From assembly GCA_024742605.1 (NCBI GenBank), contig JANSYC010000015.1, positions 1 through 64,000 on the forward strand: a DNA stretch of 64,000 nt. The letters run 5' to 3'. A program made the translations under genes and the position numbers. Below the pieces are notes generated by a model. The model was not told the DNA's origin and did not search any database. It was given only the letters and a program-made list of their open reading frames with translations. Below, piece after piece: positions 1 through 64,000 of the stretch; positions within the stretch are counted from its first letter, which is position 1, and every line of letters starts with the position of its first letter. Source of the stretch: Alphaproteobacteria bacterium (GTDB lineage Bacteria; Pseudomonadota; Alphaproteobacteria; Thalassobaculales; Thalassobaculaceae).

Positions 1-1
1 C

Positions 2-229
2 CCCAGCTATCCGGGCATCGCGGGCATGCGGCTGGTGGACTACAAGGTCCGCATCCTGCCGCCCTCCGCCGATGGCGACGGCACCGATGCCGTCACCCGC
101 GTGATGATCGAAAGCGCCGACGAGCACGGCAGGACCTGGCGCACCGTGGGCGTCAGCCCGAACATCATCGACGCCTCGATCGCAGCCCTCGCCGACGCGC
201 TGACCTGGCGTCTGCTGAAACTGCGCTGA
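2..229 (+). CDS. cimA: Citramalate/2-isopropylmalate synthase family, C-terminal end (partial)
   Basis: This is the 3' end of a gene that begins before the window; 75 codons remain before the stop. The visible peptide contains LVDYKVRI, DAVTRV, DEHGRTWRTVGVS and NIIDAS, which is the pattern of the C-terminal regulatory (LeuA allosteric) domain of citramalate synthase, the enzyme that condenses pyruvate and acetyl-CoA in threonine-independent isoleucine synthesis. The catalytic TIM barrel is off-window, so LeuA itself or another DRE-TIM synthase cannot be excluded, but GVSxNIIDAS is more typical of CimA. It lies 15 bp upstream of trmJ on the same strand and is probably cotranscribed with it. 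Confidence 0.75.
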   Translation, partial: PSYPGIAGMRLVDYKVRILPPSADGDGTDAVTRVMIESADEHGRTWRTVGVSPNIIDASIAALADALTWRLLKLR

Positions 230-244
230 GCCGAGGAAACCCAC

Positions 245-1012
245 ATGTCCGGAACCGACAGCTCCCGCGCGGACGGCCCTCTGCCGCCGGCCCCCGCCGT
301 GGTGCTGGTGAACCCGCAGCTGGGCGAGAATATCGGCGGCTGCGCCCGGGCCATGCTGAACTGCGGGCTGACCGACCTGCGGCTGGTGAAACCGCGCGAC
401 GGCTGGCCCAACCCGGTGGCGAAGGCGATGGCGGTGGGGGCCGTCAGCGTGCTGGAGACCGCCCGGGTGTTCGAGACAACGGCGGAGGCCTGCGCCGATC
501 TGAGCTTCGTCTTCGCCACCACCGCCCGGTCCCGCGACATGATGAAGCCGGTCTTCACCCCGCGCGCGGCGATCCCCGAGATGCGGGCCCGGATCGGTTC
601 CGGACAGGCGGTCGGACTGATGTTCGGCCCGGAGCGCTCGGGCCTCGCCAACGAGGATCTGGTGGTGGCCGACGCGATCCTGAACGTGCCCCTGAACCCG
701 GCCTTCTCGTCGCTGAACCTGGCCCAGGCGGTGCTGCTGATCGGATACGAGTGGTGGCAGGCCACCGATAGGACGCCCGATATTGCGATCGGCGGCGGCC
801 ATGAGCCGGCACCGGTCCATCTCCGGCAGTTCTTCCTCGACCGGCTGGAGCGGGAGCTCGACTCCCGGAGCTACTTCCATCCGCCCCAGACCGCCCCGAT
901 CATGAAGCAGAACCTGCGGGTGATGCTGATCCGGGCCGGGTTCAGCGAGGACGAGCTGAGCACCCTGCACGGGGTGCTGAAATCCCTGACCACCCGCGAT
1001 CCGAAGGCCTGA
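245..1012 (+). CDS. trmJ: tRNA (cytidine/uridine-2'-O-)-methyltransferase TrmJ-type (SPOUT family)
   Basis: 255 aa, close to the usual 240-260 aa of TrmJ. The SPOUT knot signature is visible: VLVNPQLGENIGGCARAM near residues 20-38 (NxGxxxR-type motif 1), GLMFGPERSGLANEDL near 120-135 (motif 2) and NPAFSSLNLAQAV near 150-162 (motif 3). The family binds S-adenosylmethionine in a trefoil knot and methylates the 2'-O of nucleotide 32 in the tRNA anticodon loop. A C-terminal helical extension (residues 175-255) is present as in TrmJ rather than short TrmL. The ATG follows a GAGGAAA ribosome site and lies 15 bp after the upstream gene. Confidence 0.88.
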   Translation: MSGTDSSRADGPLPPAPAVVLVNPQLGENIGGCARAMLNCGLTDLRLVKPRDGWPNPVAKAMAVGAVSVLETARVFETTAEACADLSFVFATTARSRDMMKPVFTPRAAIPEMRARIGSGQAVGLMFGPERSGLANEDLVVADAILNVPLNPAFSSLNLAQAVLLIGYEWWQATDRTPDIAIGGGHEPAPVHLRQFFLDRLERELDSRSYFHPPQTAPIMKQNLRVMLIRAGFSEDELSTLHGVLKSLTTRDPKA

Positions 1013-1106
1013 TCCGAGCCCGCTCCGATTGACGGAGTCACACAACAGACCTCAAACTGTCACTGAAACGTCATGATCGACGTGACGTGTCGAGCAGGAG
1101 GGTCTC

Positions 1107-1733
1107 TTGGGTCACAGACGCAGCACGCAGCGATTGGTTTCCAGGCTGGCGCTGGCCAGTCTTGCATTCATCCTGGCGCACCCCGCCAAATCCGCGACCA
1201 TCGACCAGCAGGGCGGAACGGTGACCGTGTCCGGCGAAATCCTGTCGACCAGCGCCGATCAGTTCGTGAACGAGTTCGCCCGCGCCATGCTGGCAGCCCC
1301 CCGGAACGAGCCGGTTATCATCACCTTGAACAGCCCCGGCGGAGATGCGCGCGCCGCCCATCGGATCGCCGATCAGATCCTGTCCGCCCGCCGCCACGGC
1401 ATGAAGGTCGAGACCCGGGTCGAACGTGACGGAATCTGCATGTCCGCATGCCCGCTGATCTTCTCGGCCGGAGAGAACCGGCTGGTGGCGTCGCGGTCGC
1501 TGTTTCTGTTTCACGGCGTCGTGTACCAGGGGCCACGCGCCACCGCCCAGATCATCGACGAGCTGAATGCGGAAAAGCGCGCCTATCTTGCCCGCATGAC
1601 CAGTGTCGATCCCGACCTCGGAAAATTTCTCGACCAACGCCGTGTCGTCGCCGAGAACATCGAAGCCGAATTCGACGGTGCCAGTCTCCGTGATATCTTT
1701 CCCGGGTTCGTGACGGGTATGCTGGCGGAGTAA
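1107..1733 (+). CDS. Secreted ClpP/crotonase-fold protein (ClpP-like, periplasmic)
   Basis: 208 aa, with an N-terminal signal peptide (basic residues 4-13, hydrophobic core about 14-25, likely cleavage after AKSA near residue 30). The rest follows the ClpP fold: TVSGEI, then LNSPGGD (residues 74-80), then ICMSACPLIFSAG (110-122) with a candidate serine at 113, and FLFHGV with a candidate histidine at 136. The flanking cysteines 111 and 115 recall a family of exported ClpP-like proteins with a CxSAC motif. Start choice is a TTG because an AGGAGGG ribosome site sits 4-5 bases before it and no ATG gives a signal peptide. Substrate is unknown, and no ATPase partner is nearby, so ATP-driven proteolysis is unlikely. 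Confidence 0.75.
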   Translation: MGHRRSTQRLVSRLALASLAFILAHPAKSATIDQQGGTVTVSGEILSTSADQFVNEFARAMLAAPRNEPVIITLNSPGGDARAAHRIADQILSARRHGMKVETRVERDGICMSACPLIFSAGENRLVASRSLFLFHGVVYQGPRATAQIIDELNAEKRAYLARMTSVDPDLGKFLDQRRVVAENIEAEFDGASLRDIFPGFVTGMLAE

Positions 1734-1760
1734 CCCCCAGATCCTCAAGGATCCTCCACG

Positions 1761-3485
1761 ATGACCATCGGATCGGACACCCGCCGCACCGGCCGTCGCC
1801 TGGACGCGGAGCCCGCAGGGTTCGCCGATTTGTTCCTGCCCAAGCTGATCACCGTCCTGCGCGAGGGCTACGGACTCGAGGGACTGCGGGCCGATACCAT
1901 GGCCGGGCTGACCGTGGCGATCGTGGCCCTGCCCCTCTCCATGGCGATCGCGATCGCCTCGGGGGCGACGCCCGCCCAGGGGCTGACCACCGCGATCATC
2001 GGCGGATTCCTGGTATCCGCTCTCGGCGGCAGCCGGTTTCAGATCGGCGGGCCCGCGGGCGCCTTCATCGTGCTGGTGGCGGCCACCGTACAGATGCACG
2101 GAATGGACGGGCTGATTCTGGCGACCCTCCTGTCGGGCTTCATGCTCATGGGAGTCGGCCTGTTGCGGTTGGGCAGCTTCATCAAGTTTGTGCCCTATCC
2201 GGTGACCGTCGGGTTCACGGCTGGAATCGCCATCATCATCCTGGCGAGCCAGATCCGCCCGCTGCTCGGACTGGAGCTGACGGGTACCGAACCCGGTCCC
2301 TTGGCCGAGAAGATTCCCGTCCTGATCGACGGTCTGCCGAACCTCGATTCCACCACCATCGGCATCGGGCTCGCCGCGGTGGCGGTGATCCTGGGTCTGC
2401 GCCGGTTCCTGCCGCGCTGGCCCGGCATGCTGATCGCGGTCGCCGGCCTGGCTGCCGCAAGCTGGACCTTGGGCTGGGAGGTCGAGACCATCGGGTCGGT
2501 CTATGGCGGCATCCCGAATGGCCTGCCGCTGCCGTCCCTGCCGGCAGTCTCGATCGACAAGATCATCGACGTCCTGCCCAGCGCGGTCTCGTTCACCCTC
2601 CTCGGCTCGATCGAATCGCTGCTCTCGGCGGTGGTGGCGGACGGCATGACCGGACGGCGCCATAGGTCGAACTGTGAGCTGGTGGCCCAGGGTGCCGCCA
2701 ATATCGGCTCCAGCCTGTTCGGCGGGATCTGCGTGACCGGCACCATCGCGCGGACCGCGACCAATGTGAGGGCCGGCGCACGCGGACCGGTCGCCGGGAT
2801 GCTGCACTCTGTCATTCTGCTGCTGGTGATGATGGCGGCCGCCCCGCTGTTCGCCGCCATCCCGCTCGCGGCCTTGGCGGGCGTGCTGGTCGTCGTCGCC
2901 TGGAACATGGTGGAGCGCCAGGCCATCGCCACCCTTCTGACGGCGTCGCGCGGGGACGCGGCGGTGCTTCTGATCACCTTCGGGCTGACGGTCTTCCGGG
3001 ATCTGACGGAGGCGATCGTGGTGGGCTTCGCGCTCGGCTCGGTGCTGTTCATCCACCGGATGGCGCGCACCACGGTGGTCGACGCGCGGGCGGTACCTCT
3101 GGTCGCCGAGGATCAGGCGGACGGGGCCTTCGGCGACCGCGCCCCCTATGACGCCGACGCAAAGACCGATCCGGAGGTGGTGGTGTTCCGGATCTCCGGC
3201 GCGTTCTTCTTCGGCGCCGCCGCCTCGATCGGCGCCGTGCTGGACCGCATCGGCGACGGCTACAGCCGGCTTGTGATCGACTTCGCAGCGGTGCCCTTCA
3301 TCGACTCGACCGCCGCCCACACCATCGAAGGGCTGGCTCACAAGGCCCGCAGGACCGGGGTGCAGGTGATTCTGACCGGCGCCGCCCCGGGGGTCCGCCG
3401 GGACCTGGAGGCCCATGGGGTGCTCCCGCCGCTGGTCACCTTCGCGGACCGGATCGAGGACGCGGGCTCGGTCGCAGGCCGATAA
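1761..3485 (+). CDS. SulP family anion transporter with STAS domain
   Basis: 574 aa inner-membrane protein. Residues about 40-430 hold the repeated hydrophobic helices of the SulP/SLC26 fold, including AGLTVAIVALPLSMAIAIASG near the first helix and GGPAGAFIVLVAATV. The C-terminal part (about 470-565) is a STAS domain with VIDFAAVPFIDSTAA, whose DST motif is typical. SulP proteins move sulfate, bicarbonate or other anions, often with sodium or protons. No sulfate-assimilation or carbonic anhydrase gene is adjacent, so the substrate is open. It is 27 bp downstream of the ClpP-like gene and may share its transcript. Confidence 0.9.
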   Translation: MTIGSDTRRTGRRLDAEPAGFADLFLPKLITVLREGYGLEGLRADTMAGLTVAIVALPLSMAIAIASGATPAQGLTTAIIGGFLVSALGGSRFQIGGPAGAFIVLVAATVQMHGMDGLILATLLSGFMLMGVGLLRLGSFIKFVPYPVTVGFTAGIAIIILASQIRPLLGLELTGTEPGPLAEKIPVLIDGLPNLDSTTIGIGLAAVAVILGLRRFLPRWPGMLIAVAGLAAASWTLGWEVETIGSVYGGIPNGLPLPSLPAVSIDKIIDVLPSAVSFTLLGSIESLLSAVVADGMTGRRHRSNCELVAQGAANIGSSLFGGICVTGTIARTATNVRAGARGPVAGMLHSVILLLVMMAAAPLFAAIPLAALAGVLVVVAWNMVERQAIATLLTASRGDAAVLLITFGLTVFRDLTEAIVVGFALGSVLFIHRMARTTVVDARAVPLVAEDQADGAFGDRAPYDADAKTDPEVVVFRISGAFFFGAAASIGAVLDRIGDGYSRLVIDFAAVPFIDSTAAHTIEGLAHKARRTGVQVILTGAAPGVRRDLEAHGVLPPLVTFADRIEDAGSVAGR

Positions 3486-3584
3486 ACGGTGCGATCACCC
3501 GCCCCATGCGCCCCGCAGTCGACGTGATTCAGGAGGCGTGGAAGGTTATTCAGCGGCCTGTGCCCGACACGGGCCATGCAGGGT

Positions 3585-3612
3585 TTGACATTCCGCAGGG
3601 CATCCGTATAAC
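3585..3612 (+). promoter_or_regulatory. Sigma-70 promoter for rpsD
   Basis: A perfect -35 box TTGACA at 3585-3590 and a near-consensus -10 box TATAAC at 3607-3612 are separated by 16 bp. Transcription would start near 3619 and give a leader of about 140 nt before rpsD. This is one of the strongest promoter matches in the window and suits a highly expressed ribosomal protein gene. Confidence 0.8.
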
Positions 3613-3759
3613 CCGACGCTCATTCCCGAGAACGTGGGACGGGCTTTCATGCCTGCGCCCCGGCCCGGACGGCAATCGAGCGCCGCTCCGGTAAACCCTA
3701 TCGGGACAATTTGCCGAGACGGCCTAAGCCGCCGGCGCAAGAAGCGAGGAGCATGGCAT

Positions 3760-4374
3760 ATGGCCAAGCGTATTGCAGCCAAGCATAAGATTGACCGCCG
3801 TCTGGGCGTCAATCTCTGGGGTCGCCCCAAATCCCCGATCAACAAGCGGGAATACGGTCCGGGTCAGCACGGGCAGCGCCGCAAGAAGCCGTCGGATTTC
3901 GGCATTCAGCTGATGGCGAAGCAGAAGCTGAAGGGCTATTACGGCAATATCGGCGAGAAGCAGTTCCACAAGTACTACCAGGAAGCCGGCCGCCGGAAGG
4001 GCGACACGGGCGAGAATCTGGTCGGTCTGCTGGAGACCCGTCTGGACGCCGTCATCTACCGGATGAAGTTCGTTCCGACCGTGTTCGCCGCCCGCCAGTT
4101 CGTGAGCCACGGCCACGTGAAGGTCAACGGCCGCAAGGTCAACATTCCCTCGTTCCTGTGCCGTGAAGGCGACGTGGTCGAGATCAAGGAAAAGAGCCGG
4201 GAGCTGCCGCTGGTGCTCGAGGCCGTTCAGTCGAACGAGCGCGACGTGCCCGACTACGTCGAGGTCGACCACGGCAAGATGACAGGCACCTTCAAGCGCA
4301 TCCCGAAGCTGGAAGACGTGCCCTATCCGGTCCAGATGGAACCGAACCTGGTGGTCGAGTTCTACTCGCGCTGA
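3760..4374 (+). CDS. rpsD: 30S ribosomal protein S4
   Basis: 204 aa, the normal length of bacterial S4. It begins [20 protein letters not shown] and carries [15 protein letters not shown], then an S4 RNA-binding domain ([32 protein letters not shown], about residues 90-155). S4 is a primary binder of 16S rRNA and nucleates assembly of the 30S body. The reading frame stays open further upstream, but the ATG at 3760 has a GAAGCGAGGA ribosome site and gives the conserved N terminus. The gene stands alone here, outside the alpha operon, as in many alphaproteobacteria, with its own promoter and terminator. Confidence 0.97.
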
Positions 4375-4398
4375 TCCGCGTCCCAATACGAGTTCAAG

Positions 4399-4436
4399 CG
4401 GCCGTCCCGATTATGGGGCGGCCGTTTTCGTTTTGG
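4399..4436 (+). terminator. Rho-independent terminator of rpsD
   Basis: A 10-bp GC-rich stem (4399-4408 pairing with 4415-4424, one G-T pair) with a 6-base loop is followed by TTTTCGTTTT. It begins 24 bp after the rpsD stop codon. Confidence 0.85.
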
Positions 4437-4493
4437 CCATTGCGTGCCTAGACTGTCCGCCAACCGACCAAGAACCGACAAGGAAACGCTCAG

Positions 4494-5237
4494 ATGTCCG
4501 ACTCCATTGCCCCGACCCAGGCCGCCATCGACGAGCTCGCCCCGACCGGCGTCCTGCGGGCGGGGATCAATCTCTCGAACTTCCTGCTGGTGACCGACAA
4601 GACCGATCCGGCAACCCCGAAGGGCGTGGCCCCGGACATGGCGGCCGCTCTGGCGGAGCGGCTGGGCGTGGCGGTGCGGTATGTGCCGTTTCCCAATCCG
4701 GGTGCCCTGGCCGATGCGGCGGGGACCGACAGCTGGGATGTCGGGCTGATCGGGGCGGAACCGGCGCGGGCCGAGAAGATCGCCTTCACCGAGGCCTATG
4801 TGGAGATCCAGGCGACCTATCTGGTCCCCACCGGCTCGAAGCTGCGCCACATTGCCGACGTGGACGCGCAGGGCGTGCGGATCTCGGTCTCCGGCCGCAG
4901 CGCCTACGATCTCTGGCTGACCCGCAACATCCAGAACGCCACCCTGATGCCGGTGGACGGCATCCAGGAATCCTTCGACCAGTTCGTGCAGCTGGAACTG
5001 GAAGCCCTGGCGGGTCTGCGGCCGCGGCTGATCGACGATGTCAAGAAACTGCCGGGCGCGCGGATCCTCGACGGCCAGTTCACCGCCGTGCAGCAGGCCA
5101 TCGGCACCGCCAAGACCAATCCGAACGGGGCCGCCTTTCTGCCCGATTTCGTCGAGGAGGCGAAGGCGTCCGGGTTGGTCGAGCGCCTGATCGAGAAGCA
5201 CGGCGTCGTCGGCCGCCTGACGGTCGCGGGCATCTGA
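4494..5237 (+). CDS. Family 3 solute-binding-protein-like, no signal peptide
   Basis: 247 aa resembling periplasmic amino-acid-binding proteins (SBP_bac_3): GVLRAGINLSNFLL at 17-30, GVAPDMAAALAERLGV near 43-58, WDVGLIGAEPARAEKIAFTE near 80-100, and SVSGRSAYD near 131. The order of motifs fits the two-lobed binding fold. No N-terminal signal peptide or lipobox is visible, so it would stay in the cytoplasm, and no permease or ATPase gene is adjacent. It may therefore be a cytosolic ligand-binding protein or an enzyme of the fold (cyclohexadienyl dehydratase-like). ATG chosen 12 bases after an AAGGAAA-type site; no longer form with a leader is open. Confidence 0.7.
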   Translation: MSDSIAPTQAAIDELAPTGVLRAGINLSNFLLVTDKTDPATPKGVAPDMAAALAERLGVAVRYVPFPNPGALADAAGTDSWDVGLIGAEPARAEKIAFTEAYVEIQATYLVPTGSKLRHIADVDAQGVRISVSGRSAYDLWLTRNIQNATLMPVDGIQESFDQFVQLELEALAGLRPRLIDDVKKLPGARILDGQFTAVQQAIGTAKTNPNGAAFLPDFVEEAKASGLVERLIEKHGVVGRLTVAGI

Positions 5238-5254
5238 CGAAAGCCCGGGCCGGA

Positions 5255-5704
5255 ATGACCGTCACCACCCGCCCGGCGACCCTGGCCGACAGCGATTCGC
5301 TTCTTGCGTGGCGAAACGATCCGGCCACCCGGGCGAACTCGGTCTCGTCGGATCCGGTAAAGCCGGACGCGCATGCCGTCTGGCTCGCGCAGGTTCTGGA
5401 CGATCCGGACCGGGTGCTGGTGATCGGCGAGGATGCGGACGGAGCCGCCCTCGGCATGGTCCGGTTCGACCTGTCGGACGATCAGGCCGAGGTCTCGATC
5501 AACCTCGCGCCCGCCGCCCGCGGCAGGTCCCTGTCCGCCCCGCTGCTCCGTGCCGCCGAACCCTGGATCGCCGGTCGGGCACAGGTCCTGATCGCCCTGA
5601 TCAAATCCACCAACACGCCCTCGATGCGCGCGTTCGAGCGGGCCGGCTATCGCCAGGCGGCAGCCGACTCGGCGGACCTGCTGCGGTTTGAGAAACAGCT
5701 CTAG
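5255..5704 (+). CDS. GNAT family N-acetyltransferase
   Basis: 149 aa, the size of a single GNAT domain. N-terminal RPATLADSDSLLAWRNDPATR is typical of RimJ/PseH-like acetyltransferases, GMVRFDL and AEVSINLAP mark the central strands, ARGRSLSAPLLRAA near 90 is in the place of the acetyl-CoA pyrophosphate loop, and STNTPSMRAFERAGY is the C-terminal signature. The acceptor substrate is not predictable. The ATG lies 17 bp after the preceding stop, so the two genes are probably cotranscribed. Confidence 0.8.
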   Translation: MTVTTRPATLADSDSLLAWRNDPATRANSVSSDPVKPDAHAVWLAQVLDDPDRVLVIGEDADGAALGMVRFDLSDDQAEVSINLAPAARGRSLSAPLLRAAEPWIAGRAQVLIALIKSTNTPSMRAFERAGYRQAAADSADLLRFEKQL

Positions 5705-5904
5705 ACCCGGTTCTGGATTCGGTCTCCGACAGCTTGTTCGGGGCGGGCCGGTCGCGTAGGCTTTCGGTCAGGCATGGCCCGTGCCTCCCCCCTCCGCTCG
5801 GGAGAAAGTATGCGACATATGGGGCGCTCATCAGATCGAGCCACCTGTTCGGACAGTCGTATGAGGAGGGATTGCGAGACCTGTTCGCTACAGGAGGTTT
5901 TCGC

Positions 5905-6621
5905 ATGAAACTGTCAGCCCCCCTCTTCAAGCTGAAACGCGAGGCCCGTCTTCTCGCCCGTGAGACCGGGTGTCCGCTGCATGTCGCCTTGGACCGACTC
6001 GCCCGAGCGGAAGGGTTCGGCAGCTGGAGTCTGCTCGCCGCCCACCACGAGGCACGCGCGCCCGCCCGCAAAGTGCTTGATCGGCTGGTTCCGGGCGATC
6101 TGGTCCTGCTCGGCGCGCGTCCGGGCCTAGGAAAGACCCGGATGGGTCTTGGCTTGGTCGTGGAGGCCATCCGGACCGGCGAGCGCGGCGTGTTCTTTAC
6201 GCTAGAGTACACCGAGCGGGATGTGCTGGAGGGTCTGCGCGCGATCGGTGCGGAACCGGAACGCCTTCGGGACGCGATGGGTCTCGATACGTCCGATCAG
6301 ATCAACGCCGGCTACATCATCCGGCAAATGCGGGAGGCACCCCGCGGCACGGTGATCGTCATCGACTATCTGCAACTCCTGGATCAGCGGCGGGAAACTC
6401 CGGAGCTTTCGGTTCAGGTCGCCGATCTGAAAGCCTTCGCGGAGGCACGGGGGCTGATCATCGTGCTGATATCGCAGATCGATCGGGCCTTCGAGACCTC
6501 AGGGAAGGCGCTGCCGGATCTGGCCGACGTCCGGTTGCCGAACACGCTGGATCTCGGGCTGTTCACCAAGACCTGTTTCCTGGGCAACGGCGAAATCCAG
6601 CTTGCGACGGTGGGCCTATAA
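5905..6621 (+). CDS. Small RecA-fold ATPase, DnaB/KaiC-like (helicase-domain protein)
   Basis: 238 aa. The N terminus (LKREARLLARETG, then EGFGSWSLLAAHH, residues 10-48) is a short helical domain; residues 60-238 form a RecA-like core with Walker A GARPGLGKT (70-78), FFTLEYTERD (97-106), Walker B VIVIDYLQLLD (150-160) and a sensor-like LISQIDR near 187. This matches the DnaB C-terminal ATPase fold, but the DnaB N-terminal domain and linker are absent, so replicative loading is unlikely. An upstream in-frame ATG exists, but the one at 5905 has a consensus AGGAGG seven bases before it. Function is unknown; the gene stands alone, convergent with nadE 19 bp away. Confidence 0.7.
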   Translation: MKLSAPLFKLKREARLLARETGCPLHVALDRLARAEGFGSWSLLAAHHEARAPARKVLDRLVPGDLVLLGARPGLGKTRMGLGLVVEAIRTGERGVFFTLEYTERDVLEGLRAIGAEPERLRDAMGLDTSDQINAGYIIRQMREAPRGTVIVIDYLQLLDQRRETPELSVQVADLKAFAEARGLIIVLISQIDRAFETSGKALPDLADVRLPNTLDLGLFTKTCFLGNGEIQLATVGL

Positions 6622-6640
6622 AGACCTCGCCGGCCCTGCC

Positions 6641-8329
6641 CTATTCCGCTGCCGGCTTGAGACGGGGCCGGTAGACGCCGACAAAGGCGTTCGTGATCGG
6701 ATAGCGGCGGTCCTTGCCGAACGACTTGCGGGTCACCTTGACACCGGGCGGGGCCTGACGGCGCTTGTATTCCGCCCGGTCCAGCAGGCGCCAGACCTTC
6801 AGGACGACATCCGGATCGTAGCCCATCTCCACGATATCGGCGATCGGGGTCTCGTTCTCGATCAACTCGGTCAGAACCGCGTCGAGGATCGGATAAGGCG
6901 GCAGGCTGTCCTCGTCCTTCTGATCGGGGCGCAGCTCGGCCGAGGGCGGCTTGGTGATGATCCGCTCCGGCATCACCATGCCCTCGGGCCCCAGCACCGC
7001 CTCGGGGCGATTCTGATTGCGCCACCAGCACAGCTCGAACACGGTCGTCTTATAGACGTCCTTCAGCACCGAATAGCCGCCGCACATGTCGCCGTAGAGC
7101 GTGGCGTAGCCGACCGACATCTCGGACTTGTTGCCGGTCGACAGCACCATGTGGCCGAACTTGTTCGACAGCGCCATCAGGGTCACGCCGCGGGACCGGG
7201 ACTGCAGGTTCTCCTCGGTGATATCGCTGTTGGTGCCGGCGAACTGCGGGCCGAGCATCTGGTCGAAAGCCGCCATGGCCGGGCCGATATTGATCGAGAA
7301 ATACTCGACCCCCAGCATCTCGGCGCAGGCCGCCGCGTCCTCGAGGCTGTGCTCGGAGGTGTAGGGTGAGGGCATCATCACGCAGCGCACCCGGTCGGCG
7401 CCCAGCGCATCGACCGCCACCGCCGCCGAGATCGCACTGTCGATGCCACCCGAAAGGCCCAGAATCACGCCGGGGAAGCCGTTCTTGTTCACATAGTCGC
7501 GCAAGCCCACGACCATGGCGTTGTAGATGTCCGCCAGGCCGCGCAGTTCCGGCGCCTTGGCCGCTTCGGCGCAGACCCAGCCGTCGGCCGTCCGAGTCCA
7601 CTCGGTGGTGACGACCGCCTCCTGCCAGGCCGGCAGGCGGAGCGCCAGGCTCCGATCGGCGTTCAGCACGAAGGACGCGCCATCGAACACCAACTCGTCC
7701 TGCCCGCCCACCTGGTTCAGATAGATCATCGGCAGTTCGCTCTCGACCACCCGGCTGACCGCCTGATTGAGCCGGACCTCGCCCTTCTGGAAATCCCAGG
7801 GAGAGCCGTTCGGCACCAGCAGGATCTCGCCGCCGGTTTCGGTGATGCATTCGACCACGTCGGGAGTCCAGATATCCTCGCAGATCGGCACGCCCAGCCG
7901 GATATCCCTGAACGAGATCGGCCCCGGCGGCGGACCCGCATCAAACACCCGTTTCTCGTCAAACACGCCGTAGTTCGGCAGATCCACCTTGTGGCGCGCG
8001 GTCACGACCCGACCGCCGTCCAGCAGCACCATGGAATTGTAAAGCATCTCGCCTTCGGCCCAAGGCGTGCCCACCAGGACAGCCGGTCCGCCATCCGACG
8101 TCTCCAGCGCCAGCGCCTCGACAGCTTCGCGGCACTCGGCGACGAACATCGGCTTCAGCACCAGATCTTCGGGTGGATAGCCGCACACGAACAGTTCGGC
8201 GGTCAGCAGCAGATCGGCCCCGTCGGATGCCGCCTGCGCCCGGGCCTCCCGCAGCCGCGTCATATTTCCCGCCACATCCCCGACCCGAGGATTGAGCTGC
8301 GCGAGCGTGATCTTGAGCGTGTCTGTCAT
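6641..8329 (-). CDS. nadE: Glutamine-dependent NAD+ synthetase
   Basis: 562 aa two-domain enzyme. Residues 1-270 form the nitrilase-type glutaminase with the expected triad contexts TAELFVCGYPPED (Glu), ARHKVDLPNYG (Lys) and LGVPICEDIW (Cys). Residues about 285-562 are the NAD synthetase with the PP-loop motif GLSGGIDSA and the later GNKSEMSVGYATLYGDM. It makes NAD from deamido-NAD, ATP and glutamine-derived ammonia in the cytoplasm. A nicotinate phosphoribosyltransferase (19196-20440) supplies an earlier step of the same salvage route but is not in the same operon. Confidence 0.96.
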   Translation of the reverse strand: MTDTLKITLAQLNPRVGDVAGNMTRLREARAQAASDGADLLLTAELFVCGYPPEDLVLKPMFVAECREAVEALALETSDGGPAVLVGTPWAEGEMLYNSMVLLDGGRVVTARHKVDLPNYGVFDEKRVFDAGPPPGPISFRDIRLGVPICEDIWTPDVVECITETGGEILLVPNGSPWDFQKGEVRLNQAVSRVVESELPMIYLNQVGGQDELVFDGASFVLNADRSLALRLPAWQEAVVTTEWTRTADGWVCAEAAKAPELRGLADIYNAMVVGLRDYVNKNGFPGVILGLSGGIDSAISAAVAVDALGADRVRCVMMPSPYTSEHSLEDAAACAEMLGVEYFSINIGPAMAAFDQMLGPQFAGTNSDITEENLQSRSRGVTLMALSNKFGHMVLSTGNKSEMSVGYATLYGDMCGGYSVLKDVYKTTVFELCWWRNQNRPEAVLGPEGMVMPERIITKPPSAELRPDQKDEDSLPPYPILDAVLTELIENETPIADIVEMGYDPDVVLKVWRLLDRAEYKRRQAPPGVKVTRKSFGKDRRYPITNAFVGVYRPRLKPAAE

Positions 8330-8391
8330 TCAAGACAGATAGCGCGCGGCGCGCGGACGGGCAATGGGGCGCGGGCGCCGGCGATTCTCGT

Positions 8392-9678
8392 CTAATTCGG
8401 ATCCTGGCCGGGCGGGTGACCGGCAGCCAGAGCGGCCCTTAGCATCTCGGCACCATCCTCGGCCGTGGCGCTCCCTGTGTCCCAGAATACGCTCAAAGCG
8501 GTCTCGACCGCAGAGACCACGCGCTCTTGGCCAATCATGATCGGCGACGGCACGGACCCGTTGGTCTTCCTGTAGAGCTTGTCGCCCTCCCGGAGACAGG
8601 AATCGGAGACATGTCTCGCCAGGCCCGTACGTACCGGTATCGCCCATTTCGCGGTGGAGAAGGCCGATTGGGTCTTCGGCTCCAGAAGCACCTCGGCAAG
8701 GGTCCGATGCTGGCCGGTCAGTCCCTTGTAGTCGCGCCTGGGGAAAACGAAGGTATCAATGATCGACAGGTGATGTTTGTGCGGTCCGATCGACAAGGCG
8801 CACGCGAAATCGCGGCCCGGCTGCAATCCGAGTTCCGCCAGTTCCGCCCGCGCCCAATCCCCCATGAACTGAACCAGAGCGTCGCCATGCGCAACCGCCC
8901 GGATCCCGTCCTTCCACGACCGCACCGACGGATTGCGGCTGTCATGGACCCGCAGGTCGGCAAAGATCGACAGTGCCCGCCGAACGATCGGTTCGTCGAC
9001 AAGGCCCGGCTCGCCGGATTCCATAATTTTCCGATGCGCACCGGCACCGCCCTCGCCGATCAGAATATGCGCAAAGAGCGCGCGGCGCTGCCAGGCTTGC
9101 GGTCCCATGGCGATCCGCGGGATCCCGTCCGACTGCGCCCGCGCCAGGACCGCCGCGAGGTCGTCCCAGGTTTCCGGGACACTGTCCGTGTATCGGTGAA
9201 GAAGCGATGAATTGAACCAGGCCCAGTTCTCCCCGTGGATGCCGACCGGAACGGCAAAGACCGCCCCCTCGTCCCCGAGAAAACCGAGCACATCATCCTC
9301 CAAGAACTGCGACCATTCCATATCGTCGGCAAGGTCGGTCAACTCCAGAATGGCACCACTTTCGGACATGGTCCGAAGCTCTCTACCGGCATGCCACTGA
9401 AGCGCGAACGGCGGAATGCCTTCAATGATCCGCTGAAAGGCCAGACGGCGGTTCTCATCGAAATTCTCGGTCGGAAAATCAACCCACACGCCTCCGCGTT
9501 CCCGGAAGGCCTCCCGGATGACCGCCAGCGCCGCGGATTCCGACGGAGACTGCCAGAACGCCTGAACGTCCAGCGCCTCGGCATCGGCGGGATGCCCGTA
9601 GAACGGGGCAAAAAACAGAAGTCCGCAGAGAACGGCGACGGCGAAGCCGTGCCGTTCACGCCGTGAGATCATGACCAT
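8392..9678 (-). CDS. Periplasmic solute-binding protein of a sugar ABC type, paired with a histidine kinase
   Basis: 428 aa with a signal peptide (hydrophobic core about 12-27, cleavage near ADAEA at 31-35). The body resembles family 1 carbohydrate-binding proteins: FDENRRLAFQRIIEGIPPFALQWHAG near 55-80, GAVFAVPVGIHGENWAWFN near 135-155, SVPETWDDLAAVL near 165-178 and DALVQFMGDWARAEL near 270. No permease or ATPase gene flanks it. Its start codon overlaps the 3' end of the upstream histidine kinase gene by 10 bp, so the two are translationally coupled. I infer a ligand-presenting role for the kinase rather than transport, although scavenging for a distant transporter is possible. Confidence 0.75.
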   Translation of the reverse strand: MVMISRRERHGFAVAVLCGLLFFAPFYGHPADAEALDVQAFWQSPSESAALAVIREAFRERGGVWVDFPTENFDENRRLAFQRIIEGIPPFALQWHAGRELRTMSESGAILELTDLADDMEWSQFLEDDVLGFLGDEGAVFAVPVGIHGENWAWFNSSLLHRYTDSVPETWDDLAAVLARAQSDGIPRIAMGPQAWQRRALFAHILIGEGGAGAHRKIMESGEPGLVDEPIVRRALSIFADLRVHDSRNPSVRSWKDGIRAVAHGDALVQFMGDWARAELAELGLQPGRDFACALSIGPHKHHLSIIDTFVFPRRDYKGLTGQHRTLAEVLLEPKTQSAFSTAKWAIPVRTGLARHVSDSCLREGDKLYRKTNGSVPSPIMIGQERVVSAVETALSVFWDTGSATAEDGAEMLRAALAAGHPPGQDPN

Positions 9679-11108
9679 TTCGGGTGCAAACCGTGCGCGC
9701 TCAAGGAATACTCGAAATCGATTTCCGAGGATGCGTCGGTGTCGGACCTGCCCTCCGGCGGGAACCGAATGAGGAACGCGGTTCCCTGATCCGGTCCCGT
9801 CTGCACGTCGATCGGTATCCGATTGACCCTCGCCAGTCCCGCCACAATCGCCAATCCCAGGCCCAAGCCGGTATCTGCCAGGATTTCGCCGTTCGCGACC
9901 GTATGGAAGGGCTTCATCACCCGCTCCATCTCCTCGTGATCGATACCCGGCCCATCGTCTATGATCTCGATGATCTGGTCGCCATCGGCTTCGGACAGCC
10001 TCAGAATGCAGCGATCGACCGCGTGGTGCGTTCCGTTTCGCAGGAGCTGCAGCAGGATCATCCGGACCGCCGCCCGGTCGGCCCGGACCGGAAGGTCTGC
10101 CGTGCGAAGATCCTCAACACGAATTTTTTCCGGATGCCGGATAATGCTGTCCACGGCGGACCGGGCCACCTCGGCCAGATCGATCATATCGTCCAGCCTC
10201 TCATAGATTCCGGCCTGCAGTTCGCCCAAAAGCAGAATATCGTCGATGCGATGGGTCAGGACTGTCCCGGCCTGCAGAATTGATGCGGCATAGCGTCCGG
10301 CGTCCGAGTCCGCTTTGGCACCGGCCTCAGAAAGCATCTGCGAGTATCCGTTGATGACGTTCAGCGGCGTCCTCAGTTCATGGGAAACCTGGTAGAAATA
10401 CCGGGTCCGCACGCTGAGACTCTCTTGAAGATCCCTGAAATCCCTTTGCGCCCGCACACATAGCGGTCGGAAGTACTTGAAAACCAGAAGGCCCGCCAGG
10501 ATCAGGATCACGAGAAACGAGACCAATGCGGCCGAGAACTCAATGAGACGCCATCTCGCATCGAAGCGGTAAGAGGATTCTTCGAGTTTCTTGAGATGGG
10601 ACATCAGGATCCCGAACGGCGAAATCGCAAGATCGGGCAGGGTCCAGCTACGGCGGATCTCGGTATCCGTTCCGGAACTGAGCTCCAAAGCCCGGCTCAG
10701 AAAATTCGACATCACCGACCGGTACGCCTGCTCCTCCACCGGGGCCATTCGCACCCATTCCACGGGCCGGTTCAGTCCGTCGAACAGGCGCGTGATCTCC
10801 AGGTCCCGTTTCGCGACAGCCGCGCCGAGGGTTCGGATAATCTTGCGTTGGCTGTGGAGCAAGGTGGGGTTTGCGGTCCCGGCCTCCTCATACAGGAGCA
10901 CGGCCTGGGCGGTGCGTCCGATCTGTCGCAGATCCTCCGATTGCTCGTCGACCAGGGCCCGCAGACTGCCGGAATCGTATTGTTTGGAATGGATCGTATG
11001 AAGCAGGAGAATATGTGCGATCAGCAGTCCCGCAATGGTGCCGAAGAAGACCGTTCCTAACCGTCCAAGCTTTGCTATGGACCGCGCATCGGCATTTTGC
11101 TCGTTCAT
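9669..11108 (-). CDS. Transmembrane sensor histidine kinase
   Basis: 479 aa. TM1 spans about 17-37 and TM2 about 190-210, enclosing a periplasmic sensor region of about 150 residues. After a short linker the HisKA domain has the phospho-acceptor His243 in QVSHELRTPLNVI, and the HATPase_c domain shows LLRNGTHHA (N box, about 355-363), IIDDGPGID (G1, 382-390) and TGLGLGLAIV (G2, 413-422). It should autophosphorylate at the inner membrane. No response regulator gene is in the window. The downstream solute-binding protein gene overlaps it by 10 bp. A TATAAT-containing promoter lies 48-74 bp upstream. Confidence 0.92.
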   Translation of the reverse strand: MNEQNADARSIAKLGRLGTVFFGTIAGLLIAHILLLHTIHSKQYDSGSLRALVDEQSEDLRQIGRTAQAVLLYEEAGTANPTLLHSQRKIIRTLGAAVAKRDLEITRLFDGLNRPVEWVRMAPVEEQAYRSVMSNFLSRALELSSGTDTEIRRSWTLPDLAISPFGILMSHLKKLEESSYRFDARWRLIEFSAALVSFLVILILAGLLVFKYFRPLCVRAQRDFRDLQESLSVRTRYFYQVSHELRTPLNVINGYSQMLSEAGAKADSDAGRYAASILQAGTVLTHRIDDILLLGELQAGIYERLDDMIDLAEVARSAVDSIIRHPEKIRVEDLRTADLPVRADRAAVRMILLQLLRNGTHHAVDRCILRLSEADGDQIIEIIDDGPGIDHEEMERVMKPFHTVANGEILADTGLGLGLAIVAGLARVNRIPIDVQTGPDQGTAFLIRFPPEGRSDTDASSEIDFEYSLSAHGLHPKWS

Positions 11109-11541
11109 CCAAGTTCACCCGATGGCAATGTGCGCGTTCTGCACTACGAGCAGTATTATATCATTTGTGGCTAAAGTACAATTATTACTATTTGGTTAAG
11201 CCAGCGAACCCAGTTGAATAGGCCACCCGATCAGCTTCCGCGTCTGACTGTTGTTCGGATATTTCAGCCAGCTGTTTCAGTAAACACCCAAACTATTTGT
11301 TCGGCACGGCATGCTTCTGCGCTCCACGGTCGGTTCCTTGGTCTCCTTGAGCATCCGAGTGAGATCGTAGGCGGAAGCCGCCTCGATCCCCTGACAAATC
11401 CAGCAGGTTCGCCCTCTACCTGAAGACAGGGCCGTGGCCGTACCCTGCACGCCATACCCGGCCGGACCCGCCCAAAGACCCTCACGCGGGTCCGAAACCC
11501 TATGCCATACGCGCACGAGAACTCGAAGGGAGGAAGTGACG
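11109..11541. other. Intergenic region between kinase operon and sulfotransferase relic
   Basis: About 430 bp without a supportable gene. Bases 11150-11220 are AT-rich and carry the kinase promoter. From 11220 to 11541 I see no coding pattern, repeat or RNA gene; short open frames there have no recognisable protein. Confidence 0.6.
11156..11182 (-). promoter_or_regulatory. Putative promoter of the kinase/binding-protein operon
   Basis: On the minus strand a perfect -10 box TATAAT (11161-11156) is preceded by TTGTAC (11182-11177) with a short 15-bp spacer. It sits in an AT-rich patch that contrasts with the surrounding GC-rich DNA and would give a leader of about 40 nt. The -10 is convincing; the -35 spacing is suboptimal, so activator help is possible. 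Confidence 0.5.
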
Positions 11542-12054
11542 GTGCAGAATCGGCCCTGCCTCAAAAAGACCCGCGAGCTTCACAATCACCATATGGATTC
11601 GACCGTCTGGAACGACTTCAGGTTTCGCGATGATGACATCGCTATTGCAACCTATGGAAAATCCGAAACGACCTGGCCTCAGCAGATCGTCAGCCAGTTG
11701 ATCTTCAACGGCGCCGAAGGGCCGAAGGTCTTGAGGACGCCGAGATATCGCCCTGGATGGACCTGCGGATGCCTTGGAAGGAGATCACGCTGCAGGCGGT
11801 CGCAGCCCAGACCCATCGGATGGGACACGATCCTGGATCACTGCGCGTTCGACTACATGAAGGCGAATGCCGCGAAACCGGTGCCGATGGCCGGCATCCT
11901 CTGGCATGGCGGCGCCGACACCTTCAGGAACAAGGGCGTGAACGGCCGCTGGCACGACGTGCTCCCGGAGCAGGACCGGAAGCGCTACGAAGCGCCTACG
12001 GTCGAGAATCTCGGTCCGGAGTGCAGCGCCTGGCTGGCGTCGGGTGGGTGCTGA
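11542..12054 (+). pseudogene. Sulfotransferase pseudogene (frameshift plus large internal deletion)
   Basis: A GTG with a GGGAGGAAG ribosome site opens a frame that matches the N terminus of sulfotransferase-domain proteins: NHHMDSTVWNDF, DDIAIATY and QQIVSQLIFNGAEG. The PAPS-binding loop, normally KSGTTW, reads KSETTW. Near 11735-11745 the similarity moves to another frame (SPWMDLRMPWKEITL, about 11740-11820) and then, at about 11820, returns to the first frame at the family's C-terminal part (ILDHCAFDYMKANAA, then GPECSAWLASG). The roughly 150 central residues, with the second PAPS-binding site, are missing. The gene cannot make an active enzyme. Confidence 0.8.
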
Positions 12055-12222
12055 CGGCGGTTGGCGCTGCCCGACCGTCGACAACTGCGCTGCGACAACG
12101 GCGCAGCTTCAAAGGGAGCTTAAGCGGGTCGGGGACGAGGTACATGCGCCGCGTAGGGCAGGCTCTTCAGGGCCTATCGGAAACCGACCGGATGCCCGCA
12201 GCCAGGAGCCCCCCTGGCCCGA

Positions 12223-13437
12223 TCACACGACCCGCTCGGATGGAAACAGAAGAGTGACGGTTGTGCCCACCATCGGTTCGCTCTGAATTTCCATTGTGCC
12301 GTTGTGCAGCCTCATCAGACGATCGACGATATATAGACCGAGACCGGTACCTTTGTTGGGGCGCGTATGGTAGGCGGCGAACTGGGTAAATGGCTCGGCG
12401 ATTGTCTTTTGGTCCTCAGGCGAGATGCCGACCCCTTCATCGGATACGGAAACCAGGTATTGCCCGTTATCGTCGACCCTCGCCGCCACCAAGATCTCGC
12501 TGCCGTCTGATGAAAATTTCACGGCGTTAGAAACCAGGTTATTCAAAATCTGCAGCATCGCCCTTTTATCGGCCCGTAGATTGGGCAATGAGTCCGCTAT
12601 GTGCACCCTGACAGTCTGATTCTTCGTTCTTACATAGACTTGATTTTGCGTTATGCTTTCACCAATCAAGTTTTTTAGTTCGATGATTTCGTCATCTATA
12701 TCGTATTTACCAGCCTCAATCTTGGATAGATCGAGTATATCATTGATCAGATTCACCAGAAGCATTCCGCTGCTGTGAATGTAGTTCGTATACTCGTCGT
12801 AACGCCGGTCTCCCAAAGGCCCGAAGACCCGCGCCTGCATCATTTCACTGAAGCCGACGATCGCACCCAGAGGGGTCCGCAGGTCGTGACTCATCGCTGC
12901 AAGGAAATTGGACTTGGCACTGTTCGCCTGTTCGGCCTCCTCGGCGCGATCGCGGATCTCTTGGATTAGGGCTTCTTTCTCTTTGACCGAGTCCTCGATT
13001 TTCTGTTGGGCTTCAACGATCTCAGAGACGTCCTGGGCGGTGCCGATGGTGCGTATCGGTTCGCCATCATCGTTGTAGTAGGTGACCCCTCTTGCCTCGA
13101 TCCATTTGGCCTTGGCCCCCGCTTTCACGCGGCACCTGATATTGTACTCGCGTCGCTGGTTGACCGCGGCCTGGTAAGCCCTGTGAACCCAGTCCAGATC
13201 GTCTTCATAAATCAGAGACAGAAACAGTTCATAACTCGGCGGATTCAGGTCTGGCTCGATTTCATAAATCGCGAAAATTTCCTCGGACCAATACAGTGTC
13301 TCAAGTTGATGGTTAAGCTCCCAGAACCCCACGCCAGACAAGCGCTGACTTTCCTGCCGACGCCGCTCCGATACTTCGAGCGCGGATGCAAGATCATCAC
13401 CTCGGGTCCGCGCCATTCCTATGCGACCTCTATCCAA
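12223..13437 (-). CDS. PAS-domain sensor histidine kinase, cytoplasmic, orphan
   Basis: 404 aa with no membrane segment. A PAS/PAC fold occupies about 30-140 (GVGFWELN, YWSEEIFAIYEI, AKWIEARGVTYYNDDGEPI, GTAQDVSE). A coiled-coil linker (about 140-175) leads to HisKA with His184 in AAMSHDLRTPLGAIVGF, then HATPase_c with LNNLVSNAVKFS, VSDEGVGIS and GTGLGLYIVDRLM. Two starts are possible, 13437 and 13416. No response regulator is adjacent. The DNA is visibly less GC-rich than its neighbours, which together with the adjacent pseudogene suggests an acquired segment. Confidence 0.9.
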   Translation of the reverse strand: MDRGRIGMARTRGDDLASALEVSERRRQESQRLSGVGFWELNHQLETLYWSEEIFAIYEIEPDLNPPSYELFLSLIYEDDLDWVHRAYQAAVNQRREYNIRCRVKAGAKAKWIEARGVTYYNDDGEPIRTIGTAQDVSEIVEAQQKIEDSVKEKEALIQEIRDRAEEAEQANSAKSNFLAAMSHDLRTPLGAIVGFSEMMQARVFGPLGDRRYDEYTNYIHSSGMLLVNLINDILDLSKIEAGKYDIDDEIIELKNLIGESITQNQVYVRTKNQTVRVHIADSLPNLRADKRAMLQILNNLVSNAVKFSSDGSEILVAARVDDNGQYLVSVSDEGVGISPEDQKTIAEPFTQFAAYHTRPNKGTGLGLYIVDRLMRLHNGTMEIQSEPMVGTTVTLLFPSERVV

Positions 13438-13691
13438 GAAGCGGGAAATTATCTCAAGAATACAGTTTTCGAGGCTCGATGCACAAGTTGCAGACGTGAC
13501 GCACCAAGTGACTGCGCATTATCGTTTGTGCCCGCTGATCTGTTGAGCTGCGTGTCGAGAGAAATGGCGTAAGCTGCCCGCTCAGCTTGCTCCGGGACAA
13601 TGTGCCAGCCTGTTGGACTTACCGTCCGCCGGCGGACGCTGCGAGATCGGCGCCGACGGGCGGCATCTTCCGACAAAAGAGCTCCGCCCCC

Positions 13692-14768
13692 TCACAGGGT
13701 CTCTCGCGGCGACCAACGGCCGGCACCGCTGGCGAACAGGGCGAAAACGATGCCGTACAGGAAACTATGGCCCAGCACGCCCTCGTTCATCGAGATCGAA
13801 AAGAACGCGAAAGCGAAGACCAGTACAAAACTCAACGGTCGAACCATCACGCCAACGGTGATCAAGATGCCGACGACAACTTCGACCGTCGCCACGATGA
13901 AGACAAAAACCTCCGCCGGAAATCCGAATAACGGCAAGCTATAGATTTCCACTCCTGCAAGGAGATATGTCGGGTGCAGAAGCTTGTAGAAGATCCCGAG
14001 ATACAGAAAGCTCAGGCCCGTCCCTATGCGGAGAACGGCCTGAGCGCGGCCGGGGGGAACCGATGCCACCAGACGGACCAGGGCATCGGGGTCCTTTAGG
14101 AGTTCGAAATGCCCGCCGCCTTTCACGAACAGATAATAGGCGGTCGCGATCAGCACGCCGGCGTAGGCGAGCATGTCGACATCGAAGATCCAGAACCCCA
14201 GCAGCACGAGCGCGACCAGGAGAGCGGAAGCCACGCGCGTCCAAACACCGAGTAGAAAGGCCGCCGCAAGAGCGATCTGTGTCCAGATCACCCAGGTCCA
14301 GTCGCCGGAGACGTGGCGAAACTCGAGATCGGACGCGAAAAGCACCGGGCTTTCACCGATTTCATATCCGAGTCGCGGATGTAGCCCGAACGCTGCCGTG
14401 ACAAACATGGCGGCCAGCCCCAGCCGAAGCGCGACCGGAACCCATGGCTCCAGGCGTTCGGCATTGACCTTGGGGAGTTTGAAGTGGTCCGCGACCCGAT
14501 CGGGAATATCGGTTCGGCCGATACCGACCCACCCCACGACGCCAAGGAGCGCGATAAGAGAGATCGCCACATTCGCGAACCCGAGCGTCGTGAAGATCTC
14601 CGGCAGGGGCTTCGCGTGGGCAATCGCTTCCTGGTCATGGGTGATCACCCAGGTGTCGTGCGCCAAGGTGGGCCAAGCGGTCGCGAGCGACACGAGAGCG
14701 ACTGTCCAGAAGGCTTGGGCGAAGGTGAAGCCCACGGGCCTCCGGCGATCAAAACCCAGATGCATCAA
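13692..14768 (-). CDS. DoxX-like integral membrane protein
   Basis: 358 aa with about eight hydrophobic segments. An N-terminal signal-like helix is followed by a region with one or two helices (to about 75), then a DoxX-type four-helix bundle with ALRLGLAAMFVTAAFGLHP, WVIWTQIALAAAFLLGVWTR and, later, AVLRIGTGLSFLYLGIFYKLLHP. The DoxX family includes subunits of quinol oxidases and membrane partners of redox enzymes, but most members have no assigned role. Its ATG overlaps the stop of the upstream haloperoxidase-fold gene by 4 bp, so the two are translationally coupled and probably act together at the membrane. Confidence 0.7.
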   Translation of the reverse strand: MMHLGFDRRRPVGFTFAQAFWTVALVSLATAWPTLAHDTWVITHDQEAIAHAKPLPEIFTTLGFANVAISLIALLGVVGWVGIGRTDIPDRVADHFKLPKVNAERLEPWVPVALRLGLAAMFVTAAFGLHPRLGYEIGESPVLFASDLEFRHVSGDWTWVIWTQIALAAAFLLGVWTRVASALLVALVLLGFWIFDVDMLAYAGVLIATAYYLFVKGGGHFELLKDPDALVRLVASVPPGRAQAVLRIGTGLSFLYLGIFYKLLHPTYLLAGVEIYSLPLFGFPAEVFVFIVATVEVVVGILITVGVMVRPLSFVLVFAFAFFSISMNEGVLGHSFLYGIVFALFASGAGRWSPRETL

Positions 14769-16162
14769 ATCGTTCCGTCGATGAAGCGCATTGCGTGATC
14801 GTGGACCTTCTGGGCAACGGCGCGGCCAAGGATGCGTCCCATCTGATCCCCTGTCGTGAAATGGGCCTGACCGTAGATCCCGGAGATCGCGATGTCCCGT
14901 TCCGCCTCGGTCAGCGTTTCCATGGACAGAACGACATCGTTTGCCGGTCCGTCATCAAACGCGAAACTCCCGGCCTTCACGACCACGGTGTAGTTCAACA
15001 CATCGCTGCCGGTGGCCAGACGCAGCGCCTCGCCGCCGGCATATCCGAAGGCGCTGTGGCCCGAAAGATGCTCGGGCGCGGCGGCCGTCGGGCGATACGG
15101 CATGAAGTTCTTGCCCTCTATGACCTCCGCACCGCGACCACGTCCGCCCCAGGCGAGAACCCTCTCACCCGCGAACAGGGCGCGGATGAGGGTTTCCGGG
15201 CGCGCGGTCAGGAAGTGCATCTTGGCCTCGATCTTGGCAATCGCCGTGTCGTGTAACGCATTGCCCAGGATGAAGAACATCTTGATGTCCTGGTCGAGAC
15301 CGTGATCGCGTGTCTGCGAGATGTGCTGGGCGAGAAGGTGAAACTGGCCCGGAGGCGTTGGCGTGCCGTTGCCAAGGGTCCAGAACTCGGCGATCGCCTT
15401 GTCACGATCCGTCAAATCCGCGTTGACGTCTATGATCTGCTGGGCCAGCGCCCGCAGCTCCCGATCGTTGTAGGTCAGCGCTGGCGCCGACATCGGCCGA
15501 AACTCGTCGGCCCGGTAAAGCGCGAACGGCTGTATGAGGGGCCAGTGACCACCATCGAAGAGCGCCGGTTTTCCGTTCGACCCCATGATCGGCTGGTGTC
15601 GGCGAAAATCGATGAGCCGATCCGCAGGATTTGGTGGGGTGTAGCGGGTATAATCTGAATACGCGCCCGGGCTTCGGTCTCCCAACTGGTTCGCCCCGTC
15701 GTTATGCGCATGGCGCAGTTCCAGGTCGGCCGCGAGCAAGCCCAAGCCTGCCGGCGCTTCGTGATCGGATCCAGACAACGCGATGTCCAGGCCCAGCTCA
15801 TTCATGACCGCGCGAAAGCGTGCGCCCTCGCCGGGGAAAAGATCGCCAAGCGTCCGATAGGCGGCATAGCTGATGGCTGTCGATTTGTTGTCGGCCGAGT
15901 GTTCGGCAGCCGGGCGACGGAGTTTCGCGGTGTCGAGCCTCACACCCAGAGCCTTTGGATCGTAAACCGTCCACGCGTCGTACATCGCGCGGTGCACGAC
16001 AGCCAAGGCGCGGGAGGTAACGAGATCGCTGCTGCCACTCGACTGAACAGCGTCAATGGCGACCTTGTTCCATCGGACGACGATCGTCTCCGAATGTGCG
16101 GCCGTTGCGAACCCATTCGAGAGCACAAGAACAAAGAGCAGACGCGATAAAACCTTAAACAT
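14765..16162 (-). CDS. Secreted vanadium-haloperoxidase / PAP2-fold protein
   Basis: 465 aa with a signal peptide (about 1-24, cleavage near AHSET). The fold's motifs appear in order: KMHFLTARP, a full match to KxxxxxxRP; then EHLSGHSAFG, the PSGH-type motif; then SGIYGQAHFTTGD where the family has SRxxxxxHxxxD. The catalytic histidine contexts are kept, but the arginine of the last motif is Gly and the aspartate position is shifted. Vanadium-dependent haloperoxidases oxidise halides with peroxide; bacterial relatives also include acid phosphatases. A clear ribosome site (GGGGA) precedes the ATG. It overlaps the DoxX gene by 4 bp. Activity is uncertain because of the third motif. Confidence 0.8.
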   Translation of the reverse strand: MFKVLSRLLFVLVLSNGFATAAHSETIVVRWNKVAIDAVQSSGSSDLVTSRALAVVHRAMYDAWTVYDPKALGVRLDTAKLRRPAAEHSADNKSTAISYAAYRTLGDLFPGEGARFRAVMNELGLDIALSGSDHEAPAGLGLLAADLELRHAHNDGANQLGDRSPGAYSDYTRYTPPNPADRLIDFRRHQPIMGSNGKPALFDGGHWPLIQPFALYRADEFRPMSAPALTYNDRELRALAQQIIDVNADLTDRDKAIAEFWTLGNGTPTPPGQFHLLAQHISQTRDHGLDQDIKMFFILGNALHDTAIAKIEAKMHFLTARPETLIRALFAGERVLAWGGRGRGAEVIEGKNFMPYRPTAAAPEHLSGHSAFGYAGGEALRLATGSDVLNYTVVVKAGSFAFDDGPANDVVLSMETLTEAERDIAISGIYGQAHFTTGDQMGRILGRAVAQKVHDHAMRFIDGTI

Positions 16163-16328
16163 TCCAATATCCCCCGCCGTCCGTTCCTCGCCGAGCCGCC
16201 TGAATGGTGCTTGGGAACGGAGCGCTGATCATGAAGGTACCAGCTTCACCGGGCACGTCCACATGACAAGGACGCGGGTCACCCCGCCGGACCAAACGCC
16301 CCTCTTCCGAAGTCGGGCCCCTTTCACG

Positions 16329-16664
16329 TTACCCCACGCGCCCCTTGATCCCCTTCAGCATCGGGGTGAAGTCGTAGGTCGGGTAGAACTCGGTGTCGAA
16401 GGCGCCCCAGGCGGATTTCTCGATCGCCAGGTTGACGTCGCGGAGCTTGTGACCGGGTACCTTCAGGATCGCGACCTGACCGATGCCCATCATCACGTAC
16501 CAGCCGACCACCTGGACGCCGTCGGGTGGAAACTGTTTCCAGAACCCGGTCGCCTCCAGCTTGGCGTTGATCTCCCCCAGGTTCTTGTCCTTCTGGTGCC
16601 GGAGCATGACGGTCAGCAGAATCTCGCCCTCGCCCGCCGCCTCGGTTGCCATCAGCTCCGTCAT
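16329..16664 (-). CDS. Hypothetical protein, small alpha/beta (ferredoxin-like?)
   Basis: 111 aa, soluble, with a strong GGGGAGG ribosome site before the ATG. The alternation ILLTVMLRH ... GWYVMMGIGQVAILKVPG suggests a ferredoxin-like alpha/beta fold of the kind seen in small dimeric barrel proteins, and the C terminus TEFYPTYDF is distinctive. I do not recognise the family. It is divergent from the DUF1330 gene, whose product has a similar predicted fold, so they may be related in function. Confidence 0.6.
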   Translation of the reverse strand: MTELMATEAAGEGEILLTVMLRHQKDKNLGEINAKLEATGFWKQFPPDGVQVVGWYVMMGIGQVAILKVPGHKLRDVNLAIEKSAWGAFDTEFYPTYDFTPMLKGIKGRVG

Positions 16665-16825
16665 CGCCGCCTCCCCTCTGATCGCTCAGACCGCGAGCAT
16701 GCCTCAGCCACCGGGCCAGACCAAGGACAGCTAATAAGGCCATTCCAATTTCTCATGCTGGCAATGCGCCCCATATGGGTCACCATAGGCGCAAGCAAAA
16801 ACACAGAATGAGGGAGGATCAGGGC

Positions 16826-17119
16826 ATGGCATACGGATACATCGTGGTTCAGGTCGACGTGAAGGACGCCGAGAAGTTCGAGGACTATCGCAAGCTGGTG
16901 CCCGCCACCATCGCCAAGCACGGCGGCGAATATCTGGTGCGCGGCGGCAAGTTCGAGAAGCTGGAAGGCCAGGAGCCGCTGGGCCGGATGGTCATGCTGC
17001 GGTTCCCCAGCTATGCCCAGGCCAAGGCCTGGTACGAAAGCGACGATTACGCCGGTCCCAAGGCCATGCGCCACGCCGCCAGCAGCGCCAACGCGATCCT
17101 CGTCGAAGGAGTGGAGTAA
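16826..17119 (+). CDS. DUF1330 domain protein
   Basis: 97 aa, nearly all one DUF1330 domain: YGYIVVQVDVKDAEKFEDYR at the N terminus, HGGEYLVRGG near 33-42, MVMLRFPSYAQAKAWY near 57-72 and the end SANAILVEG. These proteins adopt a dimeric ferredoxin-like barrel; their chemistry is not established. The frame is open upstream, but this ATG gives the family's usual N terminus and follows a GGGAGGATCAGGG stretch. The stop is 3 bp before the aminotransferase start, so the two genes form an operon. Confidence 0.85.
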   Translation: MAYGYIVVQVDVKDAEKFEDYRKLVPATIAKHGGEYLVRGGKFEKLEGQEPLGRMVMLRFPSYAQAKAWYESDDYAGPKAMRHAASSANAILVEGVE

Positions 17120-17122
17120 GCC

Positions 17123-18298
17123 ATGAGCCGCCTCGCAGGACGTCAGTTTCTCAACATCCCCGGCCCCACCAACATTCCCGACCGGGTGCTGCAGGCCATG
17201 CACCGGCCAGCGCTCGACTTCATGACCCAGGAATTCTTCGACATCCAGATCGAGTGTCGAGAGACCATGAAGAAGATCCTGAAGACCGAGAACGAGGTGA
17301 TGATCTACGCCTCCTCGGGCCACGGCTCGTGGGAAGCGGCGATGACCAACACCTGCTCGCCGGGCGACACCATCCTGATCTGCGAGACCGGCCGGTTCTC
17401 CGAGAGCTGGGCCGGCATGGGCGAGGCGCTGGGCCTGAAGGTCGAGACCCTGGCCAACGAGTGGGACCGGGCGCTCGATCCAAGCCGGGTCGAGGATCGG
17501 CTGCGGGCGGACAAGGAGCACAAGATCCGGGCGGTCTGCATGGTGCAGAACGAAACCTCCACCGGCATGGCCCATGACATCAAGGGCGTCGGTGCGGCGA
17601 TCCGCAATTCCGGCCACCCGGCCCTGTTCATGGTCGATACAATCTCCTCGCTCGCGTCCTACGATTTCCGGATGGACGAATGGGGCATCGACGTCGCGGT
17701 CGCGGGCTCGCAGAAGGGTCTGATGCTACCGGTCGGCCTCGGCATCTCGGCGGTCAGCGAGAAGGCGATCGCGGCGGGCAAGACCGCCACCCTGCCGCGC
17801 AAGTATTTCGACTGGGAGGAGCTGCGTCCGAACGAGCAGGGTCGCATCCGCTTCGCCGGCACCGCGCCGAGCCACCTGTTCTTCGCCATGCGCGAGGGCC
17901 TGCGGATGCTGATGGAGGAAGGGCTGGAGAACGTCTTCGCCCGTCACCACCGTCTGGCCGAGGCGACCCAGGCCGCCGTGCGTGCCTGGAGCCGGGGCAA
18001 CGGTCCCAGCCTGTTCTGCAAGGACGACGCCGCGCTTTCGGACTCGGTCACCGCCGTGCGGATGCCGGAGGGTTTCGATGCCGACGCCTTCCGGGGCAAG
18101 GTGCTGAGCGAGACCAATGTGGCGCTTGGCGGCGGGCTGGCGCGGCTTCAGGGCTCGGTGTTCCGGATCGGCCATCTGGGGGATCTGAACGAGCCGATGA
18201 TCCTGGGCTGCCTGTCGACCATCGAAATGCAGCTCAAGCGCCAGGGCATCCCGCACGGGGCCGGCGGCGTCGACGCGGCGATCGAGAGTCTGGCCTGA
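17123..18298 (+). CDS. Serine-glyoxylate / alanine-glyoxylate aminotransferase family (class V)
   Basis: 391 aa PLP enzyme of fold type I. Visible signatures are NIPGPTNIPDRVLQAM at the N terminus, YASSGHGSWEAAMTN near 65-80, VQNETSTGMAHD near 140-151, FMVDTISSLAS and the PLP lysine in AGSQKGLMLPVG near 195. The family moves the amino group from serine or alanine to glyoxylate and works in the serine cycle, photorespiration or purine breakdown. No serine-cycle genes are adjacent, so the physiological donor is not settled. Cotranscribed with the DUF1330 gene. Confidence 0.88.
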   Translation: MSRLAGRQFLNIPGPTNIPDRVLQAMHRPALDFMTQEFFDIQIECRETMKKILKTENEVMIYASSGHGSWEAAMTNTCSPGDTILICETGRFSESWAGMGEALGLKVETLANEWDRALDPSRVEDRLRADKEHKIRAVCMVQNETSTGMAHDIKGVGAAIRNSGHPALFMVDTISSLASYDFRMDEWGIDVAVAGSQKGLMLPVGLGISAVSEKAIAAGKTATLPRKYFDWEELRPNEQGRIRFAGTAPSHLFFAMREGLRMLMEEGLENVFARHHRLAEATQAAVRAWSRGNGPSLFCKDDAALSDSVTAVRMPEGFDADAFRGKVLSETNVALGGGLARLQGSVFRIGHLGDLNEPMILGCLSTIEMQLKRQGIPHGAGGVDAAIESLA

Positions 18299-18333
18299 TC
18301 GGGAGACGGAAATCGCGATCTGATAGGCCCAAG

Positions 18334-18382
18334 CCGACTGGCCCAACCGACTGGCCCAACCGACTGGGCCAACCGACTGGGC
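18334..18382 (+). repeat. 13-bp tandem repeat, about 3.8 copies
   Basis: The unit CCGACTGGCCCAA runs at 18334-18346 and 18347-18359, then with one base changed (CCGACTGGGCCAA) at 18360-18372, and a partial copy to 18382. It lies between two convergent stop codons and is not coding. The unit is itself imperfectly palindromic, so it could fold as a bidirectional transcription block. Confidence 0.85.
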
Positions 18383-18398
18383 GATCTGACGGGGTGGG

Positions 18399-19148
18399 TT
18401 ATTCCGCCGCCTGCGCGGTGGTGGACAGACGCAGGTCCGGAAGACCCATCCGGTCGAACAGGTTCAGGGTCCAGCGCTCAACACCGTCGTTGAACAGCTC
18501 CCAGCCTTTGATATGGGCCCGCTTGGGCTGCGCACCCGGCAGCATCAGCCGATGCGCCCCGCCCATGTTCCAGCGATGGATCATCTCCAGGGTGATCTCG
18601 GGGTGGAACTGGATACCGTAGGACTTTTCGCCATAGCGGAAGGCCTGCTGCGGAAACGAATTCGTACCCTCGGCCAACAATTCGCAACAGTCCGGGGTTT
18701 CGAAGCCCTCCCGATGGAACTGGAAAAAGAACTCGGAGTGGTCGAACAGATCGCCGGCCGCGGCGGTCGGGACCACCTTGGTGTAGCCCACTTCCATATG
18801 CCGCTCAGGATGCGGGGCCACCACGCCGCCCAGGGCGCGGGCCAGGATCTGGCCGCCCAGGCAGATACCGAAATACGGAACATCCGCCTTCAGAACGGTT
18901 TCGACATGGCTGATCTCGCGCCGGATGCCGTCGAAATCGGTCTCGTCATTGGCACTCATCGGGCCGCCGAACACGACGACCCCGGCATAATCCGCGATAT
19001 TGAGAGGCAGGTCGCAGCCGAGGCAGGGGAAGCGGCGTTCCAGCACGTATCCGCGCCGCTCCAGCAGTTCGCCGACCCGTCCGGGTGTGGACTGCTTCTG
19101 ATGCAGAACGATCAGAACCGTATTCTTGCGTCCCTGCGGATCTCTCAT
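18399..19148 (-). CDS. Class I glutamine amidotransferase-like protein
   Basis: 249 aa. The triad contexts of class I amidotransferases are visible: nucleophile Cys in YFGICLGGQILARALGG, and His/Glu in GIQFHPEITLEM. The N terminus TVLIVLHQKQSTPGRVGELLERRGY and VVVFGGPMSANDE match stand-alone GMP-synthase-like amidotransferases of proteobacteria, which often act as gamma-glutamyl hydrolases. The ATG at 19148 was chosen over longer open sequence because it gives the family start and follows a purine-rich GGGGATG. Substrate unknown. It lies 47 bp downstream of pncB and may be cotranscribed. Confidence 0.85.
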   Translation of the reverse strand: MRDPQGRKNTVLIVLHQKQSTPGRVGELLERRGYVLERRFPCLGCDLPLNIADYAGVVVFGGPMSANDETDFDGIRREISHVETVLKADVPYFGICLGGQILARALGGVVAPHPERHMEVGYTKVVPTAAAGDLFDHSEFFFQFHREGFETPDCCELLAEGTNSFPQQAFRYGEKSYGIQFHPEITLEMIHRWNMGGAHRLMLPGAQPKRAHIKGWELFNDGVERWTLNLFDRMGLPDLRLSTTAQAAE

Positions 19149-19195
19149 CGCATCCCCATACTTCCGTTGCCACGCCAAACCCGCCCGCCAGTCCC

Positions 19196-20440
19196 TTAGA
19201 CGCCCGACGGAGTCTCCCCTCCCCGTCCGACCAGGAGAAACTCGCGGCCGACCTTGACCCGGGCCTCGCCATCGTAGTCGACGATATCCGCGGTGGCGTA
19301 GGTCTCGCTCCACTTGTCAGGTAAATAGGAGCCCGTACCGATAACGTCCACCGGCGCCTTCGCCAAAGCCATGACCCGACACTTCTCCGGCCCGAACCCG
19401 GAGGAGGCGACAATCCGCACTTTCGGGTAGCCGGCGGCGTCCAGACGTTCCCGCAGATACCAGATCGCGGCCGCCGAAACGCCGGTGCCGATCAGCGAGC
19501 GCAATTCCTGTTCGGAGCGGTAACCGCGAATGGCCTCCGGCGCGTTCCGGTCCAGCACCCGATAGGCCCCTGCGGTATCCAGCCCTTCGATGAACCGTCC
19601 GCCATGGGTGTCCAGCCGCATCGAAAGCTTGCCCGCCGCCGCAAGATCCGGGAACCGGGCGCAGACCGCGATGCTGTCGGTGATCTCCTTGCCGAAATAG
19701 TCGACCAGGACGGTCAGATTCTCCGACGGGTGGGTCTCGTGGAACATCTCCGCAGCCCGCACGGTCGATCCGGCATAGCCGATCAGGGCGTGCGGCATGG
19801 TGCCGTAGCCGCGGGTCTGGCCGAAATATCGGGCGGTGGCGTCCGACGCGTTGCCGATGAATCCTTTGGCGCCGACCTTTTTCTTCGCCTTCTCAGAGCC
19901 GACGCTGGCGCCATAGGCCATGATCTCGGCCATCTCGGTCCCGGCGCAGTGCCGCGCATCCATTGCCAGGAACGCCGTATTCGGCAGTTCCACGCACATG
20001 GTGTAGGCGTTGTAGGCAGCAACACAGGCCGCGCCGAGCTTCTGAAGGTACAGCGTCTCCAGGTCGACCAGATGGTAGAAGGACCCCGAGATCGTCATCA
20101 TCGGCTCACCGGCTCCGACCCAGGCCCCTTCCCTGAAATTCAGCTTCACGTCGAACGAGACGCCCCGCGCTGTCGCCATCTGGGTCAGCCATTCGATCGC
20201 CAGACGTGGCGCGCAGGTGACCGGGCGGCGCATGAAAATGGCATAGGTGACCCGCTTGTCGCCGAACTGGCCGATACAGTCCTTGGTGCGGGTGAAGTAT
20301 TTGTCGACATAGGCCGGCAAGTCCTCCGGCGACGGGTGGTTGACGGTCGACGGCCATGTCACCTCGCGTGCCGGCTGTCCGGCACCGGTTTCGGCCTCAA
20401 GCGTCACATCGCCGCCAAGTTCTTGTTCCATCGCGCTCAT
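19196..20440 (-). CDS. pncB: Nicotinate phosphoribosyltransferase
   Basis: 414 aa, typical of the family. Recognisable are YVDKYFTRTKDC near the N terminus, YLQKLGAACVAAYNAY, MDARHCAGTEM, DTHGGRFIEGLDTAG near 275-290 and VDVIGTGSYLPDKW near the end. It joins nicotinate to phosphoribosyl pyrophosphate in the cytoplasm, the first step of NAD salvage, and so feeds the NAD synthetase encoded 11 kb away. The first ATG (MSAMEQ) is used; a second at codon 4 is equally possible. Confidence 0.9.
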   Translation of the reverse strand: MSAMEQELGGDVTLEAETGAGQPAREVTWPSTVNHPSPEDLPAYVDKYFTRTKDCIGQFGDKRVTYAIFMRRPVTCAPRLAIEWLTQMATARGVSFDVKLNFREGAWVGAGEPMMTISGSFYHLVDLETLYLQKLGAACVAAYNAYTMCVELPNTAFLAMDARHCAGTEMAEIMAYGASVGSEKAKKKVGAKGFIGNASDATARYFGQTRGYGTMPHALIGYAGSTVRAAEMFHETHPSENLTVLVDYFGKEITDSIAVCARFPDLAAAGKLSMRLDTHGGRFIEGLDTAGAYRVLDRNAPEAIRGYRSEQELRSLIGTGVSAAAIWYLRERLDAAGYPKVRIVASSGFGPEKCRVMALAKAPVDVIGTGSYLPDKWSETYATADIVDYDGEARVKVGREFLLVGRGGETPSGV

Positions 20441-20580
20441 GTCGCACCATTTCCACAGCGATCACAGCCAGACAAAAGCCTAGCCCGCGCCCCGACCGGC
20501 TGCAAATCCATCAATCCGCACAGGGATGCTGCGCAAATCGCACGAAGAGTTGGAGGGGCGTCCGGTCGAACGCCCGGTCC

Positions 20581-21969
20581 TCAGGACGCCTCGCGCAGCT
20601 CGACGGCAGGTGCGCGCCGGCGCTTCTGCAGCATTTCGGCGACCAGGAAGGCCAACTCCAGGGACTGAGATGCATTGAGACGGGGATCGCAATGGGTGTG
20701 GTAGCGATCGGCCAGGGCATGCTCGGTGATCCGGTGCGCACCGCCGGTGCACTCGGTCACATCCTGTCCCGTCATCTCCACATGGACGCCGCCGGCATAG
20801 CTGCCCTCGGCCTCGTGCACCTCGAAGAACCCCCGGACCTCGTCGAGAATTCGGTCGAACGGCCGGGTCTTGTATCCGGTCGAAGACGTCAGGGTGTTGC
20901 CGTGCATCGGATCACAGGACCAGACCACCTCGCGGCCCTCACGCTGCACCGCGCGCACCAGCTTGGGAAGCCCCGCCCGGACCTTGTCCGAGCCCATCCG
21001 CGCGATCAGGGTCATGCGCCCCGGATCGTTCAACGGGTTCAGCACGTCCAGCAGTTTCAGAAGCTCATCCGGATCCAGGGTCGGCCCGCATTTCAGGCCG
21101 ATCGGGTTGTGAATGCCCCGGAAGTATTCGACATGCGCGCCATCCAACTGGCGGGTGCGATCCCCGATCCAGACCATATGGGCGCTGGTGGCGTACCAGC
21201 CCCGATCGTCGGTGATCGTGTCCTTCCGGGTCAGCGTCTCCTCATAGTTCAGCAGCAGGGCTTCGTGGCTGGTGTAGAACTCGGTCTCGCGCAGCTGCTG
21301 CGTCGACTGCGGCGTCACCCCGCAGGCCCGCATGAAGGACAGACATTCGTCGATCCGCTGGGACAGCTTCTCGAACCGCTCGCCCTCCGGGCTGTCCTCG
21401 ACAAAGGACAGGGTCCAGCGGTTGATCTCTTCCAGATTGGCGAACCCGCCCTGCGCGAAGGCCCGCAGCAGGTTCAGGGTGGCGGCCGACTGGTTGTAGA
21501 CCCGGTGCAGGCGCTCCGGGTCCGGAATCCGAGACTCCTCCGTGAACTCCATGCCGTTGACCATGTCGCCGCGATAGCTCGGCAGCTCGATCCCGTCGAT
21601 CGTCTCGATATCGGAGGAGCGCGGCTTCGCGAACTGGCCGGCCATGCGGCCCACCTTCACCACCGGGCAGCTGGCCCCGAAGGTCAGCACCACCGCCATC
21701 TGCAGCAGGACACGAAAGGTGTCTCGAATATTGTCGGCGGAGAACTCGGCGAAGCTCTCGGCGCAGTCGCCCCCCTGCAGGAGGAAGGCGCGGCCTGCGG
21801 CAACCTCGGCCAGCTCCCGGCGCAGGCGCTGGGCCTCGCCCGCGAAAACCAGGGTCGGATATCCGCGCAGGATCTTCTCGACGTCCTCAACGCGACCGGC
21901 GTCCGGATAGCTCGGCACCTGCTTGATCGGCTTGTTCCGCCAGCTGGACGGACTCCACGCGCCGGTCAT
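20581..21969 (-). CDS. 3-deoxy-7-phosphoheptulonate synthase, class II
   Basis: 462 aa. The class II (plant/actinobacterial-type) DAHP synthase motifs are plain: [30 protein letters not shown] near 65-80, [43 protein letters not shown] and [16 protein letters not shown]. It condenses phosphoenolpyruvate and erythrose 4-phosphate at the entry to the shikimate pathway. The ATG at 21969 follows a GGAGG site five bases before it; an earlier in-frame ATG gives an atypical leader. The 5' region can fold (see 21992-22051), so leader-based control is possible. Confidence 0.95.
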
Positions 21970-21991
21970 ACTAACCTCCAATATAAGCCAC

Positions 21992-22051
21992 ATGCGATTG
22001 ACGAGCAGCCTTTGTAACAGGCGGTTCCGCTCGCTGCCAGACGAATCGCAT
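21992..22051 (-). promoter_or_regulatory. Inverted repeat in the leader of DAHP synthase
   Basis: ATGCGATT at 21992-21999 is complementary to AATCGCAT at 22044-22051, with an inner pairing GCAGC (22005-22009) / GCTGC (22033-22037) and a small CGG/CCG hairpin inside. The structure ends about 13 bp from the GGAGG ribosome site of the gene. It could be an attenuator, an operator or simply a stable leader; no leader peptide rich in aromatic residues is apparent. Confidence 0.4.
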
Positions 22052-22070
22052 ATTTTCCGCGGGCGCTCTT

Positions 22071-22097
22071 GTGCTTTCCAGTGATTTGGAAAGGCAC
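22071..22097. repeat. Short inverted repeat upstream of DAHP synthase
   Basis: GTGCTTTCC (22071-22079) pairs with GGAAAGGCAC (22088-22097), with one bulged base and an 8-base loop. There is no T-run on either side, so it is more like an operator or RNA hairpin than an intrinsic terminator. It lies between the cupin gene and the DAHP synthase gene. Confidence 0.45.
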
Positions 22098-22186
22098 AAT
22101 CGGGAACGATACAGGGGGCAGAAAGGCGCTCTCAGGCTCGGAGCCGGAATCGCCTCAGCCGATCAAGGCCGCAAGCTCGAGAGGAT

Positions 22187-22738
22187 CTACTCCGCCGCCG
22201 CCAAACGGGCGTTGCTCTCCTCGAACAGCCGCCGCGTCTTCTCCACGTCATAGGGCGCCTCTTCCAGGGTCTCCGCGTCCCATTCGTGCCGGTCCGCATC
22301 GAAGAAATCGCCGCCGTAGACGTGCAGGGCCCCGGTCAGCTTGGTCAGCGGATTTCTGACCGAGTGGATGGCGCTGTCGCCGAGCCAGACCGCCCCTTTG
22401 GCTTCCATGTCCTTGGTCCCGAGGCGTTCCAGCCCGTTCTCTTCGGACCGGCGCCAGAAGCTGTTGGTCTCCTTGCCGGTATAGATCCCGATCGCCGCCC
22501 ACATGGCGTGATCGTGGGGCATCAGTTCCATCTCCGGGCCCCAGACCAGGTTGAGCACGGTCAGCTTGTCGGAACGGTGCAGCGTGAACAGGCCGGCCTT
22601 GGTGGGTTCCCCCAACGCCTTCATCACCGCCGCCGGATCGGTCACCGCCGCCGCCACGACTTCACGGGCCGCCATCTCCGGTGCGGTCTCGTCGAGGGCC
22701 GTGGTGCAGTCGGCGATGAATTTCTCGATATCGAACAT
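22187..22738 (-). CDS. Cysteine dioxygenase-like cupin protein
   Basis: 183 aa with the beta-barrel and metal site of thiol dioxygenases: LNLVWGPEMELMPHDHAMWAAIG gives His75 and His77, and DSAIHSVRNP gives His125, the expected three-histidine iron site. The later LHVYGGDFF matches the family. Relatives oxidise cysteine or 3-mercaptopropionate to the sulfinate; this one is closer to the uncharacterised bacterial group of metal-dependent double-stranded beta-helix proteins, so the thiol is not assigned. Cytoplasmic. A GGGAG site precedes the ATG. Confidence 0.75.
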   Translation of the reverse strand: MFDIEKFIADCTTALDETAPEMAAREVVAAAVTDPAAVMKALGEPTKAGLFTLHRSDKLTVLNLVWGPEMELMPHDHAMWAAIGIYTGKETNSFWRRSEENGLERLGTKDMEAKGAVWLGDSAIHSVRNPLTKLTGALHVYGGDFFDADRHEWDAETLEEAPYDVEKTRRLFEESNARLAAAE

Positions 22739-22781
22739 AGCAAGGCTCCCGTGAATGGACTGGTCCGACTATACGCCGCCG

Positions 22782-23921
22782 TCACCGCACCCGCCACCGC
22801 TCCAGCACGTCCCGCCGCACCTCCACCCCCAGGCCTGGGCCCTGCGGGACATGGGCTGTCCCGTCCGCCACGCGGATCGGCTCGACCAGAAGATCCTGGC
22901 GGAACGGATGCGGTGTGCTGTCGTATTCCAGCAGCGGGGCATGAGCGCCGAAGGCCGGCGTCGTCGTCGGAAGGACGGCCAGCAACTGCATCGCCGCCGC
23001 CAGGCCGATCCCGGTCCCCCAGACATGCGGCTGATACCGGGCGCCGTGGGTCCACGCCATGTCCGCAATCCGCTTTGCTTCAGTCAGTCCGCCGCAGGAG
23101 GCGGTGTCCGGCTGAAGGATATCCATTGCGCGGGCCTCAAGGATGCGGCGGAAATCGTGCCGGGTGAAGGAGCATTCGCCGCCCGCGATCGGGATCGAGG
23201 TGGTGCGGCGCAGCTCGGCATATCCCTCCAGATCCTCCGGCTCCACCGGTTCCTCGAACCACCCGATATCGAGCGGTTCCATCGCCAGCGCCAGTTTTTT
23301 GGCCTGCACCAGATCGCAGCCGTGATTTGCGTCCACGAACAGCTCTATCTCCGGCCCGATGGTATCGCGCAGCATCTCCACCAGCTCGATATCATCGCGA
23401 AACCCGAACCCCACCTTGGTCTTCATCGCGGTGAAACCGGCGTCGAGATATCCCTCCGCCTCCGCCTGCAAAAGTGCCCGGTTCTCCGCCGGCGTGCTGG
23501 AGCGGCGATAAAGCCCGGTCGCATAGCCCCGTACGCTGTCCCGGATCGGTCCACCCATCAGCACATGCACCGGCTGTCCGAGCGCCTTGCCCCGCAGATC
23601 CCACAACGCGATGTCGAGGGCGGAGAGCGCCTGCACCGGCACGCCCCGTTGCCCGTGATCCCGAAGCGCGTTGTACAGCTCCTCCCAGATGGCGTCGCCG
23701 GCCAGCGGCGAGCGTCCGATCAGGCGCGGGGCATAGTATCGGTCGATAACGCTGGCCAGCGCGAAGGGCGGCCCATACCCGTCGCCCCATCCGATCAGCC
23801 CACTGTCGGTCTCGATCTCGACCACCAGCCCGACCCGTTTGTCGACCCAGGCCTGACTGAACGCGAAACTGTTTTCGATCGGCGCTTCCAGCACATGGGT
23901 GATGATTCTGGTGATCTTCAT
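22782..23921 (-). CDS. Mandelate racemase / muconate lactonizing enzyme family protein
   Basis: 379 aa enolase-superfamily enzyme. The barrel holds KTK (Lys167, Lys169) in AMKTKVGFG, metal ligands Asp197 in FVDANHGCD, Glu223 or Glu224 in WFEEPVEPED and Glu249 in AGGECSFTRHDF, and His299 in QPHVWGTG, so both general bases of the MR subgroup are present. Such enzymes dehydrate or racemise sugar acids and other carboxylates. The start at 23921 has a GGGAGGA site. It is divergent, by 68 bp, from a 2-hydroxyacid dehydrogenase, which suggests a shared acid-sugar or hydroxy-acid route. Confidence 0.88.
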   Translation of the reverse strand: MKITRIITHVLEAPIENSFAFSQAWVDKRVGLVVEIETDSGLIGWGDGYGPPFALASVIDRYYAPRLIGRSPLAGDAIWEELYNALRDHGQRGVPVQALSALDIALWDLRGKALGQPVHVLMGGPIRDSVRGYATGLYRRSSTPAENRALLQAEAEGYLDAGFTAMKTKVGFGFRDDIELVEMLRDTIGPEIELFVDANHGCDLVQAKKLALAMEPLDIGWFEEPVEPEDLEGYAELRRTTSIPIAGGECSFTRHDFRRILEARAMDILQPDTASCGGLTEAKRIADMAWTHGARYQPHVWGTGIGLAAAMQLLAVLPTTTPAFGAHAPLLEYDSTPHPFRQDLLVEPIRVADGTAHVPQGPGLGVEVRRDVLERWRVR

Positions 23922-23989
23922 TTTGTCTATCCTCCCGTCTAAAGTCCCGCCAACCATAACGGGGACATCCAGGGAAAGGGAGCGAGACG

Positions 23990-24997
23990 ATGCGGGTACT
24001 GATTCCGGACGTGCAGTTCGACGGCGAGCCGACGGTCGAGATGGAGGCCTTCGAGGGCAAGGCGAGCTTCGACGTCTTTCAGGCCAAGTCGGGGTCTGAG
24101 ATTCCCGACGAGGTCCTGCGCGCCTGCGACGCGATCCTGCTCTGGCACATCGTCGATATCGACCCGGCGATGGTCGCCAAGCTCGACAATTGCAAAATCG
24201 TCGCGCGGCTCGGTATCGGCTACGATCGGATCAATACCGCCGCCTGCGGGGAACGGGGCATTCGGGTCTCGAACGTCCCGAGCTACGACGTGACCGACGT
24301 GGTCAACTCGACCATCGCCATGGTGCTGGCACTGCAGCGCGGCCTGCTGAGCTATCACGAGGAGCTGAAGGCCGACATCCGCAAGAACTGGGCCTGGGAG
24401 GGGCCGCCGGCCCTGCGCCGGGTGCGCGGCCAGAATTTCGGCATCGTCGGCTGCGGACGGATCGGCACGGCGGTGGCGGTGCGGGCGCGGGCGATGGGTA
24501 TGAATGTGGGCTATTTCGACCCTTACCTTCCGACCGGCCACGAGATGTCCCTGGACCTCAAACGCTTCGCTTCGCTTGAGGACCTGCTCGGATGGTCGGA
24601 CGCGGTCAGCCTGCACACACCGCTCAACGCGGACACCACCAACATGATCGACACGGCCGCCGTCGACGCCATGAAGGGCGACACAATCCTGTGCAACTGC
24701 GCGCGGGGCGGGTTGGTCGACCTGAACGCTCTGGAACACGGCATCCGGACCGGCAAGATCGGCGGGGCCGCGCTCGACGCCTTCACTCTCGAGCCTCCGG
24801 CGCCGCATCCCTTGCTCGACGCCTGGGCGCGGGACGAAGACTGGGTGAAAGGGCGGCTCTGCATCACCCCGCATTCCAGCTTCTATAGCCGGACCACACT
24901 TGATGAGATCCGCCGCGACGCCGCCCGCACAGCCTACGACTACCTGGCCAATGGGATCTGGCGAAACGGCGTCAACACCAAGGATCTCAAGGAATAG
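23990..24997 (+). CDS. NAD-dependent D-2-hydroxyacid dehydrogenase, CtBP-like
   Basis: 335 aa. The nucleotide-binding loop GIVGCGRIG is at 151-159, the catalytic arginine 239 is in CNCARGGLVDL, glutamate 268 in TLEPPAPHP and histidine 295 in ITPHSSFYS. The wording RGLLSYHEELKADI and ARLGIGYDRIN matches the C-terminal-binding-protein-like branch of the family. It should reduce a 2-keto acid or oxidise a D-2-hydroxy acid with NAD. The substrate is unknown but is perhaps linked to the divergent enolase-superfamily gene. An AGGGAAAGGGAG stretch precedes the ATG. Confidence 0.88.
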   Translation: MRVLIPDVQFDGEPTVEMEAFEGKASFDVFQAKSGSEIPDEVLRACDAILLWHIVDIDPAMVAKLDNCKIVARLGIGYDRINTAACGERGIRVSNVPSYDVTDVVNSTIAMVLALQRGLLSYHEELKADIRKNWAWEGPPALRRVRGQNFGIVGCGRIGTAVAVRARAMGMNVGYFDPYLPTGHEMSLDLKRFASLEDLLGWSDAVSLHTPLNADTTNMIDTAAVDAMKGDTILCNCARGGLVDLNALEHGIRTGKIGGAALDAFTLEPPAPHPLLDAWARDEDWVKGRLCITPHSSFYSRTTLDEIRRDAARTAYDYLANGIWRNGVNTKDLKE

Positions 24998-25131
24998 GGG
25001 AACCCTGGGCGCGGCCGGACGTTTCCCGATCAGCGTATTGCGGGTCAGATCGCCAATAATGCTGATATACAAAGATTAAGCGCCCGGCCGGGCCCACCGC
25101 AGTTCTTGAACCGCCATTCCGGAGATCCCTC

Positions 25132-25296
25132 GTGACCATCATCCGCCTTCTTCTGACGATCCTGCTGCCGCCGCTCGGCGTGTTCCTGACGGTCGGGATC
25201 GGCGGGCACTTCTGGCTGAATATCCTGCTGACGATCCTCGGGTACATTCCCGGTATCGTGCACGGCGTCTGGATCATCGCCAAGCGCTCGGACTGA
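25132..25296 (+). CDS. YqaE/Pmp3 family small membrane protein
   Basis: 54 codons starting at GTG, with a GGAG site eight bases before it. The product is almost entirely two hydrophobic helices: IIRLLLTILLPPLGVFL, then a GIGGHFWLNILLTILG turn and PGIVHGVWIIAK. The LPPLGVFL and NxLLTxLGYxPGxxHGxW pattern is the signature of the YqaE/Pmp3 (UPF0057) proteolipid family, found from bacteria to plants and linked to membrane potential and salt or cold stress. The stop is 2 bp before the mechanosensitive channel start, so the two are one operon with an osmotic-stress flavour. Confidence 0.88.
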   Translation: MTIIRLLLTILLPPLGVFLTVGIGGHFWLNILLTILGYIPGIVHGVWIIAKRSD

Positions 25297-25298
25297 TC

Positions 25299-26720
25299 AT
25301 GCGGGCGGGACGGTGGCCGTCGTTCTGCGCAGGCGTTCTGCTGTGCGGTCTGGTCCTGTTGCTCGGCATGCGCTCTGGTGCCGCCCAGGACGGCGCTGCC
25401 GGTGCGGGTTCCGACACGGCTGGGCCCGCACAATCGGTCGCGGTCGAGCCGACCGCGCAGGATGACAAGATCGCCGACCGGATCTCCCGGATCATGCGGG
25501 CCACCGGCTGGTACACGGGCGTCTCGGTCTCGGTCGAGGACGGCGTGGTGTTCATCGATGGGGATACGACCACCGCCGAGGCGCGGCTATGGGCGGGAGA
25601 CCTCGCCCGCAAGACCCAGGACGTGGTCGCCGTGGTCAACCGGGTCTCGGTCACGCCGCAGGTCGATTGGAGCTTCCGGCCGGCCGTTCTCGAAATCGGC
25701 GCCCTGATCGGATCCGGCATCGCTCTGCTGCCTCTGATCGTCCTGGCGATCGTGGTCATTCCGCTGGCCTGCTACGCGGCCATCCTGGTCGCGAAACTGG
25801 TGGAATGGGCCCTGTCGCGCCGGATCGAGTCTCCATTTCTCCGGCGCGTCCTGGCACGTACGGCGGCGATCCCCGTCTTCCTGATCGGGCTCTATCTGGT
25901 CCTGCAGGTCGCCGGGCTTACACGACTCGCCGTGTCGCTGCTGGGCGGCGCGGGCGTGATCGGCATCATCGTCGGATTTGCCTTCCGGGACATCGCCGAG
26001 AACTTCCTCGCCAGCCTGCTGCTCAGCATCCGGCGCCCGTTCCGCCGCGGCGACTATATCGCGGTGAGCGGGCATGATGGTCTCGTGCAAAGCATGAACA
26101 CCCGCAGCACCCTGCTCCTGTCGCTGGAAGGCAACCACATCCAGATCCCGAACGCCGCCATCTTCAAGAGCACGATCGTGAACTACAGCTCGGCCCCGGC
26201 GCGACGCGAGGTGGTGGACGTCGGTATCGGGTTCGACGTGTCGATCGCCGCCGCGCAGGAGATCATCCTGGGCGTCCTGAAGGCGCATGACGCGGTGATC
26301 GAAGATCCCGAAGAGCCTTTGGTGCTGGTCGACTCCCTCGGCAGCGCAACGGTGAACCTGCGCGCCTATTTCTGGTTCGACGGCCGGACCCACGCGCCAC
26401 TCAAGGTCAAATCCGCCCTACTGCGCCTGATCAAGAAGGCGCTGATGGAGGGGGGCATCTCGATGCCGGACGAGGCGCGCGAGATCATCTTCCCGCAAGG
26501 CGTGCCGGTGATCTCGATGCCGAACCGGGACGCACCGGCCAAACCCGCCGACACTCTTCCGGCTCCCGACCAGCCTACGGACGTCCCGGCGGTCATCGAG
26601 GAGCCGGAAGTGCAATCAACCGCATCCGAGGGCGATCTGGGCAATGACACCCACTCCCTTGAACGGCAAGCTGCGAGATCCGAACCGGTCGACCCGGCGG
26701 ACGATCTTCTGAGCCGTTAA
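25299..26720 (+). CDS. Mechanosensitive ion channel (MscS family) with N-terminal BON-like domain
   Basis: 473 aa. A signal sequence or first helix (about 10-28) is followed by a periplasmic BON-like domain (about 52-120: ISRIMRATG, VSVEDGVVFIDGDT, VVAVVNRVSV). Three TM helices lie at about 130-155, 175-205 and 205-235, the last being the pore helix GGAGVIGIIVGFAFRDIAEN, then the MscS beta domain (RPFRRGDYIAVSG, GNHIQIPNAAIF, NYSSAP). The C-terminal 70 residues are Pro/Glu-rich and probably disordered. It should act as an osmotic release channel in the inner membrane. Cotranscribed with the YqaE-like gene 2 bp upstream. Confidence 0.92.
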   Translation: MRAGRWPSFCAGVLLCGLVLLLGMRSGAAQDGAAGAGSDTAGPAQSVAVEPTAQDDKIADRISRIMRATGWYTGVSVSVEDGVVFIDGDTTTAEARLWAGDLARKTQDVVAVVNRVSVTPQVDWSFRPAVLEIGALIGSGIALLPLIVLAIVVIPLACYAAILVAKLVEWALSRRIESPFLRRVLARTAAIPVFLIGLYLVLQVAGLTRLAVSLLGGAGVIGIIVGFAFRDIAENFLASLLLSIRRPFRRGDYIAVSGHDGLVQSMNTRSTLLLSLEGNHIQIPNAAIFKSTIVNYSSAPARREVVDVGIGFDVSIAAAQEIILGVLKAHDAVIEDPEEPLVLVDSLGSATVNLRAYFWFDGRTHAPLKVKSALLRLIKKALMEGGISMPDEAREIIFPQGVPVISMPNRDAPAKPADTLPAPDQPTDVPAVIEEPEVQSTASEGDLGNDTHSLERQAARSEPVDPADDLLSR

Positions 26721-26743
26721 TCGGATCGCCTCCGGGTCACCCT

Positions 26744-26767
26744 GGGTCGGTCAGTTGGGGTCGGTCA
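26744..26767 (+). repeat. 10-bp direct repeat at a gene end
   Basis: GGGTCGGTCA occurs at 26744-26753 and again at 26758-26767, four bases apart; the second copy includes the stop codon of the DUF4112 gene on the other strand. A small slippage-type duplication, with no evident function. Confidence 0.6.
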
Positions 26768-27118
26768 TGTGGCGGTCTTGGACTCACGTTCGAAATGGGC
26801 GCGCAACAAGGCCACGTTGCGCCTGTTTGCGCGAAAACCCACGTCGAACAGATCCCCAACCACCGGAACCACGCCGATCACGAAATCGATCAGGGCATTC
26901 AGGCCCATTCGCGCCAGAACGGTCTTGGAGGCCCCCAGCCGATGCGCGCGCACCAGGATGTAGCCGGATGGGATGACTGAGAGCCCGTCGCCGATACCCG
27001 GCACCAGCCCGATAATGGAATCCAGTCCGAACCGGATGTTCGTGCCCGGCATCCGGAAGCGGCTGTCCAGCCACCCGGCCAGACTCTCCAGGTCGCGCAG
27101 CTCCTGTTCGCGGTTCAT
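26765..27118 (-). CDS. DUF4112 domain protein
   Basis: 117 aa, almost wholly the DUF4112 domain: LAGWLDSRFRMPGTNIRFGL, then DSIIGLVPGIGDGLSV (hydrophobic helix), SGYILVRAHRLGASKTVL and ALIDFVIGVVPVVGDLFD (second helix), ending FRANRRNVALL. It is a predicted two-helix membrane-associated protein of unknown role, common in alphaproteobacteria. A GGGAG site precedes the ATG. It is convergent with the mechanosensitive channel gene. Confidence 0.88.
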   Translation of the reverse strand: MNREQELRDLESLAGWLDSRFRMPGTNIRFGLDSIIGLVPGIGDGLSVIPSGYILVRAHRLGASKTVLARMGLNALIDFVIGVVPVVGDLFDVGFRANRRNVALLRAHFERESKTAT

Positions 27119-27222
27119 CTAGGCTCCCAACGCTTCTCGGAATCTGAGGATACACATTCCTCATCGCAAGAAACGTCTGGAAGCCGTCCGCGGTTCCCGT
27201 TGGCCGCCGAAGCGTTCGAAAC

Positions 27223-28818
27223 TCAGTAGTTGCTGTCCGGGAAGGCGGCCTTGCGTTCACGCATGTAGGCCAGCAGCGCCTCGTCGACCGCGGGATCAAG
27301 CGGCGGAGCCTCAAAGTCGCCGAGCATCCGTTTCACCAGGGCCGAGGCGCGGGTGTTGGCGTCCTGCTCGCCTTCCGCCTGCCACTGCTCGAAGGTCTTG
27401 TTGTCGGCGATATTGGAGCGGAAGAAGGCGTTCTCGAAATTCGCCTGGGTGTGCGCGCAGCCGAGGAAATGCGCTCCTGGCCCGACCTCTCGGATGGCGT
27501 CCATGGCCTGACCGTTCTCGGTCAGGTCAACACCTTCCAGCATGGTCCGCATCATCGCCAGCTGATCCGCGTCCATCACGAACTTCTCGTAGGACGAGAC
27601 CAGCCCGCCTTCGAGCCAACCGGCCGCGTGCAGCACGAAATTCACCCCTGCCATCACCGTCGGCAGCAGCGTGTTCGCGCTCTCATAGGCCGCCTGGGCG
27701 TCGGCGGTCTTCGAGCCGCACAACGATCCGCCGGAGCGGAACGGGACATTGAGCCTGCGGGCGAGCTGGGCGCAGCCGTACAGCACCAGCGCCGGTTCCG
27801 GCGTGCCGAAGGTGGGGGCGCCGGACTGCATGGAGATCGAAGACGCGAAACTGCCGAAGATCACCGGCGCCCCCGGCCGGACCAGCTGGGCAAACGCCAT
27901 GCCGGCCAGCGCTTCGGCCAGAGTCTGGGCCAGGGTGCCCGCGACGGTCACCGGCGACATCGCCCCCGCCAGGATGAACGGCGCGATGATGCAGGCCTGG
28001 TTGTTCCGGGCGTAGGTCTTGAGCGCGCCCAGCATGGTGCTGTCCCAGACCATCGGCGAATTCGCGTTGATCAGCGAGACCATCACCGTGTTCTGCTCGA
28101 CGAAATCCGAGCCGAACAGAATCTTGCACATGTCGACGCTGTCTTGCGCCCGTTGCGGATGGGTGACCGAGCCCATGAACGGTTTGTCGCTGTATTTCAT
28201 GTGCGCATACAGCAAGTCGTAATGGCGCTTGTTGACCGGCAGATCGACCGGCTCGCAGACCGTTCCACCGGAATGGTGCAGGCCCGGCGACATGTAGGTC
28301 AGTTTCACGAAGTTCTGGAAATCCTCGATCGTGGCGTAGCGGCGGCCGCCGTCCAGGTCGCGCACGAAGGGCGGGCCGTAGACCGGTGCGAACACCGTCC
28401 GACCCTCTCCGATCTCGACCGTGCGCTCCGGATTGCGGGCATGCTGGGTGATCAGGGAGGGCGCGGTCTTCATCAGCCCGCGGGCGAGGCCGCGCGGGAT
28501 GTGCACCCGTTCGCCCTGCACGTCGGCTCCGGCCGAGCGCCAGAGGGCCAGCGCCTCCTCGTCCTCGCGAAACTCGATACCGGTTTCCTCGAGGATGGTC
28601 TCGGCATTGGCCTCGATGATCTGCAGCCCTTCCTCCGACAGCACGTCGAAGGTCGGGATACGCCTGGTGATGAAGGGCGTGCCGATCTCCTTGGGCTTGG
28701 AGCGGGCCGCACGCCGCGCATCCCGTCCGCCGCCGGACCGTCCTCGCCGCTCGCTCCGGACTCCGGTCTCGGGCTCCGTCTGGGACCCGTCACCGCCCAT
28801 CACCAGTTCGTCCGCCAT
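27223..28818 (-). CDS. Trimethylamine methyltransferase family protein (MttB-like, non-pyrrolysine)
   Basis: 531 aa. After a basic, Gly/Arg-rich N-terminal stretch (about 1-50), the MttB barrel is recognisable: SEEGLQIIEANAETILEETG, YGPPFVRDLDGGRRYATIED, GAPTFGTPEPALVLYGCAQLA and FLGCAHTQANFENAFF. The whole barrel reads through with no in-frame amber codon, so it belongs to the non-pyrrolysine branch, members of which demethylate quaternary amines such as glycine betaine or proline betaine onto a corrinoid protein. No corrinoid protein gene is adjacent. The start at 28818 follows GAGGGTGACG; the frame is open further upstream but the extra residues look non-protein-like. Confidence 0.85.
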   Translation of the reverse strand: MADELVMGGDGSQTEPETGVRSERRGRSGGGRDARRAARSKPKEIGTPFITRRIPTFDVLSEEGLQIIEANAETILEETGIEFREDEEALALWRSAGADVQGERVHIPRGLARGLMKTAPSLITQHARNPERTVEIGEGRTVFAPVYGPPFVRDLDGGRRYATIEDFQNFVKLTYMSPGLHHSGGTVCEPVDLPVNKRHYDLLYAHMKYSDKPFMGSVTHPQRAQDSVDMCKILFGSDFVEQNTVMVSLINANSPMVWDSTMLGALKTYARNNQACIIAPFILAGAMSPVTVAGTLAQTLAEALAGMAFAQLVRPGAPVIFGSFASSISMQSGAPTFGTPEPALVLYGCAQLARRLNVPFRSGGSLCGSKTADAQAAYESANTLLPTVMAGVNFVLHAAGWLEGGLVSSYEKFVMDADQLAMMRTMLEGVDLTENGQAMDAIREVGPGAHFLGCAHTQANFENAFFRSNIADNKTFEQWQAEGEQDANTRASALVKRMLGDFEAPPLDPAVDEALLAYMRERKAAFPDSNY

Positions 28819-28977
28819 GATCGTCACCCTCGGTCCTGAAACATCCACTTGAGATCGACTGTCTGCCCACTCGCTGGGGCCGTCTTGCGATGGCGCGACC
28901 CGAAAACGTCGCACATGGACTACAGTCACCTGAATTCTCCAGGATCGGATCGCGCGGCGGATCGGGTGCTTGGATCG

Positions 28978-29005
28978 TTGACCCCCTGATCCCGAGGTGT
29001 AGACT
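28978..29005 (+). promoter_or_regulatory. Putative sigma-70 promoter for the secreted hypothetical gene
   Basis: TTGACC (28978-28983) and TAGACT (29000-29005) are separated by 16 bp, with the start codon of the next gene 88 bp downstream. Both boxes have one or two mismatches. The rest of the 275-bp divergent region shows nothing else I can name. Confidence 0.4.
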
Positions 29006-29093
29006 TTCCGATAAGAGCCCTGAACGCGGCGCGCGCCAGCGTCCGGCCTGTGCCCCAATGCGCGCCCGAACGGCCCACTGGAGGAAACACGAC

Positions 29094-29939
29094 ATGCTCA
29101 GATCAATAGCCAGATCCGCCGTGTTCGCTGCCGCTTTCGCCCTTGCCGGCGTCACGAGCGCGGTGCCGGCATCCGCCACCGACGCCTACCTGCCGCCCCA
29201 GGTCCTGGGTCTGATCGCGACAGCGACCCCGGTTCCGCTGAACTGCACCGACGGACGGTGCTCGACTCAGCTGTCCAGTTTCTGCCTGCAGGAGGACCGC
29301 CCGGTCCCCGGGGACGGTCAGCGGTACCATGTGGCCGGGATGGGCGATGTAACGGTCGTGATCACCAGGAGCGACGGCGGCACCGCCGAGTTCTCCTCGG
29401 CCGGCCTGATCGACTTCGTCAGCGAAGGCGATTTCAGCCGGGTCCGGGTCCAGATGGCAGAGCACCGGTTGCAGTCTCTGGACGCCGTCTCGGTCGCCGT
29501 TCGGGTCCAGCCGATGGTCTCCCTGCTACCCCAGTCCGACGCGCCGGTCTCGGCCGAAATCACCGCCCGTGACGAAGAGACCGCCTATGGCGCACCTCGG
29601 ATGCTGGCCGAAGGGTTTTTCAGGCAAGGCCTGACCCGGACCGATGCCGCCTTGGCGATCCGGCGGATGGTCTCCGCCCTGCCCGCCTCCGCCACCGCAA
29701 TCGGCTCGGCCACCCGGGAGGCCCGACGGGACGTCTGGCAGAAGGTTACATCCGGCGGCGGCCTCCAGGCTCTGTCCAGCGACGGGGTGAAGCGGGCCAA
29801 GGGCGCGCTGGACCGGTGTGGGGCCTATGCCGATATGGGTGTCAAACTGACCCTGCGCGGCTGTCTCGAAAACACCCACGACAAGACCCTTCGGGACATC
29901 AACGACGAGTACTGGAACTCTGTTCCTGCGGGCTACTGA
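29094..29939 (+). CDS. Secreted hypothetical protein
   Basis: 281 aa with a clear signal peptide (LRSIARSAVFAAAFALAGV, cleavage near ASA at 28-30). The mature part has four cysteines in its first half or end (NCTDGRCSTQLSSFC and later RCGAY, RGCLEN), probably disulfide-bonded in the periplasm. VAVRVQPMVSL and the paired helices TRTDAALAIRRMVSAL do not point to a family I recognise. A GGAGG site nine bases before the ATG fixes the start. Its last 41 bp overlap the end of the convergent amidohydrolase gene. Confidence 0.7.
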   Translation: MLRSIARSAVFAAAFALAGVTSAVPASATDAYLPPQVLGLIATATPVPLNCTDGRCSTQLSSFCLQEDRPVPGDGQRYHVAGMGDVTVVITRSDGGTAEFSSAGLIDFVSEGDFSRVRVQMAEHRLQSLDAVSVAVRVQPMVSLLPQSDAPVSAEITARDEETAYGAPRMLAEGFFRQGLTRTDAALAIRRMVSALPASATAIGSATREARRDVWQKVTSGGGLQALSSDGVKRAKGALDRCGAYADMGVKLTLRGCLENTHDKTLRDINDEYWNSVPAGY

Positions 29940-30897
29940 CCTCGGTGGCCGGATCACTGGTATCCACCGGCCCGAACCGGAACAGCTCTGAGGCGTTGTC
30001 GATCGCGATGCGCCGCCGCAGCCCGTCATCCTGCAGCCACTCACCCAGGCGTTCGTAGCTCGCGGCCGAGTCCGTCTGGCGGGGCCAGTCGCTCCCCCAG
30101 ACCAGGCGCTCCGGCGCGAAACGCGCCAGTTGTTTCGTGATCGCCTGAAGATCGCGGTACTTCGGCGCGCCCTCGAGAGAGACCCGCGCCTCGCCCGCCA
30201 GCGAGACCCATAGCTTGTCCCGGTCCAGAAGGCGCAGCAGCGCCCGCATGCCGTTGTCCTTGTCGCCGACCGGCTTCCGGAAACATCCGAACCCTTCCAG
30301 AATCACGCGACCGGGCCAGGACTGGATCATGGTCTCCACCTCGGCCAGGTAGCGGCCGTCCATCCGCAGGCTGACATCCCAGTCGACCATGTCCTTCACC
30401 CGGGACGCGATGCCACCAAGATCCTCCCACTTTAGGGGGCCGTCTTCCTCCAGCATGGGAAACCGGGCCGCCTTCACCCCGGCCGCATCCAGATCCCGGA
30501 GTTCGGTGTCGGAAATCTCGGCCGTCACGATCGCCACACCGCGCGTCAGGTCGCCGTCCCTGTCGTCGCGGCTCCTCAGGGTCTGGAGGCCCTCCACAAG
30601 ATAGGATCTCGCCACGGCACCAGGGTGGGCCTGAACCAGCACAGCCCTATCGAATGGCAGCCGGCGGCGATAGCCATCATAGTCCCGAACATCCTCCGCC
30701 GAGGACATGGCCACATGGGAGTCGACCGAACCGGCCACCACCGCGACCGCCGCCTCCGGACCCTGCTCCTCCTCCGTCTCGTCCCCGTCCATCAGGCGCG
30801 CGAACCGGTCTTCCAAACTGGGCTCGGATCCCGGCGCGGGCGGCAGGTCGAAGAAGCGCGGATCGCTCGGCATGATGAATCCACCGCCCTTGGTCAC
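29899..30897 (-). CDS. Amidohydrolase 2 family protein (TIM-barrel metal-dependent hydrolase)
   Basis: 332 aa. The C-terminal half is typical of the amidohydrolase-2 group that includes lactone hydrolases and decarboxylases: WDVSLRMDG, VILEGFGCFRKPV, LWVSLAGEARVS and RLVWGSDWPRQT, followed by the usual NASELFRFG end. The N-terminal 90 residues are less typical: an acidic stretch replaces the usual HxH start, although SVDSHVAM near 54-61 may hold part of it, and DRAVLVQAHPG follows. The GTG at 30897 has a GGGAGAAGAG site; an ATG 24 bp inside is the alternative. About 20 residues extend past the usual family end into the convergent gene. Confidence 0.75.
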   Translation of the reverse strand: MTKGGGFIMPSDPRFFDLPPAPGSEPSLEDRFARLMDGDETEEEQGPEAAVAVVAGSVDSHVAMSSAEDVRDYDGYRRRLPFDRAVLVQAHPGAVARSYLVEGLQTLRSRDDRDGDLTRGVAIVTAEISDTELRDLDAAGVKAARFPMLEEDGPLKWEDLGGIASRVKDMVDWDVSLRMDGRYLAEVETMIQSWPGRVILEGFGCFRKPVGDKDNGMRALLRLLDRDKLWVSLAGEARVSLEGAPKYRDLQAITKQLARFAPERLVWGSDWPRQTDSAASYERLGEWLQDDGLRRRIAIDNASELFRFGPVDTSDPATEVSSPQEQSSSTRR

Positions 30898-30935
30898 ACG
30901 CTCTTCTCCCTATTTTGACGCATTGATTGCAATTC

Positions 30936-30951
30936 TGGCACCAAATTTGCT
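30936..30951 (+). promoter_or_regulatory. Sigma-54 (RpoN) promoter for flagellin
   Basis: TGGCACCAAATTTGCT matches the sigma-54 consensus TGGCACN5TTGCW: GG at 30937-30938, GC at 30949-30950, exactly ten bases between them. Transcription would start near 30962, only 17-29 nt before the possible flagellin start codons. Late flagellar genes of several alphaproteobacteria use RpoN with an activator such as FlbD; no activator site is identifiable here. Confidence 0.82.
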
Positions 30952-30978
30952 TGTTCATTGAGCACGTAGCTAGGCTGG

Positions 30979-31836
30979 ATGTGTCGTACCATGACTTTTT
31001 CGATACGGACGAATGCTGAATCCCTGACCGCTCTGAGAAACTTCGAACGCGCGGGCAATGACGTCGCGCGCAGCGGACGGGAAGTTTCGACCGGCCTCAA
31101 GGTGCAAGGCGCGACCGACGACGCGTCCAATTTTGCGATCGCCCAGGGCATCCGGGGCGATGTCAAAGCCATCAGCGCGATTATCCAGGGCCTCAACTCC
31201 GCCAAGGGCATTGCCCGGGTGGCGGTTGCCGGGGCCACGGCAGTCTCGAACATCATGATCGATATTCGGCAAAAGATCACCGAGGGCGCAAACGAAGGCA
31301 ACACCGCCGAGCAGCAGGCGATCCTGCAGGCCAACTATGCCGAACTGGTCCAGCAGATGCGTCAGATCATGGAGAACAGTGAATTCAACGGCGTCAATAT
31401 TCTCATCGAGGTTGCGATTCCGTTCAATCTCGCGGTCGGAACGGTGAACGATGTTGACGTGCTCGCGAACCTTGAAGGCGGGACCATCCGACTGGACGGA
31501 CAACGGCTGGATCTCAGCTATGCTCTGTTGAACGGGGAAGATATCTCGACGCCAGCAAATGCGCTCCAGGCCCTGACCGTCTTCGAACAGGAGGAACAGC
31601 GGGTGTCGACGGCGCTCGGATCCCTGGGGGCAAATCTGCGGGCGTTAGAGCTTCAGACAAAACAACTCTCTGCGACCCTGGACGCATCGGAAGAGGGTTT
31701 GGGCAATATCGTCGACGCCGACATGGCCCGGGCCAGCGCTGATCAGACCTCCGCCGAGGTGAGGAGCCAGCTGTCCGCCCAAACCTTGGGGATCGCCAAC
31801 CGGGCGCCGGAAATCATCCTCAGCCTGTTCCAGTAG
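30979..31836 (+). CDS. Flagellin (short type)
   Basis: 285 aa. The N-terminal D0/D1 helices are evident (SLTALRNFERAGNDVARSGREVSTGLKVQGATDDASNFAIAQ, written here across residues about 15-55 in two parts: SLTALRNFERAG and VSTGLKVQGATDD), and the C-terminal helices end SQLSAQTLGIANRAPEIILSLF-like, as in alphaproteobacterial flagellins. The middle is short, so the outer D2/D3 domains are missing. It polymerises outside the cell as the filament. No other flagellar gene is present in the window. The start may be 30979 or the ATG at 30991, which gives a more usual N terminus; neither has a strong ribosome site. Confidence 0.9.
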   Translation: MCRTMTFSIRTNAESLTALRNFERAGNDVARSGREVSTGLKVQGATDDASNFAIAQGIRGDVKAISAIIQGLNSAKGIARVAVAGATAVSNIMIDIRQKITEGANEGNTAEQQAILQANYAELVQQMRQIMENSEFNGVNILIEVAIPFNLAVGTVNDVDVLANLEGGTIRLDGQRLDLSYALLNGEDISTPANALQALTVFEQEEQRVSTALGSLGANLRALELQTKQLSATLDASEEGLGNIVDADMARASADQTSAEVRSQLSAQTLGIANRAPEIILSLFQ

Positions 31837-32136
31837 CCGAAAAAGAAAAGCGGGCCGTGGCGAGGGGTGCCACGACCCAGTTTGGAGTTCGCAAGCGAAC
31901 ACCGGGATGGAAGTCCGGGCGCGCGGGATGGCGGGATACCAAGGAGGGGAGCACGCCCGGCACCTCACGAGGAGGACATTGAAAGCAGCTAACCACAAAC
32001 CAAAGTCACGAACAACCTATGAGATTTTTATAATATTATATTAACCATCTTAGACTGATTCTCTTGATCGTCAGCGCTCGACCTGACCGAAGCAGCGAAC
32101 TATGTCTTGGCAAGCATTCATTCAGGAGACCGAGAC
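31837..32136. other. Intergenic region after flagellin
   Basis: About 300 bp. An imperfect GC-rich hairpin with stem CGTGGC/GCCACG (about 31857-31876) follows the flagellin stop, without a T-run, and could slow or terminate transcription. Bases 32020-32060 are strikingly AT-rich and include TATAAT (about 32029), a possible promoter for the acyl-CoA dehydrogenase gene, but no good -35 box is in place. No gene is seen. Confidence 0.5.
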
Positions 32137-33324
32137 ATGGCTCACGCCGATACTGCCGCCGCCCCCGAGATCACCGACGACGTCCTGAACGAGGTTCGGG
32201 CGTCGGTCGAGCAGCTCTGCGCCGGATTTCCCGGCGCGTACTGGCGGGAGAAGGATCGGGAACGGGCCTATCCGGGTGAATTCGTCCAAGCTTTGCAGGA
32301 CGCCGGATATCTGGCGGTTCTGATCCCGGAGGAATACGGCGGAAGCGGCCTGGGACTGCGGGCAGCGGCGACGATTCTTGAAACCGTCCATCGGTCCGGC
32401 TGCAACGGGGCCGCCTGCCATGCCCAGATGTACATCATGGGCACGCTGCTCCGGCACGGCTCGGAAGAACAGAAACGGAAATGGCTGCCCGGCATCGCGT
32501 CCGGTGAATTGCGCCTGCAGGCCTTCGGAGTGACCGAGCCGACCAGCGGCACCGACACCCTGTCGCTGCGCACCACCGCCAAGCGGGACGGCGACCACTA
32601 TATCGTCAACGGCCAGAAGATCTGGACCTCCCGCGCTGAGCATTCGGATCTGATGCTGCTGCTGGCCCGCACCACGCCGCGCGATCAGGTGGAGAAGCGA
32701 ACCGAGGGCCTGTCGGTTTTCGTGGTGGACATGCGGGAGGTCAAAGATGCCGGTCTGACCATCCGGCCGATCCGGACCATGATCAATCACAACACCACAG
32801 AGGTCTTCTTCGACAACATGAAGGTCCCCGCGGCCAACCTGATCGGCGAGGAAGGCAAAGGGTTTCGCTACATCATCGACGGCATGAATGCAGAACGTCT
32901 GCTGATCGCCCACGAATCGATCGGCGATTCCCGCTGGTTCATCAAGACCGCGACCGATTACGCCAACAGCCGGGAGGTCTTCGGCCGCCCGATCGGCAAG
33001 AACCAGTCGATCCAGTTCCCGATCGCCAAAGCCTATGCGGAGACCGAAGCCGCCGCCCTGATGGCGGCAAAGGGAGCCCGAATGTTCGATGCGGGCGAGG
33101 CCTGTGGCCCGGAAGCAAACATGTCCAAGATGCTGGCTGCGGAAGCGGCCTGGCATGCCGCGGAAATCTGCATGCAGACCCATGGCGGCTTCGCCTTCGC
33201 CGAGGAATACGATGTCGAGCGGAAGTTCCGGGAAACCCGGCTGTATCAGATCGCGCCGGTCTCGACCAACCTGATCCTCAGCTATATTGCCGAACACGTT
33301 CTGGGCCTACCGCGCTCGTTTTAA
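32137..33324 (+). CDS. Acyl-CoA dehydrogenase
   Basis: 395 aa flavoprotein of normal length. Visible are the N-terminal helical domain (FVQALQDAGYLAVLIPEEYGG), the FAD/substrate loop LQAFGVTEPTSGTDT near 127-141, KIWTSRAEHSDLMLLLART, and the C-terminal MQTHGGFAFAEEYDVERKFRE. It would introduce a double bond into an acyl-CoA and pass electrons to ETF. An acyl-CoA dehydrogenase beside a 3-hydroxyisobutyrate-dehydrogenase-like gene suggests branched-chain or hydroxy-acid catabolism. Start at the ATG with GGAG nine bases upstream. Confidence 0.92.
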   Translation: MAHADTAAAPEITDDVLNEVRASVEQLCAGFPGAYWREKDRERAYPGEFVQALQDAGYLAVLIPEEYGGSGLGLRAAATILETVHRSGCNGAACHAQMYIMGTLLRHGSEEQKRKWLPGIASGELRLQAFGVTEPTSGTDTLSLRTTAKRDGDHYIVNGQKIWTSRAEHSDLMLLLARTTPRDQVEKRTEGLSVFVVDMREVKDAGLTIRPIRTMINHNTTEVFFDNMKVPAANLIGEEGKGFRYIIDGMNAERLLIAHESIGDSRWFIKTATDYANSREVFGRPIGKNQSIQFPIAKAYAETEAAALMAAKGARMFDAGEACGPEANMSKMLAAEAAWHAAEICMQTHGGFAFAEEYDVERKFRETRLYQIAPVSTNLILSYIAEHVLGLPRSF

Positions 33325-33394
33325 CGTCCACCGCCCTTCCCACCCCGGCAGGCGGGTCCTACTGTTCCGAGCAAAAGCTAAGGGGAGTCATCTG

Positions 33395-34288
33395 ATGTCG
33401 GAGCGTTTGCGGATCGGTGTCATCGGCGCCGGTCTGATGGGCCATGGGATGGCCAAGAATCTTCTGCTCAAGGAGTTTCCGGTCACCGTGATGGCCAATC
33501 GGAACCGGGGGCCGGTCGATGATCTGATCGCCAGAGGCGCGGTCGAGGCGGCGTCGCCCAAGGCGGTGGCCGAGGTCTCGGATCTGGTCCTCACGGTGCT
33601 GCCGAACAGCCAGATCGTGGAGCGCGTCGCACTCGGCCCGAACGGGCTGATCGAGGCAGCGCACGACGGTCTGCTGATCGCGGATTGCACGACGGCCGAG
33701 CCCGAGAGCACCAAGCGGGTCGGTGCGGCCCTGGCGAAACGCGGTATTCGGATGATCGACAGCCCGCTGACCATGACCCCGAAGGAAGCCCAGAACGGCA
33801 CCCTCAACACTCTGGTCGGCGGTGCGCTCGAGGACCTGGAACGGGCGCGGCCGACGTTCGAGGCCTACTCCCGCAATGTCTTTCATATCGGCCCCCTCGG
33901 CGCCGCCCACGCGCTCAAGCTGATCAACAATTTCCTGAGCATGACGACCGCCGGCATGCTGGCGGAGGCGGTCACCACCGCGCGTGCCGCCGGGGTCGAT
34001 CTCGCCGCTCTGCGCGAGGTGCTCTCGGCGGGTGCGGTGAATTCCGGAATGGTGCAGAAGATGCTCGCCTACGCGGTCGACGGGGACCCCACGGGCCTGC
34101 AGTTCGCAATGGCCAACGCCCGCAAGGACATCGGCTATTACGCAAACATCGCCGCGGCGCACGGCCTCCCCAGCCCGTTCGGAACGGCCTCGCATCAGAT
34201 CTATACCTTGGCCTGCGCGGCCGGGCATGGCGAGACCCATGTGCCGCTGCTCTCGGACGTCATGGCCGAACTGGGAGGCGTCAAGTGA
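33395..34288 (+). CDS. NAD(P)-dependent beta-hydroxyacid dehydrogenase (3-hydroxyisobutyrate dehydrogenase-like)
   Basis: 297 aa. The Rossmann loop [16 protein letters not shown] is at 8-23; [17 protein letters not shown] is the substrate-binding region (about 100-116), [21 protein letters not shown] the next block, and the catalytic lysine sits in [11 protein letters not shown] near residue 172. The family oxidises 3-hydroxyisobutyrate, tartronate semialdehyde or related acids. The ATG has a strong AAGGGGAG site. The following FAD-oxidoreductase gene overlaps its stop codon by 4 bp. Confidence 0.9.
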
Positions 34289-35397
34289 CGGTCGAACATG
34301 TGGATGCGGTCGTCATCGGGGCCGGCGTGGTCGGCCTCGCCTGTGCGCGGGTGCTGGCGCAGCAGGGCCGCGAGGTGCTGGTGCTGGACCGGAACGAGGC
34401 GATCGGGACGGAGACCAGTTCCCGCCATTCCGAAGTCGTGCATGCCGGCATCTATTATCCGGAAGGATCCCTGAAGGCGAAGTTCTGCGTCGAGGGCAAG
34501 ATCAAGCTCTACCGCTTCATGGAGGAGCACGGGGTTCCTTTCAAAAGGATCGGCAAGCTGATCGTCGCTACATCGGAGGAGCAGATTCCCGCCCTCCAGC
34601 AGATCCAGGAGCGCGGCGCCAAGGCCGGTGTCGACGATCTGGTGTTCCGATCCCATAACGAGGTTGTGGAGATGGAACCGGAGCTCCGCTGCGTCACCGC
34701 GCTCTGGTCCCCATCGACCGGCATTCTCGACAGCCATTCCTACATGCTGGCGCTGCAGGGCGATGCCGAGGAGGGTGGCGCGATGCTGGCCTTCCACGCT
34801 CCGGTCGAAGGCGGCCGGATCGATGAGGACGGGATCGAACTGGTGGTCGGCGGGGACGGCCCGATGGTGCTGAAGGCCCGGACCGTGGTCAACGCCGGCG
34901 GGCTGCATGCTCAGCCATTGGCCCACTCGCTCGCCAACTTCCCGGTCGACCGGATACCGCCGCACCACTACTGCAAGGGCAACTACTACACCCTGTCGGG
35001 CATGCGGGTTCCGTTCAGCCATCTGATCTATCCGGCGCCGGAGCAGGCCGGTCTGGGCGTCCATCTGACCATCGACCTTGGCGGGCAGGCCCGGTTTGGC
35101 CCGGATGTGGAATGGATCGATTCCATCGACTACGACGTCGACCCGGCCCGCGCCGACAGTTTCTACGCCGCCGTACGCAGCTACTGGCCGGGATTGCCGG
35201 ACAATTCCCTGCAACCCGGCTACGCGGGCATCCGACCGAAAATTCAGGCCAAGGGTGAGCCCGCCCGAGACTTCATGGTACAAGGTCCACGTGAACACGG
35301 GGTACCGGGGCTGGTGAACCTGTTCGGGATCGAAAGCCCCGGCGTCACCTCCTCCCTCGCCATCGCCGATCACGTTGGCGACCTGCTCACGGCCTGA
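34285..35397 (+). CDS. FAD-dependent oxidoreductase, L-2-hydroxyglutarate oxidase (LhgO)-like
   Basis: 370 aa. The N-terminal dinucleotide motif [20 protein letters not shown] is followed by [23 protein letters not shown], the characteristic LhgO/DAO-superfamily sequence (about 46-70), [15 protein letters not shown] near 205 and a C-terminal [18 protein letters not shown]. LhgO-type enzymes oxidise L-2-hydroxyglutarate and donate electrons to the quinone pool. The GTG start overlaps the upstream stop (GTGA), which also fits translational coupling; an ATG inside would cut the FAD loop. Confidence 0.88.
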
Positions 35398-35415
35398 CCA
35401 GCGGACCGATCCCGA

Positions 35416-36390
35416 ATGCGCGCTCCCCGATTCAGTCCGCTGCCGATCCGGCGCACCGGCGACGACCAGCCGGCTGCCACCGTCTGGGGGTATGTCTGGC
35501 GGATGAGCGGCTGGCATCAGGTCTGTGTGGCCCTGATGGCCGGGCTGATCGCCGCGCTGGGTGCCGTTCCTCTGGACCTGCAAAGACGAATCGTCGACGA
35601 CGCCATCGCGGCCAAGGACGTGGATGCCCTGATCCTGTTCGCGGGCCTTTACCTGGCGGCAATCGTGGTCCAGGCAATTCTCAAGTTCACCACCCGCCTC
35701 TACCAGGCCTGGCTGGCGGAAAGCGCGATCCGCTACACCCGCGCGCATCTTCTCGGAATCTTCGATCGGCACCTGGACGACTCGGAGGACGATGCGGGGC
35801 ACGTCACCTCGATCGTGACGACGGAGGTCGAGAAACTCGGCGGTTTCGTTGGAGAGGCCATCGCCCAGCCGGTGGTGCAGGCCGGCACCCTCCTGGCCCT
35901 GCTGGGATATATGGTCGTGGTGGAACCCCTGGTTGCCACCATCAGCATGGTGTTTCTGGTAGCGCAGGTTGCCATCGTCCCGCCCCTGCAGGGGTGGATC
36001 AACAAACGAATCGCAATCCACGTTACTCTGATCCGTCGTTTGGGCAGCGGCATCGTGCGGCATGCGGACAGTGCTTCCCGCGACACGGAGACGACGGCGC
36101 AGGAAAAACTGCAACAGACCCTCAGCCGGGTGTTCCGCAATCGCATGGTGATTCACGGACTGAAATGGATCCTGAAGGGCCTGGTGAACATGCTCAACCA
36201 CCTGGCGCCGCTTTCGGTGCTTGCGATCGGAGGATGGCTGGTGATCGAGGGGGAGACCAGCATCGGTGTGGTGGTTGCCTTCATGTCCGGCTTCGACAGG
36301 CTCGCCGCCCCCGTGCGCGGGCTGATCGCTTACATCCGCCAAGCCTCCCAGGCCCGGGTCCAGCACGACATGATCGCCAAGTGGATGTGA
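35416..36390 (+). CDS. ABC-exporter-type transmembrane domain protein lacking an ATPase domain
   Basis: 324 aa. The sequence follows the six-helix ABC transporter membrane domain (TMD type 1): TM segments near 38-58, 73-93, 150-170, 174-194 and 255-275, with the coupling region LYQAWLAESAIRYTRAHLLGIF and GHVTSIVTTEVEKLGGF in expected places. The gene stops where a nucleotide-binding domain would begin, and no separate ATPase gene follows; the next gene is an EamA transporter. It is intact at its end, with no nearby continuation in another frame. A separate NBD elsewhere, or loss of transport function, would both fit. Confidence 0.75.
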   Translation: MRAPRFSPLPIRRTGDDQPAATVWGYVWRMSGWHQVCVALMAGLIAALGAVPLDLQRRIVDDAIAAKDVDALILFAGLYLAAIVVQAILKFTTRLYQAWLAESAIRYTRAHLLGIFDRHLDDSEDDAGHVTSIVTTEVEKLGGFVGEAIAQPVVQAGTLLALLGYMVVVEPLVATISMVFLVAQVAIVPPLQGWINKRIAIHVTLIRRLGSGIVRHADSASRDTETTAQEKLQQTLSRVFRNRMVIHGLKWILKGLVNMLNHLAPLSVLAIGGWLVIEGETSIGVVVAFMSGFDRLAAPVRGLIAYIRQASQARVQHDMIAKWM

Positions 36391-36473
36391 TCGATCCTCA
36401 CCGCAAGAACCGGGAGGCATGGCCCCGGTGCCTGGGATAGGGTCCCGCAGAACAACCGCACAGGCCCGCCCCC

Positions 36474-37391
36474 ATGCTCCCGCACCAGACCCGAATGACC
36501 GTCGCCGACTGGTCGGCACTGATCGCCTTGTCCGTCTTGTGGGGCGGCTCGTTTCTGTTCGGTCGCATCGCCGTGGCCGAGGTCCCGCCGCTGACACTGG
36601 TGCTCTGCCGGGTCGGGATCGCCGCGACAGCCCTGCATATCATCATTGCCGCCCGCGGCCAGCGCCTGCCGGCCCGATGGGGTGATTTCATCGCCATGGG
36701 CGCGCTCAACAATCTGATCCCGTTCGGCCTGATCTTTTTCGGACAGCTCGAGATCGGCGCCGGGTTGGCTGCGGTGATCAACGGCATGACACCGTTCTGG
36801 TCGGCGCTGATCGCCCGCGGTGCCGGGGTGGAGTCCCTGCCGCCGCACAAGCTGCTCGGCATCGCGATCGGTTTCTGTGGTCTGGCGGTCATGATCGGGC
36901 CCGCGGCAATTGCCGGTCTGGACGCGTCGCTGATCGCACAGATCTCGGTTCTGGGGGCGACCATCTCCTATGGCGCTGCCAGCGTCTTCGGCCGTCGGTT
37001 CAAGGGCACGCCGCCCCTGTTGACGGCGACCGGCCAGTTGACCGGCAGCACCATCCTGGTCCTTCCCCTCGTCCTCCTGATCGACCAGCCGTGGACCCTG
37101 GCCATGCCAGGTCCGACCGCGATTGGGGCGGTCTTCGGTCTCGCACTTCTGGCAACGGCGCTGGCCTACATCCTCTTCTTCCGGGTGCTGTCCAGCGCGG
37201 GCTCGACCAACGTCTCTCTGGTCACCCTCCTGATTCCGGTGAGTGCGATGGCCATGGGGGCGATTTTCCTGGACGAGATCGTCACCGGTCGGCAGATCGG
37301 CGGCATGGCGCTGATCGCGGTCGGTCTTGCGGTGATTGACGGTCGGCTGCAGGAGGTCCTCCGGCGGGCGCATCGGACGCCCGACGGTTGA
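36474..37391 (+). CDS. DMT superfamily transporter, EamA type
   Basis: 305 aa with ten predicted TM helices in two EamA repeats. VLWGGSFLFGRIAVAEVPPL opens the first repeat, NNLIPFGLIFFGQ and AVINGMTPFWSALIA follow, and SYGAASVFGRRF begins the second. These inner-membrane carriers usually export amino acids or other small metabolites; the substrate here is unknown. ATG 36474 or 36495 (MTVADWSAL) may be the start; the latter is more like relatives, and neither has a good ribosome site. Confidence 0.88.
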   Translation: MLPHQTRMTVADWSALIALSVLWGGSFLFGRIAVAEVPPLTLVLCRVGIAATALHIIIAARGQRLPARWGDFIAMGALNNLIPFGLIFFGQLEIGAGLAAVINGMTPFWSALIARGAGVESLPPHKLLGIAIGFCGLAVMIGPAAIAGLDASLIAQISVLGATISYGAASVFGRRFKGTPPLLTATGQLTGSTILVLPLVLLIDQPWTLAMPGPTAIGAVFGLALLATALAYILFFRVLSSAGSTNVSLVTLLIPVSAMAMGAIFLDEIVTGRQIGGMALIAVGLAVIDGRLQEVLRRAHRTPDG

Positions 37392-37451
37392 ACATGCCCT
37401 GTCCGCACATCACATTCCCGTCAATGGCGAACCAACCCAGGGAGGACCGTC

Positions 37452-37616
37452 ATGAAACAGACGACCCGCTATCACATGATTTCACTCGACAGCGCCGACA
37501 CCTACCGGATCACCGATGCCAAGAGCAGCGAGACCGTCGCCATCGTCAAAGGCATGGAGGAAGCCAAGAAGCGCGTCGATCTGCTCAACAAGCAGGCCGC
37601 GATGGACAAGGTCTGA
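37452..37616 (+). CDS. Small conserved-looking hypothetical protein (54 aa)
   Basis: 54 codons from ATG to TGA, with a GGAGG site seven bases upstream. The product is soluble and charged, with YHMISLDSADTYRITDAK forming a likely beta pair and GMEEAKKRVDLLNKQAAMD a helix. I do not recognise a family. It ends 4 bp from the convergent stop of the transketolase-like gene. Good ribosome site, frame and codon use make it a real gene in my view. Confidence 0.65.
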   Translation: MKQTTRYHMISLDSADTYRITDAKSSETVAIVKGMEEAKKRVDLLNKQAAMDKV

Positions 37617-37620
37617 AGCC

Positions 37621-39993
37621 CTAGCCGTGCGCGGCCGTCACACAGGCCCGCGCGGCCGCATCTACGATCGCCTCCGCGTCCAGGCCATGATGGGCGTACA
37701 GGGCCGCAATATCTCCCGACTGGCCGAAATCGGTCACGCCCAACGGATAGACCCGACGTCCGACCGCCCCGCCGATCCAACTCAAATTGGCGGGGTGCGC
37801 ATCCTGAACCGTCACCAGTCCGGCGTTGGATGCCAAGCGATCAAACATGCGCGTGACGTGACAGTCGGCCCCTGTACGGGACGCGTGCTGCCAGTCGTGA
37901 TACATCCGATCGCTTGAGGTGACAGCCAAAACGCCCAGACCGGGCACGTCCTCTCGAATCTGCTCGGCCGCATCCAGGACCTCGGGCGCCACGGCCCCCG
38001 TGAAAACCAGGGCCAGTTCGGCGCCGTCCGCGGGTTCGACCAGCCAATAGGCCCCCGACAGGATATCGGCAGCCTGTTGCCCAGTCAGGTCGCGGTCCGG
38101 CTGGCTTAAGGTGCGGGTCGACAGCCGCAGGTAGACCGAGCCGCCGTCCTCCGCCTGCATATGGCCGAAACCCCAGCGCATGATGACCTCAAGCTCATCC
38201 GCATAGGCCGGCTCGAACGAGGCCAGCTTGGGTTGCCCCATCCCGATCAGCGGGGTCGACACCGATTGGTGGGCGCCGCCCTCGGGCGCCAGGGTGATCC
38301 CCGACGGGGTCGCCACCAGCATGAACCGAGCGTCCTGATAGCAGGCATAGTTCATCGCGTCCAAACCGCGCGAGATGAACGGGTCGTAAAGCGTGCCCAC
38401 CGGCAGCAGCCGCGTGCCGAAGACCGGCCCGGACAGTCCCAACGCCGCCAGCAGGATGAACAGATTGTTCTCGGCGATCCCGAGCTCCAGGTGCTGTCCG
38501 CCGGCATGCCGCATCCATTTCTGGGCCGAGGCCACGTGCTCGCTCCTGAACACGTCGTCGCGTGCTGCGAGCGAGAAGATGCCCCGCTGATTGACCCAGG
38601 CCCCCAGATTGGTCGAGACCGTCACGTCCGGCGAGGTGGTCACGATCCGTGAGGCAAGCGCCGAGTTGCCCTTGGCGAGTTCGTTCAGCACACCGCCGAA
38701 TGCTGCCTGGGTCGACATGGTCTTCTGGGCCCGGAAGCCGAGATGGTCCGGCACCTCGATCACATCGGCCTTGTGCACGCGGGAGCCCGGCGCGTTGAAC
38801 TTCGCGCCCTGGACATATCCTTTCAGGGTCTCCGCAGGCAGATCACCATGTTTGAATGGCTCCCACTCTCCACCTTCGGGCACGCCGACATCCGCACGGA
38901 ACCGCTCCATCTGCTCGGCCGTCATCAGGCCCGAATGGTTGTCCTTGTGTCCCGCGAGCGGAGTCCCGAATCCCTTGATCGTATAGGCGATGAAGCATTT
39001 CGGCGTGTCGTCGGTCGCCGCGTCGAACGCTTCGACCACCGCCTCCATGTCATGGCCTGCCAGGTTGGTCATCAACCGATGCAGATCCACATCGTCATGG
39101 GCATCCAGGATCGCCTTGATCCCGGCGGTGCCGCCCAGTTCGGTCTTGACCCTGCTCCGCCAGATCCCCGGTTCCCCTGACTGCGCCTTGAAGGTCAGCG
39201 CGGAGTAGAGGTCATTCGGGCAGTCGTCGATCCACTTCAACAGCGCGTCGCCGCCCCGTTCCTGCTCAATGGCCTGGAGCCGCTTACCGTATTTCAGCAT
39301 GACCACGTCCCAGCCGACCGTGCCGAAGAACTGCCGGATCTTCTGGAACAGGCCATCTGACACCACCCCGTCCAGGCTCTGGCGGTTGTAATCGATGATC
39401 CACCACAGATTCCGGACGTCGTGCTTCCAGCCCTCCAGCATCGCCTCGTAGATATTGCCCTCGTCCAGTTCGGCATCGCCCAGGACAGAGACCATCCGGC
39501 CGGGCCCGTTCGCGGTGATGTCCGGGTCCTGCACCAGATTGTGGAGGTGGACATAGTCCTGGACCATCGAGGCGAACAGGGTCATCGCCACCCCGAGACC
39601 GACCGAGCCGGTGGAGAAATCCACCTCGTCCGCATCCTTCGTGCGGGAGGGATAGGACTGCGCGCCGCCGAACGCCCGGAACCGCTCCAACGCGTCACGG
39701 GATTGGCGGCCCATCATGTACTGGATCGCGTGAAAGATCGGGCTGGCATGCGGCTTCACCGCAACCCGATCCTGAGGGCGGAGCGTATGAAAATACAACG
39801 CGGTCATCAGAGTGGAGACCGAGGCGGAGGAGGCCTGATGCCCGCCCACCTTCAGCCCGTCGCGACTGTCCCGAAGATGATTTGCATTGTGAATTGTCCA
39901 CATCGCCAGCCAGAGAACCTTCCGCTCGAGCGCCCGCAGCGCTTCGATACGGCCAATCTCGGTCTCTCCGGTCTTGCTGTCATCCAACGGCAT
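37621..39993 (-). CDS. Transketolase / homodimeric pyruvate dehydrogenase E1-like ThDP enzyme
   Basis: 790 aa. The thiamine diphosphate motif is GDAELDEGN (172-180) ending in IIDYN with Asn203, and residues HNANHLRDSRDGLKVGGHQAS near 36-54 and QYMMGRQ are close to AceE-type E1 rather than TktA. The C-terminal half has LELGIAENNL, with the ThDP-activating glutamate, GTLYDPFISRGLDAM and a late transketolase C domain. It is shorter than AceE (about 880) and longer than transketolase (about 660). Substrate is thus open: 2-keto acid decarboxylation or ketol transfer. No E2 or E3 gene is adjacent. A GGAGGA site fixes the start at 39993. Confidence 0.82.
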   Translation of the reverse strand: MPLDDSKTGETEIGRIEALRALERKVLWLAMWTIHNANHLRDSRDGLKVGGHQASSASVSTLMTALYFHTLRPQDRVAVKPHASPIFHAIQYMMGRQSRDALERFRAFGGAQSYPSRTKDADEVDFSTGSVGLGVAMTLFASMVQDYVHLHNLVQDPDITANGPGRMVSVLGDAELDEGNIYEAMLEGWKHDVRNLWWIIDYNRQSLDGVVSDGLFQKIRQFFGTVGWDVVMLKYGKRLQAIEQERGGDALLKWIDDCPNDLYSALTFKAQSGEPGIWRSRVKTELGGTAGIKAILDAHDDVDLHRLMTNLAGHDMEAVVEAFDAATDDTPKCFIAYTIKGFGTPLAGHKDNHSGLMTAEQMERFRADVGVPEGGEWEPFKHGDLPAETLKGYVQGAKFNAPGSRVHKADVIEVPDHLGFRAQKTMSTQAAFGGVLNELAKGNSALASRIVTTSPDVTVSTNLGAWVNQRGIFSLAARDDVFRSEHVASAQKWMRHAGGQHLELGIAENNLFILLAALGLSGPVFGTRLLPVGTLYDPFISRGLDAMNYACYQDARFMLVATPSGITLAPEGGAHQSVSTPLIGMGQPKLASFEPAYADELEVIMRWGFGHMQAEDGGSVYLRLSTRTLSQPDRDLTGQQAADILSGAYWLVEPADGAELALVFTGAVAPEVLDAAEQIREDVPGLGVLAVTSSDRMYHDWQHASRTGADCHVTRMFDRLASNAGLVTVQDAHPANLSWIGGAVGRRVYPLGVTDFGQSGDIAALYAHHGLDAEAIVDAAARACVTAAHG

Positions 39994-40179
39994 TGCGTCC
40001 TCCAAACACGGTTCTGCGCAGAATAGTCGGACCGGCCTTGAAGTGCGAGAGGGCAACGCGGATCGGAACTGAAGCAAATCCCGCACGGAACTGTCGACGC
40101 GGGCCCACACTTGATGACATTCTGCGCCCTTCCGAAGCGCATCCGCGCTGGTGTCTCATCTGTCCAGGATTTCTCCTCC

Positions 40180-40596
40180 ATGCGACGACCCTTCCCTTCG
40201 CTGATCCTGCTCCCCGGTCTTCTGGCGCTCGCCATGGCATGCATCCCCGCCGCCGTGCGCGCCGAAATCCCGCAGGATCGGAAGATCGAACTTCACGGCA
40301 TCGCCGCATCCTGCGCCGCGTTCTATCAGGCGGCCTTCTTCGAACTCGACCTTCCGATCGAAGGCAACGAGGCGAAGCGTGAGCAATACCTGGCCGTGAT
40401 CGACGCCCTGTCCGAGCAATTGCTTGAAGCGCCCGACCGGAAGCCGTGGTTTGAGGAGCACGTGGTGCGCCGCAGCAGCACGGTCGTGACGCTCCTCCAG
40501 CTTCAGCCTGATCACGCAGGACCTAAGGTTCTGGAAAATCTGCCTAAATGTGACGCCTTGCTGCCCGAAATGACGCAAGCGGCCGGGCTGGAGTAA
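40180..40596 (+). CDS. Secreted hypothetical protein
   Basis: 138 aa with a signal peptide (SLILLPGLLALAMACIPAAV, cleavage near VRA-E at 27-29). The mature part has three cysteines near CAAFYQ and NLPKCDALL and looks helical (KIELHGIAASCAAFYQAAFFELD, shown here as two parts around residues 34-56). No known family is recognised. It is 5 bp before the TauE-type gene, so it may be a periplasmic partner of that exporter. An upstream in-frame ATG lacks a signal sequence. Confidence 0.6.
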   Translation: MRRPFPSLILLPGLLALAMACIPAAVRAEIPQDRKIELHGIAASCAAFYQAAFFELDLPIEGNEAKREQYLAVIDALSEQLLEAPDRKPWFEEHVVRRSSTVVTLLQLQPDHAGPKVLENLPKCDALLPEMTQAAGLE

Positions 40597-40601
40597 CGCA
40601 T

Positions 40602-41372
40602 TTGGACCTTTTGAATACCGTCCTGCCGGACGTGATCTCGCCGCTCTGGGCGCTGACCCTGATCTCGATCAGCTTTCTGACATCGCTCCTCACCGCCACC
40701 ATGGGGATCGGCGGCGGTCTGATGCTGGTCGCCGTCATGGCCAGTGTGATGCCGCCCCTGGCGCTGATCCCGGTGCACGGGGTCGTGCAGTTGGGCTCCA
40801 ATGCCGGCCGCGCCTACCTGTTCCGCCAGCACGTCCGGCGGGCCATTCTGGGGTGGTTCGCGGTCGGCGCCATCGTCGGCGTTTCGATCGGCGGCATGCT
40901 CGCGGTGCAGATGCCGCGCGAACTGCTGCTGATCCTGATCGCAAGCTTCATCCTGTTCTCCACCTGGGCGCCGAAACTCTCGACCCTGAAAGTGCCGGAC
41001 AAGGGCTTCCTGGCGGTCGGGATGGGAACCGCTTTCGTGACCATGTTCGTGGGCGCCACCGGTCCGTTCCTGGCGCCGTTTGTTTCCCCGGAACGCCTCG
41101 GCGGCAAACAGGCGACCCTGGGCACTTTCGCCGCCTGCATGTGCCTCAAGCACACGCTGAAATCCATCACCTTCGCGGTGATCGGCTTCGCCTTCCTGGA
41201 GTGGATGCCGCTTATTGTCGCGATGATCGTGACCGGGTTTCTCGGAACCCTGGTGGGCAAGGCGATCGTCCTGCGCCTGCCCGAGAGGATGTTCCAGATT
41301 GGCTTCAAGATCGTGCTGACCCTGCTGGCGCTTCGGATGTTGTGGCAGGCGGCGGGTACCTGGCTCCAATAA
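40602..41372 (+). CDS. Sulfite exporter TauE/SafE family protein
   Basis: 256 aa with about eight TM helices. The repeat motifs of the TauE family are visible: TATMGIGGGLMLVAVMASVMPPL in the first half (residues about 27-50, quoted as parts TATMGIGGGLM and LVAVMASV), VHGVVQLGSN, and MFVGATGPFLAPF in the second half. Members export sulfite, sulfoacetate or similar anions. The TTG start follows GGAG by ten bases and is the only start giving the complete first helix. It is probably cotranscribed with the small secreted protein gene 5 bp upstream. Confidence 0.85.
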   Translation: MDLLNTVLPDVISPLWALTLISISFLTSLLTATMGIGGGLMLVAVMASVMPPLALIPVHGVVQLGSNAGRAYLFRQHVRRAILGWFAVGAIVGVSIGGMLAVQMPRELLLILIASFILFSTWAPKLSTLKVPDKGFLAVGMGTAFVTMFVGATGPFLAPFVSPERLGGKQATLGTFAACMCLKHTLKSITFAVIGFAFLEWMPLIVAMIVTGFLGTLVGKAIVLRLPERMFQIGFKIVLTLLALRMLWQAAGTWLQ

Positions 41373-41442
41373 CTTGCTCTCCACGGCGCGCCACGCCAGG
41401 ATGTCGCCAAGTTAAAAAACGAAATCGGGAGAGGAGCGCGGC

Positions 41443-41739
41443 ATGTATGTCGTGACGGTGGAATTCGTGATCAAGCAGGATCAGGTCGAGGCTTTCGCGC
41501 CGCTGATGGCCGCCAATGCCGCGGCATCGGTACGGGATGAGGCGGGGTGCAGCCAGTTCGACGTCTGCTGGGATCCCGAAGGCAAGCCGGTCTGTTTCCT
41601 GTACGAGATCTACGACGACGCGACCGCCTTCCAGGCACACCTCGCCTCCGCTCATTTCAAATCGTTCGACGCCCAGGTGACCGATATGGTCGCGGAGAAG
41701 AGCGTCCGGATCTGGATCCGCAAGGAGCACAATCAATGA
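41443..41739 (+). CDS. Putative quinol monooxygenase (ABM domain)
   Basis: 98 aa, one antibiotic-biosynthesis-monooxygenase domain: YVVTVEFVIKQDQVEAFAPLM, VRDEAGCSQFDVCWDP and LYEIYDDATAFQAHLASAHF. This ferredoxin-like dimeric fold includes YgiN quinol monooxygenase and small heme-free oxygenases. A GGAGAGGAGCG stretch precedes the ATG. Its stop codon overlaps the start of the dehydrogenase gene (ATGA), so the proteins are made together and may serve one pathway. Confidence 0.88.
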   Translation: MYVVTVEFVIKQDQVEAFAPLMAANAAASVRDEAGCSQFDVCWDPEGKPVCFLYEIYDDATAFQAHLASAHFKSFDAQVTDMVAEKSVRIWIRKEHNQ

Positions 41740-42878
41740 CCGCCGCAAATTCAGCCTTCCAGATTTCGGTGTTCCCCGGTGACGGCATCGGCGGCGAGGT
41801 GATCGACCCGACCGTCGAAGTTCTGAAGCTCCTGGAGAAGCAGATCGGCGGGTTCTCGTTCCGGTTCGAGAGCGAGAAGGCCGGTGCTCAGCACTACAAG
41901 GACACCGGCACGGCCCTGCCGGAGGACGCGATGAAGCGCGCCGAGGGTTCCGACGCCATTCTGTTGGGCGCGATGGGCATGCCGTCGATCCGCTATCCGG
42001 ATGGCCGCGAGATCGCCCCGCAGCTGGAACTGCGGGAGAATCTGGAGCTGTTTGCAGGCGTTCGGCCGGTGAAGACCCGCCCAGGCGCCCCCAATCCGTT
42101 AGGCGATCCGCGCGCCGCGAACCTCGATTTCGTTCTGATCCGGGAAAGCACCGAAGGCCTGTTCGCCAACCGGGGCCAGACCCGGTACGACGGACCGGCC
42201 GACCGGCCGACGGCCGCACACGACACCATGACGATCACCCGGGCAGGGTCGGAGCGGCTCTTCGACTTCTCCTTCAAGCTGGCCGAGAAGCGCAAGGCCA
42301 AAGGCCACCGCGGTCAGCTGATGTGCATCGACAAGGCCAATGTGATCGGCGGCTTCTATTGGATGCGCGGCATCTTCGACGAGATGTCGGCCCAATACCC
42401 TGGTGTGGAGCCCGCCCACATGTATGTAGACGCCTGTGCGCTGAACATGGTGCGGCGGCCCTGGGACTTCGACGTGATGGTCACCGAGAACATGTTCGGC
42501 GACATCCTCTCCGATCTGGCGGCCGGATTGATGGGCGGCATGGGCATGGCCCCGTCGGCCGATATCGGCACGCGCAACGCCGTGTTCCAACCCTGCCACG
42601 GCAGCGCCCCGGACATCATGGGCCAAGGCCTGGCGAATCCCACGGCCACGCTTCTCTCCGCTGCGATGATGCTGGAATGGCTCGGCGACACGCATGGGAT
42701 ATCCGAATGCAATCTGGCGGCCTCGGTCCTCGATCACGCCGTCGATCTGGCGTTCGAGGACGGCAAGCTCGTCCCGACGGAGTTCGGCGGGACCGCGGGA
42801 ACCAAAGCTGTGACGGACGCCGTAGTGGCGCGTTTGGACGACGGAAGCGCCCGCAGCCGGGCTGACTCAGCAGCATAA
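41736..42878 (+). CDS. Isocitrate/isopropylmalate dehydrogenase family (tartrate dehydrogenase-like)
   Basis: 380 aa beta-decarboxylating dehydrogenase. VFPGDGIGGEVIDPTVEVL is the N-terminal signature, LILLGAMGMPSIRYPDGREIAPQ-type and LRENLELFAGVRPVKT follow (the Arg-containing substrate site), FVLIRESTEGLFANRG, then [28 protein letters not shown] in the metal-binding region (quoted in parts). It oxidises a 2-hydroxy-3-carboxy acid with NAD. The 4-bp overlap with a monooxygenase-fold gene and absence of leuCD suggest a catabolic substrate rather than leucine synthesis. A second paralogue lies at 61480-62538. Confidence 0.85.
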   Translation: MTAANSAFQISVFPGDGIGGEVIDPTVEVLKLLEKQIGGFSFRFESEKAGAQHYKDTGTALPEDAMKRAEGSDAILLGAMGMPSIRYPDGREIAPQLELRENLELFAGVRPVKTRPGAPNPLGDPRAANLDFVLIRESTEGLFANRGQTRYDGPADRPTAAHDTMTITRAGSERLFDFSFKLAEKRKAKGHRGQLMCIDKANVIGGFYWMRGIFDEMSAQYPGVEPAHMYVDACALNMVRRPWDFDVMVTENMFGDILSDLAAGLMGGMGMAPSADIGTRNAVFQPCHGSAPDIMGQGLANPTATLLSAAMMLEWLGDTHGISECNLAASVLDHAVDLAFEDGKLVPTEFGGTAGTKAVTDAVVARLDDGSARSRADSAA

Positions 42879-43082
42879 TCCGCTATCGGAGCGGTTTGGA
42901 GAGGTCCCTTTTCACGACGCGCTTTACCGGTACAGCAGTGCAGAAGATGCGGCACTCTAGTTTTCGATATCGGCAAAAATACTGGTTTTGAATGGTTGAT
43001 TCCCTGGGGATGGTATAGTGTTTAAGTTGCTAACGAATGCTGCCTGGGACAGTGTCCCGGACGCGGCCCGAACGTCAGAGCT

Positions 43083-43646
43083 TTGCTGCCACACATCGGG
43101 ACTTTGCTATTGAGTGACCAGCCCTTACCGCTGCCCTATGCGACGCTGCAGGAAACAGCGCGTCAGAGTCCGCCGGAGGTTCAGGCTGCGGCCGACCGTG
43201 ACCGGCGGCAGCACCACCGCCGGTCGACCCATCGGTCTTGGGTGGAAGTCGACGGTGACGCGTACTGGGTCGTCGATATCTCTTTAGGAGGTCTGCGTTT
43301 CGAAGCCCCGCACGAGCAGGATCATTTGGGCGCGGAGATCGCAGGGGTCCTGGTCTACCAGGACGACAAGAGCATGACCCGCATGCCATTCCGGGCAGAG
43401 GTTGTTCGGGTTGATCCGGAGGGCGGAACCGTCGGCGCAACCTTCCGGAATCTGCCGGATACCCAGATCGATGGTCTCCTGGTGATTCTGTCCTCGGTCG
43501 AACGGGCCTTCAATGAGGCCCGGAGCCTTCAGCAGAAGGAGCAGGACCGTCGGGACCGCATCGCCAAGCTGACGAAATGGCTGGCGATCCTCACGCTCCT
43601 GGGCATGGCCGGTATCGCCGGCTACCTGGTGGCCGTAGGCGCTTAA
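43083..43646 (+). CDS. PilZ domain protein with C-terminal membrane anchor
   Basis: 187 aa. The c-di-GMP-binding pair of the PilZ domain is visible: RRSTHR (RxxxR, about residue 45-50) and DISLGGL (DxSxxG, about 66-72). After the barrel a charged helix (QQKEQDRRDRIAKL) leads to a single TM helix WLAILTLLGMAGIAGYLV at the C terminus, so the sensor faces the cytoplasm. No ATG is available in frame; the start is a TTG at 43083 or 43110. Target is unknown, as no pilus, cellulose or flagellar gene is adjacent. Confidence 0.75.
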   Translation: MLPHIGTLLLSDQPLPLPYATLQETARQSPPEVQAAADRDRRQHHRRSTHRSWVEVDGDAYWVVDISLGGLRFEAPHEQDHLGAEIAGVLVYQDDKSMTRMPFRAEVVRVDPEGGTVGATFRNLPDTQIDGLLVILSSVERAFNEARSLQQKEQDRRDRIAKLTKWLAILTLLGMAGIAGYLVAVGA

Positions 43647-43754
43647 GGCAGCCTCCTCCCCTCCGCAATCAGAAGAAATCGTAACCGTGACATTGTTTTG
43701 GTTGCGTCTGGTCGTCCGCAACCCGACAACTGACGGCGAGAGGGAGCCGCCGTC

Positions 43755-44372
43755 ATGGGAAGCACAGATCTCGCTGAACTCGCGCTGATGATCCCGCCCT
43801 TGGCCCTGTTCGTCATGGCCATGGTCGGCTCCCCTGGGCCCGCGAACATTGCCCTGATGGGGGTTGGCGCCACCGCCGGTGTCCGCGGTGCATTGCCCTT
43901 CTTCACGGGTGTTCTTACCGGCTTCGTGCTGTTGGCTCTGGTTCTCGCATTCGGATTGTCGGAACTCTTGACCCGCTATCCGATCCTCGCGCAAGCCTTG
44001 ACCCTGATCGGCACCGGGTATCTAGGGTGGCTCGCCTACAAGCTCTGGACGGCGCGGCCGGCGGTGACCGCCGAGAAGACCGAAGTGCCGGGCTTTCTGG
44101 AGGGACTCCCGGTCCACCCTCTTAATCCGAAGGCCTGGGCCATGCTGGTCGCGGCCCTCTCCCGCTTCGTCGAACCCGGCCCGGACGCGACCGCTCAGGC
44201 CATCCTGGTGATCGCCGGGTTCGTGGTCTTCGGAGCGCCGCTCAACATGGTCTGGTGTGCGGGCGGTGCCATGATCTCCCGCCTGCTCGCCGACCGAAGA
44301 CGTGCCGTGAGGCTTAACCGATCCCTCGCGGTCCTGCTGATGGTCAGCCTTGGCTGGTCGCTGCTCCGCTGA
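43755..44372 (+). CDS. LysE/RhtB family translocator
   Basis: 205 aa with five to six TM helices. FVMAMVGSPGPANIALMGVGATAG is the family signature (about 19-42, quoted here in its core GSPGPANIALMG), GTGYLGWLAYKLW is the next motif and HPLNPKAWAM replaces the usual NPKA context. Such proteins export basic amino acids, homoserine or threonine. An AGGGAG site precedes the ATG. It is the last ordinary core gene before the island-like segment. Confidence 0.88.
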   Translation: MGSTDLAELALMIPPLALFVMAMVGSPGPANIALMGVGATAGVRGALPFFTGVLTGFVLLALVLAFGLSELLTRYPILAQALTLIGTGYLGWLAYKLWTARPAVTAEKTEVPGFLEGLPVHPLNPKAWAMLVAALSRFVEPGPDATAQAILVIAGFVVFGAPLNMVWCAGGAMISRLLADRRRAVRLNRSLAVLLMVSLGWSLLR

Positions 44373-44423
44373 GGTCGGAAAATCTGTACCAGCGGCAGTC
44401 AAAACGTTTGAATTTCAGAAAAA

Positions 44424-44481
44424 GCAGAAACCCCACTCCGTCTCATGATCTAACCGGGCCTTCCGGGAGACCGGTTTCTGC
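44424..44481. repeat. Long inverted repeat
   Basis: GCAGAAACC (44424-44432) is the exact complement of GGTTTCTGC (44473-44481). Inside, GTCTC pairs with GAGAC and CCGG with CCGG, giving a bulged hairpin 52 bp after the LysE-type gene. A weak T-rich stretch follows (TCTATTCCTTTCGG). It could end transcription of that gene or be an old mobile-element end. Confidence 0.55.
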
Positions 44482-44576
44482 CTCATCTCTATTCCTTTCG
44501 GTTTCGACGATGAGCCAGCCCCCCACTACGATTACCCCAATCTGTCCCATGAACCCTGACGTCGGACAGGCTCAGA

Positions 44577-44607
44577 TATGCCGACCTCGCCAAGAGTGTC
44601 GAGGAGA
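44577..44607 (+). repeat. Left copy of 31-bp diverged direct repeat
   Basis: These 31 bases match 50233-50263 at 28 positions in the same orientation. All three differences would change the encoded amino acid (YADLAKSVEE here, YVDLAERVEE there), so the likeness is at least as good in DNA as in protein. The pair brackets 5.6 kb. Confidence 0.7.
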
Positions 44608-44827
44608 GCGCGAACGGGGCGGTGCTTGCGGGGGTCAAGGAGAGATGAGAGTAGCTATCTCGTTCACAGAGGTCATTCCGTGAATATCGGCCCTTCGGCC
44701 TTCCTGGGGCTGTCTTTCGGGAGATTGATCTGTTTTCACAACCGGCATTTGTGCATGTGATGGTGCCGATCAGGCGCACGGTGCGGGAGGGCGTTGCCGG
44801 GCGTCTTCAGAGCCCCATATCTCGATA

Positions 44828-45637
44828 ATGGTCAAATTTGACGAGATGCGTGCGATCCAGCCACCTCGACGCGCCGTTGTAACAGGCGCTTCCAGTGGCA
44901 TCGGCGCAGCCTTTGCGCGCCGTCTGGCCCGCTCAGGCGATGTGCTTCTCGTTGCGCGGTCCCAGGACCGCCTGCTGGAAATGGCCGCAGAACTTGTTGA
45001 GGCCGGGGGTCGCACGGTTGAGCCTTGTGTAGCTGATTTAACCAGCGCGGAGGGAGTCGATCGCGTGGTCCAAGCTGCGCGCACGTTCGGCGCCGACACT
45101 CTTGTCAACAATGCCGGCATGGGCATGTTGGCGCCGGTCCTCGACACTCAGCTGGACAACCTTATTGCGACCTGCCGACTAAACATGGAGGCGCCGATGC
45201 TGCTCTCGCGCGCCCTCGTGCCTGATCTCATTTCGAACGCCAGGCGGGAGGGCGGGCGCGCGAGCCTGATCAATGTTGCAAGTTCGGCGGCTTTCGCACC
45301 GGTTCCCGGCATGGCTACCTACGGGGCGACCAAAGCATTCCTCCTGTCTTTCACCGAGGCGCTCGCCATCGAACTGCAAAACCAGCCAATCGATGTCCTG
45401 GCCCTATGTCCAGGAGCGACCAAGAGCGAGTTTGGTGAGCGCGCGGGCTTTTCCGGAGGTCAACTCCCTGGCGCGACCAACCCGGAAACGGTCGCGTCCA
45501 AAGCGCTCGCTTCGCTGGGTCGTCGCGGCACTTTGCTCACGGGGCCGGAAAGGGTGGCGCTTGGCCCGGTGGCTCTCGGACGTTTCGGCGTCGGCGGGGC
45601 TATAGGGCTTGTATCCAGACTGCTGAGTCGGCGCTGA
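44828..45637 (+). CDS. Short-chain dehydrogenase/reductase
   Basis: 269 aa. The cofactor motif is TGASSGIGAAFARRLA (about 16-31, TGxxxGxG), NNAGMG is near 97, and the catalytic serine and YxxxK appear in INVASSAAF and TYGATKAFLL near 155-180. It belongs to the classical SDR group related to DltE/YqjQ-type membrane-associated oxidoreductases. Substrate unknown. The start may be 44828 or the ATG at 44846; neither has a strong ribosome site, as if the upstream control region had been exchanged. Confidence 0.88.
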   Translation: MVKFDEMRAIQPPRRAVVTGASSGIGAAFARRLARSGDVLLVARSQDRLLEMAAELVEAGGRTVEPCVADLTSAEGVDRVVQAARTFGADTLVNNAGMGMLAPVLDTQLDNLIATCRLNMEAPMLLSRALVPDLISNARREGGRASLINVASSAAFAPVPGMATYGATKAFLLSFTEALAIELQNQPIDVLALCPGATKSEFGERAGFSGGQLPGATNPETVASKALASLGRRGTLLTGPERVALGPVALGRFGVGGAIGLVSRLLSRR

Positions 45638-45710
45638 TACACTTTAAGTTTTCAACGACTCACATCTGGGCGCTCGGGTGTGGATGCGATCGGAATGGAG
45701 ACATCTAGAG

Positions 45711-47372
45711 ATGAGCACGTCCACCAAATCGTCGGACCTTTTTGTGAGATGCCTCGAACGAGAAGGCATAACGCATATTTTCGGCGTTCCAGGCGAAGAA
45801 AACGCCGACCTGATGATATCGCTTCAATCGTCGGAGATTGAGTTCGTGTTGACGCGGCACGAACAGGGTGCGGCGTTCATGGCCGGGGTTCACGGCCGGC
45901 TGACCGGAAACCCGGGCGTCTGTCTTGGGACCCTCGGCCCCGGAGCGACGAACCTGATCACCGGCGTTGCGGATGCCAACATGGACCGCGCACCCGTCAT
46001 CGTTATCACCGGACAGGCGGACACGACCCGGATCCATAAGGAAAGCCATCAAGTGATGAACGTGGTCGACATGTATCGGCCCGTGACCAAGTGGGCGCAC
46101 TCGATCCGCGATGCCGGCTCCATCCCCGAAATCGTCCGCAAGGCTGTCCGCCTCGCACGGAGCGAGAAGCCGGGTGCCGTGCATCTGGAACTGCCCGAGG
46201 ATGTTGCATCGACCGGGGTCAACGGCGAACCGCTCGAGCCGCGAACCTTCCGGCGTCCCGGGCCGGACGACAAGACGCTTGACCGTGCCTTCGAACTTAT
46301 TTCATCAGCAAAACGCCCGTTGATCATCGCGGGGAACGGAACGATTCGGAAACGTGCCAGCAAACAGCTTCGGCGCTTTTGCGAGTTGACCGGGATCGGC
46401 GTGATCAGCACCTTCATGGGCAAAGGCTGCGTCGATCGCGACGCGCCCTACTGCCTCTTCACGATCGGCCTGCAACAGCGGGATTACACCGCGGTTGCGG
46501 TCGAGAACGCGGATCTCATCATCTCCATCGGCTACGATCTGGTGGAATATCCGCCACGCCTCTGGAACAGCAACGGCAAGACCCCGATCGTGCATATCGA
46601 TTTCCTGCCTGCCGAGATCGACAGCAAGTATCACCCGACCGTCGAATGCGTCGGAGACATCGCGCACTCGCTATGGGCTCTGGCTGAGCGGGCGGAACGT
46701 GGCGGCAAGGTCTCCTACGACTTTGCCGGACAGGCCGATATTCGGCGCACGATGCTGGAGGATTTCGCGATCCACGCCGACGATGACACGAGTGGTGTTA
46801 TTAGACCACAGAAAGCCTTGTGGGACGTTCGCCAGGCACTCGGCCCAAACGACATCGTCCTGTCCGGCGTTGGCGCCCACAAGATGTGGATCGGCCGCTA
46901 CTACCAGTGCAACGAGCCCAACACCTGCGTCATTCCCAACGGATTCTGCTCAATGGGTTTGCCGTTGCCCGGAGCGATCGCCGCCCATCTCGCCCTCCCG
47001 GACAGGCGGATCTTCGCTATCACCGGAGACGGCGATTTCATGATGAACGTCCAGGAGATGGAAACCGCCAGACGATTGAACGCCGATATCACCGTCATGG
47101 TTTGGGAGGACGGCGGATACGGTTTGATCTCGTGCAAGCAAGACGACGAGTTCGGGCGCCACACCGACCTGTCATTCGGCAATCCCGAGTGGTTGGGCCT
47201 TGCGAAATCCTTCGGCTGGCATGGTCAGGTCGTCGACCAAAGCCGCGACCTCTCCAAAGCGATAGAGACTGCGATCAACCATAAAGGTCCGTCGCTATTG
47301 GTAGTACCGATCGACTATCGAGAGAACGCTCTATTAAGTGAGCGGTTGGGCGCGATCCAGTGCCCGATCTGA
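45711..47372 (+). CDS. Acetolactate synthase, catabolic (AlsS) type
   Basis: 553 aa ThDP enzyme. The activating glutamate Glu51 lies in TRHEQGAAFMA, and the ThDP motif GDGDFMMN ends in WEDGGYG. That ending resembles the catabolic, FAD-independent acetolactate synthase (WVDNGY) and not the anabolic IlvB (NN/DN). No regulatory IlvH subunit gene follows, again as in AlsS. It joins two pyruvates to acetolactate; an acetolactate decarboxylase is not seen in the window. Start at the ATG giving MSTSTKSSDLF. Codon use is less GC-rich than in flanking core genes. Confidence 0.85.
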   Translation: MSTSTKSSDLFVRCLEREGITHIFGVPGEENADLMISLQSSEIEFVLTRHEQGAAFMAGVHGRLTGNPGVCLGTLGPGATNLITGVADANMDRAPVIVITGQADTTRIHKESHQVMNVVDMYRPVTKWAHSIRDAGSIPEIVRKAVRLARSEKPGAVHLELPEDVASTGVNGEPLEPRTFRRPGPDDKTLDRAFELISSAKRPLIIAGNGTIRKRASKQLRRFCELTGIGVISTFMGKGCVDRDAPYCLFTIGLQQRDYTAVAVENADLIISIGYDLVEYPPRLWNSNGKTPIVHIDFLPAEIDSKYHPTVECVGDIAHSLWALAERAERGGKVSYDFAGQADIRRTMLEDFAIHADDDTSGVIRPQKALWDVRQALGPNDIVLSGVGAHKMWIGRYYQCNEPNTCVIPNGFCSMGLPLPGAIAAHLALPDRRIFAITGDGDFMMNVQEMETARRLNADITVMVWEDGGYGLISCKQDDEFGRHTDLSFGNPEWLGLAKSFGWHGQVVDQSRDLSKAIETAINHKGPSLLVVPIDYRENALLSERLGAIQCPI

Positions 47373-47429
47373 GACTATCAAATACTCTGCTTTTTTACAG
47401 ATGGGTGCAGGTTCAAAAGGAGTACAGCC

Positions 47430-47642
47430 TTGGCCTTTAGTGAAGGTGATCGCGTAAAGTGGAATTGGGGCAATGGCCAGGGCGAGGGTGTTGTCGTCGA
47501 GATTCACACGTCGCGTGTTGAGATGACGATCAAGGGTGTTGAGCTTGCGCGCAACGCGGATGGTCACAATCCCGCCTATCTAATCCGACAGGACGATGGG
47601 GATGAGGTGCTTAAGTCCGAAAGTGAGATCGAGTTCGCCTGA
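47430..47642 (+). CDS. DUF2945 / hypervirulence-associated TUDOR domain protein
   Basis: 70 aa, a single small beta barrel: FSEGDRVKWNWGNGQGEGVVVEI at the start (quoted core GDRVKWNWGNGQGEG), then VELARNADGHNPAYLI and GDEVLKSESEIE. This is the DUF2945 (HVA1) family, a Tudor-like fold of unknown biochemical role, often near stress genes. The TTG start has an AAAGGAG site; no ATG is available in frame. Confidence 0.88.
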   Translation: MAFSEGDRVKWNWGNGQGEGVVVEIHTSRVEMTIKGVELARNADGHNPAYLIRQDDGDEVLKSESEIEFA

Positions 47643-47877
47643 ACACTGGCGATCACCACGGACTCCAGCCCATCCCAACCGCTGACCCAGTCGTTACATC
47701 GCTCTCTTGCCTGTCTAACAGAGAGATCGCCTCCTGCGCGCCGAGTAGCGGTTCGGTGCGGTCTACCGGGGCGGGTACTCGGATCGTAAGATCACAGTTG
47801 GGCATCAGCGGTAATGTTTGACTTCGCCGGCCCTCGGGGCCAAGTCAGCATTCCTTGACACACTCTGGCGGACGTCC

Positions 47878-48894
47878 ATGGACCCGTTGACCCAAGGGGT
47901 GCTTGGCGCCGCCCTGCCGCAAGCGTCCCGGACCAATCGCGCACATGTGGCGATCGCAGGCCTGTTCGGCCTCATTGCCGGGATGGCGCCGGATCTGGAC
48001 GTGTTGATCCGGTCCGAGACCGATACGCTGCTCTATCTGGAGTATCATCGCCAATTCAGTCATTCGCTGATCTTCATCCCGATCGGCGGCTTGCTCTGCG
48101 CGGCCCTGATACATTTAGTGCTGGGTCGTCGGTGGCAGTTGAACGTCTGGCAGACCTTCGCCTACTGCTCGCTTGGCTATGCGACCCATGGCCTCCTGGA
48201 CGCGGCGACATCCTATGGGACGCAGCTGTTCTGGCCGTTCAGCGATAGGCGGGTCGCATGGGACATCATCTCGATCATCGATCCGCTGTTCACGCTGCCA
48301 TTGGTGATCGGCGTCGTCGCCTCAATGATCAAGCGAAACGCCGTTCCAGCGCGCGTGGCACTGTGCTGGTGTGCGCTCTACCTTTCCTTTGCGATCTATC
48401 AGAACGCTGCTACGCGGGAGATAGCGCGGGAACTGGCGAATGAGCGAGGGCATAGACCCGAGCGGCTGACTGTTAAGCCAAGCTTTGCCAATCTAGTAGT
48501 CTGGAAGTCGATCTATCTGGCCGACGGCCGGTTCTATGTCGATGCGATCCGTCCGACTTTCGGCACGCGCGTCTATCAAGGCGAATCCGTGGCCTTGCTG
48601 AATGTCCCGAGGGATCTGCCCTGGCTGGACGATACCAGTCAACAGGCGGAAGATATTCGCCGCTTCAGTCATTTCAGCGACGACTATCTTTCGATCCATC
48701 CGCAAGACGGGGAGCGGGTGATTGATGTGCGCTATTCGATGTTGCCGAATGCGATCGACCCGCTGTGGTCGATCCGCCTCGACCCGTCAGCGGGGGCGGA
48801 AGCCCGTGTGGTCTTCCGTCATCACCGGGACGAGTCCGAGCCCCGAATTGATGACCTATGGTCGATGATCATCGGCAGTTATGGCGCGGACTAG
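47878..48894 (+). CDS. YdjM-family membrane-bound metal-dependent hydrolase
   Basis: 338 aa. The N-terminal MDPLTQGVLGAALPQA, AGMAPDLDVLI and EYHRQFSHSLIF carry the conserved Asp/His residues of the YdjM (DUF457) family; four to five TM helices span about 20-180 (e.g. LIFIPIGGLLCAALIHLVLG, YATHGLLDAAT). The C-terminal 150 residues are soluble. E. coli YdjM is SOS-induced; the enzymatic reaction is not known. I placed the start at the ATG that gives the family N terminus. Confidence 0.85.
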   Translation: MDPLTQGVLGAALPQASRTNRAHVAIAGLFGLIAGMAPDLDVLIRSETDTLLYLEYHRQFSHSLIFIPIGGLLCAALIHLVLGRRWQLNVWQTFAYCSLGYATHGLLDAATSYGTQLFWPFSDRRVAWDIISIIDPLFTLPLVIGVVASMIKRNAVPARVALCWCALYLSFAIYQNAATREIARELANERGHRPERLTVKPSFANLVVWKSIYLADGRFYVDAIRPTFGTRVYQGESVALLNVPRDLPWLDDTSQQAEDIRRFSHFSDDYLSIHPQDGERVIDVRYSMLPNAIDPLWSIRLDPSAGAEARVVFRHHRDESEPRIDDLWSMIIGSYGAD

Positions 48895-48994
48895 ACGCTG
48901 GCCGAAGACCTGAGGCTCCCTGGCCGTCGACTGGGACGTTGAATTCAGCTCCTTTCGCCTCACCTTCCCGCAACACCAGTTCGGGAGATTCAGC

Positions 48995-50221
48995 TTGAAA
49001 ATCGGTCAAGGTACACGTGCAGAGGCGGAACGTGCCCTGCGAGAGTTCACACCGCACATGGGATCGCGATATGCAAACGGGCGGAATTTTGACCGCGGTC
49101 CTGGACGGCATTGTGATGTGTCACTGCTCTCGCCGTACATCCGACGCCGTCTGATCACTGAGCCGGAAGTCCTTAAAGCCGCCCTGGCCGAGCACGGCCC
49201 TGACAGGGCGGAGAAATTCATTCAGGAAGTGATCTGGCGCAGCTATTTCAAAGGATGGCTGGAACTCCATCCCAAGGTCTGGTCCGACTACATATCGGGG
49301 CTGGAGTCCGATCTGGATGGTCTTTCGATGGATCGGGCCCTTCGGGAGAAGGTGGAAGCTGCGGAAAGTGCTGCAACCGGGCTCGACTTCTTCAACGCCT
49401 GGGCGACCGAGCTGGTGGAAACGGGGTATCTCCACAACCACGCTCGAATGTGGTTCGCCTCGATCTGGATATTTACCCTCGGCCTCCCGTGGCGTATCGG
49501 GGCCGACTTCTTTTACCGGCATTTGCTGGATGGGGATCCGGCCTCGAACACCTGCTCTTGGCGGTGGGTGGCCGGACTCCACACACGGGGAAAAACCTAC
49601 CAGGCAAAAGCCTCGAACATCGCGACGTTCACCGAGAACCGGTTTACGCCTCGTGACGACGAACTTGCGGCCGAGCAGTCGGTCATGTCGGTCCTCCATA
49701 GCCAAGAACCGGAAGACGTTGCGGACGTCGCAGCATTACGGTCGGTCTCCGCCCCGAGAACAGGTGTGCCCACCCTGCTGCTCCTGATAGAGGAGGATTG
49801 CACACTTGAAGACTTCGATATTGCCTCTTTGGACATTTGTGCAGGCGCAATGCTGTCGGCCAGTCACCTGAGGTCCTCCCGGGATGTGTCGGAGCGGGTC
49901 ATGCGTTTTGAGTCCACCGCACTGCACGACGCTGCCGCGCGCGCGAACATCGACGCCGAGCCCCTGCGCGCGGCCAGTCCACGCGACCTTGTGAGCTGGG
50001 CGGAGGGCGCCGGTGCCCGCCAGATCGCGATGCCCTATGTGCCGACCGGTCCATTGGCGGATTGGATTGATGCGGCTCGCCCGCTGCTCCATGAACACGG
50101 GATCGCCCTTACCGAGTGGCAACGTGCGTGGGACGCGTTGGTCTGGCCCCACGCGACGGCAGGCTTTTTCAAAGTGAAGAAGAGGATTCCCGAGATACTC
50201 GATCAATCGGGTCTGACATGA
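48995..50221 (+). CDS. DNA photolyase/cryptochrome-related FAD-binding protein with reversed domain order
   Basis: 408 aa. Residues about 20-215 hold the photolyase FAD-binding domain: GPGRHCDVSLLSPYIRRRLI, FIQEVIWRSYFKGWLELHP, then TGLDFFNAWATELVETGYLHNHARMW (core TGYLHNHARMW), HLLDGDPASNTCSWRWVAG and NRFTPRD. The normal N-terminal antenna alpha/beta domain is absent before it. Instead residues about 240-400 (LLLLIEEDCTLEDF, GAGARQIAMPYVPTGPLADW, WDALVWPHATAGFFKVKKRI) look like that kind of alpha/beta domain placed last. The TTG start has a GGGAGA site. Repair activity is unproven. The stop overlaps the start of an antitoxin relic (ATGA). Confidence 0.75.
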   Translation: MKIGQGTRAEAERALREFTPHMGSRYANGRNFDRGPGRHCDVSLLSPYIRRRLITEPEVLKAALAEHGPDRAEKFIQEVIWRSYFKGWLELHPKVWSDYISGLESDLDGLSMDRALREKVEAAESAATGLDFFNAWATELVETGYLHNHARMWFASIWIFTLGLPWRIGADFFYRHLLDGDPASNTCSWRWVAGLHTRGKTYQAKASNIATFTENRFTPRDDELAAEQSVMSVLHSQEPEDVADVAALRSVSAPRTGVPTLLLLIEEDCTLEDFDIASLDICAGAMLSASHLRSSRDVSERVMRFESTALHDAAARANIDAEPLRAASPRDLVSWAEGAGARQIAMPYVPTGPLADWIDAARPLLHEHGIALTEWQRAWDALVWPHATAGFFKVKKRIPEILDQSGLT

Positions 50222-50609
50222 CGGCGCGGCACTATGTCGACCTCGCCGAGAGAGTCGAGGAGAATGGGATCGGCGGATTGCCGCGCTTTGGGGGCTCAGC
50301 AACGAGGAAGCCGCAGCCCTCTTCGATGCGCCGTCCGCGACCTGGTCCCGTATGAAATCCGGCCGTTTTCATGGCCAACTGGATCGCGACAAAGTCACAC
50401 GCGCAAGCCTCATTGTCCGCCTGTTCAAGGGCTTGCGTCTCCTGTTCAACGGCCCCGATCGGGGCGCCTGGTACGCAAGCTGGGGAGAGGGTTCGGAAAC
50501 CACACCCGGTTTAGGCAGGGCCGCGATCAATCCGTTGCGCGAAACGACGCTAGAAGACTTACTGGGCCGTCGACTCCCCCAAGAACGTGTCAGAGCAGTA
50601 ACCGCATGA
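50218..50609 (+). pseudogene. Frameshifted Xre/MbcA/ParS-type antitoxin
   Basis: An ATG overlapping the photolyase-like stop begins MTARHYVDLAERVEENGIGG. By about base 50270 the recognisable protein has moved to another frame: RIAALWGLSNEEAAALFD, TWSRMKSGRF, LDRDKVTRASLIVRLFKGL and LLFNGP, which is the helical N-terminal part of MbcA/ParS/Xre antitoxins. That frame is open from 50217 but has no start codon before 50352. The last 50 codons no longer match the toxin-binding part well, so a second lesion is likely. No RES or other toxin gene is adjacent. Confidence 0.65.
50233..50263 (+). repeat. Right copy of 31-bp diverged direct repeat
   Basis: Matches 44577-44607 at 28 of 31 positions, same orientation. 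It lies within the 5' part of the antitoxin relic. Confidence 0.7.
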
Positions 50610-51024
50610 TTCTTCATATTTTTAGATCAAGGATTAGGCAGCTCCCGAGAACACGCAGACCCTGATCGTTGGATTGCGCGCACCGTCACCGGCTCTCTTT
50701 GAGAGTCTGTCTGTGCAAGTTCTGCTTGAGGTTATCGCGTAGCCGATCCGGCCGGAGCCCGGCAGCGAGCAAGCCCACACCGCAACATCTCACTGCTGGA
50801 AAAAAGCCCGCCCTGAGCTGATGTCGGCAAGCGACGCCACCCTGGATCCTCGGATCGCCGAAGTGATCGATCTCTCCCAAAGGTCTTCATCTTGGAGGTG
50901 TCTAATTTCAGCGGGTGCAGGAGGGGGCGGGCCCGGTTTACCAGAGTAATCCGCGCCCGGCCCGCTGCGTGGCGTAGATCCCTTTGCAGAAGAGTGCCCG
51001 GAGTCGCCCGACCGGGCGTCTCCA
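50610..51024. other. Intergenic region between antitoxin relic and protease gene
   Basis: About 415 bp. A GC-rich inverted repeat around 50927-50964 (GGGCCCGG with a partner CCGCGCCCGGCCC) may end the protease transcript from the other strand, although no T-run follows. No gene, RNA or mobile element is recognised. Confidence 0.5.
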
Positions 51025-51966
51025 TCAGGTGAACGTGATGCCCATAGCGCTCTCCACGGCGCCCACCGCACACCCCGTTGTGACCGGGCCACTGACGCTT
51101 CCTACCGCAGACCCATACAGCAATGCGACGACCTGGTTCGAGCTGTTGAGAATGACCGAGCCGGAATCGCCGGCGTCGCTGAATCTACCGCCGGAGGTGG
51201 TCGATTTGATCAGGACGATGTTCAAGCGATTGCTGCTGGTGGCGTCGAAGTTCACGGCATACACCGTCCCCTGGGTCACTCCGGTGGTAATGCCCGTCTT
51301 CGACACCGCTTCCCCCAGCACGGCGCCGGCGCTGCCAGCGACGGTTACCCCTCCGGTAATCTCACAGGCTTTGAATTTGCGGGTGAAGTAGCCCTCTCGT
51401 TTGGCGGTCGCGGCATCCACATAGTACTGCGATCCACCATACGACACATTCGCTTTGACGGCATTGTTGACCTTGCCGCAGATGTTGCTGCCGATCAATT
51501 TGGACTCTGGCTGGTCGATTTTCATCCCGACGGTTTCGTCGACGACATGGGAGTTGGTCAGCATGACCTCCTCTGAGGAGGTCTTGGCAACGACGCCCAG
51601 AGTTCCCACAGTCGTACTCGAAGCGGCTTGTATCTGGACACCGCCGATGATCGGATCAACCCGCGTTGCGTCCGCATCGGCTTCCGGCAAGGTCGGATCT
51701 CCGCCAAACCCGTCTTCGCCGGTCTCCAAGACCTCGATCGGATGACCGTCGACATCGTCGGGCAGGGCTTCCGTGACGGAGGCGCGCGCGCTGCCGACAC
51801 AGGCGATCAGAATGGCGAACTGATCGGTTGTCTGTCCGGCCGCCTGACGCAGGCAAATCCCCACGCCGGTGACCCCCGGAATCTTCGACAGCCGGTCCTT
51901 CCAGCTTTCCTTCGCCGCGAGAATCCTTGGAAGCACTTCCTTCTGCTGGTCGGTATACGCCGCCAT
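51025..51966 (-). CDS. Trypsin-fold (S1-type) serine protease, leaderless
   Basis: 313 aa. The triad contexts are present: His140 in MLTNSHVVDE, a candidate Asp184 in YYVDAAT, and Ser268 in DAGDSGSVIL. KTGITTGVTQGTV near 223-235 is the strand pair before the active site common in bacterial S1 proteases. The N terminus (AYTDQQKEVLPRIL) is helical and soluble; no signal peptide or TM helix is visible, so the protein would act inside the cell or leave by another route. An acidic stretch at 80-105 could be a propeptide-like spacer. It resembles plant NAL1-like leaderless proteases in layout. Confidence 0.78.
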   Translation of the reverse strand: MAAYTDQQKEVLPRILAAKESWKDRLSKIPGVTGVGICLRQAAGQTTDQFAILIACVGSARASVTEALPDDVDGHPIEVLETGEDGFGGDPTLPEADADATRVDPIIGGVQIQAASSTTVGTLGVVAKTSSEEVMLTNSHVVDETVGMKIDQPESKLIGSNICGKVNNAVKANVSYGGSQYYVDAATAKREGYFTRKFKACEITGGVTVAGSAGAVLGEAVSKTGITTGVTQGTVYAVNFDATSSNRLNIVLIKSTTSGGRFSDAGDSGSVILNSSNQVVALLYGSAVGSVSGPVTTGCAVGAVESAMGITFT

Positions 51967-52388
51967 CCCGGCCTACTCCTGTGCTGGTCGTCCAGGGATT
52001 TCTGGACCTTGTCGCGTGCCCGTCCGGACCTCGGTCGCGATACGTGTATGCGATCACAATACCACTATGACGAGTTATGTATATATTTTTTATCCTCCTT
52101 GACGTTTGTCTCCATGATGCAAAGCCCTGCATGTTCCGGCTCACGCGTGCCAGGACGAGGTAGAATAAAACTAAGAAGGACGGACGTCGGCGCAGATCCG
52201 CGGAAATCCGCCGAACGCCCGACAGATCCCGGCATCCTGCAGGTGTTATGGGAACAGGCTCGGGAGGCGGTCGGGCACGTCAGACCGGCACAGTAGATTC
52301 TGCTGCGGGATCGATCGGATCAGAGAGACAAGCGAAACGGCCGCCTAAGTCTCAAAGCCCCAGAGATAGATCGCCTCAATGATCATGA
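51967..52388. other. Intergenic region with AT-rich core
   Basis: About 420 bp upstream of the protease gene. Bases 52055-52100 are AT-rich (ATATATTTTTTATCC), and may hold the protease promoter on the minus strand. Further right, decayed sequence before the recombinase relic has no recognisable coding pattern. Confidence 0.5.
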
Positions 52389-52836
52389 ACAGCCACAATT
52401 CCATCGCGAACACGCATAGGGCCTCGAAAAGCCGCACTCATCATATGCCTGGCTCGAGAGAATGACGATCTGCTGACGCTGCCGTCCATAAAGAAGGGCC
52501 CGACCTGGGGCACTCCACTTTCGCAGACCGCGGAAAAGTTGAGACTGGAGGATATTGTCCGAAACCGGGCCGTGCCACACGCGCCCTTCAAGAAGATAGT
52601 TCGAACTGCCTGGAGGTTCATATCAAACCCTTCGAAACTATGGGCTTCAGAGCAGTTGGATCACAGGCGAACGGGGCTCAGAATCAGCCTTTCCGGGACC
52701 TGTTTCGTATGACCGTTTGGAGGGATTTCGAACCGCCGGAATCGCAGAGCCCTTCAGGGTTTTAGGGGCTCTGACTGCCTGCAATAAGGAAATGGTGGGC
52801 CCGGAGGGACTCGAACCCCCGACAACACCGTTATGA
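52389..52836 (+). pseudogene. C-terminal remnant of a site-specific serine recombinase, frameshifted
   Basis: The frame from 52389 reads LLTLPSIKKGP, LEDIVRNRAVPH, then FISNPSKLWASEQLDHRRTGLR, which corresponds to the FLSNPxKLWxSGxxxxRRTVLK end of large serine recombinases (quoted core ISNPSKLW). It stops at 52710-52712. One frame over, the expected last part continues: YDRLEGFRTAGIAEPFRVLG, then MVGPEGLEPP as the frame runs into the tRNA gene and stops at 52836. The catalytic N-terminal domain is gone. It marks an old integration at the tRNA 3' end. Confidence 0.7.
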
Positions 52837-52868
52837 GCGGCGCGTTCTAACCGCTGAACTACGGGCCC
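52793..52868 (-). tRNA. tRNA-Ile2 (anticodon CAU), CCA encoded
   Basis: 76 nt on the minus strand. The acceptor stem GGGCCCG (52868-52862) pairs fully with CGGGCCC, followed by discriminator A and an encoded CCA (52793-52795). The anticodon loop is CTCATAA and the T loop GGTTCGAGTCC. An elongator Met tRNA of this clade normally has GGCGGRG-type acceptor ends; the GGSCCC acceptor and CCGCTCATAACGG arm are closer to the minor isoleucine tRNA whose C34 is changed to lysidine by TilS. A recombinase remnant abuts the 3' end. Confidence 0.85.
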
Positions 52869-53060
52869 ACAGCACTCCACGCCGGGCATAACCTAAGCGC
52901 CCGCGCAGGATGCAGTGTCTACATGTCGGCGGATCGGAGACGACCAATCCAAACCATCCCCTGACTTATCGGCGAGAGCCCCTCTTCGTCAAGCACGGCA
53001 GACGCGGCTCCGGAGAGCGACGACGGGCCGAGACAGCAGCCCATCACGCGTCGGCACCAC

Positions 53061-53088
53061 GAAAATGCCCCGGCCGTGCGGCCGGGGC
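53061..53088 (-). terminator. Rho-independent terminator of rpoD
   Basis: A perfect 9-bp stem GCCCCGGCC/GGCCGGGGC (53067-53075 with 53080-53088) with a 4-base loop is followed, on the minus strand, by ATTTTC. It starts 29 bp after the rpoD stop. Confidence 0.88.
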
Positions 53089-53116
53089 AAAATAGATGGC
53101 ACGGGGATACACTGAA

Positions 53117-55135
53117 TCAGTAGTCCAGGAAACACCGCAGCTTGCGGGAGCGCGACGGATGTTTCAGCTTCCGCAACGCCTTCGCTTCGATCTGACGAAT
53201 TCGCTCACGGGTCACGCTGAACTGCTGGCCGACCTCTTCCAAGGTGTGATCGGTGTTCATACCGATGCCGAACCGCATCCGCAGAACCCGCTCTTCACGC
53301 GGCGTGAGGCTGGCGAGCACCCGGGTGGTGGTCTCGCGCAGATTGGCCTGAATGGCGGCATCCAGCGGCTGGATGGCATTCTTGTCCTCGATGAAATCGC
53401 CGAGATGGCTGTCTTCCTCATCGCCGATCGGGGTTTCGAGGCTGATCGGTTCCTTCGCGATCTTCAGAACCTTGCGGACCTTCTCCAGCGGCATCACCAG
53501 CTTCTCGGCCAGCTCTTCCGGGGTCGGCTCCCGGCCGATCTCGTGCAGCATCTGCCGGGAGGTGCGGACCAGCTTGTTGATGGTCTCGATCATATGCACT
53601 GGAATACGGATGGTCCGGGCCTGATCCGCAATCGAGCGGGTGATCGCCTGCCGGATCCACCAGGTAGCATAGGTCGAGAACTTGTAGCCGCGACGGTACT
53701 CGAACTTATCCACCGCCTTCATCAGGCCGATATTGCCTTCCTGGATGAGATCCAGGAACTGCAGACCCCGGTTGGTGTACTTCTTGGCGATCGAGATCAC
53801 GAGACGCAGATTGGCCTCGACCATTTCCTTCTTGGCCCGGCCGGCTTCCCGCTCGCCCTTCTGAACGGTCTGGACGATGCGCCGGAACTCGCTGATGGGC
53901 AGTCCCGCATCCGACGAGATCACGCCGAGCTGATCCCGCGCATCGGCGATCATGCCTCCCTGGTTGGTGATCAGCTTTTCCCATTTGGCGTTTTTGGCGG
54001 ACACGCGCTCGGCCCATTCGGGCTCCAACTCGTTGCCGAAATGCTCGGACAGGAAATCTTCCCGTTTCACGCCGCATTTGTCGGCGCTCTTCCAGAGCAT
54101 CATATCGACCTGAGTCAGACGCCGGTTCAACCCGTACAACTGCTCGACCAGGACCTCGATGCGGCCGTTGTTCAGCCGCACGCTCTCCATGCTCTCGATC
54201 AGCTCACCCTTGAGCTTCTCGTATTTGCGCTCGGTGGTGCGCGCCAGCTCTTCGCCTTCGGTCAATTTCTTGATCCGGCGGTTCTGCATCTTGGCGAGCT
54301 TGCCGTAGGTATCGGCGATATTGTCGAAGGTCTCGAGGACCTGCGGCAACAGCTGAGCTTCCATGGCGGACAGCGACAGGCTGTTCTCCTCGTCGTCCTC
54401 ATCGTCGTCGGACTCGGCCTCCGGCTTCGCGGTGTCCTCGCCCGAGGCGCCGTCCGCCGACGCAGTCTTCTTGTTGTCGTTGCCGGCACCGTCGACCCCG
54501 GCCGCGCCCTCCGTCGACCCTTCGGTCTCGTCCCCGGTCGCAGCGGCAGGGTCCGGAGCGTTCTCGGCCCCGTAGGTCGCTTCCAGGTCGATCACATCGC
54601 GCAGAAGGATCTGACCTTCCTTGAGCTGATCGCGCCATTGGACCAGCGCCTTCATGGTCAGCGGGCTTTCGCAGATTCCGCCGATCATCATCTCGCGGCC
54701 GGCTTCGATCCGCTTGGCGATCGCGATCTCGCCCTCGCGCGACAGCAGTTCGACCGAGCCCATCTCACGGAGGTACATCCGAACCGGATCATCGGTCCGC
54801 CCGACATCGTCGTCCGACACATTGCCGGCGACTGGACCCTCAGCCTCTTCTTTTTCCTGGCCGGCGTCGCTGTCGTCCTCGTTCTCGACCACGTTCACGC
54901 CCATCTCATTGAGGGCGGACATGATGTCTTCGATCTGCTCGGACGACATTTCCTCGGACGGCAGAGCGGCATTCACCTCGTCATAGGTCAGGTAGCCACG
55001 CTCCTTACCCTTTTTGATGAGGTTCTTGACCGCCTGGTTGATGTTGTCCATCAACGGGCCGTCTGCGGCCTTCTCGGTTTCGGGGGTCTCTTCCTCGTCG
55101 GTGGTCGTTTTCGCCGCCGCTGCTTTCGTCGCCAT
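53117..55135 (-). CDS. rpoD: RNA polymerase primary sigma factor (sigma-70)
   Basis: 672 aa. Region 1.1 (about 1-85) and region 1.2 ([21 protein letters not shown], core [13 protein letters not shown]) are followed by a long acidic non-conserved region with a low-complexity Asp/Glu/Ala stretch (about 195-255). Region 2 reads [35 protein letters not shown] (-10 recognition), region 3 [12 protein letters not shown], region 4 [27 protein letters not shown] (core [12 protein letters not shown], -35 recognition). It directs RNA polymerase to housekeeping promoters. dnaG lies 260 bp upstream, the common dnaG-rpoD order. Confidence 0.98.
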
Positions 55136-55395
55136 GCGTCCTCACACTTCCAAACGTCTCAAAAACCAAACCTCTGCGCTACGGAGAGGTCGGCCCCGAT
55201 CCGGCGGGTTGCGCGGCCGCCGATTGGGTCCGCGCGTCACAAAGAACTTCTTATTGCATCATCGAAGGAGCATCAGACCTATCAAACCTGAACCCACCCG
55301 ACAAAGTCTTTTCGCCGCCAGTAGAACGCAGGCGGGCGTCCGGTATCATGTCGTGTCTCCACAGTCGACAAAAGATGGGGCGTCCGAGACGGGAA

Positions 55396-57318
55396 TCAAT
55401 GCGTAGGCTGTGCCGTCACCGACCATGCTCCCTCGGCCCAGGGATCGCTGTTCTCGTCATCCGCACCGGAGGCCAGAAGTTCCCGCTCGGCCCGGAGTCT
55501 TTGCAGTTTCTCGAAGCCGCTCTCAGTGGCCGCCTCCTCGCTGACACGCAGAACTTCGATCTGCTGCTCCACATCGCGCAACCGATAAGGTCTGAGCAGA
55601 TGACCCAGTCCGCGTGCCGCTTCCGCCAGGCCCGCGCTCTGCTTCGCGAACACATAGCTGCGTTCCAGTTTCTGATTCTCCAGATACTCGATCATCTCGT
55701 CCTGATCCCGCGCGCGCAGTTCCGCGAACAAGGCCGTCTGATCCAGATCGGGATTGCCTGAAAAGATATCCACCAGCGTGCGGCGGAACGCGTCGAAATC
55801 ATCATTCTGAAACGCGATTGCGCCGATGACCTCCTGAAATCGGTCCATCGTTCCCGGATGACGCAGGATCGTCAGCAACACAATCTCCTCAGTGCGCCGA
55901 ATACCCTCGTCCATGGAGGAGGAGTCCGGGGCAGCATTCTCCCCAAGCCATCTGGGGGGCGTCTTGCCGTACTTCTGATCATAGCGGCCGCGTTTGTAGC
56001 CGGTGCGCATGCCATTGAAGAACGGCTTTCCGCCTGCTCCGCCCGCGTCCCGGTCACCGGGGCGCCGCGTCTCGTTGATCAGCCGCTCGACCTCGTCCTC
56101 GTAGGCCTGCTGAACGGTTCGGTCGCCGATTTCCCGCACCAGGGAGCGCGCCCGGGCAAAGAAATCGGCGCGCCGCTCGGGGGTGTCGATCGGCAGGGCG
56201 TCCCGTTCACTCTCCCAGAGAAATTTCGCCATCGGGCGGGCCTGGTCCATCAGCTCGCGGAACCCCTTGGCGCCGTCGGTCTTGACCACATCATCCGGAT
56301 CCTTGCCCTCCGGCAGGGCCATGAACCGCAGGGAATGGCCGGGCTTCAGCATCGGCAGCGCCCGATCGGCCGCCCGGCGCGCCGCCTTCTGGCCTGCCGT
56401 ATCGCCGTCGAAGCACACCACCGGTTCCGGCGTGAGGCGCCACAGCTCGGCGATCTGGTCCTCGGTCAGCGCGGTCCCCAGCGGTGCGACCGCCGGCACG
56501 CCGGCCTGAGCCAGCGCGATCACATCCATGTAGCCCTCGGCCACCGCCAGCTCGCCGGTCTTGTGGGCCGCCTCCCGCGCCTGCGCCAGGCCGTAGAGCA
56601 CACGGCCCTTGTGAAACAGCGGCGTATCGGGTGAGTTCAGGTATTTCGGCTGCCCGTCCCCCAGCACCCGGCCGCCAAAGGCAATCACGCCCCCACGACG
56701 GTCGGTGATCGGGAACAGCACCCGGCCGCGCATCCAGTCGGTCACACCACCGTCGTCGAACTTGCGGATCAGACCTGCCTCCAGCAGCACGTCCTGATCG
56801 ACACCCTCGGCTTTCATGGCGCGGGTCAGAGCCCCCTTGTCATCGGGGGCCCAGCCCAGCCGGAACTTCGAAATCGTCTGCTGGGTCAGTCCGCGTTCCG
56901 TCAGATAGCGTTTGGCGGCATCGCCGGAGGACGAGCTGAGCTGTCGCTCGTACCATTTGCAGGCCAGGTCCACGACCTCCTGCAGGGTGCGTCGGCGTTC
57001 GGCCCGTTGAGCATCCTCGGGGCTCTCCTTGGGCACCTCCATGCCCGCCATTCCGGCGATCTGCTCGACCGCTTCCATGAACTTCAGGCCGTCATTCTCC
57101 ATCAGGAATCTGATGACGTCACCATGCGCGCCACAGGCGAAGCAGTGGTAGAAGCCCTTCTCGTCGACGATGTTCAGAGACGGTTTGCTGTCGCCGTGGA
57201 ACGGGCAGAGGGCGATATACTCCCGCCCCCGCCGCTCAAGCTTCAGCTTGCGGCCGATCACGCTCGAAACGGTTACCCGGTCCCGAAGCTCGTCCAGGAA
57301 ATTCGGTGGTAATGCCAT
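55396..57318 (-). CDS. dnaG: DNA primase
   Basis: 640 aa. The N-terminal CHC2 zinc finger is CPFHGDSKPSLNI with FYHCFACGAHGD (about 38-66). The core has KFRLGWAPDDKGAL, FPITDRRGGVIAFGGRVLG and the TOPRIM motifs LAVAEGYMDVIALAQAG and CFDGDTAGQKAARRA. The C-terminal helicase-interaction region (about 430-600) is less conserved. It makes RNA primers at the replication fork together with DnaB. The gene is followed by rpoD; the 260-bp gap between them probably holds an rpoD promoter, although I could not name one. Confidence 0.97.
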   Translation of the reverse strand: MALPPNFLDELRDRVTVSSVIGRKLKLERRGREYIALCPFHGDSKPSLNIVDEKGFYHCFACGAHGDVIRFLMENDGLKFMEAVEQIAGMAGMEVPKESPEDAQRAERRRTLQEVVDLACKWYERQLSSSSGDAAKRYLTERGLTQQTISKFRLGWAPDDKGALTRAMKAEGVDQDVLLEAGLIRKFDDGGVTDWMRGRVLFPITDRRGGVIAFGGRVLGDGQPKYLNSPDTPLFHKGRVLYGLAQAREAAHKTGELAVAEGYMDVIALAQAGVPAVAPLGTALTEDQIAELWRLTPEPVVCFDGDTAGQKAARRAADRALPMLKPGHSLRFMALPEGKDPDDVVKTDGAKGFRELMDQARPMAKFLWESERDALPIDTPERRADFFARARSLVREIGDRTVQQAYEDEVERLINETRRPGDRDAGGAGGKPFFNGMRTGYKRGRYDQKYGKTPPRWLGENAAPDSSSMDEGIRRTEEIVLLTILRHPGTMDRFQEVIGAIAFQNDDFDAFRRTLVDIFSGNPDLDQTALFAELRARDQDEMIEYLENQKLERSYVFAKQSAGLAEAARGLGHLLRPYRLRDVEQQIEVLRVSEEAATESGFEKLQRLRAERELLASGADDENSDPWAEGAWSVTAQPTH

Positions 57319-57418
57319 GGTCCATCATATGTAGATGCGGCCCGCGGCATTACGATGGCGTCAGCCATCGCATGCCACGCTGCTGACCCAGACATTACCA
57401 CGACCGACCCTGATCCGG

Positions 57419-57736
57419 TTAGTGGAACGTGTAGGACCCCAGTTCGCAGAGATCCAGATCGTATTCCTCAAGCACGTCGCCATCGGCGAAAACGGCCTGG
57501 ATGTCGTAGTAGCAGACCGATCTTCCATCCGTGATCCATACTTCAACCTCGTTGCCGGCTGGCAGATAGGCTCCCGTCAGGAGATTCTCTTCCCACTCGC
57601 TGCTTCCGGAATGGGATACGTAGAACTCGTTGATGTCCGAATTGGTCAGGTTGGTCAGCATGAAGCTAAGGTCCTCGGCCATGGCCGCAGTGGACAGGAA
57701 CAGCGCGGTGACGGTTGCGGCAACGATCTTTTTCAT
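57419..57736 (-). CDS. Small secreted hypothetical protein
   Basis: 105 aa with a clean signal peptide (KKIVAATVTALFLSTAAMA, cleavage before EDLSF). The mature part begins LSFMLTNLTNSDINEFYVS and contains a short beta-rich core with GNEVEVWI and two cysteines (VCYYDI, DLCELG). It resembles small secreted proteins of unknown function in other proteobacteria; some are labelled as lyases in error. GAGGAAG lies 8 bases before the ATG. Confidence 0.7.
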   Translation of the reverse strand: MKKIVAATVTALFLSTAAMAEDLSFMLTNLTNSDINEFYVSHSGSSEWEENLLTGAYLPAGNEVEVWITDGRSVCYYDIQAVFADGDVLEEYDLDLCELGSYTFH

Positions 57737-57942
57737 TTTGTCTTCCTCTCGGGCCCGCTTGAAATAGTTCGATAAGTATCGATTCAAATGCGATCTATGT
57801 CGCGGAAAATCTTGCCGATGGGGGCACCAAGTCCAAAGCCCGCAGCCGCTCTAGGAATTCAAAGTTAACCGCAGATAAGATAGGGTCGCCGGGCCCGTCC
57901 GGGTCTTTGCGGACACACCACCTTGCTGCCCAGGAGCACCGC

Positions 57943-58557
57943 ATGGCGACCATCACGGATCTCGACGCGTTGAGACGGGTCTACAAAACCGCTCATCCCC
58001 GTGCCGTCGCAAAGGAACTCAGCCATCTCGATGCGCACTGCAAACGGTATATCGGCCTGTCACCGTTTCTGCTGATCGGCTCGGCGGGTCATCCGGGCGA
58101 TTTCGGCGATGTCTCTCCAAGGGGCGAGGATCCGGGTTTTGTCGCCATGCTGGACGACAAGACCCTCGCGATCCCGGACCGCCCCGGCAACAACCGGCTG
58201 GATACGCTCGAGAACATCATCGACAACCCGGAGGTCGGCCTGCTGTTCCTGATCCCCGGTGTGGACGAGACCCTGCGGATCTCCGGTCGAGCCGAGCTGC
58301 GGGACGACCCGGAACTGCTGGAACGCTTCCGGATCAAAGACCGGCTGCCGGCGACCGTCATGGTGGTCACGGTACGCCGCGCCTATCTGCACTGTGCCAA
58401 GGCGCTGATGCGCTCGAAACTGTGGGATCCAAGCGCCCGGATCGAGCGATCGGAACTGCCGACCATGAATCAGATGATCGCCGATCAGACCACGGCGGAC
58501 GGCCCGATCGAAGACCAGGACGAGATGGTAAAACGGTACCGGGAAGTTCTCTACTGA
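57943..58557 (+). CDS. Pyridoxamine 5'-phosphate oxidase-family flavoprotein (MSMEG_1061-like)
   Basis: 204 aa FMN-binding split barrel. LSPFLLIGSAGHPGDFGDVSPRGEDPGFV (cores LIGSAG and DVSPRGEDPGF), LAIPDRPGNNRLDTLENI and VGLLFLIPGVDETLRISGRAEL match the PPOX-like subgroup with an HRxHHxE-less N terminus. These enzymes usually use F420 or FMN to reduce or oxidise small substrates; the true substrate is unknown. AGGAG precedes the ATG. The last 7 bp overlap the end of the convergent FkbM gene. Confidence 0.88.
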   Translation: MATITDLDALRRVYKTAHPRAVAKELSHLDAHCKRYIGLSPFLLIGSAGHPGDFGDVSPRGEDPGFVAMLDDKTLAIPDRPGNNRLDTLENIIDNPEVGLLFLIPGVDETLRISGRAELRDDPELLERFRIKDRLPATVMVVTVRRAYLHCAKALMRSKLWDPSARIERSELPTMNQMIADQTTADGPIEDQDEMVKRYREVLY

Positions 58558-59891
58558 TCAGACCGACCGTCCGGTCGGGTAAGATCCAAGTTCTTCGGAT
58601 CGTCCCCGACACGCGCTACGAATCCGTACTCGAGGGTCCGTTTCAAGGCGGCTTGGTTCAACGGGTCCTCCAGCCGAATCTCGATTCGAATACTTTTGAG
58701 ACGTGGGTCGGATAGGATGCCCGTCATCCCGTCGAGCACCTTGTGCTCAACACCGTCCACATCGATCTTGATCCGATTCGGAAACGGAATGCGGCCGGCT
58801 GCGACCATTTCGTCGATTCGCCAAACCTCGATAGCCTCATGAAACTCCGCCCCCGGCCGAGGATCAATGCCCGGTCGATCCGCAATGCTCTGGTCGGTCG
58901 ATCCGGCGGGCTCGTCACCATAGGCCACGCAGCCGGAGCCGGTCTGGTCGGACACAGCCACTTGATGGAGCGTCACAAGCCCCTCCAAGCCATTGCGTGA
59001 GACGTTGCGGATCAGCTCCTCGGCGTTCCTGACAAACGGTTCGATCGCGTCCACCCGCACCCCGCGCAATCCGGCGGCCAACACCGTGTAGCGGCCGATG
59101 TTTGCGCCGATATCGAGAAACCGCTCCTCGGGCTCGAAGGTTGAAATGCGGAAAAGCAAGCCGGGTTCGAACGCAAAAAAATATCGGCAGTCAAAGCGGA
59201 TGTTCAAATTTGGAATTCCGAACATCAGGTCTCGCCCGCCAATCCGCACAACCGCCTCATGATCCCGCATACGCGTACCACTGGATCCGCCGAACCACCC
59301 GGCAACCAGCCTCCGGCCAAGAATGTCGCTGATGAGACTTGATGCCCGCAGCACGAGTGGATTCGACCGATTGGCGGCGGCATGGGCTTTGGCGGTCACC
59401 GCACCACGCAGGCCGGTGTCGGGCAGCGGTTGGCGATATGCGGCGCACCATGCGGCGATCAGATGCGCGGCCGCGCGCCGGTAGGCGACAGCGTGCCGCT
59501 CATCGCAATCACCGGACAACGCGGCCTCGGCCAGCTCCGTCACCACCAAGTTGGTCCACGGCAGATCCGGTCTCAGACACGCGCACAACTTTGCGCGCCT
59601 CGACCAGAAGGTCAGGTCGATCGTCCGGTCAAGGGACAGCGCGATGCCAGCCAACAGGATTTCGGTTTCGGAGCCCGGAGGCTCCAGAGCGGCGGCCTGG
59701 CTCAGAGCGTCCGCCGCTGCGTCAAACGACTCCTCGGCGATCAACAGCCGCGCGAGATCCCGCAGCAACCAGGCACGGCTGGCGTCCTCCGCCAACCCAA
59801 TTTCGATAAGCGCGCGCGCCTCGTCGATTTGATCGTTCTGTAGAAGAGACTTGATCCGCACCTGGAGCGGGACTGCGACGGATTCGGACAC
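58551..59891 (-). CDS. FkbM family methyltransferase with N-terminal helical repeat region
   Basis: 446 aa. Residues about 1-160 look like TPR-type helical repeats (NDQIDEARALIEIGL, LIAEESFDAAADALSQAAAL). The methyltransferase follows: RFLDIGANIGRYTVLAAGL (SAM motif I, about 265-283), VDAIEPFVRNAEELIRN, and IKIDVDGVEHKVLDGM near 385-400, typical of FkbM. These enzymes O-methylate sugars or polyketide/peptide products. No ATG fits; the GTG at 59891 lies 2 bp after the MaoC stop. The frame remains open upstream inside MaoC and is not used. Confidence 0.82.
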   Translation of the reverse strand: MSESVAVPLQVRIKSLLQNDQIDEARALIEIGLAEDASRAWLLRDLARLLIAEESFDAAADALSQAAALEPPGSETEILLAGIALSLDRTIDLTFWSRRAKLCACLRPDLPWTNLVVTELAEAALSGDCDERHAVAYRRAAAHLIAAWCAAYRQPLPDTGLRGAVTAKAHAAANRSNPLVLRASSLISDILGRRLVAGWFGGSSGTRMRDHEAVVRIGGRDLMFGIPNLNIRFDCRYFFAFEPGLLFRISTFEPEERFLDIGANIGRYTVLAAGLRGVRVDAIEPFVRNAEELIRNVSRNGLEGLVTLHQVAVSDQTGSGCVAYGDEPAGSTDQSIADRPGIDPRPGAEFHEAIEVWRIDEMVAAGRIPFPNRIKIDVDGVEHKVLDGMTGILSDPRLKSIRIEIRLEDPLNQAALKRTLEYGFVARVGDDPKNLDLTRPDGRSDQ

Positions 59892-59893
59892 GG

Positions 59894-60346
59894 CTAGGCC
59901 GGTCGGGTCTGAATGAGATGAAGCAACTCTGCGGTCAGCACCACCTCGCCATCCTGATTGGTGGTGGTGTAGCCGAGTCGAACGTGGCCAAACGGCCGGG
60001 AACTGGACGGGCGCAGCTCCAGCACCTCGGCTTTCACACAGATCGTGTCTCCCGCGCGCACCGGGCGAGGCCAGCGGATCTTGTCCATGCCGAGCCCACC
60101 CACATTGGTGTGCTGGTGCGGCCCACCCTGCCAGATCAGCCGGAAGGTCAGCGCCAGGGTGTGGAATCCGCTGGCGATGATCCCGCCGAACATCGAGGCC
60201 TCGGCATCCGGCTTGCTGACGTGAAACGGTTGCGGGTCCCACATCAACGCGAAATCCATGATCTGGCTCTCGGTAACGGTCGCCGCCTGACTCTCGATCA
60301 GAGCCCCCAGTTCGAAATCCTCGAAGAACCAGCGGTCCCGCCCCAT
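59894..60346 (-). CDS. MaoC-like hot-dog dehydratase
   Basis: 150 aa, a single hot-dog fold with the R-hydratase motif DFALMWDPQPFHVSKPDAEAS (cores DPQPFHV and MFGGIIASGFHTLAL), giving a candidate Asp/His pair for hydration or dehydration of an acyl-CoA. Residues PRPVRAGDTICVKAEV and RLGYTTTNQDGEVV are normal for the family. It starts 11 bp after the threonine synthase-like gene and is probably in its operon. Confidence 0.9.
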   Translation of the reverse strand: MGRDRWFFEDFELGALIESQAATVTESQIMDFALMWDPQPFHVSKPDAEASMFGGIIASGFHTLALTFRLIWQGGPHQHTNVGGLGMDKIRWPRPVRAGDTICVKAEVLELRPSSSRPFGHVRLGYTTTNQDGEVVLTAELLHLIQTRPA

Positions 60347-60357
60347 CCGTTCTCTCC

Positions 60358-61473
60358 TCAGCCCATGATCGCGTCGATGCTCTTGAGGCCGTTGCCGGTC
60401 ATCACCAGGACGGTCTCCTCATCCGGATGGATGCTACCCGCCGCGACCAACCGCTCATAGGCCACGGCCGCCACGGCACAGGAAGGCTCGACGAAGGCCC
60501 CCCTGCGGGCGAGCAGATGCACCGCCGGCAGGATCGCGTCTTCGGGCACACCCACCGCCCCACCACCGGAGTCCCGTAAGGCCTCGACCGCCTCTGCGGT
60601 GCGGACCAGCCTTGCAGCGGCCACGCCCTCGGCGATGGTCCTCTCCGGTGTGAACTCGACCGGCTCGGTCACCCCCGCGTCGAAGGCCCGAACCAGCGCG
60701 CCGACATTCGCCGGTTGGGCAGCGAACAGGCGCGGCATCCGGTCGATCTCGCCCCGCCGCATCAGCTCAACGAAGCCGATATGACAGCCCAGCAGATTGC
60801 TGCCGTAGCCGACCGGGATGATGATGTTGTCCGGCAGGCTGAATCCGTACTGCTCCCAGATCTCATAAGCAAGGGTCTTGGTGCCCTCAATGAAGAACGG
60901 CTGCCAGTTGTGGCTGGCGTAGAAGACGCCGGTCTCGGCCCGCGCCAGCGCCGCGTTCGAGACATCCTGACGGGTGCCGCCGACCAGCTCCACCTCGGCG
61001 CCGTAGACCCGCATCTGGGCCACCTTGGCCGGAGAGGTATGGGCCGGAACCAGAACGGTGCAGCGCAGCCCCGCCGCCGCCGCGTAGCAGGCAAGTGAGG
61101 CGGCCGCATTGCCGCTGCTGTCCAGCATCACGCGCTCGACCCCGTGCGCCCGCAGATAGGCGACAAGGACGGCCATCCCGCGATCCTTGAAAGAGCCGGA
61201 CGGAGCCATGGACTCCATCTTGAGCCGCACCGGTCCCGCCGGAAGGTCGACGGGGATCAGCGGCGTCCAGCCCTCCCCCAGTTCGACCCGGGCCGTCTTG
61301 TCGACCCGGATGGCCTTGCCGTAGCGCCAGAGCGAACGTTCGGATTGTTCAATTTCGCCCCGCACAAGCCCGGCGCCAGGGGTGAGATTGACCGGCGCAC
61401 CGGTTTCCGGACAGCGCCAGATCGGGACATCGGTCGGATACCGGTGTCCGCCGTCTCGGGTGACATAGTCCAT
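60358..61473 (-). CDS. Threonine synthase-like PLP enzyme (fold type II)
   Basis: 371 aa. The PLP lysine is Lys96 in PSGSFKDRGM, with the phosphate-binding SSGNAAAS loop near 118-125, RVYGAEVELVGG near 155 and ITP-like PVGYGSNLLG near 216-225. Threonine synthase makes threonine from O-phosphohomoserine. However the family is broad, and the operon (tartrate/D-malate dehydrogenase, MaoC) would also fit a dehydratase or another beta-replacement enzyme. The ATG follows GAGGTGAA inside the preceding gene, which ends 6 bp upstream. Confidence 0.75.
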   Translation of the reverse strand: MDYVTRDGGHRYPTDVPIWRCPETGAPVNLTPGAGLVRGEIEQSERSLWRYGKAIRVDKTARVELGEGWTPLIPVDLPAGPVRLKMESMAPSGSFKDRGMAVLVAYLRAHGVERVMLDSSGNAAASLACYAAAAGLRCTVLVPAHTSPAKVAQMRVYGAEVELVGGTRQDVSNAALARAETGVFYASHNWQPFFIEGTKTLAYEIWEQYGFSLPDNIIIPVGYGSNLLGCHIGFVELMRRGEIDRMPRLFAAQPANVGALVRAFDAGVTEPVEFTPERTIAEGVAAARLVRTAEAVEALRDSGGGAVGVPEDAILPAVHLLARRGAFVEPSCAVAAVAYERLVAAGSIHPDEETVLVMTGNGLKSIDAIMG

Positions 61474-61479
61474 CGGGCG

Positions 61480-62538
61480 CTATTTCACCTCAGCAGCGAT
61501 CGCGTCGCCCAGATCCCTGGTGCTGGCCTGCCCGCCCAGATCGGGAGTCTTCGGCCCGCCGCCGGACAGCACCCGCTCGATCGCACCGACGATGTCATCG
61601 GCGGCCGCCTGATGGCCCAGATGCTCCAGCATCATCGCACCGGACCAGATCTGTCCGATCGGATTGGCGATGCCTTTGCCCGCGATATCCGGCGCCGAGC
61701 CGTGCACCGGTTCGAACATGCTGGGGTAGTCGCCTTCGGGATTGATGTTGGCGCTCGGCGCGATGCCGATCGAGCCGGCCACGGCGGGGCCCAGATCGGA
61801 CAGGATGTCGCCGAACAGATTGGAGCCGACCACCACGTCGAACCAATCCGGGTGCAGTACGAAATGCGCCGTCAGAATATCGATATGATACTTGTCGGTT
61901 TCGATTTCCGGGTATTCGGCGGCGATTGTCTCGAACCGCTCGTCCCAGTACGGCATGGTGTGGATGATGCCATTGGATTTGGTGGCGCTGGTCACCTTCT
62001 TCTTGCCGACCTTTCGGCACAGGTCGAAGGCGTAGCGCATCACCCTGTCGGTGCCGAGCCGGGTGAACACGGTCTGCTGGATCGCCATCTCGTGCTCGGT
62101 GTCCTGATACATCCGGCCGCCGATCTCCGAGTACTCGCCCTCGTTGTTCTCCCGCACCACCCAGAAATCGATGTCCTCCGGGCCGCGCCCCGCCAGCGGG
62201 CATTTCATGCCCGCCATCATCCGGACTGGGCGGAGGTTGATGTACTGGTGCATCGACCGCCGGATCGGGATCAGCAGCTGCCACAGCGACACATGGTCCG
62301 GCACGCCGGGAAAGCCGACCGCTCCGAGGAAGATCGAGTCCTGGGTCTTGAGCTGGTCCAGGCCGTCCTCGGGCATGAAGGAGCCGGTCTTGTGGAACCG
62401 CTCGCAGCTCCAGTCGTATTCGGTGAACTGGTAGTCAAGCCCGTGCTTGGCGCCAACCGCCTCCAGCACCTTGATACCCTCGGGCACCACTTCCCATCCG
62501 ATCCCGTCCCCCGGGATCACCGCGATCTTGATCGCCAT
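61480..62538 (-). CDS. Tartrate dehydrogenase / D-malate dehydrogenase family
   Basis: 352 aa. [25 protein letters not shown] is the N-terminal signature (core [10 protein letters not shown]), then the tartrate-type region [46 protein letters not shown], and [21 protein letters not shown] (core [12 protein letters not shown]). These features favour TtuC/DmlA over leucine biosynthetic LeuB. It oxidises a 2-hydroxy dicarboxylic acid with NAD, with or without decarboxylation. A GAGGAAA site precedes the ATG. It is separated by 42 bp from the ketopantoate-reductase-like gene and by 6 bp from the threonine synthase-like gene. Confidence 0.9.
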
Positions 62539-62580
62539 CGGTTTCCTCGATTTCTCGTTTCATATTGTTCGGTCGGCATC

Positions 62581-63594
62581 CTAGAGCGGCGGGCGTAAGG
62601 GGGAAAGGGCGCGCGGTCCGCCGCCGTGTGGCCCGCCCCCTCGGCCCCAAGCCCTCGGATGAGCCTTAAACCCGCTTTCCTTGGCGCGGATGATCCGGGA
62701 CAGGGTCTCGTTGACCGGGGCCGACATCCCCAGTTTCGCCGCCTCGCGCGGGATGGCGCCGTTGATGGCGTCGATCTCGGAAGCGCGGCGGGCCTCGTGG
62801 TCCTGGAGCATGGACGGTTTCGCCCCCCGGATCTTGGAGCCGAAGGCGTGGACATAGGCCTTCACGTCGTCGAAGCCCAGATTCACACCCTTCTTGCGGG
62901 CGACCGCATCAGCCTCGGCGGCACAGCTGCTCGCCAGCTCCCAGGCGTCCGGATCGTCCAGCACCTGCCCCACCGTCAGCCCGGTGATCGCGCACGGACC
63001 CGAGAACGTGCAGTTGCAGATCAGCTTCTCCCAGATCAGCTGATCGATATCGGCATAGCCCTTGGAGGTGAATCCGGCGTCCTCCCAGACCTTGACCACC
63101 TTGGCCAGCCGCTCGGTGTCGCCACCGGTCATCTCGCCGATCCGGACCAGTTCCATGCCGTTGTGATGGGCGTGCCCGGGACCTTTCATCGACGCGCCGA
63201 ATCCACCGACGACGCCGATCATCACCTGTTCGGTCGAAATGGCTTCGGCGATCCGGTCGGCGGCGCCCAGACCATTCTGGATGGTCAGGATGACGGTGTC
63301 CGGTTTGGTCATCGACAGAGCGGCCTTGGCGGCGGCGGCCACCCCGCTCGCCTTGGTCGCCACGATCACCAGATCACACAGCCCGACGTCCGAGGCGTCG
63401 GTGGTGGCGTTCAGACGCACGGTCCGGTCGCCGCTCGCCCCTTCGACCCGCAGCCCCCTGGTCTTGATCGCCTCGATATGCTGGGCCCAGGTATCGACCG
63501 CCCAGACCTCGTTCTTCTGGGTGTCCGACTCGGTGGCCATCAGCCCGGCATAGATCGAGCCCATGGCTCCGGTTCCGATGATCGCGATCTTCAT
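62581..63594 (-). CDS. Ketopantoate reductase family (2-dehydropantoate 2-reductase)
   Basis: 337 aa. The Rossmann motif is IIGTGAMGSIYAGLMATES at the N terminus, TIQNGLGAADRIAEAI near 103-118 is the family's QNG motif, and LIWEKLICNCTFSGPCAITGLTVGQ holds the catalytic Lys (core WEKLICNCTF). Such enzymes reduce ketopantoate for pantothenate or related 2-keto acids. The first ATG in the longer frame is rejected in favour of 63594, which gives the conserved N terminus. The residues after about 305 are Pro/Gly-rich and look like an unusual tail. Confidence 0.85.
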   Translation of the reverse strand: MKIAIIGTGAMGSIYAGLMATESDTQKNEVWAVDTWAQHIEAIKTRGLRVEGASGDRTVRLNATTDASDVGLCDLVIVATKASGVAAAAKAALSMTKPDTVILTIQNGLGAADRIAEAISTEQVMIGVVGGFGASMKGPGHAHHNGMELVRIGEMTGGDTERLAKVVKVWEDAGFTSKGYADIDQLIWEKLICNCTFSGPCAITGLTVGQVLDDPDAWELASSCAAEADAVARKKGVNLGFDDVKAYVHAFGSKIRGAKPSMLQDHEARRASEIDAINGAIPREAAKLGMSAPVNETLSRIIRAKESGFKAHPRAWGRGGGPHGGGPRALSPLRPPL

Positions 63595-63766
63595 GGCGGC
63601 GGTCCTTCCCAAGGAGTTGTTCTGTTTTCTGGGAGGTTAGGACGCAGGGGAGAGGGTGGGAAGCGCTTGCCCTGCATGAGTTCGGTGCGCGGTTCGATGA
63701 GGTCGCTACGACAAACATCGCCAACCCGCTTATCGCCCAGAGCCCGTAGCGGGTCATCTCGGCGCG

Positions 63767-64000
63767 CTACCCCCGCGCTTGCACCCAGCCCGCAAGTTCC
63801 GCCAGGAAAGCATCCAGGTTCAGCTTCAGTGTGTCGAACCCGTCGGTCTTCTGAAAGGTCTCTCCGTCGAGATAGAGCTTGCGGTTGATCTCGATCTGCA
63901 GCGAGTGCCGCCCGGTGTCGGGATCCCCATAGCGGCGGACGATCTCGGCACCTTTGTAGGGATCGTTGACGGACACCACGTAGCCCAGATCGCGCAGCAG
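63767..64000 (-). CDS. N-formylglutamate amidohydrolase-like (partial, 3' end)
   Basis: The last 77 codons of a gene that starts beyond the window. LGYVVSVNDPYKGAEIVRRYG, HSLQIEINRKLYLDG and LDAFLAELAGW match the C-terminal half of HutG/N-formylglutamate amidohydrolases (core VNDPYKGAEI and QIEINRKLYLD), which cleave formylglutamate in histidine degradation or similar N-formyl amides. The catalytic centre is mostly off-window. Same strand as the downstream ketopantoate-reductase-like gene but 172 bp away. Confidence 0.75.
   Translation of the reverse strand: MLRDLGYVVSVNDPYKGAEIVRRYGDPDTGRHSLQIEINRKLYLDGETFQKTDGFDTLKLNLDAFLAELAGWVQARG

Follow-up and report, generated by a model that had tools for sequence, protein, structure and literature searches.

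Structure of the kinase–binding protein locus

The window analysed here, a 64,000-nt stretch of a 66,669-bp contig from an alphaproteobacterium of the family Thalassobaculaceae, contains two adjoining genes on the minus strand, with the kinase gene first and the binding protein gene second. The first gene (9669–11108) encodes a membrane histidine kinase of 479 amino acids with Pfam HisKA (residues 235–300) and HATPase_c (residues 344–451) domains. The second (8392–9678) encodes a periplasmic solute-binding protein (SBP) of 428 amino acids that belongs to the SBP_bac_1 family and has a signal peptide at approximately residues 1–33 and otherwise no membrane span. A sequence-only reading of this DNA had reported that the two genes overlap by 10 bp; the coordinates of both genes bear this out, the kinase stop and the SBP start overlapping at 9669–9678 (minus strand), and both open reading frames (ORFs) look genuine. 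The same reading had assigned the pair a shared TATAAT promoter. The motif is present as the extended −10-like element TGATATAAT (11155–11163, minus strand), a candidate promoter 46 nt upstream of the kinase ATG, but a promoter role is plausible only, because the −35 partner is poor (spacing of 15 nt), the element is not listed by a standard promoter scan and 17 of 100 shuffled windows contained at least one such extended −10 motif.

The H, N and G boxes of the kinase are intact, and the phospho-acceptor histidine motif SHELRTP lies at residue 242. Hydropathy places two membrane spans at about residues 18–36 (TM1) and 192–210 (TM2), enclosing a segment of around 150 residues, and Pfam detects neither a HAMP nor a PAS domain between TM2 and HisKA, which starts about 25 residues past TM2. 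The kinase thus has the two-span layout, periplasmic segment, intact catalytic motifs and adjoining SBP gene of SBP-activated histidine kinases. The periplasmic sensor segment (10554–10997, minus strand; residues of about 38–185) is probably helical, as suggested by a low-confidence single-sequence AlphaFold model (pLDDT 46). We found no Pfam family and, by sequence, no solved structure in the PDB for residues 38–185, in agreement with the earlier statement that this segment of about 150 residues has no named sensor fold. Moreover, searches of 385 genomes of the class, PDB sequences, Pfam and plasmids gave no real match beyond the source genome, and no orthologue of the sensor domain by itself was found in the 385-genome class sample. 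The kinases encoded beside GltB-type SBPs (loci L022 and L023) resemble the window kinase in the catalytic core only; their sensors gave no blastp match to its sensor, which is therefore not assigned to the GtrS type.

A glucose-type binding protein with an altered cleft

The SBP matches PF01547 with 47.4 bits (cut-off, 26). Its nearest solved relatives in both sequence and fold are the glucose-binding proteins 5xpj/5dvj, 8hqq, 4r2b and 2b3b, from Pseudomonas putida CSV86, SAR11, Ochrobactrum and Thermus (phmmer, 1e-38 to 1e-40; Foldseek, 4e-28, with a model pLDDT of 85). Sequence match and closest structures both place it among the GltB/ppGBP-type SBPs (CUT1, SBP_bac_1), an affiliation that the sequence-only reading had not recognized, nor had it noted the transporter-free relatives paired with GGDEF–EAL receptors that are described below. 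We compared its cleft with that of ppGBP, for which PMC7927077 lists 12 residues in contact with glucose; the SBP retains 7 of them (W36, E41, Q90, W250, W270, D303 and K339; ppGBP numbering) and so does not carry the full set. W35 is replaced by F, the G68 glycine loop by TEN and N301 by I, and K92 gives way to an HAG motif, the histidine of which corresponds to H66 of the Thermus glucose-binding protein, one of the positions changed to adjust the glucose affinity of a sensor (PMC12609159). The position of H379 is not safely alignable.

In the numbering of the SBP itself, the pocket residues W42, E47, Q94, H96, W255, W275, D308 and K344 fit those of sugar-binding relatives, whereas F41, S46, E71 and N72 stand in place of ABC-type residues. 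These residues suggest that the ligand is likely to be sugar-like. Given that several of the ppGBP glucose contacts are changed, we do not claim glucose specificity; the most likely candidate is a different sugar or a sugar derivative.

Isolation of the pair and its reading as a two-part sensor

The sequence-only reading had found neither a permease nor a response regulator within 20 kb of the pair, which understates its isolation: the whole 66,669-bp contig contains no match to the permease family PF00528 (BPD_transp_1) and none to the receiver family PF00072, and no ORF in the window combines a Walker A motif with an ABC signature motif. The genome has 16 SBP_bac_1 matches, and comparison by coordinates showed that 14 of them have a PF00528 match within about 1.5 kb; the remaining two are the window SBP and one match close to a contig end. 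The window SBP therefore lacks the linked permease and ATPase genes that its ABC-linked relatives have. The genome contains 43 PF00072 matches, every one on other contigs. Receivers encoded without a nearby kinase are CtrA, a DivK-like protein beside a PleD-like protein, small CheY-like proteins and one OmpR-type protein (C80, L046), and none of these could be tied to the pair as its specific response regulator. Elsewhere in the window, positions 4494–5237 (plus strand) encode an SBP_bac_3 protein with no obvious signal peptide and no permease on the contig.

The principle of an SBP informing a membrane receptor is already known from LuxPQ, NspS–MbaA and GltB–GtrS. LuxPQ differs from the window pair in that its kinase, LuxQ, is of the hybrid type and LuxP comes from another SBP family. 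In Pseudomonas aeruginosa, GltB binds the periplasmic domain of GtrS with a KD of 0.1 µM, and activation requires the glucose pocket of GltB (PMC7927077). The GltB–GtrS–GltR system shares with the window pair the glucose-binding SBP family and, as proposed here, the activation of a membrane kinase through a periplasmic domain, which in GtrS (residues 29–199) is similar in size to the window segment; by contrast, gltB is part of an operon for transport, gltBFGK-oprB, and GltR serves as the regulator of GtrS (PMC7927077). Characterised SBP–kinase couples are gene neighbours in 10 of 11 cases (PMC11113362). The Vibrio luxPQ genes (VCA0736–0737) form a transporter-free SBP–kinase operon with a distant response regulator, luxO being located elsewhere (VC1021) (PMC8621022). 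NspS–MbaA of Vibrio and Sinorhizobium likewise combines a transporter-free SBP with a membrane receptor, and the two genes usually overlap, but NspS is a PotD-type polyamine SBP, its gene comes first, and MbaA, unlike the window kinase, is a HAMP–GGDEF–EAL protein with about 230 periplasmic residues (PMC9993111).

Given GltB–GtrS, the gene adjacency of known SBP–kinase couples, the overlapping nspS–mbaA genes and luxPQ with its distant luxO, we propose, with a probability of roughly 0.65, that the kinase and the SBP form a dedicated two-part sensor acting on an unlinked response regulator. The interpretation of the locus as a binding-protein/kinase sensing pair thus remains the best one and the isolation is real, but the accompanying expectation that such pairs normally adjoin permease or regulator genes has exceptions in luxPQ and nspS–mbaA. 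In the proposed mechanism, of which we infer the SBP–kinase interaction, the ligand, the sign of the response and the regulator partner, the exported SBP would descend from glucose-type (CUT1) ABC binding proteins, would no longer be tied to a transporter and would capture a small ligand, most likely the sugar or derivative considered above. In a ligand-dependent form it would dock on the periplasmic segment of the adjoining kinase, and the signal would pass through TM2 straight into the HisKA dimer, with no HAMP or PAS domain found between them, altering autophosphorylation; the phosphate would then be passed to a response regulator encoded elsewhere. The 10-bp overlap may provide translational coupling that keeps the kinase and the SBP in balance.

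A possible transporter-free branch shared with rhizobial receptor-linked SBPs

We compared the SBP with 15 ABC-linked homologues, the permeases of which were recognized by Pfam, annotation or ORF inspection and which often also have a beta-glucosidase and a LacI regulator. On plasmids of Rhizobium, Sinorhizobium and Agrobacterium, homologues of the SBP (30–35% identity) are encoded directly downstream of a membrane GGDEF–EAL gene with no transporter adjoining. Seven such loci (L096, L099–L101 and L104–L106) were inspected by annotation or ORFs, and the GGDEF–EAL receptor is present in 34 rhizobial plasmid records. These pairs resemble the window pair in their SBP branch, in being transporter-free and in the position of the SBP gene directly downstream of the gene for a receptor with two membrane spans; they differ in having a GGDEF–EAL output instead of a kinase and, in the annotated cases, in showing no gene overlap.

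An IQ-TREE PMSF tree of 24 SBPs (2 kinase-linked, 7 EAL-linked and 15 ABC-linked) placed the kinase-linked and EAL-linked proteins together on one side of a branch (support of 97/96) and all 15 ABC-linked proteins on the opposite side. Removing three ABC rows left support for this grouping at 95/94, and placement of the kinase-linked SBPs beside any of five ABC groups was rejected (p-AU of 0.0205 to 8e-5). Long branches lead to the kinase-linked as well as to the EAL-linked SBPs, which may exaggerate the grouping, and the software itself cautions that joins of this kind can be spurious; trees were therefore also built with either group left out. Tested singly in this way, each group attached at the same branch, which is also where the root might lie. 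At 52 columns the two kinase-linked SBPs differ from the ABC consensus; the EAL-linked SBPs share 14 of these changes (27%), compared with 5/41 and 4/29 for two control pairs. Several of the shared changes sit in the ligand-cleft region (F41, S46, E71, N72 and W95). Taken together, these sequence comparisons make a fair but not conclusive case for a common sensory branch of kinase-linked and EAL-linked SBPs. The placement in the tree weakened the view of the window SBP as an ordinary ABC binding protein.

The same data bear on a rival explanation, which we consider unlikely, in which the SBP still serves an unlinked CUT1 ABC transporter while also informing the kinase, in the manner of GltB. 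The SBP family is indeed a transporter family, Pseudomonas GltB performs both functions (PMC7927077) and the genome holds many permeases; however, nearly every other SBP_bac_1 gene of the genome is linked to its own permease gene, and the window SBP differs from every ABC-linked relative at cleft residues and falls off their side of the tree.

The EAL receptors carry, between their two membrane spans, an unnamed segment with no Pfam domain. A profile of this segment aligned collinearly with kinase residues 38–185, and 2 of 2,000 layout-keeping shuffles scored equally high; searched against 2,597 ORFs, the profile ranked the window kinase only fourth (E = 2). The evidence that the kinase and EAL sensor domains are homologous is thus suggestive and falls short of significance. 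As a tentative extension, which we rate at somewhat below even odds, there may be an alphaproteobacterial branch of glucose-binding SBPs that is transporter-free and purely sensory and that works with an unnamed helical receptor domain joined to different outputs. If so, the SBP and the sensor domain would constitute a single exchangeable input module, connected to GGDEF–EAL in rhizobia and to a kinase here.

The rhizobial GGDEF–EAL/SBP pair is possibly an undescribed c-di-GMP sensing pair. Literature searches gave nothing relevant on this pair or on transporter-free combinations of a histidine kinase with a sugar-binding protein, and the SBP branch of the window, its sensor domain and its output pairing were not found described. 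Receptor activation by SBPs is believed to be widespread but is difficult to find; an SBP branch without transporters and beside a receptor would serve as a marker for purely sensory SBPs and would point to the residues that separate sensing from transport SBPs. With only two genes and a choice of two outputs, such a system would also suit the study of how SBPs switch receptors. Among the rhizobial loci, which lie on large plasmids, the receptor and SBP genes occupy 3945–7221 in L099, 3860–7242 in L100 and 3800–7167 in L101; TadE/TadG pilus genes follow the pair in L101 and occur nearby in L099.

Conservation within the genus and insertion beside nadE

A congeneric MAG (G001; L013/L016, uncultured Rhodospirillaceae) encodes an SBP that is 67% identical to that of the window, preceded by the end of a kinase with 61% identity over 97 residues; the sister contig ends within the kinase gene, and the kinase comparison covers this end only. 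In both species the two genes overlap by 10 bp, and in both the SBP gene is separated by exactly 62 bp from nadE (6641–8329, minus strand; NAD synthase with an amidohydrolase domain), which lies downstream. Because the overlap and the gap are identical in the congeneric MAG, the overlap is not a product of chance. Divergence estimates (NG86) between the window and the sister species gave a dN of 0.245 and a dS of 1.26 for the SBP (dN/dS of about 0.19), 0.273 and 0.86 for the kinase end (about 0.3) and 0.023 and 0.58 for nadE. The SBP and the kinase are thus under purifying selection, and their protein sequences change about ten times faster than that of the housekeeping neighbour nadE.

No orthologues of the pair were found in the 34 other genomes of the family (n = 36) or in the 385-genome class sample, and comparison of the nadE neighbourhoods of 30 genomes confined it to the genus. 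The conservation in related genomes to which the sequence-only reading had looked therefore holds within the genus (two genomes) and was not found elsewhere in the family or in the class sample. An orthologue of the gene at 16329–16664 directly precedes nadE in 9 of 28 relatives' loci, with gaps of 68–155 bp, and lies about 0.85 kb from nadE in one further relative. In the window, these two genes are parted by a lineage-specific block of about 8 kb (8330–16328), the G+C content of which is 0.60, compared with 0.66 and 0.63 on its flanks. Given that the orthologue adjoins nadE in these relatives, the pair is part of a lineage-specific insertion at the edge of nadE, and the genus has gained it next to an everyday NAD-making gene.

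An origin by insertion raises a second alternative, to which we give little weight, in which the kinase and the SBP adjoin by an accident of acquisition, the kinase senses alone and the SBP has a different role. Gene adjacency by itself does not prove SBP–kinase coupling: neither binding of AgtS to, nor interaction of AruS with, neighbouring SBPs was seen (PMC11113362). The inserted block also contains further unrelated genes. Against an accident, two species retain the overlap and gene order to the exact base even though a third of their protein sequence differs. It is very unlikely that the kinase, SBP and nadE genes form one transcription unit through which NAD synthesis is adjusted: all three share a strand and the 62-bp gap is exactly kept in the sister species, but nadE occurs without the pair in 32 of the 34 other family genomes, and a weak terminator-like stem (8342–8354) lies inside the SBP–nadE gap. 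The dedicated two-part sensor, by comparison, is supported by an order, overlap and 62-bp spacing that are kept under purifying selection in the sister species.

The remainder of the block holds a sulfotransferase remnant, a second kinase and DoxX-like and vanadium-haloperoxidase-like genes. The sulfotransferase remnant (11434–12054, plus strand; PF00685, 31.9 bits in short stretches) has an apparently broken frame. The second kinase (12223–13518, minus strand; PAS_3–HisKA–HATPase_c) is also regulator-less and has no membrane span that we could see. At 13692–16162 (minus strand), the gene for a DoxX-like membrane protein overlaps by 4 bp that for a DUF6851/VCPO_2nd (vanadium haloperoxidase-like) protein, which seems to carry a signal peptide. 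The gene at 16329–16664 (minus strand) encodes a short conserved protein with no Pfam family, and in several relatives a divergent DUF1330 gene lies behind it.
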